A DNA stretch of 39,317 nucleotides. Source: Chloroflexota bacterium (lineage in GTDB: Bacteria > Chloroflexota > Anaerolineae > CG2-30-64-16). The translations under genes and the position numbers were made by a program. The DNA lies in NCBI GenBank assembly GCA_029555885.1, contig JAKPQT010000169.1, positions 1 to 39,317 of the forward strand. Direction: 5' to 3'. The notes under the pieces are model-generated. The model did no database searches and was not told where the DNA came from. It saw only the letters and a list, made by a program, of their open reading frames with translations. Of this stretch, positions 1 to 39,317 are shown piece after piece; the stretch's first letter is position 1; the number at the start of each line of letters is the position of its first letter.

Positions 1-1031
1 TGCAGCGCACGCGGACGATCCGGGTCCAGGTCGCGCGTATGGGCCAGGTTCGCGGCCAGCAGTTGGCCGGGGACGATGCTCACCAGCGGCGATAACCATT
101 CGGGCACGCCGGCGGGCAACGCCAGCGGGATGCGCGCCAGACTGAGCGCGGCCTCATCATCGCTGATAACAATCAGCTCCGCCTGCCGCTCGCGCACGGT
201 GGACATGAACGCCTTGAGTTCGGGCAGCATCCGGCCCGATGGTGCGATGACGATGACCGGGAAGCCGCGCGAGACGAGCGCCAGCGGGCCATGCAGGAAA
301 TCCGCGCTGCTGTACGGCTCGACGACCGTGTAGGTCATCTCCTTGAGCTTCAGGGCCATCTCGAAAGCGGTGGCATAGTTGTAGCCGCGGCCGATCGTGA
401 CGCATGACTCCATATAGCGGTAGCGCTCTGCAACGAGGGCGATGTCCTCGTGCAGCGCCAGCACCTCCGCGACCTGCTCCGGCACGCGGCGCAGCGCATC
501 CAGCCGCTCTCCGCCAGCCAGCGCCACGCTCAACAGGGCAATCGCGGCCAGCTCCGCGGTGTAGGTCTTGGTCGCGGCCACGGCCAGCTCTTCCCCGGCG
601 TGCAGCCCGATGATGAATTCGGCAGCCTGACCCAGGTCCGACGCGGGGAAGTTGGTGAGCGCCGCGGTCAGCGCGCCCTGCCGGCGAGCTTCCGCCAGCA
701 CAGCCACGATATCGGGGCTCTTGCCGCTCTGGCTGATGCCCAGGACGAGCGCGTTGCCGAAGCGCGGGGGCGCTTCGTAGATGGTGTAGAGGCTCGGTGC
801 GGCGAGGCCGACCTGGAGGCGATTCGCGGCGCCGAGCAGGTATTGGGCATAGCGTGCCGCGTTGTCGCTCGTCCCGCGGGCCGCGATGATGACATGATCG
901 ACATTACGGCGGCGGATTTCCCCGGCCAGCGCCTCGGCCCCGGCGCGTTCCTTTGCCAGCACGCGAGCCAGCACCTCCGGCTGCTCGTGGATCTCCCGGT
1001 AGACGTGCGTTGTCTGTAAGTCCAGTGTCAT
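1..1031 (-). CDS. SIS-domain sugar-phosphate isomerase/deaminase (GlmS isomerase-like), 3' end cut by window
   Basis: The frame opens at ATG 1031 and stays open to the window edge, giving 343 residues. It contains two SIS (phosphosugar-binding) domains. Visible motifs are [16 protein letters not shown], the Ser-rich phosphate loop [21 protein letters not shown], and the GlmS-type block with ALKLKE followed by HGPLALV. That block holds the Lys, Glu and His used by the GlmS isomerase domain. The N-terminal glutaminase domain of GlmS is absent, so this is the isomerase half alone, as in AgaS/GlmS-like deaminases. It ends in [13 protein letters not shown], close to the usual GlmS C-terminus, so only a few residues are missing. 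It follows nagA by 134 bp on the same strand. I infer that it converts the glucosamine-6-P made by NagA to fructose-6-P and ammonia. Confidence 0.85.
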
Positions 1032-1165
1032 GGAATACATCTCCCTGCGAACCGGTCTTCTGGTTTTGCGAAACGTGGCATAGCCCCTCGTGGGCGTGCT
1101 GCACCTCTGGGTAGCGTCAGGACGGGCACAAGGCCCTACACTACGTTCGGCTGCTGTACCTTGAC

Positions 1166-2323
1166 TTATCGGCCGGCAGCGGCCTCGTAGACCACCTCGC
1201 CGCCCACGATGGTGCTGTGGACGTGCAAGTCAGGCGTCAGCAGCACCAGGTCGGACCGGCTTCCTGCCGCGACGCGTCCGCGTTCCTCCTCGAGGCCGAG
1301 CACGCGCGCCGCGGTTGTCGTCATGCCGCCCAGCGCCTCGTTCAGCGTGCAGCCGGTTAACTGAATCACGTTGCGCAGCGCCTGATCGAGCGACAGGATG
1401 CTGCCTGCCAGCGTACCGTCCGCCAGCCGCGCGCTCGTCTCGTCCACGTACACATCGTAGTCGCCGAGCAGGTGCTGGCCTGCGGGCATACCCAGCGCAG
1501 CCATCGCGTCGGTCACGAGGCTCATGCGCCGGCCCTCCAGCGCGCGCCAGACGATGCCGATGACGGACGGGTGCGTGTGGATGCCGTCCGCGATGAAACC
1601 GACGGTCACCCGCGGGTCGGCAAGGAGCGCGCCCGGCAGCCCCGGCTCGCGATGCGTGAGTGCGGGCATGGCGTTGAACAGGTGCGTACCGTAGCGAATG
1701 CCCGCGTCAAACCCCGCGATGGCCTCGTCGTAGGTCGCCATGCTGTGCCCCGCGCTGACGACCACCCCGCGCTCCGTCAGGCTGCGAATCACGTCGAGTG
1801 CGCCCGGCAGCTCCGGCGCGAGTGTGACGATCCGCACGCCCGTCTCCGGTGACCAGTCGCGCACCGCTTCGACGGTGGGCGACTGCAGGTAGTTGGGGTT
1901 GTGGGCGCCTTTCTTCTTGACATTCAGGAAAGGCCCTTCGACGTGCAGGCCCAGCGGCAGCGCCCCGCGGAAGTCCGCAGGAATGTCCAGGACGATCGCG
2001 CGCGCGGCCGCGACGGTCTCCAGCGGCGAGGTGATGATGGTCGGCAGGAACGCGGTCACCCCGTAGCGCGCATACTGCGCCGCGACGGTCCAAATCGAAG
2101 ACGGGTCGGCGGTGAAGTCGTGGCCGAACGCACCGTTGAATTGCAGGTCGATGAACCCCGGCGCAACGATCAATCCCTGCGCGTCGAACTGCGTTGCGCC
2201 CGCCGGGCAATCCACTTCAGACATCGGGCCGACGGCGACAATCTGCTCGCCGTCGATGAGTACCGCGCTGTCCGGGATGGTGACGGAGGGCGTGTACGTG
2301 GTGGCATGGTGTATGTAGAGCAT
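1166..2323 (-). CDS. nagA: N-acetylglucosamine-6-phosphate deacetylase
   Basis: 385-residue amidohydrolase-superfamily enzyme that removes acetate from GlcNAc-6-P to give GlcN-6-P in the cytoplasm. The NagA signature residues are all present: Glu129 in [10 protein letters not shown], His193 in [12 protein letters not shown], His214 in [14 protein letters not shown], and catalytic Asp272 in [10 protein letters not shown]. The length matches the family (about 380). The start at 2323 is chosen because the upstream kinase gene stops only 2 bp before it. The open frame continues further upstream, but that part overlaps the kinase gene and has no family similarity. It is the middle gene of a kinase-deacetylase-isomerase operon, so GlcNAc catabolism is the straightforward reading. 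Confidence 0.93.
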
Positions 2324-2325
2324 GG

Positions 2326-3735
2326 TTACTTGATCTCCGGCAGGCTCGCGGCCGCGATGGACTGTCCCACGCGGCGGCTCTTTTCGTCGGGCAGTTGCAG
2401 GTTGATGCGGCCGGCCAGCTCGGGGAACTCGGCGGCCAGGACAGCCTGTGCACCTTGGAGGATGATCTGCCCGCCCGAACCGGACGTGACCCGGCCCAAG
2501 ATCAGCACGTGGCTCAGGTCGTAGAAGTCGGCGTAATGGGCCAGCGCGTAGCCGAGATAGGAGCCGATGCTCTGCCAGATGGCGTGTGCGCCCGCGTGCC
2601 CGGCCTCCAGCCGCGCCTGCACGACCTTCAGCCGTTCCGCATCGGTGATGCCGCCCGGCAGGTCGATGCCCGCAGCCCCGGCCAGCCGGAAGACGCATTG
2701 CTGCGAGAAGTAGAGCGCGCCCACCCCCCGGTCGCCCGACCATTCGTCCACCGGGCCGTCCGGGTTATAGTCCACCGGCGCGAAGGCCAGCTCGTTCAGC
2801 CAGTCCGTGATGTTGCCCTGCGGCGTGACGTAGCCGACCGCCTGGCTGGAGCCCAGCGCGATGCCCAACACCGCGTTCTCTTCGAGCGACATGGACCCGG
2901 CCAGCGCGGTGACTTCGCCGTCGTTGACCACCTCGAAGGGCACGCCGAACTCGTCGCGGATGCGCAGGAACAGGCTGCGCACCGCGTCGAACCGCTCCGC
3001 GGGCACCCCGCGGAACAGCGACGCGACCATCGGGCGGTTGTCCACGATGACCCCAGCGGAGCTGCCACCGATGGCATCCACGCGCGGCAGTTTGGAGGCG
3101 GCAAGCCGGATAGCGTTGCGGACATGCTCGTAATGATACGCCGGGTCGCTCTGCTTGCGCGGCTCCCAGACGATTTCCTCGCTGAAAATCGCCTCGCCGT
3201 CCACCACGGCCGATACCTTCAGGTCGGACGCACCCAGGTCGAAGCCCACGCGGCAGCCTTCCAGGTGGCGGCCCAGCGCGCGTTCCAGCTCGTGCTCGGC
3301 CGGCACATCCTCCGCCGCGCATGGGACGACGGTGAACGGGTGCTGGTAAACCTGCTCGCCCATGAAGTGATAGTCAAAGTCGCGCGCGCCGCCGGCCGCG
3401 TAGACCGCCGCGATGTGCTGCCCGATGCTGCGCGGGCCGCCAACGTAGACCTTCCAGCCGCCGCGCTGCCAGAGCAGGAACTTAACCAGCCGCTCGACAT
3501 ACATCAGGTTGGCGGCTGCCTGGGGGTGACTTTCGCCATAGACGATAGTTTCGAAGCGGGACAATGCGCCGTTGACGCGCTCGACGCCGATGACCAGGGG
3601 CACGCCCTGGCCTGACGCAATAACTGCGTTGCGGAAGGCTCGATTTGCCAGCGAAGCAGGCCGGAAGCCGGGATCGAGGGCCGGAACAAGACGGGGCGGA
3701 ACCAGCGGAAAGGCTGATGCTGCAGGCGCCGACAT
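2326..3735 (-). CDS. ROK-family (ASKHA) sugar kinase, probable GlcNAc kinase
   Basis: 469 residues. The ASKHA phosphate-1 loop is VGFDLGASDLKVSAVVDGE (about 163-181), and a second acidic motif reads NDGEVTALAGS. Start 3735 (MSAPAAS) is preceded by GAGGTGG at good spacing; an upstream ATG at 3840 has a low-complexity, Arg-rich extension. Two oddities: about 160 residues precede the ATPase core without a recognisable helix-turn-helix, and the CxCGxxGCxE zinc motif of typical ROK kinases is missing. It ends 2 bp before nagA, so the two are almost certainly co-transcribed and translationally coupled. From context I infer phosphorylation of GlcNAc or a related amino sugar; the exact substrate cannot be read from the sequence. 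Confidence 0.8.
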   Translation of the reverse strand: MSAPAASAFPLVPPRLVPALDPGFRPASLANRAFRNAVIASGQGVPLVIGVERVNGALSRFETIVYGESHPQAAANLMYVERLVKFLLWQRGGWKVYVGGPRSIGQHIAAVYAAGGARDFDYHFMGEQVYQHPFTVVPCAAEDVPAEHELERALGRHLEGCRVGFDLGASDLKVSAVVDGEAIFSEEIVWEPRKQSDPAYHYEHVRNAIRLAASKLPRVDAIGGSSAGVIVDNRPMVASLFRGVPAERFDAVRSLFLRIRDEFGVPFEVVNDGEVTALAGSMSLEENAVLGIALGSSQAVGYVTPQGNITDWLNELAFAPVDYNPDGPVDEWSGDRGVGALYFSQQCVFRLAGAAGIDLPGGITDAERLKVVQARLEAGHAGAHAIWQSIGSYLGYALAHYADFYDLSHVLILGRVTSGSGGQIILQGAQAVLAAEFPELAGRINLQLPDEKSRRVGQSIAAASLPEIK

Positions 3736-3900
3736 GACCACCTCACGGAAGATGATACGACGACACGCACACGGTGTCACCGGTAAGGCTAATGATATAG
3801 CATTCCGGCGAACTCGTCCATTCGCGCGCCGGTTCGACATTTGAACGTTTTTGTGCTAACGTAAGCCCTGTCGTCATCCTCCTCACAACGGAACAATACA

Positions 3901-4956
3901 ATGACCTTCACACCCAACTATCACCATATGCTGGCGGTGCTGCGCAACGAGCGGCCCGCGCGTCTGCCCGTCTACGAACATATCATCAGTCCGCTCATCA
4001 TGGAGCGCATCTTGGGCGTCTCCTTTGCGGAAGCGGAGTCCGGCAAGGGTGCGGACCTGGACCACTTCTTCCATCATTACTGCCGCTTCTGGCAGGAGAT
4101 GACCTACGACACCGTCTCGTACGAGGTCTGCATCACGGAGGCGCTGCCCGGACCGGGCGCGATTCGCGGGGGCAAAGGCCAGCTCCAGACGCGCCAGGAC
4201 GTCGAACGTTATCCGTGGGATGAACTGCCGGCGCGCTACTGGACCATCGCCGCGCCGCGCTTTGACGCGCTTGGCCGTCACCTGCCGACGGGCATGAAGG
4301 CGCTCGGCGGGGTCGGCAACGGCGTGCTGGAAATCAGCGAGGACCTGGTCGGCTTCGAGTACCTGGCCTACATGCGCGCAGACGACCCGGAGCTGTTTGC
4401 TGATCTCTACCGTCGCATCGGTGACCTGATGGCGACCATCTGGCAGGAGTTCCTGCACCGCTACACCGATACGTTCGCCATCTGTCGCTTCGGCGACGAC
4501 CTGGGGTTCAAGACGAGCACACTCGTCTCGCCGCCTGTCATCCGCCAGCATATCATCCCGCAGTACCGCCGCGTCGTGGATATGGTGCGCCGGGCCAACC
4601 GTCCCTTCCTCTGGCACTCGTGCGGCAACATCTTCGGCGTAATGGATGACGTCATTGCGCTGGGCATCCATGCCAAGCACTCGAACGAAGACCAGATTGC
4701 GCCCTTCGAGACATGGATCGAGCGCTACGGCGACCGCATCGCACTGCTCGGCGGCATCGACGTGGATATCCTGTGTCGCGAGGACCCGGACGACATCTTC
4801 GAGCAGGTCAAGGAACGCGGGCTGAAATACCGGGCGCTGGCGCGCGGCTATGCGCTGGGTTCCGGCAACTCCATTCCGGACTACGTGCCCGTGGAGGGCT
4901 ACCTGGCGATGATCCGCGCAGCGCAGGCCATCCGCGCCGCAGAGGGGAACGCGTAG
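3901..4956 (+). CDS. URO-D-like family protein (MtaA/CmuA-type methyltransferase fold)
   Basis: 351 residues, resembling the uroporphyrinogen decarboxylase / cobalamin-dependent methyltransferase superfamily. The diagnostic block is FLWHSCGNIFGVMDD with His239 and Cys241, which in MtaA-type enzymes bind zinc. Later segments such as ALLGGIDVDILCREDPDDI and GYALGSGNSIPDYVPVEGY are also typical. It is not a haem-pathway HemE: it lacks a recognisable HemE N-terminus and is the first gene of a sugar operon, 165 bp from the divergent amino-sugar operon and directly abutting a PfkB kinase gene. Members in sugar loci are functionally uncharacterised. A role in handling methylated sugars or another small substrate is only a guess. 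Confidence 0.82.
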   Translation: MTFTPNYHHMLAVLRNERPARLPVYEHIISPLIMERILGVSFAEAESGKGADLDHFFHHYCRFWQEMTYDTVSYEVCITEALPGPGAIRGGKGQLQTRQDVERYPWDELPARYWTIAAPRFDALGRHLPTGMKALGGVGNGVLEISEDLVGFEYLAYMRADDPELFADLYRRIGDLMATIWQEFLHRYTDTFAICRFGDDLGFKTSTLVSPPVIRQHIIPQYRRVVDMVRRANRPFLWHSCGNIFGVMDDVIALGIHAKHSNEDQIAPFETWIERYGDRIALLGGIDVDILCREDPDDIFEQVKERGLKYRALARGYALGSGNSIPDYVPVEGYLAMIRAAQAIRAAEGNA

Positions 4957-6144
4957 ATGTCCGCACAACTCGATGCTGTCGTTGCGGGCCACCTGTGTCT
5001 CGACATAATCCCGGAGATTCCGCCGCAGCCCGCGGGCCTGGCGGGCCTGCTCGTGCCGGGCAAGCTCAACGCCATCGGCCCCGCGGTGCTCTCCACCGGC
5101 GGGCCGGTGTCGAACACCGGCGTCGTCCTGCACAAGCTTGGCGTGCGCACGCAGCTCATGGGCAAGGTGGGCGATGACCTGTTCGGCATGGCGATCCGTC
5201 GCGTCATTGACAGCCACGGCGCCGGGCTGGCCGACGGCATGATCGTGGACCCGGCGGCGACCTCATCATACACTGTTGTGGTCAACGTGCCCGGCGTGGA
5301 CCGCATGTTCCTGCACCACACCGGCGCCAACGACACCTTCACCGCGGATGACGTGCGCTACGACGTGGTGGCCCGCGCCCGGCTGTTTCACTTCGGCTAT
5401 CCGCCGCTGATGGCCCGCATGTACGGCGACGACGGCACCGAGGTCTCCGAGCTGTTCCGCCGCGCGAAGGCCACCGGCGCGACCACCTCGCTCGACATGG
5501 CGCTGCCCGACCCGGCCTCGCCCGCGGGCCGCGCGGACTGGCCGGCCATCATCCGCAAGGTGCTGCCCTACGTCGATGTGTTTCTGCCCAGCCTCGACGA
5601 GATGCTATACATGCTGCGCCGGCCCATGTACGAGCGGCTGCTGGCCGAGCACGGGGGCAACCTGCTCCCCGCGGCCACGCCGGCCCTGCTGGCCGACCTG
5701 ACGGGCGAGATGCTGGACCTGGGCGCAAAGATTGCCGGTCTCAAGCTGGGACATCGCGGGTTCTATCTGCGCACGGCGGACCGTGCTGCTCTCGCGTCAG
5801 CGGGCCGCGCCGCGCCCGCGAACCCTCACGCCTGGGCCAGCCGCCAGTTCTGGGCCCCCTGCTTCCGGGTCAACGTCGTCGGTACCACCGGCGCGGGCGA
5901 CTCGACCATCGCCGGCTTCCTGGCGGGCCTGCTGGCTGGCCTGTCGCCGGAGGAGACGCTGACCGCGGCGTCTGCGGTCGGCGCGTGCAACGTGGAGGCC
6001 GCGGACGCGCTTGGCGGCATCCGCCCGTGGGAGGAGACGCTCGGCCGTGTGGCCGCGGGCTGGCCCCGGCACACGCTGGAGGTGGACGTGCCGGGCTGGG
6101 AGTACGACAGCCGAACCGGCCTGTGGAGCGCCGCCGTGCGGTAG
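4957..6144 (+). CDS. PfkB-family carbohydrate kinase
   Basis: 395 residues. The start codon follows immediately after the stop of the preceding gene (TAG-ATG), so the two are translationally coupled. The PfkB N-terminal region has STGGPVSNTGVVLHKLG and GKVGDDLFG. The C-terminal signature is NVVGTTGAGDSTIAGFLAG, with catalytic-base Asp315 in GAGD. It is longer than typical ribokinases (about 310) because of an insertion around 205-290 and a tail after the last helix. It should phosphorylate a sugar or nucleoside in the cytoplasm. With a DUF4432 protein and a GH4 glycosidase downstream, a monosaccharide freed by the glycosidase is a plausible substrate. Confidence 0.88.
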   Translation: MSAQLDAVVAGHLCLDIIPEIPPQPAGLAGLLVPGKLNAIGPAVLSTGGPVSNTGVVLHKLGVRTQLMGKVGDDLFGMAIRRVIDSHGAGLADGMIVDPAATSSYTVVVNVPGVDRMFLHHTGANDTFTADDVRYDVVARARLFHFGYPPLMARMYGDDGTEVSELFRRAKATGATTSLDMALPDPASPAGRADWPAIIRKVLPYVDVFLPSLDEMLYMLRRPMYERLLAEHGGNLLPAATPALLADLTGEMLDLGAKIAGLKLGHRGFYLRTADRAALASAGRAAPANPHAWASRQFWAPCFRVNVVGTTGAGDSTIAGFLAGLLAGLSPEETLTAASAVGACNVEAADALGGIRPWEETLGRVAAGWPRHTLEVDVPGWEYDSRTGLWSAAVR

Positions 6145-6209
6145 CGCGCCAGGCCGCATCATTCCCAATCCGTAATTCCAAATTCATCATTCACCCGCCA
6201 GAGGTCATC

Positions 6210-7301
6210 ATGTCCTACGCACTACCCCGCAACCACGGCTGCCGCATCTCCGATGCCTGGACCTACCAGGGGATGGAGACGGTTATTCTCGAGAACGAGC
6301 TGCTGCGCGTGGTCGTCCTGGCCGGCAAGGGCAGCGATATCATCGAGTTCCGCTACAAGCCGCACGACCTCGACTTCATGCTGCAGATGCCCGCGGGTAC
6401 GCGCAACCCGAACCGCGGCGTGCTCTCTTCACCGACGTCCGGCACCTTCATCGACTACTACGGCGGCGGCTGGAACGACATCCTGCCCAACGGCGGCCCG
6501 TTCTCCACGTACCAGGGCGCGGAGTTCGGCCAGCACGGCGAGGTCAGCCTCATCCCGTGGGAGCACGCGATCGTCGAGGACTCACCGGAGCGCGTCGCCG
6601 TCCGCCTGTGGGTGCGGCCCATCCGCACGCCCTTCTTCGTCGAGAAGACCCTCAGCCTCACACCGGGCCGCGCGGTGCTCACCATCGACGAGCGCGTGGT
6701 CAACGAGGGCGGTCAGCCCATGCACCTGATGTGGGGCCAGCACATCGCGCTGGGCCGGCCCTTTCTGGATGAAGGAGCGGTGATCGACGTGCCTGCACGC
6801 GGCTTCATCGTCAACGACGTGATGGACAATTACGAGCCGCGGCGCTTCCAGGTCAACGCGCACGCCCGCTGGCCGCACGTACCTACGCCGGACGGCGCGA
6901 CCGTCGATGCCAGCCGCATCCCGGCAGTCGGAGAGCAGGCCGCGCAGGAGATGGCCTACATCACGGAATTGACCGATGGCTGGTATGCCGTGACCAACGC
7001 GGCCCGGCAGGTCGGCTTCGGCGTGCGGTTCGACCCCGCGCTGTTCCGTTATATCTGGTACTGGCAGCAGCTCGACGGCGCGGGCACCGGCTTTCCCTGG
7101 TGGGGCCGTCTGCACACCACCGCGCTGGAGCCGTGGACGAGCTATCCCACGGGCGGGCTGAGCGAGGCCATCGCGAACGGCAGCGCGGTCCGACTGGAGG
7201 CCGGGCAGGCGCTCCAGAGCCACTTCCTGGCCGTCGCATACGAGGGCGTGGAGCGCGTGGCCGGCATCACGCCGGAGGGCGAGGTGCTGCCGCGCGCGTA
7301 A
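6210..7301 (+). CDS. DUF4432 family protein (aldose 1-epimerase-like)
   Basis: 363 residues from ATG 6210, preceded by AGAGG. The open frame extends upstream to 5985 but there it only shadows the PfkB gene. The fold is galactose-mutarotase-like: near the N-terminus a KGSDIIEFRYKP strand, then SSPTSGTFIDYYGGGWNDILPNGG, and conserved MWGQHIALGRPF. DUF4432 proteins resemble aldose 1-epimerases and often sit in sugar catabolic operons. The reaction is probably anomer or epimer interconversion, but this is inferred from fold only. The 65-bp gap from the PfkB gene contains an ATTCCCAATCCGTAATTCC-like stretch resembling an intergenic repeat. Confidence 0.82.
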   Translation: MSYALPRNHGCRISDAWTYQGMETVILENELLRVVVLAGKGSDIIEFRYKPHDLDFMLQMPAGTRNPNRGVLSSPTSGTFIDYYGGGWNDILPNGGPFSTYQGAEFGQHGEVSLIPWEHAIVEDSPERVAVRLWVRPIRTPFFVEKTLSLTPGRAVLTIDERVVNEGGQPMHLMWGQHIALGRPFLDEGAVIDVPARGFIVNDVMDNYEPRRFQVNAHARWPHVPTPDGATVDASRIPAVGEQAAQEMAYITELTDGWYAVTNAARQVGFGVRFDPALFRYIWYWQQLDGAGTGFPWWGRLHTTALEPWTSYPTGGLSEAIANGSAVRLEAGQALQSHFLAVAYEGVERVAGITPEGEVLPRA

Positions 7302-7333
7302 GGGAAGAGTATCAGGGCGGTTTCATAGTGCGT

Positions 7334-7349
7334 CGGGTGAACCCACCCG
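7334..7349. terminator. Small hairpin after the DUF4432 gene
   Basis: CGGGTG-AACC-CACCCG forms a 6-bp stem with a 4-nt loop, 32 bp after the stop codon. There is no T-run after it, so a role as an intrinsic terminator is uncertain. Confidence 0.3.
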
Positions 7350-7361
7350 GCAACTGAAGTA

Positions 7362-7452
7362 GCGGCTACCGTTGCGAAGTCTGCCTTCGCAGACTGGAAA
7401 CTAACCGACGTAGGTCGGTTTTGCAGTGGTTGCGCAGCAACCCGGTAGCCGC
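7362..7452. repeat. Cloverleaf-like palindromic element
   Basis: A perfect 10-bp outer stem, GCGGCTACCG (7362-7371) with CGGTAGCCGC (7443-7452), encloses three smaller hairpins. These are 7379-7394 (GTCTGC/GCAGAC, or alternatively TGCGAAG/CTTCGCA at 7373-7391), 7403-7420 (AACCGAC-GTAG-GTCGGTT) and 7428-7442 (GGTTGC-GCA-GCAACC). The whole can fold as a four-way junction. It lies between the DUF4432 and GH4 genes and encodes no protein. It is not a tRNA: there is no anticodon arm geometry, T-loop or CCA end. A dispersed REP-like or MITE-like element is the best description. Confidence 0.7.
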
Positions 7453-7579
7453 AGTTTCAACTGCCAGGCAGAAGGCACGACTGCAACATGATTTCGCCCT
7501 GGAAAAAGTATGCGATTCTCTTGACATTCCCGCGCACACAGCGCAAAATTAACCGTCGTTTGGGCGCACAGGAGGCACG

Positions 7580-8965
7580 ATGACTAAGGTCGTGATCATC
7601 GGCGCGGGCAGCGCCAGTTTTGGCCTGGAGACGCTCTCCGCGCTGATGAACAGCGCGAAGCTGCGGGGCAGCCATCTCGCGCTCGTGGATCGCAACCCCG
7701 ATGCGCTCGACCTGATGGCGCGGCTGGCCGCGCGGCTCAACCGTGAGTGGGATGCGCAGATGCGCGTGACCGCGCACGCCGGCCACCTCGACGCGCTGCC
7801 CGGCGCGGACTTCGTCGTCTCCGCCATCGAAGTGCCCCCGCGCGAGCGGCTCTGGCAGCAGGACTGGGAGATTCCCCTCCGCTATGGCGTGCGCCAGCCG
7901 TATGCGGAGAACGGCGGGCCGGGCGGCTTCGCGCACGCCGCGCGCAACATCGGGCCGGTGCTGGAGATTGCGCACGCGATGGAGCAGGCCTGTCCCGACG
8001 CGTGGTTCATCAACTTCTCGAACCCCATGGTGCGTATCTGCGACGCCATCCACCGATACAGCAAGATCAAGGTCGTCGGCCTGTGCCACCAGATTTTCAC
8101 CGGCTATGGCATGGTGGGTTATGCGCTGGCCGATAAGCTGGGCATCGCAGTGCCGGCGGGCGTCATCAGCTCCCACGCCGACCCCGACCTGTGGCCGCGA
8201 TTGAAGCTGATCGTCCAGCAGGCGGTGGACAAGCTCGACCTCCAGGCTGCGGGCCTCAACCACTTCACCTGGATGCTGGACGTGCGCGACAGGCGGACCG
8301 GGGAGGACCTCTACCCGCTCTTTGCGGAGCAGTGGGCCCGCCTCGATCCCTCCTTTGAGCCGCTGACGCGGCGCGTGTATGCCGCGTTCGGCCGCTTCCC
8401 CATCCCGGGCGACGAGCACCTGTGCGAGTACCTGCCCTGGGTCAGCGATCCGGTCACGCGGCCGTGGGAGAAGTACGAGGTCAGCCTGTACGACTGGGAG
8501 CGCAACGACCGCCGCCGGCGGGAGGGCCACGCGCTGATCGGCCAGATGGCCGACGGGCTGGCGCCGGTGGACGCGCTGCGCGAGCGCGACGGCGAGGGCA
8601 CGCGCGATATCGTGGAGACAATTGCTGCTGCGGGACGGCACTACCATCTCGCAGTGAATCTGCCGAACGTCGGGCAGATCGGGAACCTTCCGGCCGGCGC
8701 CATCGTTGAAACACCGGCAGTCATCACCGGCGCGGGGATCAGTCCGGTGGCTGTCGGTGACATGCCGGAAGGTATCGCGGAGCTGCTGCGCCGCGAACTG
8801 GCCGTCGTGCGGTTGGCCGTGGATGCCGTGGTGCAGGGCGACCGCCAGCTCGCGCTGCAATGCCTGCTGCTCGACCCGGTCGTCACCGACCTGGATGTGG
8901 CGCAGCAGATTCTGGATGATTACCTGGACTGCTATCGCGATTACCTGCCGCAGTTCTGGCGCTGA
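7580..8965 (+). CDS. Glycoside hydrolase family 4 (NAD- and metal-dependent glycosidase)
   Basis: 461 residues from ATG 7580, with AGGAGG just upstream. The N-terminal Rossmann motif is VVIIGAGSASF (4-14). GH4 hallmarks follow: FINFSNPM (143-150), the metal-binding Cys169-His170 in VVGLCHQIFTGYG, and Asn227-His228 in GLNHFTW. Family members oxidise C3 of the sugar with NAD+ and eliminate the aglycone, acting on alpha-galactosides, alpha-glucosides, glucuronides or 6-phospho-glycosides. Which of these applies cannot be told here. The 278-bp gap from the upstream operon suggests its own promoter. It could release sugars for the PfkB kinase and epimerase-like protein upstream. Confidence 0.92.
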   Translation: MTKVVIIGAGSASFGLETLSALMNSAKLRGSHLALVDRNPDALDLMARLAARLNREWDAQMRVTAHAGHLDALPGADFVVSAIEVPPRERLWQQDWEIPLRYGVRQPYAENGGPGGFAHAARNIGPVLEIAHAMEQACPDAWFINFSNPMVRICDAIHRYSKIKVVGLCHQIFTGYGMVGYALADKLGIAVPAGVISSHADPDLWPRLKLIVQQAVDKLDLQAAGLNHFTWMLDVRDRRTGEDLYPLFAEQWARLDPSFEPLTRRVYAAFGRFPIPGDEHLCEYLPWVSDPVTRPWEKYEVSLYDWERNDRRRREGHALIGQMADGLAPVDALRERDGEGTRDIVETIAAAGRHYHLAVNLPNVGQIGNLPAGAIVETPAVITGAGISPVAVGDMPEGIAELLRRELAVVRLAVDAVVQGDRQLALQCLLLDPVVTDLDVAQQILDDYLDCYRDYLPQFWR

Positions 8966-8994
8966 TGTTGCTGGTTGCATGATAGGTGTATTGG

Positions 8995-10626
8995 ATGACA
9001 CAGATGACGACACAAACTGCCCCGGCACGTGAGCGCCCCAAGCGCCGCTCGTCGCCAGCTTTCTGGCTGCTGCTCATCGGCTGGCTCCTGTTTCTGAGCC
9101 TGGTCGCCGGCACCGTCGTGGGCCTGGTGCAAATCTATGGCGGCAACCGCATCCTGGCGGGCGTGGAGGTCCTGGGGCGTAGCCTGAGCGGCCGGACGAC
9201 GGCGGACGCGGCGGCGCGCCTGGATGACGAATGGCGGAGCCGCCGGGTGGTGCTGGAAGCCGCGCAGGCGGACGGCACGGTCAAGACCTGGACCCTCTCG
9301 CCGGTGCAGGTCGGCGCGCTGCTCGATGCCCAGGCCACGGCAGAACAGGCCTACGAGGTGGGACGCGAGGAGTTGCAGCCCGAGACCATCGGCGCATTGA
9401 GCCGCCGCCTGTTGGCATCCACGGGATTCGTGCCCGTGCAGGTACAGCCAGCCGTCATTGCACCGGTGTGGCGCTTCGATAGCCAGGCCGCCGCAGGCAC
9501 CCTGCGGATGCTGGCGAATGAGCTTGAAGTGCCGGTGCAGAACGCAGGCGTGCAGGTGGTGGATGGCCGTATCGAGACGACGCCTGCCACAACGGGCCGG
9601 TCGCTCGATATCGCGGCTGCGCTGGCTGCGCTGGAAGCCTATCCCTGGGATCGGGCCCTTGCACAGCCGGGCGAGGCGCTGCGCTTCGCGCTGCCCATTG
9701 TCGAGCATCCCGCGGCCATCACGGATGTGAGCGCGCTCGTCGCCGAGGTCAGTCCGCTCCTGGCGCAACCGATCGCGATACGGCTGTACGACGCAGTGCG
9801 CAACGAGCGGGCCGAGTGGACCGCCCAGCCCGCGGACATGGGCCGGTGGCTGGCCTTTGGCGTTGCGGCTTCCGCTGAAGGCAGTGAGGCGGCAACCAAT
9901 GCACTGACCTGGTCGGTGGATGAGGCGCGGGTGGCTGAATGGCTGGCCGAGCAGAGCGCCGCGTTTGGCGACGAGCGCTTCGTGGCGGCGAGTGATGCCG
10001 TGCCCTTGCTGGTCGATGCCTTCAAGGCGCGTCAGTCCGCGATCAGCACGCGCATCAGCCACGGCGAACGGGAGCACCTGGTTCAGTCCGGCGAGACGCT
10101 GTCGAGCATCGCGTTCGACTACGGCATCCCTTACCCGTATATCCAGGCGCTGAACCCGGAGACAGCAGAAGGCCTGTTCGCAGGGCAGACGATTCGCATC
10201 CCATCGCAGGATGTCATGCTGCCGCTGCCGGCGATCGAGAACAAGCGCATCGTCATCAGCCTGAGCAAGCAGACCGTGCAGGTCTACGAGAACGGGCAGC
10301 TCAAATGGGACTGGATCGGCAGCACCGGCCTGCCCGACAGCCCGACCTCGCCGGGCGTGTTCCAGGTGCAGAGCCACGAGGAAATGGCCTATGCCGCCAA
10401 CTGGGACCTGTACATGCCCTGGTTCATGGGCATCTACCGGCCCGTGCCCGGCCAGGAGTTCATGAACGGCTTCCACGGCTTTCCGAGCCGCGACCGCCGC
10501 CAGTTGCTCTGGACGAGGAACCTGGGTCGCCCGGTCACGTATGGCTGCATCCTGCTCAGCACGGAGAACGCCAAGCTGCTGTACGACTGGGCGGAAGTGG
10601 GCGTCGTGGTCGAGATTGTCAAATGA
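8995..10626 (+). CDS. Membrane-anchored LysM / L,D-transpeptidase (YkuD) protein
   Basis: 543 residues. An N-terminal cytoplasmic Arg/Lys-rich stretch and one membrane helix (about 22-46) are followed by a PG-binding-4/VanW-type region starting AGVEVLGRSLSG. A LysM module lies at about 357-402 (EHLVQSGETLSSIAFDYGI) and a C-terminal YkuD domain at about 417-543. The catalytic Cys518 lies in RPVTYGCILLS, where TY replaces the common SH before GC, and a conserved His is in GFHGFPS. It should cross-link or attach to peptidoglycan outside the membrane. ATG 8995 is chosen because AGG at 8984-8986 is well spaced; GTG 8986 and ATG 9004 are alternatives. The lipoprotein gene follows in the same direction. 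Confidence 0.88.
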   Translation: MTQMTTQTAPARERPKRRSSPAFWLLLIGWLLFLSLVAGTVVGLVQIYGGNRILAGVEVLGRSLSGRTTADAAARLDDEWRSRRVVLEAAQADGTVKTWTLSPVQVGALLDAQATAEQAYEVGREELQPETIGALSRRLLASTGFVPVQVQPAVIAPVWRFDSQAAAGTLRMLANELEVPVQNAGVQVVDGRIETTPATTGRSLDIAAALAALEAYPWDRALAQPGEALRFALPIVEHPAAITDVSALVAEVSPLLAQPIAIRLYDAVRNERAEWTAQPADMGRWLAFGVAASAEGSEAATNALTWSVDEARVAEWLAEQSAAFGDERFVAASDAVPLLVDAFKARQSAISTRISHGEREHLVQSGETLSSIAFDYGIPYPYIQALNPETAEGLFAGQTIRIPSQDVMLPLPAIENKRIVISLSKQTVQVYENGQLKWDWIGSTGLPDSPTSPGVFQVQSHEEMAYAANWDLYMPWFMGIYRPVPGQEFMNGFHGFPSRDRRQLLWTRNLGRPVTYGCILLSTENAKLLYDWAEVGVVVEIVK

Positions 10627-10634
10627 GTATGCTT

Positions 10635-10677
10635 GTGGGGCAGTGGGCTGTGGCGCAGCCACAGCCCACTGCCCCAC
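10635..10677. repeat. Perfect 19-bp inverted repeat (hairpin) between two exported-protein genes
   Basis: GTGGGGCAGTGGGCTGTGG (10635-10653) is followed by CGCAG and its exact reverse complement (10659-10677). It starts 8 bp after the transpeptidase stop and ends 21 bp before the lipoprotein start. No T-run follows, so it is more likely an RNA-processing or attenuation hairpin, or a mobile palindrome, than a classical terminator. Confidence 0.75.
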
Positions 10678-10698
10678 GTTACATAAAGGATGGTAAGT

Positions 10699-12495
10699 AT
10701 GCAGTTTTCCCGTAAGTGGATCGTATTGAGCCTATTGTCAATAGCCGTGCTGGTGCTGTCCGGCTGTATCGTCAGTACGTCGACGCCCGGCGCGCCTGCG
10801 ACACAGCTGCCGGGCAGCACGCCGACCGTAGAGCCTCCCGCCGGCACCACACCGGCCGTGCCTGCGGGGGTCATCGCCGCGCGCGACATCTTCGCCAGCC
10901 AGATGAACATGGCGGGCGAGGATTTCACGGTCGTTTCCTACGAAGCGGTCGAGTGGCCGGATGGTTGCCTGGGCCTGCCTGAGCCGGATGAGGTCTGTAC
11001 GATGGCGCTTGTGCCGGGCTACCTGATCGTGCTGGAAAGCGATGGCACCCGCCATGCGCTGCGATCAAATCTCGCGGGTAACGTGGTGCGCGTCGCGCCT
11101 CTCATCGAAGATGAACCATCCAGCGAGGTTACGGTTGAACCGGCGGTGCAGGGCGAGACGGTGCTGGCCTGGCAGCAGAAGACGGCGGAAGGCTGCCGCG
11201 CTGCGCAGATTACGCTCACCGGCGTGCAGTACGGCGCGTGTGATGGCCTGCTGGCCGCGGGCGCGCTCAACGAAGATATGGCCCGGACCGCGCAGCTCGA
11301 TGAGATGCTCGCAACCTACGCGCCGTTCACGGCGGATACGCCTGCAGGCCAGGTCACATTCACAGGGCAGGGACCGCTGACCGCGACGCCTGCTGAACAG
11401 CGGATGCTCGCCGAGTGGGCCAGCCAGGTTGCTCGTGAGGCCGAGGTTGGCGCTGCCAGCGCGACGGATGGTCTGGCTTTCGTCTGGCACCGCGAGGGCG
11501 GCATCGCGGGCTTCTGCGACGATCTCTCTGTGTACATGACGGGCATCGCGTATGGCTCGGATTGCAGCGGCACGCTGATTCAGAGCCTGGGCAGCCGCCG
11601 GCTGACCGCGGACGAGCTGGCCGAGCTGTATGCATGGGTGGATGCGCTGGCATCGTTCCAGGAGACGCAAAAGGACCAGGCCACGGCAGATGCAATGACC
11701 GTGGGTCTGCTGCTGACCGGGCGCGGGGAGCGCACGGCCACCGAGGATGAGAAGGCGGCGATGAGTCAGTTCGCCAGCCAGGTGTTGCTGCGCTGGGCGG
11801 ACCCGACCCCCGTGCCGAGCGTGCTGGCGCAGGCCGACCTGATCATCTACGCGGGCCCCGCGGAGACGTATCCTGTGGTGGGCGAGGTGTTTGCCGGCCA
11901 GTCCGCACGCGTCACCGGCGTCAAGCCCGACAGCACGTGGTGGCGCGTGGTTTGCCCGGATGACACATTGGGCAACTGCTGGGTCACGGGGGACTCGAAG
12001 CTGGCCCAGCCGAACGTGCCTGCAGGGGCGACGGGCCTTGACCCGATCGATGAGACGGGCATCTATGCGGCTGTGGCCCGCCAGGTCTACACGGTGGACC
12101 ACACCTATGGCGACAATCCGCCGAACTTCCCGCGCATCTACCTGCTGCGCGCCGATGACATCCGAGCGGGCGGCAGCGATGCGCCGACGCCCGGCATGCC
12201 GGTCATCGCGACGCCGGTGCAGCAGAGCATCGTCGCGGCCCTGAGCGACCTGCCCGCGGAGTTCATCTGGATTACGAAGCTGGCAGACGCGCCGCGCGAC
12301 GAGAACGGCACGATCAAGGATAACGGTGCAGTCATCACCCTGGGAAACGTTCAACCGCAGGAGGACGGCACGATTCAGGTCGCGGCCAGCATCTACATCG
12401 GCATGCTCGCCGCCGGTGGCCAGACCTACGTGCTGGAGCAGGTGGATGGTGTCTGGCAGGTGACAGGCATCGCCGGCATGCAGTGGATTAGCTGA
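10699..12495 (+). CDS. Secreted lipoprotein with bacterial SH3 domain
   Basis: 598 residues. A type II signal peptide runs FSRKWIVLSLLSIAVLVLSGC, with lipobox LSGC, followed by a Thr/Pro-rich spacer. One recognisable unit is EAVEWPDGCLGLPEPDEVC, a pattern I associate with Chloroflexota exported proteins. Two internal repeats resemble each other (FTGQGPLTATPAEQRMLAEWASQV and the later LLLTGRGERTATEDEKAAMSQFASQV region). An SH3-like segment at about 376-435 ends in GNCWVTG. ATG 10699 is favoured over ATG 10690 because AAAGGA lies 8 nt before it. No catalytic motif is visible; cell-surface binding or structural function is likely. It follows the transpeptidase gene. Confidence 0.8.
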   Translation: MQFSRKWIVLSLLSIAVLVLSGCIVSTSTPGAPATQLPGSTPTVEPPAGTTPAVPAGVIAARDIFASQMNMAGEDFTVVSYEAVEWPDGCLGLPEPDEVCTMALVPGYLIVLESDGTRHALRSNLAGNVVRVAPLIEDEPSSEVTVEPAVQGETVLAWQQKTAEGCRAAQITLTGVQYGACDGLLAAGALNEDMARTAQLDEMLATYAPFTADTPAGQVTFTGQGPLTATPAEQRMLAEWASQVAREAEVGAASATDGLAFVWHREGGIAGFCDDLSVYMTGIAYGSDCSGTLIQSLGSRRLTADELAELYAWVDALASFQETQKDQATADAMTVGLLLTGRGERTATEDEKAAMSQFASQVLLRWADPTPVPSVLAQADLIIYAGPAETYPVVGEVFAGQSARVTGVKPDSTWWRVVCPDDTLGNCWVTGDSKLAQPNVPAGATGLDPIDETGIYAAVARQVYTVDHTYGDNPPNFPRIYLLRADDIRAGGSDAPTPGMPVIATPVQQSIVAALSDLPAEFIWITKLADAPRDENGTIKDNGAVITLGNVQPQEDGTIQVAASIYIGMLAAGGQTYVLEQVDGVWQVTGIAGMQWIS

Positions 12496-12528
12496 GGGTC
12501 AGCTGAGGGTTAATAGCAACACACGCTG

Positions 12529-12635
12529 ATAGAACGCTGATCACGCTGATGATCATGATGCACGCTGAATTCTCTCGTTTCGATAAAGTAAAAAATCAGC
12601 GTCAATCATGATTATCAGCGCCATCAGCGTTCTAT
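12529..12635. repeat. Inverted-repeat element, family A copy 1
   Basis: The left arm ATAGAACGCTGATCACGCTG continuing to 12559 and the right arm ending AGCGCCATCAGCGTTCTAT pair over about 31 bp with three mismatches. The element lies between the convergent lipoprotein and patatin genes. Two further copies are at 15392-15520 and 19970-20063; only the arms are conserved and the centres differ. Confidence 0.85.
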
Positions 12636-12640
12636 TCGCT

Positions 12641-13555
12641 CTAGCGATACTGCGGCAGCACGTACTCGCGCGCGCCAGGCACGGTTGCACCGGTAGCGGC
12701 TGCCACCTCGGGACGCGCCAGCGCCCGCGGCCTGGGCGCATCCAGGTAGCGGTTGGCCGTCTCCTTCCCCGCCACGAATTGCTCCTCCGTCTTACTGAAG
12801 TCATTGAACGACAGGTCGTTGAAGGCCGAAATCTGGATGTGGTGCAGATCGATCTGCGGGTCAGCGTCCGCGCGCTGGAGGTCCAGGAAGAACGACTGCG
12901 CCAGCCAGGTTTGCAGCGTACGCATGAAGATGTTGAAGATGCCCTTGGCCGGCGGCTGGATCTCCTCACCGCCGCCTACGTTGATCGCGTAGATCGTCGT
13001 CGCACCCTTGTCCATCGCCACGCTGCACGGCACCTCGGCCAGCACGCCGCCGTCCACCAGTTGCAGGCCGTGATAGTCGAGCGGCGGCTGCAGGACGGGG
13101 ATCACGCTGCTTGCCATCATGCCGTCCAGCAGCGACGAATTGGGATCCTCGCCGAACAGGTACAGCTTGCGGCTGCGCAGGTCCACCGCGGTCAGATAGC
13201 AGGGAATCTTGAGCTGCCCGTAGGTGGTGATGCCAGGGGGCAGCTTGCTGGCAATCAGGTTGCGCATGCCTTCGGTTGGGAAGAAGCCGTCTGCACGGCT
13301 GATCAACCGGCCAATCAACGAGAAGATGCCCCCCGGATAGACAACCTCACGCGTCGCGCTACGCCAGGCGTCCATCAGGCGCGGGATGTTGCTGAGTTCG
13401 GGGCCGTAGGCGGCCATGAAGCCGGAGTTAAGCGAGCCTGCCGAAGTGCCGACCATCATGTCGGGCACGATGCCACGTTCGAGGAGAGCTGCGAGGGCGC
13501 CGACCTGCAACGGCCCCCGGATGCCGCCACCGCTGAGTACAAACGCAGTAGTCAT
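12641..13555 (-). CDS. Patatin-like phospholipase
   Basis: 304 residues. The oxyanion-hole motif is SGGGIRG near the N-terminus. The nucleophile elbow is GTSAGS (36-41, Ser38) and the catalytic Asp168 lies in LVDGGVLAEVPC, completing the Ser-Asp dyad of patatin lipid acyl hydrolases. Start 13555 is preceded by GAAGGGGGG. An earlier in-frame start at 13618 would add a tail that overlaps the promoter. No signal peptide is seen, so it is probably cytoplasmic. It lies downstream of and co-oriented with the TSUP transporter gene, with its own likely promoter in the 92-bp gap. Confidence 0.92.
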   Translation of the reverse strand: MTTAFVLSGGGIRGPLQVGALAALLERGIVPDMMVGTSAGSLNSGFMAAYGPELSNIPRLMDAWRSATREVVYPGGIFSLIGRLISRADGFFPTEGMRNLIASKLPPGITTYGQLKIPCYLTAVDLRSRKLYLFGEDPNSSLLDGMMASSVIPVLQPPLDYHGLQLVDGGVLAEVPCSVAMDKGATTIYAINVGGGEEIQPPAKGIFNIFMRTLQTWLAQSFFLDLQRADADPQIDLHHIQISAFNDLSFNDFSKTEEQFVAGKETANRYLDAPRPRALARPEVAAATGATVPGAREYVLPQYR

Positions 13556-13600
13556 GGTCCCCCCTTCGGTGAGTGTGAAGCTTGTTAGACGCTTGTACTC

Positions 13601-13629
13601 ACTATACACCCTCCCCACCTATAATGCAA
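13601..13629 (-). promoter_or_regulatory. Probable sigma-70 promoter of the patatin gene
   Basis: On the minus strand, TTGCAT (13629-13624), a 17-bp spacer and TATAGT (13606-13601). The -10 box matches five of six consensus bases and the -35 three. Transcription would begin near 13594, about 40 nt upstream of the start codon. Confidence 0.5.
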
Positions 13630-13647
13630 GCGCCTTTTCTTGCAATG

Positions 13648-14409
13648 CTACCGCACGAGATAGATCACGGCCACCACGATGCCGATGGCGACGACCAGCC
13701 AGCGCAGCGTCTGCGGCTGGATGCGACCGGCCAGTTTGCCGCCCAGCACGCCGCCGATGACCGCGCCCACGGCCATGACGAGGGCCACCAGCCAGACGAC
13801 CTGCCCGGAGAACAGAAACAGCGTGGCCGCCGCGATATTTGTGCTGAACGCGACCGCCTGCTTCAGCCCGTTGAGCCGCGTTAGCGAATCGTCGAGGAAC
13901 AGTGCCAGGACGGCCAGCACGATGACGCTCAAGCCCGCGCCGAAGTATCCCCCATAGACCGCGGCCAGCCCCACCGGCAGCAGCGCGATGCGCTCGTTGG
14001 GCGTGCGGTGCGCCGCGGCCGACCGGCGCACCGCCCACTTGCGGAGCGGGTCCTGCAGCGCGAGTAGCCCGGAAGCCAGCAGGATCAGGAAGGGCACCAG
14101 CTCGCGGAACACGCGCTCGCCGGTGTTGAGCAGTAGGAGGCCACCCACGAGGCCGCCGATGGCGCCGGCCGGCATGGCCCACCAGAGTCGCTGCCGCTGG
14201 CCCGCCAGGTCCTTGCGCTGGCCCCACGTCGCGCCGAGATAGCCGGGCGATAAAGCGACCGTGTTCGTGATGTTCGCGGCCACGGCTGGGAGTCCGACGG
14301 CGGTCAACATAGGAAACGAAATCAGCGTGCCGCCGCCCGCCAGCGCGTTGACCAGCCCCGCGGCGAGCGCCGCCAGGGCAACCAGAAGGAATTCAGGAAG
14401 GCTGAGCAT
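13648..14409 (-). CDS. TSUP family (TauE/SafE) membrane transporter
   Basis: 253 residues, almost entirely hydrophobic helices (about 7-8). The N-terminal half has the family pattern [20 protein letters not shown] and the C-terminal half the related [17 protein letters not shown], the internal duplication typical of TauE/SafE permeases. The family exports or takes up sulfite, sulfonates or other small organic anions; the substrate is not evident. Start 14409 lies 220 bp from the divergent MerR gene. Regulation by that MerR protein is possible but not shown. Confidence 0.88.
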
Positions 14410-14578
14410 GAGTGGGTATGAATCCTTTCGTACACACGGCGAAACTGTTGAGCCGAGCCGGTGTTCGCCGGTCCAGTTGGTTGCGGGTCCAACGTGGAAT
14501 GCGTTCAGAGCGGCATCATAGCGGAGTTTGGCGATGGGCCCAAACTGGAAATTCGTCTGAAATTCATTATATTACCTA

Positions 14579-14609
14579 TTGACATTAACGTTACGTCATA
14601 GTATATGAT
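14579..14609 (+). promoter_or_regulatory. MerR-type promoter with 19-bp spacer and operator dyad
   Basis: TTGACA (14579-14584), a 19-bp spacer and TATGAT (14604-14609). The elongated spacer is the hallmark of promoters activated by MerR-family DNA distortion. An imperfect dyad, TGACATTAACGTTACGTCA (14580-14598), sits inside the spacer. It precedes the MerR/TipAS gene, so autoregulation is likely. AGGAGG at 14618-14623 serves the start codon. Confidence 0.72.
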
Positions 14610-14629
14610 CCCTCCCCAGGAGGTCGGAG

Positions 14630-15385
14630 ATGAGCTATACGGTGAAGCAGCTCGGCAAGCTAGCGGGTGTAAGCGCACGGACCCTGCATTTCTATGATGA
14701 GATCGGGCTGCTGCGCCCCGCGACGCGAACAGCGTCCGGCTATCGCATGTACGGCGAGCGCGAACTGCTCATCCTGCAGCAAATCATGTTCTTTCGCCAG
14801 TTGGACGTGCCGTTGGAGGAGATCCGGCGTATCCTGGCTGATCCCAACTTCGACCAGGTGCGGGCGTTGCGACGCCACCGCGAACTGCTAGAAGCGCAGG
14901 CTGCCCGGCTGGGCCGGTTGATCAAAACGGTCGACAAGACACTACTTATGTTGGAGGGCACTATGACACTCAGTGATGCGGAGCTCTACGAGGGCTTCTC
15001 GCAGGAGCAGATCGAAAGGTACAAGCGCGAGTCGCGCGAGGCCTATGGCGTGGAAGTGGTGGAGGAATCCGAGCGCCGCGCCAAGGGCATGAGTAAGGGC
15101 CAGTGGCAGGCGGTCAGGGATGAAGGCGACGCCGTGACACGCGGGCTGGCCGGCCTGATGGATCGGCCGGTCCACGACCCGGAAGTGCAGGCGCTGATCG
15201 CGCGGCACTACAAGTGGGTCTGCACGTTCTGGACGCCGGATGCCGCCGCCTACACCGGCCTGGGGCAGTTGTACACCGACAACCCGGAGTTCCGGGCGAA
15301 CTACGACAAGTACGCGGTAGGTCTGGCCGACTTTCTGCGCGAGGCTATGGCCTACTACGCCGAGCAGGAACTCGCAGGCAAATAG
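14630..15385 (+). CDS. MerR-family regulator with TipAS-like antibiotic-recognition domain
   Basis: 251 residues. The N-terminal MerR winged helix reads YTVKQLGKLAGVSARTLHFYDEIGLL (4-29), with ARTASGYRMYGERELLILQQI after it. A dimerisation coiled coil spans about 75-110. The C-terminal part (about 120-250) matches TipAS in layout: DAELYEGFSQEQIERYKRESREAYG, then KGQWQAVRDEGDAV, PVHDPEVQALIARHY and YTDNPEFRANYDKYAVGLADFL. TipAS domains bind thiopeptide and other hydrophobic antibiotics and trigger activation. It probably activates its own promoter. The divergent TSUP gene is a possible second target. Confidence 0.93.
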   Translation: MSYTVKQLGKLAGVSARTLHFYDEIGLLRPATRTASGYRMYGERELLILQQIMFFRQLDVPLEEIRRILADPNFDQVRALRRHRELLEAQAARLGRLIKTVDKTLLMLEGTMTLSDAELYEGFSQEQIERYKRESREAYGVEVVEESERRAKGMSKGQWQAVRDEGDAVTRGLAGLMDRPVHDPEVQALIARHYKWVCTFWTPDAAAYTGLGQLYTDNPEFRANYDKYAVGLADFLREAMAYYAEQELAGK

Positions 15386-15391
15386 CCCACG

Positions 15392-15520
15392 AATAGAACG
15401 CTGGTGACGCTGATGTGCCAACCTGAGGTTGGCTCTGATTGACGCTGATCTTTGTCGAGCAAAATCGCAAAAAAGAAGATCAGCGGAGATCAGTCCAATC
15501 AGCGTCATCAGCGTTCTATT
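15392..15520. repeat. Inverted-repeat element, family A copy 2
   Basis: Ends AATAGAACGCTGGTGACGCT and ATCAGCGTCATCAGCGTTCT+ATT. An internal hairpin CCAACCT-G-AGGTTGG lies at 15418-15432. The element sits between the convergent MerR gene and the frameshifted hypothetical gene, the same kind of site as copy 1. Confidence 0.85.
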
Positions 15521-15537
15521 AAGCCTCTGGCTACCCC

Positions 15538-16385
15538 TTACGCGTCGTCGCCGTAGACTTCTTCCTGGTACTCGCGCTTGCGCTGCTTTGCCATCTGCTC
15601 ATCCAGCCACGACAGGAACCGCTCGCGTTCCTCGTCGGAGGCCGTCTGCCAGAGCTTCTGCAGCTTGTCGATGGTGCGGGGCGCCTTCTCGATGCCTGCT
15701 TCGACGTACGCCTGCTTGAGCGTCATCTCCCCGGCTTCCACTGCGTCGACCAGCTCGGGAGCTCGCGTTCGAGGCGTTCCCGCTTGCGCTGGGCCGCGGA
15801 TATCCGCGGCTCCGCCGGTGAGGCCGCGCTCGCTGCGCGATGCTCTGCGCCGGCTTGAATCCCGGCCGGGATGCCCACCGGTCGCCGCGCCGCCAGATCC
15901 TCGTCGCCCTCCGGCTGCAGGCCCATCTGCGCGGCGAACTGCGCCAGCAGCGCCTCGCCGAGCGCGACCTCCGGATCCAGCGCGTCGCTGTCGATATAGG
16001 CCGGCTGCGCCGGAGCCGCGCGGGTGGCCCACGGCGGCGCGTCAGCCCCGCGGCTCGCGGCTTCGTCCAGGATACCACTGAACTTGATGACGAGCTGCAT
16101 GTTCTCGGCCTGACCTTCATCCGCCGTGCGGCGGATCAGATTGCCCAGTGAGGTGTAGGGTTCGTGTGGCGGGGGCGGCGAGAGCGTCTCCCAGATGCGG
16201 TGCTCCACGGCTACGCGCACCGCGGCGAGGAACCCCCGCTCCGACGTCTCTCTTGCACGCCAGGCTGCGTGCAAGCACTCGACCACTTCCTCGCACCACT
16301 CATACGTCCCCGGCACGCCGACGACCGGCAGCAGCGGATCGCTCGCGGCACCCTGATTGGCTGCCGCTGTATTCTTCTTTGCCAA
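15538..16385 (-). pseudogene. Hypothetical protein gene broken by a -1 frameshift
   Basis: Two overlapping frames form one gene. The upstream frame starts at TTG 16385 (GGAGGG 5 nt before it; an ATG at 16481 would draw its first residues from an intergenic repeat). It runs through EWCEEVVECLHAAWRARETS and stops at 15723. The downstream frame carries PELVDAVEAGEMTLKQAYVEAG and ends LDEQMAKQRKREYQEEVYGDDA. One missing G near 15757-15762 would turn ERELPS into ERELPELVDAVEAGE and restore a single protein of about 280 residues. The C-terminal part is charged, helical and intact, so a sequencing or assembly error, or a very recent mutation, is likely. I recognise no family. Confidence 0.65.
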
Positions 16386-16460
16386 AACACCCTCCGGATT
16401 GCAGGTTAGAACGTCTTTTCTACACCGGAATGCCCGAAAATGCAAGTCGCAACGGTGGCG

Positions 16461-16630
16461 GAACGGGTGAAGAGGTGACATGGTGACCAGGTGACATGGC
16501 GATAAGGTGAAGAAATCGCCTCAGAAACGTTGTCCCACACTCATTTCAAGTAGGCCCCGGCATCAGCCGTTCACCTGTTCACCTCTTCACCTTGTCACCT
16601 TGTCACCTCTTCTCCCGTTCACCTCTTCAC
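16461..16630. repeat. GGTGACA-type repeat clusters in inverted orientation (family C)
   Basis: The left cluster (16465-16509) has several octamer-like units such as GGTGAAGAGGTGACATGGTG. The right cluster (16569-16630) has the reverse complements, such as TTCACCTCTTCACCTTGTCA. Together they could form a long hairpin. The right cluster runs into the 3' end of the PIG-L gene and supplies its TGA stop. Confidence 0.75.
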
Positions 16631-17383
16631 AACGTCCTGCAGCGCGGCGGCCAGCGGGTCGGCGTCCGGGGGGCAGAACCCCAGGTGCAGGCGCCGCCGC
16701 CAGCCCTCGGCGTACTCGCAGCAGCCCGACAGCCTGCCCAGGTCACGCCCCAGTTCGCGCATGGTGGCCAGGTAGGAGCTGAGCCCCTGGCTCTCGTCCA
16801 GCCAGCCCTGTTGGCTCCGGTGATGCGCCAGCATTGCCTGCTTGATGTCGATGACATCGCCGATGTTCACGTAGAAGTCCGGCCGGACCGGCTGGCGGAG
16901 CGGGTCGACGTTGCCATAGGGCTGTGCATGGTAGACTGTCACGTCGCCGGTCACCGCAGGCTGCGGCGGGTCAGTCGGGTAGTTCGGCATTCCGCGGGCG
17001 AACGCAGCCGTCACGGCGAGGCGGGCCGCGTTCTGGTGATCCTCCATGTAGTCCACCGGCGAGTGGGTCAGGACGATCTGCGGCGCGACCTCGCGCATGA
17101 CTGCGGCGACGCGCGCCAGCAACCCCGGCTCGTAGAAGATGGCCAGGTCGTCCGTGAGGCTCTCATGGAAGACCGCACCGATGGATGCCGCCGCAGCCCG
17201 CGCCTCGTCGCGGCGGATGCGGATGATCTCGTCCCGGCCGTACTGCGTCGTGCCGCAGGAGCCGTTGGCGATGGTCAGGTAATGCAGCTCATACCCTGCC
17301 CGACCCAGCAGGATGAGCGTACCGGCCATGTGAAACTCGATGTCGTCGGGATGGGCCGCGACCGCGAAGGCGCGTGGGGGCAT
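16619..17383 (-). CDS. PIG-L/LmbE-family deacetylase
   Basis: 254 residues. The zinc-binding motif AAHPDDIEFHMAG (His11, Asp13, Asp14) and the later LTHSPVDYMEDHQNAARL provide the metal ligands of the family. PIG-L enzymes remove acetyl groups from GlcNAc-containing molecules (GlcNAc-PI, mycothiol and bacillithiol precursors, chitobiose-type sugars). Start 17383 is preceded by AAGGAG; an upstream in-frame ATG at 17476 lies in a repeat. It lies 162 bp downstream of a NagB-like gene on the same strand, separated by a palindromic element. The pairing suggests sequential deacetylation and deamination of an amino sugar, which is inference. Confidence 0.9.
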   Translation of the reverse strand: MPPRAFAVAAHPDDIEFHMAGTLILLGRAGYELHYLTIANGSCGTTQYGRDEIIRIRRDEARAAAASIGAVFHESLTDDLAIFYEPGLLARVAAVMREVAPQIVLTHSPVDYMEDHQNAARLAVTAAFARGMPNYPTDPPQPAVTGDVTVYHAQPYGNVDPLRQPVRPDFYVNIGDVIDIKQAMLAHHRSQQGWLDESQGLSSYLATMRELGRDLGRLSGCCEYAEGWRRRLHLGFCPPDADPLAAALQDVVKR

Positions 17384-17403
17384 AGCAGTCTCCTTACTGC
17401 GAA

Positions 17404-17532
17404 GCACCCTGAGCGGAGCGGCAGGGTCGTTTCCGCCACGCAGTCGAAGGGTGCGCGTTGGCAACATGGGTCGCATCCTTCGGCTGGCGATGCGTTGTCG
17501 GGTGCGTTGCGCCGTACACCCGCTCAGGATGC
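17404..17532. repeat. Palindromic element, family D copy 1
   Basis: Outer arms GCACCCTGAGCG (17404-17415) and CGCTCAGGATGC (17521-17532). Inside is a second related pair, CAGTCGAAGGGTGCGCG and CGCATCCTTCGGCTGGCG. A related copy is at 33838-33974. It lies between the NagB-like and PIG-L genes. Confidence 0.7.
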
Positions 17533-17545
17533 CTGCATGTGAGTC

Positions 17546-18472
17546 TCAGTGCATCTCAGCAGCGGTGGTGCCGATGCCCGGACGGTAGAAGTTGAACTGC
17601 ACGTTCGGGTGGTCGGCCAGCAGCGACATCGGCACCGCGCTGTCCGCAATGCGCTGCGAGATCATCAGTGTGGTCAGCCGCATCCCGAACGGGTTGTCAT
17701 GCTGGCCTGCATGCCAGATGGACACCTTCTCTGCCTGCCACGTCTCGACCGGGCCGACGGTGAGTGCTTGGCTCGGCACGTTCTGCACGACACCACCACC
17801 TGAAGTCCGCGCGTTCTGGATGAGAGTGATCGGGTGCAGGTCCACGACGCGCGTGGTGAGCCGGCGGTACTCCTCGGGCGGAGGCGGCGCATCCTGGTAG
17901 CGGCCCTCGCGCCGTGGCGGATCGTTGAACGCCCAGTGCTTGACCTCGCCCTGTCCGCCCTGCATGACGATGCAGCGGGCCTGCTGCCAGCTGGCGCGAT
18001 AGGCAGCCAGGTCCACGGCAGGAAAGTGCAGGTTGGCGGCCGGCATGCGCAGTTCCGGCCGAATGCGGTTGAAGCATAGCTCCATGTCGGCGCGGCGGAA
18101 GCTCAGGGGATGGTCTTCACCGACCTCGCGTCCGTCGATGACCCACTCGTCCATCGCCCAGAAGTGTGCGTGGCGCAGGTCAAGCTCCAGTTCGTTGACC
18201 AATCGCGCGACGAGCGGAAGCTGTTCGGTCGGTCCGATCGGCCCGCAGATGCCCGCGGGCGCGTCGGGCGTGGCCTGCCGCCAGGCGGTGATGTACTCTA
18301 GCGCCTCGGCCAGGTAGAAGTCCTCCGGCGTGTCGTAGAAATTGATCGTGAAGCCGGGCCGTGCGAGGCCGGCCAGGTCATCCGCGGTCAGCCGGGCCGC
18401 ATCGTCCAGGATCGCCCGGTCGAGGGTCGTGTAGTCCCACCAGCCGGGCGCAACTTTGCTCAAGGGTCGCAT
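17546..18472 (-). CDS. NagB-like (glucosamine-6-phosphate deaminase family) protein with altered active site
   Basis: 308 residues in the NagB/RpiA/6-phosphogluconolactonase fold. The region equivalent to the NagB Asp-Glu motif is FWAMDEWV. The lid/active-site motif, normally GGxGxDGHxAFNEP, reads [14 protein letters not shown]: the His is kept, the catalytic Asp is Val and the Glu is Asp. The protein is about 40 residues longer than E. coli NagB. It may have lost or changed deaminase activity, or act on a different sugar phosphate. A PIG-L deacetylase follows downstream and a divergent GH1 glycosidase lies upstream. Confidence 0.82.
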
Positions 18473-18542
18473 GGGGTCCTATCCTTTCCTAAAAGTGAAG
18501 GAGTGCGCTAGAATCACCGGTGAATGTTACGCGAACCTGCGA

Positions 18543-18592
18543 GGTTGTGTCAACCTGCGGGTTGCCCCATCAACCTGCGGGTTGACACAACC
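18543..18592. repeat. 22-bp inverted repeat with AACCTGCGGGTT cores
   Basis: Arms GGTTGTGTCAACCTGCGGGTTG (shown by position 18543-18564) and 18571-18592 are reverse complements except at two bases, around a 6-nt loop. The 12-mer AACCTGCGGGTT occurs in both, plus a variant at 18534-18545. It lies in the divergent region between the NagB-like and GH1 genes, so it could be an operator or an intergenic palindrome. Confidence 0.65.
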
Positions 18593-18636
18593 CCAGAAGG
18601 TTTTGCGGTGGGAATTCCATCTCACGGAGTGTGACA

Positions 18637-19974
18637 ATGGCAGTCAGTTTTCCGAGCGACTTCCGGTGGGGCGCGGCAACTGCGTCGTACCAGATCGAGG
18701 GGGCCTGGAACGAGGACGGCAAGGGTGAGAGCATCTGGGATCGCTTCTCGCACACGCCGGGGCGCGTCCTTAACGGCGATACGGGCGATGTGGCCTGTGA
18801 CCACTACCATCGCTGGCGCGAGGATATCGCGCTGATGAAGGAGTTGGGGCTCCAGACGTACCGGTTCTCGATTGGCTGGCCGCGCATCCTGCCGCGCGGC
18901 TACGGCAAGGTCAACTCGATGGGGCTGGATTTCTACAGCCGGCTCGTGGACGGCCTGCTGGCCGCGGGCATCACGCCCTACGCGACGCTGTACCATTGGG
19001 ACCTGCCGCAAGCGCTGCAGGACGAGGGCGGCTGGCCTGCGCGGCACACCGCGAAGGCGTTCGCGGAGTATGCGGAGGCGGTGGCGCGGCGGCTGGGCGA
19101 CCGGGTCAAGCACTGGATGACGCTGAACGAGCCGGCGGTCAGCGCGCTGCTCGGCTACTACTGGGGCCACCACGCGCCCGGCCACCAGAACATTCGCGAA
19201 GCCATCGCGGCGACGCATCACCTGCTCCTCGGGCACGGCTGGGCGGTCCCGGTGCTCCGCCGCGACAGTCCGGGCAGCCAGGTAGGCATCGTGCTCAATC
19301 TGAATCCCAAACACCCGGCCTCGGACAGCGAGGCTGACCTGCGTGCGACGCAGTATATGGATGCGCTGGAGAACCGGCTGTACCTGGACCCTCTCGTGGG
19401 CCGGCCTTATCCTGAGGAAGTCATCTCGCAGCACAACATCAGCCTATCTTACGTCCAGCCCGGCGATATGCAGGCTATGACCGCGCCGGTCGACTTCCTG
19501 GGCCTGAACTACTACACGCGCGGCATCATCCGCAGCCAGGAGATTCCCGAGGCGCAGAACGCGCGGCCAACGGTCGTCCGCGGCCCGGAAGTGACCGAGA
19601 TGGATTGGGAAGTGTACCCTGAGGGGCTGTATGAGATGCTGATGCAGCTCAAGACCGAGTATCCCTTCCCCGCGTACTATGTCACCGAAAACGGCGCGGC
19701 CTATGTCGACGAGCCGGGGCCGGATGGCGTCCATGACCCGAAGCGGCTGGCTTATCTCAAGGCGCACTTCGAGCAGGCCGCGCGGGCCATCGCAGACGGC
19801 GTGCCGCTCAAGGGTTACTTCGTCTGGTCGCTGATGGACAATTTCGAGTGGGCGTGGGGCTACACCAGACGCTTCGGCATCGTATATGTGGACTACGAGA
19901 CGCAGGAACGCACTCCCAAGTCGAGCGCGCTGTGGTACCGGCGGGTTATTGCTGCGAATGGGGTAGTTGAATAG
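18637..19974 (+). CDS. Glycoside hydrolase family 1 beta-glucosidase/beta-galactosidase
   Basis: 445 residues, a full-length GH1 TIM barrel. The N-terminal signature is FRWGAATASYQIEGAWNEDG. The acid/base Glu165 is in MTLNEP and the nucleophile Glu351 in YYVTENGAAY. Substrate-binding YHWDLPQAL and SLMDNFEWAWGY are also present. No signal peptide, so it acts on imported beta-linked disaccharides. ATG 18637 is chosen with GGAG at 18626-18629; the GTG at 18631 is an alternative. The stop codon TAG is the second to fourth base of the AATAGAACGCT arm of repeat A copy 3, so the repeat defines the C-terminus. Confidence 0.95.
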   Translation: MAVSFPSDFRWGAATASYQIEGAWNEDGKGESIWDRFSHTPGRVLNGDTGDVACDHYHRWREDIALMKELGLQTYRFSIGWPRILPRGYGKVNSMGLDFYSRLVDGLLAAGITPYATLYHWDLPQALQDEGGWPARHTAKAFAEYAEAVARRLGDRVKHWMTLNEPAVSALLGYYWGHHAPGHQNIREAIAATHHLLLGHGWAVPVLRRDSPGSQVGIVLNLNPKHPASDSEADLRATQYMDALENRLYLDPLVGRPYPEEVISQHNISLSYVQPGDMQAMTAPVDFLGLNYYTRGIIRSQEIPEAQNARPTVVRGPEVTEMDWEVYPEGLYEMLMQLKTEYPFPAYYVTENGAAYVDEPGPDGVHDPKRLAYLKAHFEQAARAIADGVPLKGYFVWSLMDNFEWAWGYTRRFGIVYVDYETQERTPKSSALWYRRVIAANGVVE

Positions 19975-20063
19975 AACGCTGATTCACGCAGATGATCATG
20001 ATTTGCATGGTATTTTCTAATGATTCTGTCAATCATGATGATCAGCGTCATCAGCGTTCTATT
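19970..20063. repeat. Inverted-repeat element, family A copy 3
   Basis: Starts AATAGAACGCTGATTCACGC and ends ATCAGCGTCATCAGCGTTCT+ATT. Sub-terminal ATGATCATGAT / ATCATGATGAT pairs resemble copy 1. At 94 bp it is the shortest copy. It fills nearly the whole gap between the GH1 and aldo/keto reductase genes. Confidence 0.85.
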
Positions 20064-20087
20064 CCGTCTATGAAGGAGGGGATCCCT

Positions 20088-21074
20088 ATGAACTATCGTG
20101 AACTGGGGCGGACGGGCTGGCGGGTGTCGGAGATCAGCTTCGGCGCGTGGGCCATCGGCGGGTCGTGGGGCGATGTGGACGATGCCGAGTCCATTGCTGC
20201 GCTGCACCGGGCGATCGACTTGGGCGTGAACTTCATCGACACTGCGGATGTGTATGGCGACGGCCATAGCGAGCGGCTCATCAGCCAGGTGCTGGCCTCC
20301 CGGCGCGGTCAACGCATCTACGTGGCGACGAAGGCAGGCCGCCGCCTGTCGCCGCATGTGGCGGACGGCTACAACAAGGCCAACCTGACGGCCTTCGTTG
20401 AGCGCAGCCTGAGCAATCTGCGGGTCGATGCGCTGGACCTGGTGCAGCTCCACTGCCCGCCGACCGAGGTATTCTACCGGCCGGAGGTGTTTGCCGCGTT
20501 GGACGACCTGGTGGCCGCGGGCAAGCTGCGGCACTACGGCGTGAGCGTGGAGAAGGTCGAAGAGGGGCTGAAGGCGCTGGAATATCCCGGCGTCCAGTCG
20601 GTGCAGATTATCTTCAACATGTTCCGGCAGCGGCCGGCAGAGCAGTTCTTTCCCGCGGCGCAGGCGAAGCGGGTGGGCATCCTGGCGCGCGTGCCGCTGG
20701 CGAGCGGGCTGCTGACCGGGAAGATGACCCTGCAGAGCCAGTTTGCGGCAGACGATCACCGCAACTTCAACCGGCACGGCGAATCATTCGACGTAGGCGA
20801 GACGTTTGCCGGCGTGCCCTACGAGGTCGGGCTGGCCGCGGTGGAGGAACTCAGGCGGCTGGTTCCCGGCGGCGCAACCATGGCCCAGCTCGCGCTGCGC
20901 TGGATCCTGATGTTCGACGCGGTGACATGCGCGATCCCCGGCGCGAAGCGGCCGAGCCAGGCCGAGGACAACGTGCGCGCCGCCGAACTGCCCGCACTCA
21001 CCGACGCACAGATGGCCGCCGTGCACGAGGTCTACGACCGGCTCGTCAAGCCGCACGTACACCAGCGGTGGTGA
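20088..21074 (+). CDS. Aldo/keto reductase
   Basis: 328 residues. The AKR catalytic tetrad is visible: Asp51 and Tyr56 in NFIDTADVYGDGHSE, Lys82 in VATKAG, and His122 in LVQLHCPP. C-terminal cofactor-binding residues are in AIPGAKRPSQAEDNV. Start 20088 has GGAGGGG 7-8 nt upstream; the open frame continues upstream only through the repeat. It is an NADPH-dependent aldehyde or sugar reductase, with no specific substrate evident. It follows the GH1 gene in the same direction, but the intervening palindrome leaves co-transcription open. Confidence 0.92.
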   Translation: MNYRELGRTGWRVSEISFGAWAIGGSWGDVDDAESIAALHRAIDLGVNFIDTADVYGDGHSERLISQVLASRRGQRIYVATKAGRRLSPHVADGYNKANLTAFVERSLSNLRVDALDLVQLHCPPTEVFYRPEVFAALDDLVAAGKLRHYGVSVEKVEEGLKALEYPGVQSVQIIFNMFRQRPAEQFFPAAQAKRVGILARVPLASGLLTGKMTLQSQFAADDHRNFNRHGESFDVGETFAGVPYEVGLAAVEELRRLVPGGATMAQLALRWILMFDAVTCAIPGAKRPSQAEDNVRAAELPALTDAQMAAVHEVYDRLVKPHVHQRW

Positions 21075-21079
21075 TCAGG

Positions 21080-21180
21080 TTCCGAGGTTGGAAAGTTGCA
21101 GGTTGAAGGCTGCCGGCACTGGATCACAGGTCTGGAACATCCGCTAAAAGCAACCTGCAACCTGCAACTCCTCAACCTGT
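21080..21180. repeat. GTTGCAGGTTG inverted repeat, family B copy 1
   Basis: Left part GAGGTTGGAAAGTTGCAGGT and right part AACCTGCAACCTGCAACTCC then CAACCTGTAAC. It lies between the convergent aldo/keto reductase and HAD genes, and its right end encodes the last residues and stop of the HAD protein. A second copy is at 29964-30074. Confidence 0.75.
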
Positions 21181-21984
21181 AACTCGCCCAAAATACGCCC
21201 GATTGAGCTCCACGAGGTCCGCGAACACCCAGTCCGGGCCGGGGTGCATGGCGGCGAACTGCTCCGGCGTGCCCGCGCCGGTCAGCACTGCGATGGTGCG
21301 CAGGCCCGCGGCCTGGCCGCCGAGGATGTCCGTCTCCGGCCGGTCGCCGATCGCACCCGTGTAGGCCGCAGTTGCGCCCATGCGCTGGAGCGCGACGAGG
21401 AAGATATCGGGCGCGGGCTTGCCGATGGCCCGCGCCTTGCGGTTTGTCGCAATCTCCAGCATCCCGACCAGTGACCCTGCGCCCGGCACAAGCCCTTCCT
21501 CTGTGGGCAGCGTGCGGTCGGTGTTGGTCGCAACGAAGGGGATACCCCGCTGGATGGCGAGCGCGGCCTCGCGCAGCCGCGCATAGGTCGCCTGCCGGTC
21601 CATGCCGACCACGACCATATCGGCCTCGCGGAACGACTCGGTCAGCGTGAATCCCACGCCCACCAACGCCTCGCGGATACCCGCCTCCCCGATCACCAGC
21701 GCACGGCCGCCATTGTGCTCCTTCGCGAGTGCGAGCGCGGTTGCATCCGCGGACGTCAGGATCTGGTCCGGCGTCGCGTCGATGCCCATGCCGATGAGCC
21801 GCTCGGCCACCGCGCGCGGCGGGGTTGTGGAGTTGTTCGTGACGAACAGGTAGGGAATGGCCGCGTGGCGCAGGTTCGCCACGAACTCGGCAGCGCCGGG
21901 CAGCACCGCGGCCCCGCGATAGATCACGCCGTCCATGTCGAAGATGAACGCGCGCAGGTCGGACAGCATCATCTCATCGCTCAT
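21172..21984 (-). CDS. HAD-superfamily phosphatase, NagD/p-nitrophenylphosphatase type
   Basis: 270 residues. HAD motif I is FIFDMDGVIYRG (Asp16, Asp18), motif II is FVTNNSTTP, the Lys is in AIGKPAPDIF, and motif IV is GDRPETDILGGQAAGL. This is the class IIA (NagD-like) architecture, usually acting on small sugar or nucleotide phosphates. Start 21984 has AGGA 6 nt upstream; ATGs four and five codons further in are alternatives. Its first 11 bp overlap the end of the small membrane gene, so the recJ, membrane and HAD genes form one operon. Confidence 0.9.
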   Translation of the reverse strand: MSDEMMLSDLRAFIFDMDGVIYRGAAVLPGAAEFVANLRHAAIPYLFVTNNSTTPPRAVAERLIGMGIDATPDQILTSADATALALAKEHNGGRALVIGEAGIREALVGVGFTLTESFREADMVVVGMDRQATYARLREAALAIQRGIPFVATNTDRTLPTEEGLVPGAGSLVGMLEIATNRKARAIGKPAPDIFLVALQRMGATAAYTGAIGDRPETDILGGQAAGLRTIAVLTGAGTPEQFAAMHPGPDWVFADLVELNRAYFGRVTG

Positions 21985-22249
21985 CCGCGGTCCTGTCTCC
22001 TTGCTCTGTCGTTGCGGTTGCGGCCGGGTCTGCATCGGTCGCCCCTTCCACATCCACCACGGCCGTCGCGACGGCCCAACTGACCACCCCCCAACTTCCA
22101 CCGGAAATCAGCAGCGCGAGAAAGATGGACAGCGGGTTCATCGGCACGTTGCCGCGCGCTATGCCGACCACCGCGAGCAGGATGCCTGCTGCGGCGAAGA
22201 GCAGTCCCACGCGCAGGGGAAGGGGGAGACGCCGAAGGGATTCTGGCAT
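21974..22249 (-). CDS. Small two-helix membrane protein
   Basis: 91 residues from ATG 22249, with AAGGGG about 8 nt upstream. Two predicted membrane helices, roughly 12-34 (LRVGLLFAAAGILLAVVGIA) and 38-66 (PLSIFLALLISGGSWGVVSW), are followed by an acidic, Ala/Thr-rich cytoplasmic-looking tail. It lies 49 bp after recJ and overlaps the HAD gene start by 11 bp. I do not recognise a family; co-expression with recJ may be incidental. Confidence 0.7.
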   Translation of the reverse strand: MPESLRRLPLPLRVGLLFAAAGILLAVVGIARGNVPMNPLSIFLALLISGGSWGVVSWAVATAVVDVEGATDADPAATATTEQGDRTADER

Positions 22250-22298
22250 AAAAAACACCCCTTGAGTCTTGACGGTTGAAACCGCCAGGTCCGATAGG

Positions 22299-24029
22299 TC
22301 AGGCCGCGCGCAGATCCCGGACATTCAACTGCGGCGCGCCGCTGTAATCGTTCATCTCAAGATTGTAGGCCAGGTCGAGCCTGCCGGGCAGGCCGCCGGC
22401 CCACGCGCCCATGCGGAACGCAATCGCATCCCACTCGATGCGCGAGCCGGGCGCGCGCACGCGCAGTTTGAGATGCTGCCCCTCGCTGCCCACGGTGCGC
22501 ACGCTGTAAGGCACGACTTCGAGGCCGTGGCTGACGAACACCGGCTGCGGATTGCCCTCGCCGTAGGGTTCGAGCTGTTGCAGGAGCTCGCACAGGGCCA
22601 GGTCCCGGTCGGCCAGGTCATATTCGCAGTCGATCTTGAGCACCGGCGTGAGGTCGATCCCTGACAACTTTCGGGTTGCGATGGCCTCCAGCCGGCGGCG
22701 CAACTCCGGCAGGTTTTCGTTCTTGACCGTGAATCCGGCTGCCGCCGCGTGTCCGCCGTGGCGGACGAGCAGCTCGCGGCACTCGTCCAGCGCGTGCGTG
22801 ATGTTAAACTCCGGGATGCTGCGGCAGGAGCCGCGCGTCTCGGTCGCACCCATCTCCGCGACGATCGTCGGGCGGTAGAGCTCCTCGGTCAGCCGGCCGG
22901 CCACCAGGCCCACGATGCCGGGGTGATACCCTTCGCCCGCGATCAGGTGCAGATAGCGGTCCGCGCCATCATCACCGATCTCCGCCTTCGCCTGCTCCAC
23001 GAGTGCCTGGGTCAGCTCCTGTCGCTCCCGGTTCAGCCGGCCCAGCTCGTCGGCCTTCGCCTTCGCGGTGAATCCGTCCGCAGCCGTGAGCAGCTCGTAC
23101 CCGACGCTGGCGGAGGCCAGCCGGCCCGCCGCGTTCAGCCGCGGGCCGAGCATGAACCCGATGGAATAGGCGTTAACCCGGCCACCCTTGATCTTCGCCT
23201 CGTCGAGCATAGCCTGGATGCCAGGTCGCTTCGGGCGGTTCAGCGCATTCAACCCTAGCCGCACCAATGCGCGGTTCTCTTCGAGCAGCGGCGCGACGTC
23301 GGCCACTGTGCCGAGCGCGACCAGGTCCAGGAGGTCGCCGGTCTTCAGGCTGACCGGGCCAGGCGCAATCGGGTCCGCTTGCTCCGCGCGCATCAGCCCT
23401 TGCGCCAGCTTGAACGCCAGCCCGACGCCCGCCAGGTCCTTGAAGGGATAGGGATCGCCCTGCCGCTTCGTGTTGATGACCGCAAGCGCCGGCGGCAGGA
23501 TGTCGTGGCCGTCCGCATCCTGCTGGATGGAATGATGGTCGGTGACGATCATATCCAGGCCCAGGCTGTTGCCGTGTTCCACCTCGCGCACGGAGCGGAT
23601 GCCGCAGTCTACGGTCACGACGAGGCGGGTGCCCCAGGATGCGATCTTGTCGAGCGCGTCGCAGTTGAGACCGTAACCCTCGTCCACCCGGTTGGGGATG
23701 TAGGGCTGGACCTGCGCGCCGAACGCCCGGAGCGTCTGAACGAGCAGCGCGGTGGAAGTGACGCCGTCCGCGTCGAAGTCACCGTAGACGACGATAGGCT
23801 CCTGCCCGGCGATGGCCGCGCGGATGCGCGCCACGGCCGCGCTGAGATCCAGGATCTGCGAGGGGTCGCGCAGCATGGTCGGGGGATGGAGAAAACCGTC
23901 AACCTCCGCGATGGGCACTTTGCGGTTGTAGAGTGCCTGCACGACAATCCGGTTCAAGTGCGGCAGGCCGGCGTAGACCTCTTCCGGACACGGATCGTAG
24001 AGAACCCAACGTTTAGCTAAAGATGACAT
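22299..24029 (-). CDS. recJ: Single-stranded-DNA-specific exonuclease RecJ
   Basis: 576 residues, close to the E. coli length. DHH-family motifs are intact: motif I VVYGDFDADGVTST (Asp84, Asp86, Asp88), VVTVDCGIRS, motif III VTDHHSIQ (164-166) and the DHHA1 part HPGIVGLVAGRL with VRHGGHAAAAGFT. The C-terminal OB-like region includes EPYGEGNPQPVF. It degrades single-stranded DNA 5' to 3' in recombination and repair. Start 24029 is chosen by RecJ alignment and by the TATAAT box 6 nt upstream, which implies a leaderless transcript. Confidence 0.96.
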   Translation of the reverse strand: MSSLAKRWVLYDPCPEEVYAGLPHLNRIVVQALYNRKVPIAEVDGFLHPPTMLRDPSQILDLSAAVARIRAAIAGQEPIVVYGDFDADGVTSTALLVQTLRAFGAQVQPYIPNRVDEGYGLNCDALDKIASWGTRLVVTVDCGIRSVREVEHGNSLGLDMIVTDHHSIQQDADGHDILPPALAVINTKRQGDPYPFKDLAGVGLAFKLAQGLMRAEQADPIAPGPVSLKTGDLLDLVALGTVADVAPLLEENRALVRLGLNALNRPKRPGIQAMLDEAKIKGGRVNAYSIGFMLGPRLNAAGRLASASVGYELLTAADGFTAKAKADELGRLNRERQELTQALVEQAKAEIGDDGADRYLHLIAGEGYHPGIVGLVAGRLTEELYRPTIVAEMGATETRGSCRSIPEFNITHALDECRELLVRHGGHAAAAGFTVKNENLPELRRRLEAIATRKLSGIDLTPVLKIDCEYDLADRDLALCELLQQLEPYGEGNPQPVFVSHGLEVVPYSVRTVGSEGQHLKLRVRAPGSRIEWDAIAFRMGAWAGGLPGRLDLAYNLEMNDYSGAPQLNVRDLRAA

Positions 24030-24035
24030 GAACGC

Positions 24036-24065
24036 ATTATAGCCGACGAGGGCTGAATTGCCCAA
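24036..24065 (-). promoter_or_regulatory. Leaderless promoter of recJ
   Basis: On the minus strand, TTGGGC (24065-24060), an 18-bp spacer and a perfect TATAAT (24041-24036), then 6 nt to the ATG. Transcription should start at or within a base or two of the start codon. No Shine-Dalgarno site is present. Confidence 0.65.
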
Positions 24066-24118
24066 GCGTTCGAGGTGAAACCTCGCTGTTGAACGCCGAC
24101 CGTGACGACGATTAGGAG

Positions 24119-24148
24119 TTGACTTACAGAGTTGCGTACGAATATAAG
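24119..24148 (+). promoter_or_regulatory. Probable sigma-70 promoter of the kinase-like gene
   Basis: TTGACT (24119-24124), an 18-bp spacer and TATAAG (24143-24148). Transcription would begin near 24155, about 18 nt before ATG 24173, leaving a short leader without a clear Shine-Dalgarno sequence. Confidence 0.6.
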
Positions 24149-24172
24149 ATAAGCTAATAGCAATTGCCGCAC

Positions 24173-25273
24173 ATGCCGATTGATAACTCGACCATACCTG
24201 GCTCAGTCGTGTCCCACCTTGACCAGGTTACGGCCGCTTGGCTGACATCTGTCCTCGCCAGGAGCGGCGCGCTGACGCGCGGCGCAGTCGAGTCCTTCGC
24301 AGTGGGCACAGGCCGGGGGAATTGGTCCAGCAATGCCTCCCTTTTGTTGAAGTACACTTCCGCGGCACAGGGCCCTCTGCCCCGGCGCCTTTTCCTGAAG
24401 ATGGTCAACACCGACCTGGGCGACGAATCCTTCGGTGATTCCGAGGTCACGTACTACACCCGTGACTACGTGGATGTGGCGAACGCGCCGCTGCTGCACT
24501 GCTACGACGCAGCCTATGCGCCGGCTCTCAAGCGTTACCACATTCTTCTGGATGATGTATCCGAGACCCATGTGGCAGCCAGCGAGAAAGAGCCGACCCT
24601 GGAATACGGCCTGGCCCTGGCAGAGGCATTGGCCGTGCTGCACGCGCGCTGGTGGGGCGCAGGGCGACTCGCAGAGGCAGGTGCAGAGATGCACCGCGCA
24701 AACCACATCCGCAACTTCGTGGCGATTGCGGAGCCTGGCGTGGGCCACATCGTCGGATGTTGCGCCGCGCAGTTGGAGTCCCACTGGCCCGATCTCATGC
24801 GCGAGCTGTTTGCCCGGCATCCGCAGGCGATGATCGAGCGGACGCGCAACTCTGATGGGTTCACCTTGATTCACGGCGATGCGGGCGAGTACAACATCCT
24901 GGTCCCGCAGCATGGCGACCGCCCACTCTACCTCATCGACCGCCAGCCCTTCGACTGGAGCCTGACCATCTGGCTGGGTGTCTTCGACCTGGTCTACGCC
25001 ACCGTGCTGGATTGGGCAACTGACTCGCGGCGACGGTGGGAGTTGCCCATTCTGCAGCACTATCACACCCATCTGATCAAGCACGGGGTGCGCGACTATG
25101 CGTGGTCGCAACTGCTCTACGACTACCGGCTGTGCGTGCCGATGGGCGTGTACATTGCCGTCGAGTACTGTCGCGGCGGCGTGAACGAAGCGCAGGCTCA
25201 GTACTGGCGGCCCATGTTGCAGCGGGTCCTGACGGCGTGTGAGGATCTGGATTGCCGCGCGCTGTGGTGGTGA
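24173..25273 (+). CDS. APH/ecdysteroid-kinase-like phosphotransferase
   Basis: 366 residues with a protein-kinase-like small-molecule phosphotransferase fold. The catalytic loop is FTLIHGDAGEYNILV (Brenner-type HxDxxxxN, near 231-245), and the metal-binding Asp is in YLIDRQPFDW. An N-terminal glycine-rich segment, GTGRGNWSSNASLL, and the Lys in RLFLKMV act as the ATP-binding part. Such enzymes phosphorylate aminoglycosides, choline, sugars or steroids; the substrate is unknown. ATG 24173 is used; TTG 24164 is an alternative. The serine-hydrolase gene starts 34 bp downstream on the same strand. Confidence 0.8.
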   Translation: MPIDNSTIPGSVVSHLDQVTAAWLTSVLARSGALTRGAVESFAVGTGRGNWSSNASLLLKYTSAAQGPLPRRLFLKMVNTDLGDESFGDSEVTYYTRDYVDVANAPLLHCYDAAYAPALKRYHILLDDVSETHVAASEKEPTLEYGLALAEALAVLHARWWGAGRLAEAGAEMHRANHIRNFVAIAEPGVGHIVGCCAAQLESHWPDLMRELFARHPQAMIERTRNSDGFTLIHGDAGEYNILVPQHGDRPLYLIDRQPFDWSLTIWLGVFDLVYATVLDWATDSRRRWELPILQHYHTHLIKHGVRDYAWSQLLYDYRLCVPMGVYIAVEYCRGGVNEAQAQYWRPMLQRVLTACEDLDCRALWW

Positions 25274-25307
25274 GTGCCGCAGCCCACGGAAGAAGGAGAC
25301 CAGAGTC

Positions 25308-27410
25308 ATGAGACCTCTCTTGCCTGTGGCCCCGAGGCCCTTTGTTGCGACCCTGGTCGCCTGCCTGCTGCTGCTCGTGGCCTGTCCAGGTCCACAGCTC
25401 GCGCTGCCTGCTCCGGAGCCATCCTTGCCGCCGGTGCGCGACTACTGGCCGACCGAAGGTTGGCGCAGCGACGCGTCTGGCAACCACGGCCTCGATGAGG
25501 CAAAGCTGGCCGGGATACGGGCGCAGATCAAGCAGGAATTGCCCTTCCTAGACAGCCTGCTGATTGTCAAAGATGGCTACCTGGTCTTCGAGGAATACTT
25601 CAACGGGTATGACGCGGATGGCCTGCATCATGTCGCATCGGTGACGAAGAGCTTCACGTCGGCGCTGGTAGGAATGGCCCAGGCGGAGGGTATCATTCCC
25701 GACCTGGATGTTACGCTCGGCGGCGAGTTGCGTGAGCACTTCGCCGGCATGCTCCAACGGGATCAACGAAATATCTCGCTGCGCCATCTCCTGCAGATGC
25801 GTTCGGGCCTGGCCTTCGACGAGGAAGCGCTGTATGAAGAGGCTGCCGCGCTTTGGGCGACACAGGGCTATGACGCGGCTCTGGCGACCTACACGAGTCG
25901 AGACCTGACCGGCTTTGCGCTGGGGCACGCCATGGCTCACCGGCCCGGCCAGGCCTGGAGCTACAGCACGGTCGATTCGCAGTTGTTGTCGGTGGCCTTC
26001 CGGGCGCTGACCGGGCAGTCGCTCGAAGCCTATGCCAGCGAGCGGCTCTTCCCCGTGTTGGGTATTACCGATTGGCGCTGGCTGGCTGATGTCGGCGGTG
26101 TATCGGTAGGTGGCATGGGCCTGGAGTTGACCCCACGGGACATGGCAAAACTCGGCTTCCTCTATCTCAACCGTGGGACATGGGACGGCCAGGAATTGCT
26201 GCCGCCGGACTGGGTGCGGCTGACCACCGCACCCCAGGGCAGCGGCGTCAACGCCTGGTCAGGGCAGACCGTGCCCATTGAATGGTATGGCATGCAGTGG
26301 TGGACCTGGAAACCGGAGTTGTTTGCTGGTCAGAGGGCGATTGCGGCGCAGGGTTACGGCGGGCAGCATGTGATCCTGCTCCCTGCCCTGGACATGATCG
26401 TCGTTTCCACCGCTAACCCAGCGGTTGCTCCTGATGTAGCTGAAGATCAGGGGAATCGCATCTACAGCCTGGTCAAATATGATATCTTGCCAGCCGTCAC
26501 CTCTGAACCCGTTGCGGATCCATTCTGGGCCGTGCCCGCTGCGCCGCCGCTGCCCACGCATGCACTTTACACGGCCAACGCCAACGGCCGCGGCCGCCGC
26601 GCGCTGCTGGAGGATCCGGCGGTTTCGTTCTGGGGCCCGGCCTGGTCACCCGACGGCACCCAGGTTGTCTTCTCCAAGGCGGTCCCGGCCATCGTGTCGC
26701 CTGGAAGCAACCCCGCCGAATTGTACATCGCCAACAGCGACGGGACGAACCTGCGCCAGCTCACAGACAATGGCCGTAACAACTACTTGCCGGCATGGGC
26801 GCCGGATGGGCGCCGGATTGCCTATATTTCCGGCGGCCAGGGTGGGCTGAGCTCTCACGAGGTCTACGTCATCAACGCGGACGGCAGCGGGGACACGCGG
26901 CTGACCGACAACGCGGTGCAGGAGTATGGTGTAGCGTGGTCGCCGGACAGCCAGGCCATTGCCTTTGGCACGCAGCGCGAAGGGGCCTGGCGCATCTACA
27001 CCATGCGCCCTGACGGAAGCGAGCAGCGTTCGCTGCCCACGCCGGCCGAGGGCAACTCCCCCTCGTGGTCGCCGGACGGCAAAACGATCACGTTCATGTC
27101 GGAGTCCAGCGGCAATGCCGATATCTTCGTAATGGATGCCGATGGCGCGAACCAGCGGCTCCTGATCGGCGGCGAGGCCTGGGATTACCTGCCGCGCTGG
27201 TCGCCCGATGGCAGCCGCATTGCTTTCGCCTCCACTCGTGACGGCACTGCCGCGATCTATACAATATCCGTCGACGGCAGCGATGTCAGACGCGTTAGCG
27301 GACGGGGCCTGGTCGCGGACGTGGCATCGTGGTCTCCTGACGGCGTGCAACTGCTTTTTCATGGCCTGGCCGAGACTGAAGGCGGCCTGTTCGGTTGGCT
27401 CAAGAGGTGA
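25308..27410 (+). CDS. Lipoprotein: beta-lactamase-fold serine hydrolase fused to TolB-like beta-propeller
   Basis: 700 residues from ATG 25308 (AAGGAG upstream). A signal peptide with lipobox LVAC (Cys26) anchors it outside the membrane. Residues about 60-390 are a class C beta-lactamase/6-aminohexanoate-dimer-hydrolase-like domain. It has SVTK (Ser111, Lys114), a Tyr219 motif in WSYSTVDSQLLS, and GGQHVILLP near the third active-site element. Residues about 410-700 hold six PD40/TolB-type blades, each with a [ASR]W[SA]PDG/S core. The propeller may position the esterase or peptidase on a polymer or partner. It follows the kinase-like gene closely, which may mean a shared transcript. Confidence 0.88.
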   Translation: MRPLLPVAPRPFVATLVACLLLLVACPGPQLALPAPEPSLPPVRDYWPTEGWRSDASGNHGLDEAKLAGIRAQIKQELPFLDSLLIVKDGYLVFEEYFNGYDADGLHHVASVTKSFTSALVGMAQAEGIIPDLDVTLGGELREHFAGMLQRDQRNISLRHLLQMRSGLAFDEEALYEEAAALWATQGYDAALATYTSRDLTGFALGHAMAHRPGQAWSYSTVDSQLLSVAFRALTGQSLEAYASERLFPVLGITDWRWLADVGGVSVGGMGLELTPRDMAKLGFLYLNRGTWDGQELLPPDWVRLTTAPQGSGVNAWSGQTVPIEWYGMQWWTWKPELFAGQRAIAAQGYGGQHVILLPALDMIVVSTANPAVAPDVAEDQGNRIYSLVKYDILPAVTSEPVADPFWAVPAAPPLPTHALYTANANGRGRRALLEDPAVSFWGPAWSPDGTQVVFSKAVPAIVSPGSNPAELYIANSDGTNLRQLTDNGRNNYLPAWAPDGRRIAYISGGQGGLSSHEVYVINADGSGDTRLTDNAVQEYGVAWSPDSQAIAFGTQREGAWRIYTMRPDGSEQRSLPTPAEGNSPSWSPDGKTITFMSESSGNADIFVMDADGANQRLLIGGEAWDYLPRWSPDGSRIAFASTRDGTAAIYTISVDGSDVRRVSGRGLVADVASWSPDGVQLLFHGLAETEGGLFGWLKR

Positions 27411-27498
27411 AGCCGCGCGGTTTGTGAACATTCCCGCCTGCGGGTGTAGAATAGGCCGAGCCAGATTGTCCTGGTCATCACATCCACAGGAGGCATTC

Positions 27499-28260
27499 AT
27501 GCCCGCCCCAATTGCATTGCAGCTCTATACGATCCGTGACGTGCTCAGCGCCGGCTACGAGGCCGGGATTCGCAAGGTGGCCGAGATGGGCTATGTCGGC
27601 GTCGAAGCCGCTGGCTTTCCCGGCACGACCCCCCAGGAGGCCGCGAAGCTGTTTCGCGAGCTCGGTCTGACTGCCTGCGGTGCGCATCTGCCCATTCCCA
27701 TCGGCGAGAAGAAGAACGAGGTGCTGGATACTGCCGCCGCGCTCGGCGTGCCTTACACTGTGGTCGCCTGGCAGCCGCCCGAGTTCTTCACCACCGTGGA
27801 CGGCATCCGCCGCGTCTGCGACATGCTGAACGAGGGCAGCGAAGTTGCAAAGGCCAACGGCCTGCGGCTCGGCTATCACAACCACTGGGCCGAATGCGGC
27901 ATGGTCGAGGGTCGCCCGGCCATCGATTACATGGCGGAGTTCCTCGCGCCGGAGGTCTTCTTCGAGCTGGACACCTACTGGGCCAAGACCGCGGGCCTCG
28001 ACCCCGCGGAGGTGCTGCGCAAGCTGGGCAGCCGCGTACCGCTCGTTCACATCAAGGACGGCCCGGCAGTCAAGGACCAGCCGATGACCGCGGTGGGCGA
28101 GGGCATCATCGACTGGGCGCCGGTCATCCGCGCGTGCGCAGACACGGCTGAGTGGCTGATCGTCGAGCAGGATCGCTCCGCGAAGCCCGATATGATGGCC
28201 GAGGCGCAGGCGAGCTACAGTTACCTGGTCGGAAAGGGCTACGCACATGGCAAGCGCTAG
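27499..28260 (+). CDS. Sugar phosphate isomerase/epimerase (xylose isomerase-like TIM barrel)
   Basis: 253 residues from ATG 27499 with AGGAGG upstream. The AP-endonuclease-2/xylose-isomerase-like barrel shows ALQLYTIRDVL at the start, GLRLGYHNHWAE (metal His), FFELDTYWA, VPLVHIKDG, and LIVEQD near the end, the usual metal-ligand strand ends. Such enzymes isomerise or epimerise sugars and inosose compounds. Its last 14 bp overlap the following Gfo/Idh/MocA gene, a pairing common in pathways that oxidise and rearrange sugars or inositols. The actual substrate is not shown. Confidence 0.9.
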   Translation: MPAPIALQLYTIRDVLSAGYEAGIRKVAEMGYVGVEAAGFPGTTPQEAAKLFRELGLTACGAHLPIPIGEKKNEVLDTAAALGVPYTVVAWQPPEFFTTVDGIRRVCDMLNEGSEVAKANGLRLGYHNHWAECGMVEGRPAIDYMAEFLAPEVFFELDTYWAKTAGLDPAEVLRKLGSRVPLVHIKDGPAVKDQPMTAVGEGIIDWAPVIRACADTAEWLIVEQDRSAKPDMMAEAQASYSYLVGKGYAHGKR

Positions 28261-29365
28261 TCCGGCAGGGGGTGTGACCCGCGTCGGCATCATCGGCTGC
28301 GGGAATATCAGCAACATCTACCTGAAGAACACGGCGCAGTTGCCCGGTCTCAAGCTGATCGCATGCGCCGATCTCGTGATGGAGCGGGCGGAGGCCAAGG
28401 CGCAGGAGCACGGCATCCGCGCGATGACTGTCGAGGACCTGATCGCCTCCCCCGATATCGACATGATCGTGAACCTGACCATCCCCGCGGCGCACGCGCC
28501 TGTCAACCTGGCCGCGCTCCATTCGGGCAAGCACGTCTACACGGAGAAGCCGCTCGCGACGACCCGCGCGGACGGGCAGCGCACGGTGGAGCTGGCGGTC
28601 GAGAAGGGGCTGCGCGTGGGCAGCGCGCCCGACACGTTCCTCGGCGCGGGCCTGCAGACCTGCCGCAAGCTCATCGACGACGGCGCGATCGGCGTGCCGG
28701 TCGCCGCGGTGGCATTTATGGCCGGGCACGGGCCGGAGGGCTGGCATCCTGACCCGGACTTCTTCTACAAGCCGGGCGCCGGCCCCATGTTCGACATGGG
28801 CCCGTACTACCTGACCGCGTTGGTCAGCCTGCTCGGCCCGGTCGTGCGCGTGACCGGCTCCACGCGCATCTCGTTCCCGGAGCGGCTCATCACGGCCCCC
28901 GCGCGCAGCGGGCAGAAGATCACGGTCGAGACGCCCACCCACCTGGCCGGCGTGCTGGATTTTGCATCCGGCGCGGTGGCCTCGATGATCACCAGCTTCG
29001 ACGTCTGGGCGCACAACCTCCCGCGCATCGAGATCTACGGCTCGGAGGGCTCGCTGCAGGTGCCGGACCCGAACACCTTCGGCGGCCCGGTGCGCCTCCG
29101 CCTGGCGGGCGAGAAGGAATGGCGCGATGTCGAGCTGACGCACGGATACGACGTCAACAGCCGCGGCCTCGGCGCGGCGGACATGGCACTGGCCGTCAGC
29201 CAGGGCCGGCCGCAGCGGGCGAGCGGTGACCTGGCGATGCACGTGCTCGACCTGATGTGCTCGTTCCAGGAGGCCTCGGAGTCGGAGCGGCACGTGCGCG
29301 TCGCGACGACCTGCGAACGCCCTGAGCCCCTGCCCGCGGGGCTTAAGTGGGGCGAGTTGGCATAA
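28247..29365 (+). CDS. Gfo/Idh/MocA-family oxidoreductase
   Basis: 372 residues. The N-terminal Rossmann motif is VGIIGCGNISN and the signature EKP motif is HVYTEKPLATT. The C-terminal substrate domain contains GAGPMFDMGPYYLTALVSLLG and IEIYGSEGSLQVPDPNTFGG. It is an NAD(P)-dependent sugar or inositol dehydrogenase. Its start overlaps the isomerase/epimerase stop by 14 bp, so the two are translationally coupled and probably act in one pathway. A strong hairpin lies just after its stop codon. Confidence 0.92.
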   Translation: MASASPAGGVTRVGIIGCGNISNIYLKNTAQLPGLKLIACADLVMERAEAKAQEHGIRAMTVEDLIASPDIDMIVNLTIPAAHAPVNLAALHSGKHVYTEKPLATTRADGQRTVELAVEKGLRVGSAPDTFLGAGLQTCRKLIDDGAIGVPVAAVAFMAGHGPEGWHPDPDFFYKPGAGPMFDMGPYYLTALVSLLGPVVRVTGSTRISFPERLITAPARSGQKITVETPTHLAGVLDFASGAVASMITSFDVWAHNLPRIEIYGSEGSLQVPDPNTFGGPVRLRLAGEKEWRDVELTHGYDVNSRGLGAADMALAVSQGRPQRASGDLAMHVLDLMCSFQEASESERHVRVATTCERPEPLPAGLKWGELA

Positions 29366-29379
29366 CGCGAAAGACCCAG

Positions 29380-29414
29380 CAGAGACCTGTTTTCTGCCAG
29401 AAAGCAGGTCTCTG
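29380..29414. terminator. Strong hairpin after the dehydrogenase gene
   Basis: CAGAGACCTGTTTTCTG and CAGAAAGCAGGTCTCTG form a 17-bp stem with one G-T pair around a single base, starting 15 bp after the stop codon. There is no downstream T-run. It probably ends or stabilises the upstream transcript. Confidence 0.5.
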
Positions 29415-29428
29415 ACGGCACGAATCAC

Positions 29429-29956
29429 ATGCCCCTTGAACTCCTGACCCTCTCCTCCCACGGCATGACCCGCGCGCAGACCGCCGCGGTTGTCGCGCTC
29501 TGCTCCGAAGTCTTCGAGCTGGACTACAGCTACTACCTGAACCTTGCGCCGGACCGCATCCACGTGCTTGGCTACGACGACGGCCGGCTGGTCAGCCACG
29601 CGCTGTGGCTGGACCGGCCGCTGCGCGTCGGCGACGGGCCGTGGCGGATGTGTGCGTACGTGGAAGGTGTCGCGACGCACGCCGATTACCGCCGCCGGGG
29701 GTACGGTGCGGCGGTCATGGCCGCGCTCCAGGCGCAGATCGGCGGTTATGCGTTCGGCGCGCTCTCGCCCGCAGTGGAGCCGTGGTATGTGAAGCTGGGA
29801 TGGGAGCGGTGGCAGGGGCCGCTTTACATCGTGAAGGACGGCGCGCGGGAAAGCACGCCGGAGGAAACGGTGCTGATCTATCGCACGCCGTTGACAGGAG
29901 AAATCGACCTCCACGCCCCTCTGACAGGGGCATGGAGGCCGTTTGAGCCGTGGTGA
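29429..29956 (+). CDS. GNAT acetyltransferase resembling aminoglycoside 2'-N-acetyltransferase AAC(2')-I
   Basis: 175 residues. The acetyl-CoA motif is VEGVATHADYRRRGYGAAVM, matching the VEGVAVxxxxRxxG arrangement I recall for AAC(2')-I. Other AAC(2')-like features are YDDGRLVSHALWLDRPL, a FGALSP segment followed by YVKLGWERWQGP, STPEETVLIYRTP, and the Trp-ending tail GAWRPFEPW. The length fits (about 180-190). Whether it acetylates aminoglycosides or a cell-envelope precursor is unknown. No Shine-Dalgarno site is obvious, and the gene stands alone between a hairpin and a repeat. Confidence 0.8.
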   Translation: MPLELLTLSSHGMTRAQTAAVVALCSEVFELDYSYYLNLAPDRIHVLGYDDGRLVSHALWLDRPLRVGDGPWRMCAYVEGVATHADYRRRGYGAAVMAALQAQIGGYAFGALSPAVEPWYVKLGWERWQGPLYIVKDGARESTPEETVLIYRTPLTGEIDLHAPLTGAWRPFEPW

Positions 29957-29963
29957 TGGACGG

Positions 29964-30074
29964 CGGTTGCAGGTCTGAAGGTTGAAAGTTACAGGTTACC
30001 TACAGGTTACCGAATAGCAGGTCAGCCGATGCGGCCTCTCAACTTTCAACTTTCGAACCTGCAACCTTCAACCG
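29964..30074. repeat. GTTGCAGGTTG inverted repeat, family B copy 2
   Basis: Left GGTTGCAGGTCTGAAGGTTG with AAAGTTACAGGTTACC, and right CAACTTTCAACTTTCGAACC with TGCAACCTTCAACCG. A short direct repeat, TACAGGTTACC, occurs twice. It lies between the convergent acetyltransferase and isomerase genes, ending at the isomerase stop codon. Confidence 0.75.
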
Positions 30075-31505
30075 TTAACTGTGTCGATAGACGTCCCACT
30101 CCAGGTACTTGCCCAGGGCCTCTTCCACGGCGTCCGCGCATTGCGACAGGTTGATCGCGGCGTGATGCTCGAAGCCGTTCTCGCAGATGTAGCGCAGCAG
30201 CGTCTGCAAGTCGGGGATGCGCGCGACGCCGAAGCCGCCAAAGGTGGAGAGCGGGTCGTTGGTCAGTTCACCCTCGCCCACGTACGCGCTGATGAGCCCG
30301 TTGTAGTCATCGGTCGAGACGCGGCAGTAAGTGAACGGCTCCGCCTTGACCCGACCTACCACCGTGCCGAAGGTGTTCTCCTTGCCGACCGTGCCCGCGA
30401 TGATCGCCTGGTAATCCATCACCATGATATCGTCAGGCCGGATCGACTCGGTCTTGAACACATCCTTGGGCAGGTTGGAGCAGTGGAATACCACGCACTT
30501 GTCGGGATCTTCGCCGTAGTTGTTGTTCCAGTCCACCAGCGCGCTGGGCCGTTGTGAGGCCAGGGCCATCGCATACATGCCGATGACTCCTGCGATGTCC
30601 GTCTCGCAGGCCGAGGGCAGCAAGTCATTGCTCATGATGGACATGAGCGTGCAGGGCACGACCCCGTAGAACTCCTCCATCGCGGTCCAGCACTGGAGCG
30701 CGCTGGCGACCAGCCGGTTCTCGGCCATCCAGTCATCGATGACCACGCCCAGGCGCGCCATCTTCAGCACGGCCTCCGCGGGCGTCTCGCGCGTCGGCAC
30801 ATACGCCCGAATCTTGTCGGTCATCGCAACGACCTTCGGGTCCTGCGCGCTGAGCTTCAGCGCCTTGCCGAACATCTCCGACAGGTCCACCGTCTCGACC
30901 GAGATGCCGGTGCGTTCGAGCAGCTTCTCGGAGAAGCGCACGGTGTTGAACGCCGCGGGCCGCGCGCCGATGACGCCCACGCGTGCGCCCTTCAGCCCGG
31001 CCACCGTCCGGCAGGTGGCGACAAAGCGGTGCAGGTCGGCGCGGAAGTCTGCGCTGGTCGGGTCCATGGTGTGTCGGGTGGTCAGCGTGTACTTGATGCC
31101 GTACTGGTGCAGGTTATTGCAGCATGACATCTTACCGCAGAACGAGTCGCGGCGGTTCTCAATGGTCATTTTGTCCGGCTCATCCGGGGTGGCCTGGATG
31201 AGGACCGGCACGTCTAGCCCGGACCACCGAAGCGCGTTCGCGATAGCCTTTTCTTCGCCGAAGTTGGGCAGGGTGACGAGGACACCGATGATGTCGTCGC
31301 GGTGCGCCTTGAACAGGTCTGCGCACTTCTGCGAATCGGCGTGTGTGACGATGCTGCCGTACTTGGTGTCTTCAGGGGTAAGTGCGACCGCGTTGATGCC
31401 TTCCTCGGCCAGCACCTGGAGGATCGTCTTGCGGCCCGAATCGGCCAGGTGCGCGGGGAAGAAGCCGCGATTGCCGACGATAACGCCGAGCGTGGGTGTC
31501 TTCAT
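30075..31505 (-). CDS. L-fucose/L-arabinose isomerase-family protein
   Basis: 476 residues, an FucI/AraA-like fold. Probable metal ligands are Glu301 (ACETDIAG), Asp325 (LVDWNNNYG) and His447/448 (FEHHAAIN). The Glu-Asp spacing of 24 matches that in E. coli FucI as I recall it. Other conserved stretches are MEEFYGVVPC and SFCGKMSCCNNLHQYG. It should interconvert an aldose and ketose in the cytoplasm, but the sugar is unclear and the protein is shorter than FucI (about 590). ATG 31505 has AAGGAG upstream. It lies 44 bp after a LacI-type regulator gene on the same strand, probably its autogenous controller. Confidence 0.85.
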   Translation of the reverse strand: MKTPTLGVIVGNRGFFPAHLADSGRKTILQVLAEEGINAVALTPEDTKYGSIVTHADSQKCADLFKAHRDDIIGVLVTLPNFGEEKAIANALRWSGLDVPVLIQATPDEPDKMTIENRRDSFCGKMSCCNNLHQYGIKYTLTTRHTMDPTSADFRADLHRFVATCRTVAGLKGARVGVIGARPAAFNTVRFSEKLLERTGISVETVDLSEMFGKALKLSAQDPKVVAMTDKIRAYVPTRETPAEAVLKMARLGVVIDDWMAENRLVASALQCWTAMEEFYGVVPCTLMSIMSNDLLPSACETDIAGVIGMYAMALASQRPSALVDWNNNYGEDPDKCVVFHCSNLPKDVFKTESIRPDDIMVMDYQAIIAGTVGKENTFGTVVGRVKAEPFTYCRVSTDDYNGLISAYVGEGELTNDPLSTFGGFGVARIPDLQTLLRYICENGFEHHAAINLSQCADAVEEALGKYLEWDVYRHS

Positions 31506-31549
31506 GGTGTCTCCTTATATCAGGGTATGATTACATGGCGCTTTGGGGG

Positions 31550-32608
31550 CTACAGTCCTTCGCATGGTGCGCGTTGGACGTCCGGCTCGACCTTGACCGA
31601 GCTCTCGCGCACGATGAGTTCCGGGCTCAGGCACAATACAGGCTGTTCTTGCGGTGCTTTGCCTGCCGCGCGCTCCTTCATCATCTCGTTGAGCAGGGTG
31701 ACTGCGTGCCGGCCCAAGTCGAGCAGCGGCTGGTGCATGGTGGTGAGCGGCGGCCAGAAGCACGTGGACTCCGGCAGATTGTCGAAGCCTACTACGGCCA
31801 GGTCCTCCGGCACCTTGCGCGCAGACAGGTGCGCCGTGCGCAGCGCGCCGAGCGCCATCTGATCGTTCGAAACGAAGACGGCGTCCAGCTCCGGCACGCG
31901 CGACAGCAGGCAGCGCAGCCCATCCTCGCCGCTTGCGGTGGACCAGTTGCCGACTGCAACGAGCGAGCCATCGGCGCACAGCCCGGCCGCGTTCATGGCC
32001 TCCTGCCAGCCGGCCTGCCGCTCACGCGCTTCCCACCAGTCGAGCGGGCCGGTAATCAGGCCGATGGTGCGGCGGCCCTGGCCGATGAGGTGCTCGACGG
32101 CCAGCCGCGCGCCGCCCCGGTTGTCGATGGAGATGCTGGTCATGCCGGGACGCGGGGCCATATTGATGAAGACGATGGGGGGCAGCTTGACCAGGTGCTC
32201 AGGCACGATGCGGGTGCGGTTGTCGCCGATCTCGGGCGCGGCCCAGATGATCCCGTCCACCTGGCGGCCGGCGAGCGCGCCCAGGGCGCGTTCTGCCTCC
32301 AGCGGGTCGGACCAGTGAATCAATCGCAGCAGGAGCGAATAGCCTGTCTCGCTTGCCGCGCGCTCGATCCCGACCACGATCTGCGACGGGCCGAAATAGT
32401 CCAGCCCGGACGCAACGACCGCAATCGTTTCGCTGCGGCGGTTGATCAGGCTGCGCGCCAGGACGTTGGGTTGGTAGCCGAGTTCCTCGATTACTTGCAA
32501 GACACGGGCGCGGGTGGCGGCGGAGACGGGACGTTTTCCGGTAAGTACATTGGAAACGGTCCCAGGCGAAACGTTTGCCCTGCTTGCGACATCTTTGACG
32601 GTGGGCAT
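31550..32608 (-). CDS. LacI-family transcriptional regulator
   Basis: 352 residues. The N-terminal LacI HTH is TVKDVASRANVSPGTVSNVL (3-22), with the hinge helix ELGYQPNVLARSL. The periplasmic-binding-protein-like core includes GRRTIGLITGP, DAVFVSNDQMALGAL and DLAVVGFDNLPES. ATG 32608 follows the family start; a consensus promoter lies 24-51 bp upstream. It probably represses the isomerase gene directly downstream and perhaps the divergent MocA-like gene. A 10-bp palindrome, ATAAGCTTAT (32687-32696), is a possible operator in the divergent region. Confidence 0.94.
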   Translation of the reverse strand: MPTVKDVASRANVSPGTVSNVLTGKRPVSAATRARVLQVIEELGYQPNVLARSLINRRSETIAVVASGLDYFGPSQIVVGIERAASETGYSLLLRLIHWSDPLEAERALGALAGRQVDGIIWAAPEIGDNRTRIVPEHLVKLPPIVFINMAPRPGMTSISIDNRGGARLAVEHLIGQGRRTIGLITGPLDWWEARERQAGWQEAMNAAGLCADGSLVAVGNWSTASGEDGLRCLLSRVPELDAVFVSNDQMALGALRTAHLSARKVPEDLAVVGFDNLPESTCFWPPLTTMHQPLLDLGRHAVTLLNEMMKERAAGKAPQEQPVLCLSPELIVRESSVKVEPDVQRAPCEGL

Positions 32609-32631
32609 GGTGGCGAACCTCGTTGAGCGGC

Positions 32632-32659
32632 AGTATAGCAAAACCTTTTAAGTTGTCAA
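32632..32659 (-). promoter_or_regulatory. Sigma-70 promoter of the lacI-type gene
   Basis: On the minus strand, TTGACA (32659-32654, perfect), a 16-bp spacer and TATACT (32637-32632). It would drive the regulator and isomerase genes from a start near 32625. Confidence 0.75.
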
Positions 32660-32714
32660 AATCCTATTGTGATATGATAGACACCTATAAGCTTATGAAC
32701 ACGGAGGACGCTTG

Positions 32715-33725
32715 ATGGATACCCTCAAAGTTGCCATTGTCGGGATAGGTCGCGTTGCTGAGGCCAGCTACCTGCCATGTCTTGCCCAGGAGCCCAACGT
32801 GGACTTAGCCTATTATAACCGAACTCCCGCGCGTGCAACAGCCTGCGCCGAACGCTTCGGTGGCCAAGTGTTCGGCTCCCCGGCGGAGCTGGTCGCCTGG
32901 GGCCCAGACACCGTCTTCATCCTCACGCGCGAAATGGATCGGTGCGACGCGGCGATGGCCGTGCTGGAGCATAACCCCCAGCGCTTGTTCCTGGAAAAGC
33001 CGCTCTGTGCGCGGCACGGACAGGAGACCGTCAGCGAGCAGGACTTCATCGAAGGTCGCACGCTGCTGCAGGAGGCGGCAAGGCGCGGCTGCGAGACCGC
33101 CATGATCTTCAACTACCGGTTCTACGACCACACGCTGCTTGCCCGCCAGATTGCTGCGGAACGCGACTTCGGCAGTGTCATCAACATTGCGGCCGTGGCC
33201 CACTACGCCTGCTGGAGCCACACCATCGACCTGATCCACCACTTCGCCGGGCCTATCGCGGAGGTCAATGCGCAGGAAGGGACGACGGTGCGCGGCGCGC
33301 GCGAACTCGGCCTGAGTGCGCCGGACCTTGCCGCCTCGTTCATCACGGAGGCGGGTGCAGTGGGCACGCTGCTCGGCAGCGCGGGCGTACCCTGGGAGTC
33401 GGCCCTCTACGAGCTGTCGGTCAACTACGAACGCGGGCGCATCCGGATGCAGGACCTTGACGGCGACCTGGAGGTGATGGATGCCCGCCGTGGGAGTCAG
33501 GAGCGGTACAGCATCCTGCGCGGCAAGTCGCGCTGGGACCAGTACCACGCATCCTTCGCGAAGTCGATTCGCGCCTACCTGGCGTCGATCCGGGAGGGCA
33601 CGCCGCCGCCGGTGCCCGGCCTGGCCGGGCTGCTGGAGCTGCAGGTGGAAGCGGGCTTGCGCCGCTCGATCACAGAAGGCCGCCCCGTCCGTCTGGCCGA
33701 AGAACTGCCGCTGGATGGCGCTTGA
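32715..33725 (+). CDS. Gfo/Idh/MocA-family oxidoreductase (divergent from LacI regulator)
   Basis: 336 residues. The Rossmann motif is VAIVGIGRVAEASYLP and the EKP motif LFLEKPLCARHG. Further signatures are MIFNYRFYDHTLLARQI and HTIDLIHHFAG. It is an NAD(P)-dependent dehydrogenase, probably for a sugar or uronate-type substrate, with its closest context the L-fucose-isomerase-like pathway across the divergent promoter region. ATG 32715 is chosen because GGAGG is 7 nt upstream; TTG 32712 is an alternative. The C-terminal half is less canonical than in the 28247-29365 enzyme. Confidence 0.88.
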   Translation: MDTLKVAIVGIGRVAEASYLPCLAQEPNVDLAYYNRTPARATACAERFGGQVFGSPAELVAWGPDTVFILTREMDRCDAAMAVLEHNPQRLFLEKPLCARHGQETVSEQDFIEGRTLLQEAARRGCETAMIFNYRFYDHTLLARQIAAERDFGSVINIAAVAHYACWSHTIDLIHHFAGPIAEVNAQEGTTVRGARELGLSAPDLAASFITEAGAVGTLLGSAGVPWESALYELSVNYERGRIRMQDLDGDLEVMDARRGSQERYSILRGKSRWDQYHASFAKSIRAYLASIREGTPPPVPGLAGLLELQVEAGLRRSITEGRPVRLAEELPLDGA

Positions 33726-33744
33726 GAGTAACCTGAGCCGGAAA

Positions 33745-34035
33745 TCTCACGCAAAGACGCCAAGGTTTACACTCATATAGACACTTTGCGTACTTTGCGG
33801 TGTAATTCCAACCCATCTTGGATAACTTGGTTGCGGCGCATTCTGAGCGGAGGGCGTCAGGGCCAGGCGCAGCCTGGCCCTGGGGCGCCCGCAGTCGAAG
33901 GAGCGCCAGCGTGGTTGTCAGTCCGGCTCCTTCGACTACGCCTCACCCTGCGAGTGAGGCTCCGCTCAGGATGCCTGGCTGGCTGAATTATCAAGGACTC
34001 ATTGGAATTACAGTACTTTGCGGCTTTGCGTGAGA
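33745..34035. repeat. Long inverted-repeat element with ACGCAAAG ends (family E)
   Basis: Outer arms TCTCACGCAAAGACGCCAAG (from 33745) and ACTTTGCGGCTTTGCGTGAG+A (to 34035), plus an inner ACTTTGCGTACTTTGCGG at 33783-33800. A family D palindrome (33838-33974) is nested inside. The right arm overlaps the last codons of the URO-D-like gene, where it encodes SHAKPQ. Confidence 0.75.
33838..33974. repeat. Palindromic element, family D copy 2, nested in family E
   Basis: Outer arms GCATTCTGAGCGGA (33838-33851) and TCCGCTCAGGATGC (33961-33974) match at 13 of 14 positions. Inside are the perfect 10-bp hairpin CAGGGCCAGG/CCTGGCCCTG, the 7-bp hairpin GCCTCAC/GTGAGGC, and a GTCGAAGGAGC/GCTCCTTCGAC pair. 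It shares the CTGAGCGGA and GTCGAAGG motifs with copy 1. Confidence 0.75.
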
Positions 34036-35004
34036 CTGAATGGGGATCTCCAGGAAAGCCTCGCACATCGCGTCGATGGCCTCCTGGCGGTGGCCGGCGC
34101 CGGCGGGGTCAGGATACCATTTCGGCAGGAAGCCGCCCACGAAGCGCCCGTGCTTCCAGCGGCCCAGCGTCAGGGCCATCCGCCGCGCATACGCCCGGAT
34201 TTCGTCCAGCGTGCCGTGCGCCATCGTCTTCTGGATGTCTACCGGATTCCAGAAGGTAATGCGCCCGGCAAAGCGCCGGCCCAGCAGGTCCAGCCCCATG
34301 TTCTCCTGCTGGTCCATTTGGATGACGTCCAGCCCGATTTCGATCAGGTCGTCGAGGATCGCGACGATGTGGCCGCAGGAATGGAGAAAGGTCGCCAGGC
34401 CCGCGGCATGTGCGGCCGCGCACAGGCGTGCATAGCGGGGCTTCCACAGGCTGCGCCAGGACGCCGGCGCGATCATCAGCCGTGTCTGCAGGCCCCAGTC
34501 GTCGCAGAAGTTGTACCCGTCGCAGCCCGCCGCGGCATATCGGTCGATCAGGACCAGGTTCATGTCCGTCAGGATGTCGAGCAAGTGGCACAACTGGTCA
34601 GGCGCCTCGTGGATGTCGGCCCAGGTGTTTTCGAGGCCGCGGATGAAGTGGACGCGTTCGTAGATGGAGATGCCGCCGCCGAGCAGGAACTTATCGCCGG
34701 CACGCTCGCGCGCGCCCTCCAGCGCGGTGTAGCGCCGCGGGTCGTGGATGTCGGGGATGGGGAGGCGATCGAAGTCGGCCCAGTCCTTCAGCGGGAACTC
34801 CTTGACCTCCCCCAGGTTGCTGACGCCGATGTTGTACCACACCGCGCCCCACTCATCCACGCCGCTGCGCGGCCGCGCGTCGGGCGACGGGTCGACGCCG
34901 CACCACGCGAAGTCGGAGCCGTACCGCTCCGGGAAGTCACGCGCCAGCCGGTCCGGATAGTCGAACGCCAGCGTCCGCCGGACAACCTCACGGCTTGTCA
35001 TCAT
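33991..35004 (-). CDS. URO-D-like family protein (second copy)
   Basis: 337 residues, same superfamily as the 3901-4956 protein but only distantly similar. The His-Cys motif is FLHSCGHIVAILDD (His208, Cys210, His212), with GYNFCDDWGLQTRLMIAP and QMDQQENMGLDLLGRRFAG. ATG 35004 has GGAGGG 8 nt upstream; the next codon is also ATG. The last residues, reading SHAKPQSTVIPMSP, come from an intergenic repeat, so the native C-terminus was probably near AFLEIPIQ. Reaction unknown; MtaA-like methyl transfer or decarboxylation are family options. Confidence 0.82.
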   Translation of the reverse strand: MMTSREVVRRTLAFDYPDRLARDFPERYGSDFAWCGVDPSPDARPRSGVDEWGAVWYNIGVSNLGEVKEFPLKDWADFDRLPIPDIHDPRRYTALEGARERAGDKFLLGGGISIYERVHFIRGLENTWADIHEAPDQLCHLLDILTDMNLVLIDRYAAAGCDGYNFCDDWGLQTRLMIAPASWRSLWKPRYARLCAAAHAAGLATFLHSCGHIVAILDDLIEIGLDVIQMDQQENMGLDLLGRRFAGRITFWNPVDIQKTMAHGTLDEIRAYARRMALTLGRWKHGRFVGGFLPKWYPDPAGAGHRQEAIDAMCEAFLEIPIQSHAKPQSTVIPMSP

Positions 35005-35042
35005 GCTGTGAACCCTCCGGCCACAACCTCGAAGGTCTGCGT

Positions 35043-35693
35043 CTATTCACCCAACCTCTTGCGCAGGATGTTCTTCCACCCCTCGGTCAACTCCGGCACG
35101 TCCAGGAATGCGCGCGCGGTTGCGGGGTCGAGTTCTCCGAATTCGCACGCGTTGAGCGCAGCCAATGTCACACCGGGATGGGGCCGCGCCTCCAGCACGA
35201 GTTCATCGCCTGCCTGGACGGTGCCCGGCGTCAGCACGCGCAGGTAGAAGCCGGTGCGCATCTCCTGCATCGCGCGGTTGTGCAGGTCGGCCAGGCCGGT
35301 CGCGCGCTCTTGCTTGTAGCACGGGTACCGCGTGCCCGTCACCTGCACGCGCGCGCTGCCCGCGGCGTAGATGTCACCGATGCAGATATCGGCCTCGGTC
35401 GCGCCGGTCAGCGTCCAGTTCTCGCCGATGTTGCCGGGCTGGAGCTGGGCGGCCGGGTCCGCCAGGCCATAGACCTCATTCCAACGAGCGTAATGGTCCA
35501 GCGAGTGGCAGCAGACAGCCTGGTCCGGGGAGCCATGGTGCTTGGTGTCGGCCACCCGGTCGCCCTCCAGCCCGCGCGGGCCGAGGGTGATGGGCCCGCT
35601 GACCGGCGTGCGGCGGATGGCCGAGCGCCAGTTGCCCCGCCCATCGGTCAGCGTCTGCGGCCGGCCGATGGAGATGGTATGAATCTGAATCAT
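35043..35693 (-). CDS. MOSC-domain protein (YiiM-like)
   Basis: 216 residues from ATG 35693 with GGAGG upstream. The MOSC core shows LGPRGLEGDRVADTKHHGSP, VCCHSLDHYARW, QPGNIGENWTLTG, and the conserved Cys125 in TGTRYPCYKQERATGL. YiiM-type MOSC proteins use a molybdenum-bound cofactor for small N-hydroxylated or related substrates. The end, LTEGWKNILRKRLGE, is typical. The open frame continues upstream of 35693 but that part has no family similarity and crosses a hairpin. It lies downstream of the two small UGA-containing genes. Confidence 0.9.
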   Translation of the reverse strand: MIQIHTISIGRPQTLTDGRGNWRSAIRRTPVSGPITLGPRGLEGDRVADTKHHGSPDQAVCCHSLDHYARWNEVYGLADPAAQLQPGNIGENWTLTGATEADICIGDIYAAGSARVQVTGTRYPCYKQERATGLADLHNRAMQEMRTGFYLRVLTPGTVQAGDELVLEARPHPGVTLAALNACEFGELDPATARAFLDVPELTEGWKNILRKRLGE

Positions 35694-35810
35694 GGATGGT
35701 TCCTCCGCTGCGCAGAGTATCGCGTTGGCGGGCGGGGTTGTCAAGCAGGCCCAGGTCGAGGGATAGAAGGTTTGGAGAGGAAGATTGCAGGACGGCGTCG
35801 CAGGGGGTGG

Positions 35811-35856
35811 CCCACCTGCGACGAGCGGTTGTAGCTGGATGCTCGCCGCAGGTGGG
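35811..35856. repeat. 16-bp hairpin downstream of the small UGA genes
   Basis: CCCACCTGCGACGAGC (35811-35826) and GCTCGCCGCAGGTGGG (35841-35856) pair with one mismatch around a 14-nt loop. On the minus strand it begins 10 nt after the second small gene's stop. There is no T-run, so it may be a processing or stabilising hairpin. Confidence 0.6.
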
Positions 35857-35866
35857 TTCCTTTGCC

Positions 35867-36097
35867 TCAGATGGCCTGGGGATTGTCGCTGACCGGTCTT
35901 GCTGCGCGTGCGCTGGCCCGCTGCAGGCAGAACGTGCCGCCGGCCATCGTCACTGCATGAAAGAGATAAGCGGGCACGAGCGCCCAAACATTGGTGTAAC
36001 CTTCCGCTTGGGAGACGACCTCTCCCACAATGTAAGCAATTCAGACCAGGCCGATCAGGAGCAGCGCGATGCCCCCGATGCGCCAGATAAGCTCCAT
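35867..36097 (-). CDS. Small membrane protein with in-frame UGA (putative selenoprotein), paralogue 1
   Basis: 76 codons if the in-frame TGA at 36043-36041 (codon 19) is read through. The strong site GGAGG-6 nt-ATG sets the start at 36097. Before TGA: MELIWRIGGIALLLIGLV, a membrane helix. After it: IAYIVGEVVSQ, a soluble stretch, PAYLFHAVT, and a short second hydrophobic segment to the stop at 35867. The neighbour upstream (36308-36123) has the same layout with TGA in the same place and the same PAYLFHxVT motif. A SECIS-like hairpin begins 13 nt after the TGA. I infer selenocysteine at residue 19 at the end of helix 1. TGG is used for Trp here, so UGA-as-Trp is unlikely. Function unknown. Confidence 0.72.
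36009..36027 (-). promoter_or_regulatory. Putative bacterial SECIS hairpin, paralogue 1
   Basis: In the minus-strand RNA, UGGGAGA-GGUCG-UCUCCCA is a perfect 7-bp stem with a 5-nt loop. The loop starts 20 nt after the UGA and has GU at positions 2-3, as in the E. coli fdhF SECIS loop recognised by SelB. Confidence 0.65.
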
Positions 36098-36122
36098 GTG
36101 TATCCTCCGCTTCCGGTAGAAC

Positions 36123-36308
36123 TCAAGCAGCGACTGCTTTCATGAGCAGCCAAAGGGCCAACACGGCAGTCACGCCGTGAAACAGATAGGCCGGGTACAT
36201 CTTGGGGCTGAGCGCCGAGGTTTTCTTGCGGAGCACGTCCGCCATTACGTAGAATATTCAGACTGCGGACAGCAGCCAGACCACGCCTGCACCGATCCAC
36301 CACCACAT
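36123..36308 (-). CDS. Small membrane protein with in-frame UGA (putative selenoprotein), paralogue 2
   Basis: 61 codons if the in-frame TGA at 36260-36258 (codon 17) is read. AGGAGG-6 nt-ATG sets the start at 36308. Before TGA: MWWWIGAGVVWLLSAV, one membrane helix. After it: IFYVMADVLRKKTSALSP, then PAYLFHGVT and a second helix, LALWLLMKAVAA, to the stop at 36123. Aligned with the gene 25 bp downstream, V-TGA-I-x-Y, the V six residues on and PAYLFH[AG]VT coincide. Four TGG Trp codons lie in this very gene, and TGA ends it, so the internal TGA is context-recoded, not a general code change. A hairpin sits at the same offset. Upstream (36309-36443) a 7-bp hairpin CACGGCA/TGCCGTG lies in the leader. 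Confidence 0.72.
36228..36242 (-). promoter_or_regulatory. Putative bacterial SECIS hairpin, paralogue 2
   Basis: In the minus-strand RNA, GCGGA-CGUGC-UCCGC gives a 5-bp stem and 5-nt loop, again starting exactly 20 nt after the UGA and again with GU at loop positions 2-3. Two base pairs differ from the paralogue's stem by compensatory changes. Confidence 0.6.
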
Positions 36309-36443
36309 GAGATGCCTCCTCCGGGGATGTTGCACGGCAATCGCTGCCGTGGCTGTATGGTAATACGTGCGGGCGCGGCGGAGGTTGCACTTTCGGCTGC
36401 TTGCGGGCCAGCCGGAGGAGGGCCGCGGCGTTGATCTGGAGCG

Positions 36444-37115
36444 TTATAGGGTGGGAAATGTCCGCCGCGCGGCGTACCATTGGACGGCCAGGCGGCCGAC
36501 GAGCCGGGTGGCTGCGTAGTTGAACGCAAACCCGATGACTGCGCCGACGATCGGGACGACTTTCAGCAGCGATTCGGCGACGGTCTCCGCGACGAGGCGG
36601 CGGATGAGCTGGGCCACGGCTGCCTGGACCGCGCGGTTGGAGGCCTCCGCCCACTGCTGGCTGAACCGCTGGCCGGCCAGGATGGCATAGGTTTGCAGCC
36701 GCAGTGTGTCGGCCGGCTGGCCGGGCGCGAACGTCTGCGCGATGAAGTGAATGGTGGCCGCCTGGATTTTGGCGGAGAGCGCAAAGTCCACCGGAATGGC
36801 GATGGGCAGCGTGAGGATGCCGCCCACGCCGGTCAGCGCGCCGACCAGCCCGGCCTTGAACGCTTGGTCATTAATGACGCGCGTCACGAGGGCTGCGTCG
36901 CTCGCGGCTGGGTGGCGCCGGCGCAGCTCGTCGAGCCGCAGCGCGAGTTGCGCGGAATCCGGCGTCATCCAGCGGTCGAAGGCGGCGCGGGCGCGGCGGG
37001 TGCCGGCCAGCAGCAACGCGACCAGCACTGACAGGACGACGATGAGGAACAACCCGCTGCAGGCCAGCACGATCAACAGCGTGCGCAGCAGGTCAGGGTC
37101 GATGAGGGGCGTCAT
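36444..37115 (-). CDS. EcsC-family membrane-associated protein
   Basis: 223 residues. One N-terminal membrane helix (about 9-36) precedes a soluble region with the EcsC-type pattern FKAGLVGALTGVGGILTLPI followed by AKIQAATIHFIAQTFAPG. A hydrophobic segment, VVPIVGAVIGFAFNYAATRLV, follows near the end. ATG 37115 is chosen because it overlaps the upstream stop as ATGA; ATG 37130 is an alternative. EcsC family function is poorly defined. It is co-transcribed with the DUF4230 gene, and the two small UGA genes follow 135 bp downstream, possibly on the same transcript. Confidence 0.8.
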   Translation of the reverse strand: MTPLIDPDLLRTLLIVLACSGLFLIVVLSVLVALLLAGTRRARAAFDRWMTPDSAQLALRLDELRRRHPAASDAALVTRVINDQAFKAGLVGALTGVGGILTLPIAIPVDFALSAKIQAATIHFIAQTFAPGQPADTLRLQTYAILAGQRFSQQWAEASNRAVQAAVAQLIRRLVAETVAESLLKVVPIVGAVIGFAFNYAATRLVGRLAVQWYAARRTFPTL

Positions 37116-37831
37116 GGCGTCTCCGGACATGCGGGCACGGCCGCAGCCCTCACCGTCACGTCGAACTCATACAGCGCGAGCAGCTTCTCTAGCGCGCGCT
37201 GCGCATCTTCGGTCGCCTGGACCAGGATGCCAGCTTCGCACGCGCCGCGCAAGATCTCTGCCTCTGCCGCCTGCCGCGCCTGCGTCTCCAGGTCCGCGTT
37301 GGGCGACGCGAACAGGCCCTGCTGCCGGTCATAAACGCGCGTCCGTGCGTTGTCGAGGATGCTGTTGCTGTTGAAGATTTCGACGGGCGGCAGGTCCACG
37401 GTGACGCTCGCGCCGTCCTCCGACACGGCGACAGACGCCGCGTCGAGCCGCTCCAGGTCCACCCCGGCCACGACGGTGCCGCTGGCAATCAGCAGCAGGC
37501 GATCCCCGCGCAGCCAGTCGGGCCAGAACTCGTCGGACTGCTTGACCTCGATGACCCGCTCGACGGTGTAGACGGTCGTTTCGAGCCGGCTCACCTGGCG
37601 AATCTGCTGGACGATGGCATCGCCTGAGATGATGACGGGCGCGGGCGTGGCCGCCGGCGCGCGGCCCAATAGGGTCATCACCCGGTCAACGACGGACGCG
37701 CCGCCGCCCGTCAGCAAACCGAGCAGGAAGATCAGCGCGGCAAAGAATACAGTCAAGAGACCGATTAAGACATAACGACAGCCTGAGTTCCCGCGGCGCG
37801 TTTCGGGATAGGGATGTGATTCGCTTTCCAT
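37112..37831 (-). CDS. DUF4230 membrane-anchored protein
   Basis: 239 residues. A short cytoplasmic N-terminus and one membrane helix (about 19-43) lead to an extracytoplasmic domain. This has the DUF4230 pattern RLETTVYTVERVIEVKQS, GDRLLLIASGTVVAGVDLE, VTVDLPPVEIFNSNSILDN and VYDRQQGLF, with a helical tail. No enzymatic function is known for the family. Its stop overlaps the EcsC gene's start (ATGA). A TATACT box lies 6 nt before the ATG, so the transcript is probably leaderless, as for recJ. Confidence 0.88.
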   Translation of the reverse strand: MESESHPYPETRRGNSGCRYVLIGLLTVFFAALIFLLGLLTGGGASVVDRVMTLLGRAPAATPAPVIISGDAIVQQIRQVSRLETTVYTVERVIEVKQSDEFWPDWLRGDRLLLIASGTVVAGVDLERLDAASVAVSEDGASVTVDLPPVEIFNSNSILDNARTRVYDRQQGLFASPNADLETQARQAAEAEILRGACEAGILVQATEDAQRALEKLLALYEFDVTVRAAAVPACPETP

Positions 37832-37837
37832 AACCTC

Positions 37838-37866
37838 AGTATACCGCGCGCGGGGTGAAAAGCCAA
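37838..37866 (-). promoter_or_regulatory. Leaderless promoter of the DUF4230-EcsC operon
   Basis: On the minus strand, TTGGCT (37866-37861), a 17-bp spacer and TATACT (37843-37838), then 6 nt to the ATG. This is the same -10-to-start spacing as at recJ. Confidence 0.6.
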
Positions 37867-37972
37867 CTACATGTAGATGCCGCCGGCGGCTGCACGGCGC
37901 ATTGAGGCTGCACTATGCAGCTACTACTCGAATGATCAGGCGGACTCGCCATTTTGGTTCCACTTGAACTTA

Positions 37973-38001
37973 TTGACACTTGCTCGCATCGTGACTATAA
38001 T
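37973..38001 (+). promoter_or_regulatory. Perfect consensus sigma-70 promoter of the solute-binding protein gene
   Basis: TTGACA (37973-37978), a 17-bp spacer and TATAAT (37996-38001), exact consensus in both boxes and spacing. Transcription should begin near 38008. Confidence 0.88.
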
Positions 38002-38015
38002 GAACCTTAAGTTCA
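38001..38015 (+). promoter_or_regulatory. Operator-like palindrome at the transcription start
   Basis: TGAAC-CTTAA-GTTCA spans the predicted transcription start and touches the last base of the -10 box. A related TTGAACTTA lies at 37964-37972, just before the -35 box. This arrangement fits a repressor controlling a very strong promoter. Confidence 0.5.
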
Positions 38016-38235
38016 CAAGCCTCATGCAGACTTGAGTACCCTCGCATGTGTGGAGAATGACGACAGAGCCTTGGATCGTTGCCGGTTCAGGCACCGGTCC
38101 CCTTGGACAGCCGCCAGCCATTCCCGTTCTCTGAAAGGAGGCGCACAGGACCCCGATTCCCCGGTGAATTCGCGTCATATGCTGTCCGGTCATCTGACCG
38201 GCACACAGACACTCGATGAAGAGGAGAATTCCACA
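38008..38235 (+). other. Long 5' leader of the solute-binding protein gene
   Basis: About 228 nt of untranslated RNA. It contains the 7-bp hairpin CCGGTCA-TC-TGACCGG near 38184-38199, an AAAGGAGG-like sequence at about 38135-38143 with no start codon in range, and the true ribosome site GAGGAG at 38221-38226. I see no known riboswitch. The rest of the 37832-38235 gap, before the promoter, holds nothing I can identify. Confidence 0.5.

Positions 38236-39317
<1,082 letters not shown>

Follow-up and report, generated by a model that had tools for sequence, protein, structure and literature searches.

Adjacent paralogous genes with aligned in-frame UGA codons, very probably encoding a pair of two-helix membrane selenoproteins

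What do two adjacent small genes encode when each is interrupted, at the same aligned codon, by a single TGA? The question is raised by a locus on contig JAKPQT010000169.1 of a Chloroflexota bacterium (GenBank assembly GCA_029555885.1); the whole stretch of DNA that was analysed, 39,317 nucleotides, is called the window below. The original prediction, made from the letters of the DNA, described two small minus-strand genes with a Shine-Dalgarno site and a single in-frame TGA apiece, paralogous to each other with the TGA at one aligned position, and both missed by standard gene calling. Each of these features is present, at the positions collected in Table 1, where the genes are designated A and B. 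They lie on the minus strand with 25 bases between them. Read through its TGA (U), gene A gives the product MWWWIGAGVVWLLSAVUIFYVMADVLRKKTSALSPKMYPAYLFHGVTAVLALWLLMKAVAA, and gene B gives MELIWRIGGIALLLIGLVUIAYIVGEVVSQAEGYTNVWALVPAYLFHAVTMAGGTFCLQRASARAARPVSDNPQAI. The two products align over 59 columns at 34% identity, with the TGAs in register. A standard listing of open reading frames in the window returns just a 40-residue piece of A and a 53-residue piece of B, both of which begin after the TGA.

Table 1. Coordinates in the window of genes A and B and of their proposed recoding elements.
Feature	Positions	Strand	Remarks
Gene A Shine-Dalgarno site	36315..36322	(-)	GGAGGAGG, read directly
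Gene A (61 codons, one an in-frame TGA), predicted to encode a two-helix membrane selenoprotein	36123..36308	(-)	ATG at 36308; final TGA at 36125-36123
Gene A in-frame TGA, codon 17, likely selenocysteine	36258..36260	(-)	TGA in 12/12 loci; Cys in P0004-P0006
Gene A SECIS-like hairpin, stem GCGGA/TCCGC, loop CGTGC	36228..36242	(-)	Loop starts 20 nt past TGA
Gene B Shine-Dalgarno site (GGAGG)	36104..36108	(-)	Read directly
Gene B (76 codons, one an in-frame TGA; paralogue of A), predicted to encode a two-helix membrane selenoprotein	35867..36097	(-)	ATG at 36097; final TGA at 35869-35867
Gene B in-frame TGA, codon 19, likely selenocysteine	36041..36043	(-)	TGA in 12/12 loci; Gly/Leu in P0011/P0012
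Gene B SECIS-like hairpin, stem TGGGAGA/TCTCCCA, loop GGTCG	36009..36027	(-)	Loop starts 20 nt past TGA

A protein search with A, in which U was written as C, returned eight proteins: the window's own 40-residue piece, three full-length homologues with Cys, and four pieces of 40-43 residues. The full-length homologues (P0004-P0006), all metagenomic, carry the Cys exactly at the Sec site, in three of the three full-length sequences without TGA. The pieces (P0007-P0010) have their first residue downstream of the site. Gene B used alone as a query matched no protein, and a profile built from 12 B proteins matched six (P0011-P0016). Two of these, P0011 and P0012, are metagenomic, full-length B homologues in which Gly and Leu occupy the Sec site and the helix-2 His is kept. 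The other four (P0013-P0016) are pieces of 46-57 residues whose first residue again lies downstream of the site, one of them a hypothetical protein of a Chloroflexota MAG. No Cys stands at the site among the B homologues found. Cys-containing homologues, which the original prediction had offered as a check, therefore support it for A (three proteins) but not for B, where Gly and Leu are seen. Sec may possibly have been lost from B in P0011 and P0012, and their Gly and Leu suggest that B's selenol is dispensable in some lineages.

A scan of genome contigs recovered tandem A and B genes with both TGAs in L001, a Chloroflexi MAG, and in L002, a Pelotomaculum MAG. A third match, in L003 (Acidobacteria), is a stretch of 30% identity without the His and without TGA, and was dropped. 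Searches with an A profile gave strong matches in 7 of 400 genomes from the phylum of L001, in 3 of 398 from the phylum of L002, and in 6 of 156 from the order of genome G109, five of these last already in the phylum-wide set. The total is 11 carrier genomes, eight in one phylum and three in the other, and every A match holds exactly one TGA. With the window added, the collection comprises 12 loci. Gene B directly follows gene A at all 12, and the aligned TGA is present in 24 of 24 genes, so that homologues with a conserved TGA, another check named at the outset, are found for A and for B in 11 of 11 genomes besides the window. A B profile searched against the phylum of G001 (n=400) gave strong matches in the same seven genomes as A. 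A and B form a unit, which is rare.

Weaker matches were treated separately. The B profile matched ten further genomes weakly (E 3.7e-4 to 0.009), and no A-B pair was seen in those ten. When their loci (L072-L081) were compared by local tblastn with two A and two B proteins, just L081 reached E < 0.005, and the group was set aside. The match there, at L081:1504-1590 (+) in the 11.3-Mb genome G354, is a stretch resembling helix 2 of gene B, with the His, inside a 220-residue open frame (tblastn E 5e-6). Weak A matches (E 0.004-0.006) in G355, G549 and G462 were left out of the count. The first falls in a frame containing GxGKT and is not a member; that in G462 has a stop inside the match. The G549 match (L039:1498-1611 (+)) is a 66-residue frame that begins MWWILALLG; its Cys aligns with A's Sec site, but it lacks the helix-2 His, and it is possibly a product of chance or a remote cousin of A. 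A tblastn search of plasmids with A gave no match, and viral contigs searched with A gave seven pattern matches and no relative. Among the accepted loci one irregularity occurs: gene B of L051 (L051:6467-6682 (-)) has no ATG, GTG or TTG ahead of helix 1; its start may be an ATC or ATA preceded by an AGGAG site, which would mean a rare start codon or a sequencing slip.

Sequence on both sides of the TGA varies as coding sequence does. Mismatch rates among the A genes at codon positions 1, 2 and 3 are 0.39, 0.30 and 0.59 before the TGA and 0.43, 0.27 and 0.62 after it; for B, around the His codon, they are 0.40, 0.35 and 0.63. Position 3 is thus the most variable after the TGA, a mark of coding constraint; a lack of purifying selection downstream had been named among the findings that would speak against recoding, and it is not borne out. 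At codons +6 to +10 of A the position-3 mismatch drops to 0.03.

These codons underlie a potential hairpin. In the available part of a 2026 review, a bSECIS element is defined by a loop of 3-9 nt, a stem of 4-16 bp, a G within the first two loop bases, a loop lying 16-37 nt past the UGA, and an energy of no more than -7.5 kcal/mol (PMC13188914). A hairpin of this shape and at this distance occurs in all 24 A and B genes, and the distance from the TGA to the loop start of the best one is 20 nt in 22 genes and 21 nt in the other two. The fold energy of a 48-nt segment is -7.5 kcal/mol or lower in 21 of 24, with values of -7.4 for A of the window and -6.5 for A of both G109 and G093. The minimum-energy fold of that segment takes the proposed register in 19 of 24 genes and differs in A of G265, G042, G413 and G001 and in B of G533. 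Taken singly, the A hairpins are weak, with stem energies from -3.8 to -10.0, and for five of the 12 A genes, 13-24% of positions picked at random in that locus give an equally good hairpin; for B of G893 the figure is 12.5%.

Comparison across loci is more telling. Numbering from the T of TGA, all 24 genes have G-U at positions 25-26, within the loop. This dinucleotide opens an invariant Val codon whose third base is fixed as well, as GTG in 12/12 A genes and GTC in 12/12 B genes. Where two A genes share a residue at codons +5 to +10, they share the codon too in 252 of 252 comparisons, versus 627 of 1452 elsewhere in A. Under the B hairpin the codon is identical in 160 of 168 such comparisons, versus 182 of 493 elsewhere, within a span of codon -12 to +11, beyond which there is an indel. 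The B stem shows two-sided changes that preserve pairing at positions 18, 20, 21, 22 and 23, although these mainly separate two groups of loci plus G893 and so amount to few events. At each of its seven positions, 17-23, a standard pair is kept by 11 or 12 of the 12 loci, a count biased towards pairing in that each sequence was scored in whichever of two registers, with a loop of 4 or of 5, paired better. In the A stem, held to a fixed register, G042 loses three of five pairs and can form a shifted 4-bp stem. The hairpin register, together with the synonymous freezing that accompanies it, is beyond chance.

Carrier genomes also encode the means to insert selenocysteine. Searches for Sec genes in the carriers, as the original prediction had advised, found selA over its cut-off in 11 of 11, tRNA-Sec over its cut-off in 11 of 11, and selB over its cut-off in both of the two carriers searched. 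Because selA is frequent among non-carriers as well (97 of 156 genomes in the order of G109 score over the cut-off, all six carriers included), the machinery in the carriers is by itself just mildly informative. The phylum of L001 was sampled at 400 genomes, and selA is present in 19 of the 20 with the best RecJ match to the window. The available part of a report on D. alkenigignens records Sec genes, with selD and formate dehydrogenase as selenoproteins (PMC4918011). The TGAs had been proposed to be recoded as selenocysteine, and this has held up: the conserved TGA, the selA and tRNA-Sec of the carriers, the hairpin and the Cys homologues of A speak for it, and the Gly and Leu of the B homologues speak against a strictly Sec/Cys site. 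We conclude that the in-frame UGAs of A and B are almost certainly decoded as Sec.

Both products are predicted to be small helical hairpins. AlphaFold2 models A with helices at residues 3-26 and 35-60 (pLDDT 95.6) and B with helices at 2-30 and 37-65 (pLDDT 84.4); neither model matched a solved structure at E <= 0.001. Invariant residues in 15 of 15 rows of the A alignment are M1, W3, W4, I5, the U/C site, I18, K29, H44, G45, A48, L50 and A58, and those in the 12 B rows are G9, G16, U19, V27, H47 and G54. Counted from the loop, Sec is predicted to lie beyond the midpoint of helix 1 by a few residues, with the His at a similar depth in helix 2, and the invariant Sec and His of each protein are accordingly predicted to lie inside the membrane.

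The two proteins differ in the distribution of positive charge. Lys and Arg summed over the loci number 45 in the loop versus 5 in the tails for A, and 5 in the loop versus 55 in the tails for B, where the starts are partly assumed. The sign of the bias is the same in 12/12 loci for A and in 12/12 for B, which, the loci being kin to one another, does not represent 12 independent events; the smallest margins are those of G002 A (+1) and G893 B (-1). By the positive-inside rule, positively charged segments of membrane proteins tend to remain on the inner side. Applied here, the rule would place the loop of A inside and that of B outside, making the paralogues antiparallel, and on charge we lean towards such an antiparallel pair in the membrane.

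It is very probable, in our judgement, that the adjacent paralogues A and B are a pair of two-helix membrane selenoproteins. As we picture the system, the UGA would be decoded by tRNA-Sec and SelB, and the hairpin with its loop starting 20-21 nt further on would act as SECIS. Both proteins would be helical hairpins, A with its N and C ends outside and B with its ends inside, and the two might form a heterodimer in which the selenols come near mid-membrane, each beside the invariant helix-2 His. A's Sec, which Cys can replace, is proposed as the main reacting group. B's Sec could be its usual partner, with a diselenide forming on oxidation; the Gly and Leu of two B homologues mean that an A-B diselenide cannot be general. 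The unit might donate electrons to, or accept them from, a membrane-soluble partner, for instance a quinone, or might reduce a lipid-soluble oxidant; electron transfer with a membrane-soluble partner is proposed on the grounds of one selenol per protein, a His at like depth, and the exchange to Cys in A. That the pair acts as a single intramembrane redox unit we hold tentatively, at somewhat under an even chance. In the fullest version, inverted paralogous hairpins would hold two Sec that face each other near mid-membrane, giving a selenium redox centre within the membrane that occurs across Chloroflexota and Bacillota and differs from every selenoprotein in the review's catalogue; this version is more doubtful still.

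Gene neighbourhoods were surveyed for open reading frames of at least 70 residues within 6.5 kb of the pair at the 12 loci, and no neighbour family is present at more than five of them. The two commonest families, which we take to be CoaBC and NnrD, each occur in the same five order-mates, on the other strand and at varying distance. Ten neighbour proteins scanned comprise a reductive dehalogenase (G042), alpha/beta hydrolases (G533, G893), a flavodoxin (G893), an amine-oxidase-like flavoprotein (G002), an FAD-linked oxidase (G172), a cupin (G093), the EcsC and DUF4230 proteins of the window, and one protein without a match (G109). The reductive dehalogenase gene of G042 (PF13486; L047:5844-7358 (+)) has its end some 340 bases ahead of gene A. 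This position of a small membrane protein, after rdhA, resembles that of RdhB, but no similar dehalogenase gene was seen near the pair elsewhere. In the window, genes of the EcsC family (PF12787) and DUF4230 (PF14014) lie directly upstream of the pair at 36447-37831 (-); no EcsC/DUF4230-like gene was seen near the pair at the other 11 loci. The window also contains two distantly similar genes, at 3901-4956 (+) and 33991-35004 (-), for what are presumably uroporphyrinogen-decarboxylase-like methyltransferases, both surrounded by apparent sugar-metabolism genes.

The best rival to a redox role keeps the same selenoproteins and makes them a binder or membrane carrier of a soft metal or metalloid, similar to MerF or MerT; the ligands would be Sec and His. 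Such a role would suit small helical hairpins that have a chalcogen within helix 1 and an invariant His in helix 2, and an opposite charge bias is usual for small paired transporters such as SMR pairs. Each protein has a single invariant chalcogen, however, and not a pair; no Mer-family Pfam match appears at E <= 10 for A or B of the window or for P0004-P0006, and none of the ten scanned neighbour proteins (0/10) belongs to a metal-resistance family. Precedents exist, in that the review table includes a putative mercuric transport selenoprotein (PF02411, motif C/SxxU) and other transport selenoproteins (PMC13188914). We rate the carrier as a serious possibility, though an unlikely one.

Redox unit and metal carrier alike take the UGAs as Sec; the remaining rivals dispute this. 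One holds that a suppressor tRNA, or general read-through, inserts Cys or Trp at the UGA, and the Cys of the A homologues would fit decoding as Cys equally well. TGA nevertheless still appears to act as a stop, judging from loci where it is the first stop past the Sec site and likely the real end of the gene (4 of 12 for A, 2 of 12 for B). The tRNA-Sec of the carriers has the anticodon TCA in 11 of 11 according to ARAGORN, and selD has an in-frame TGA at its own Sec site in seven of the nine selA regions fetched, with all seven confirmed as selD by model TIGR00476; no selD motif was found in the fetched selA stretches of G893 and G002. Further points against this rival are the hairpin codons frozen at synonymous sites and the fact that none of the 29 A and B sequences spanning the site has Trp there. 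An opal suppressor tRNA in Chloroflexi is not described in the available passages of PMC5424206, and the word UGA is absent from that paper. Altogether, decoding as Cys or Trp is very improbable. The selD genes (L083, L084, L085, L086, L087, L089, L090) each show a hairpin loop 16-17 nt downstream of the in-frame TGA, versus 20 nt for the twin genes of the same genomes.

A slightly less probable rival divides each gene in two, a short leader peptide followed by an open reading frame restarted past the TGA. Gene callers do output such downstream frames (in the window, and as P0007-P0010 and P0013-P0016), and possible start codons are available in gene A, namely ATG at codon +5 (11/12 loci) and GTG at codon +8 (12/12). 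The A gene of G413, however, has CTT at +5 (the GTG at +8 is kept), five of 12 B genes lack any ATG, GTG or TTG within 20 codons past the TGA, and the full-length homologues with Cys, Gly or Leu cross the site in one frame. Lastly, nonsense mutations or assembly errors in decaying genes, which a single locus alone could not have excluded, are refuted by the recurrence of TGA at the aligned codon in all 24 genes, 12/12 A and 12/12 B, from two phyla and by coding constraint on both sides of the TGA, where codon position 3 is the most variable, so that their probability is negligible and the original judgement that coincidental nonsense codons are improbable is upheld.

With Sec as the reading of both UGAs, the pair can be set against what has been catalogued. 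Against Pfam at E <= 10, A and B of the window and P0004-P0006 gave a best E of 0.002, every match falling under its cut-off. No model for A or B was found in NCBIfam of June 2026, whether for those five proteins at E <= 10 or for 15 A and 12 B proteins at E <= 0.1, and no Tso or Sao model was among the NCBIfam matches at E <= 0.1. The 2026 review tabulates 119 prokaryotic selenoprotein families or subfamilies; no entry of that table fits A or B by name, motif or domain, and no listed family with a Pfam or NCBIfam model matches them (PMC13188914). A literature search, covering titles and the openings of abstracts, found no such selenoprotein pair named, and none is described in the available parts of PMC12013277 (deep-Sep), PMC1914089 and PMC5424206. 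The claim that the genes match no described selenoprotein family thus finds support in Pfam, NCBIfam and the review table, and A and B are likely a new pair of selenium-containing membrane proteins relative to Pfam, NCBIfam and the literature covered.

Two linked selenoprotein families, cut to short pieces by gene callers, would thereby be added from genomes already public. The case is firmer than one built on a lone locus, as it concerns a two-gene selenoprotein unit in two phyla. Screens built on annotated proteins likely miss very small genes of this kind, and frozen synonymous sites under a hairpin provide a simple test that could reveal other very small selenoproteins with no need of Cys homologues. 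Having neither a thioredoxin-like fold nor a conserved second Cys, A and B would widen the known uses of Sec and, if so, would likely extend its chemistry into the lipid bilayer.

Several known systems resemble the pair in part. Small multidrug transporters (SMR) of the EbrAB type are paired, oppositely oriented subunits, each with four helices, about 105 residues and a Glu in helix 1. A and B are likewise small membrane proteins, paralogous to each other and oppositely biased in charge in 12/12 loci, but they have two helices rather than four and, with no conserved Glu in helix 1, have Sec and His instead. Four of 12 B members match the SMR transporter model NF000148 of NCBIfam weakly (best E 1.8e-4), which may reflect hydrophobic composition only. 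MerF is a helical hairpin, and the mercury carriers MerT and MerF have paired Cys in one protein, whereas A and B have a single invariant U/C per protein. The mercuric transport selenoprotein and MerF resemble A and B as small membrane proteins with Sec or Cys; A and B differ from them in having no Pfam match, no C/SxxU motif, a single Sec each, and a paralogous partner gene adjoining in 12/12 loci. Bacterial selenoproteins that depend on a bSECIS, such as formate dehydrogenase and SelD, share with A and B the in-frame UGA, the hairpin near downstream, the G-U in its loop, a host with selA and tRNA-Sec (and selB where searched) and, in the case of A, Cys homologues. Most characterised bacterial selenoproteins have a thioredoxin-like fold and a redox motif, according to the available part of the review (PMC13188914), whereas A and B, some 60-80 residues long, consist almost wholly of membrane segments and have a single Sec without a second conserved Cys. 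Selenoprotein genes also stand side by side in the three-selenoprotein Tso operon and in the SAO operon, as described in the same part of that review, where they belong to different families (for example the rhodanese-like TsoB; SaoX, SaoB and SaoP of ABC transport; PMC13188914); A and B, by contrast, are paralogues of each other.
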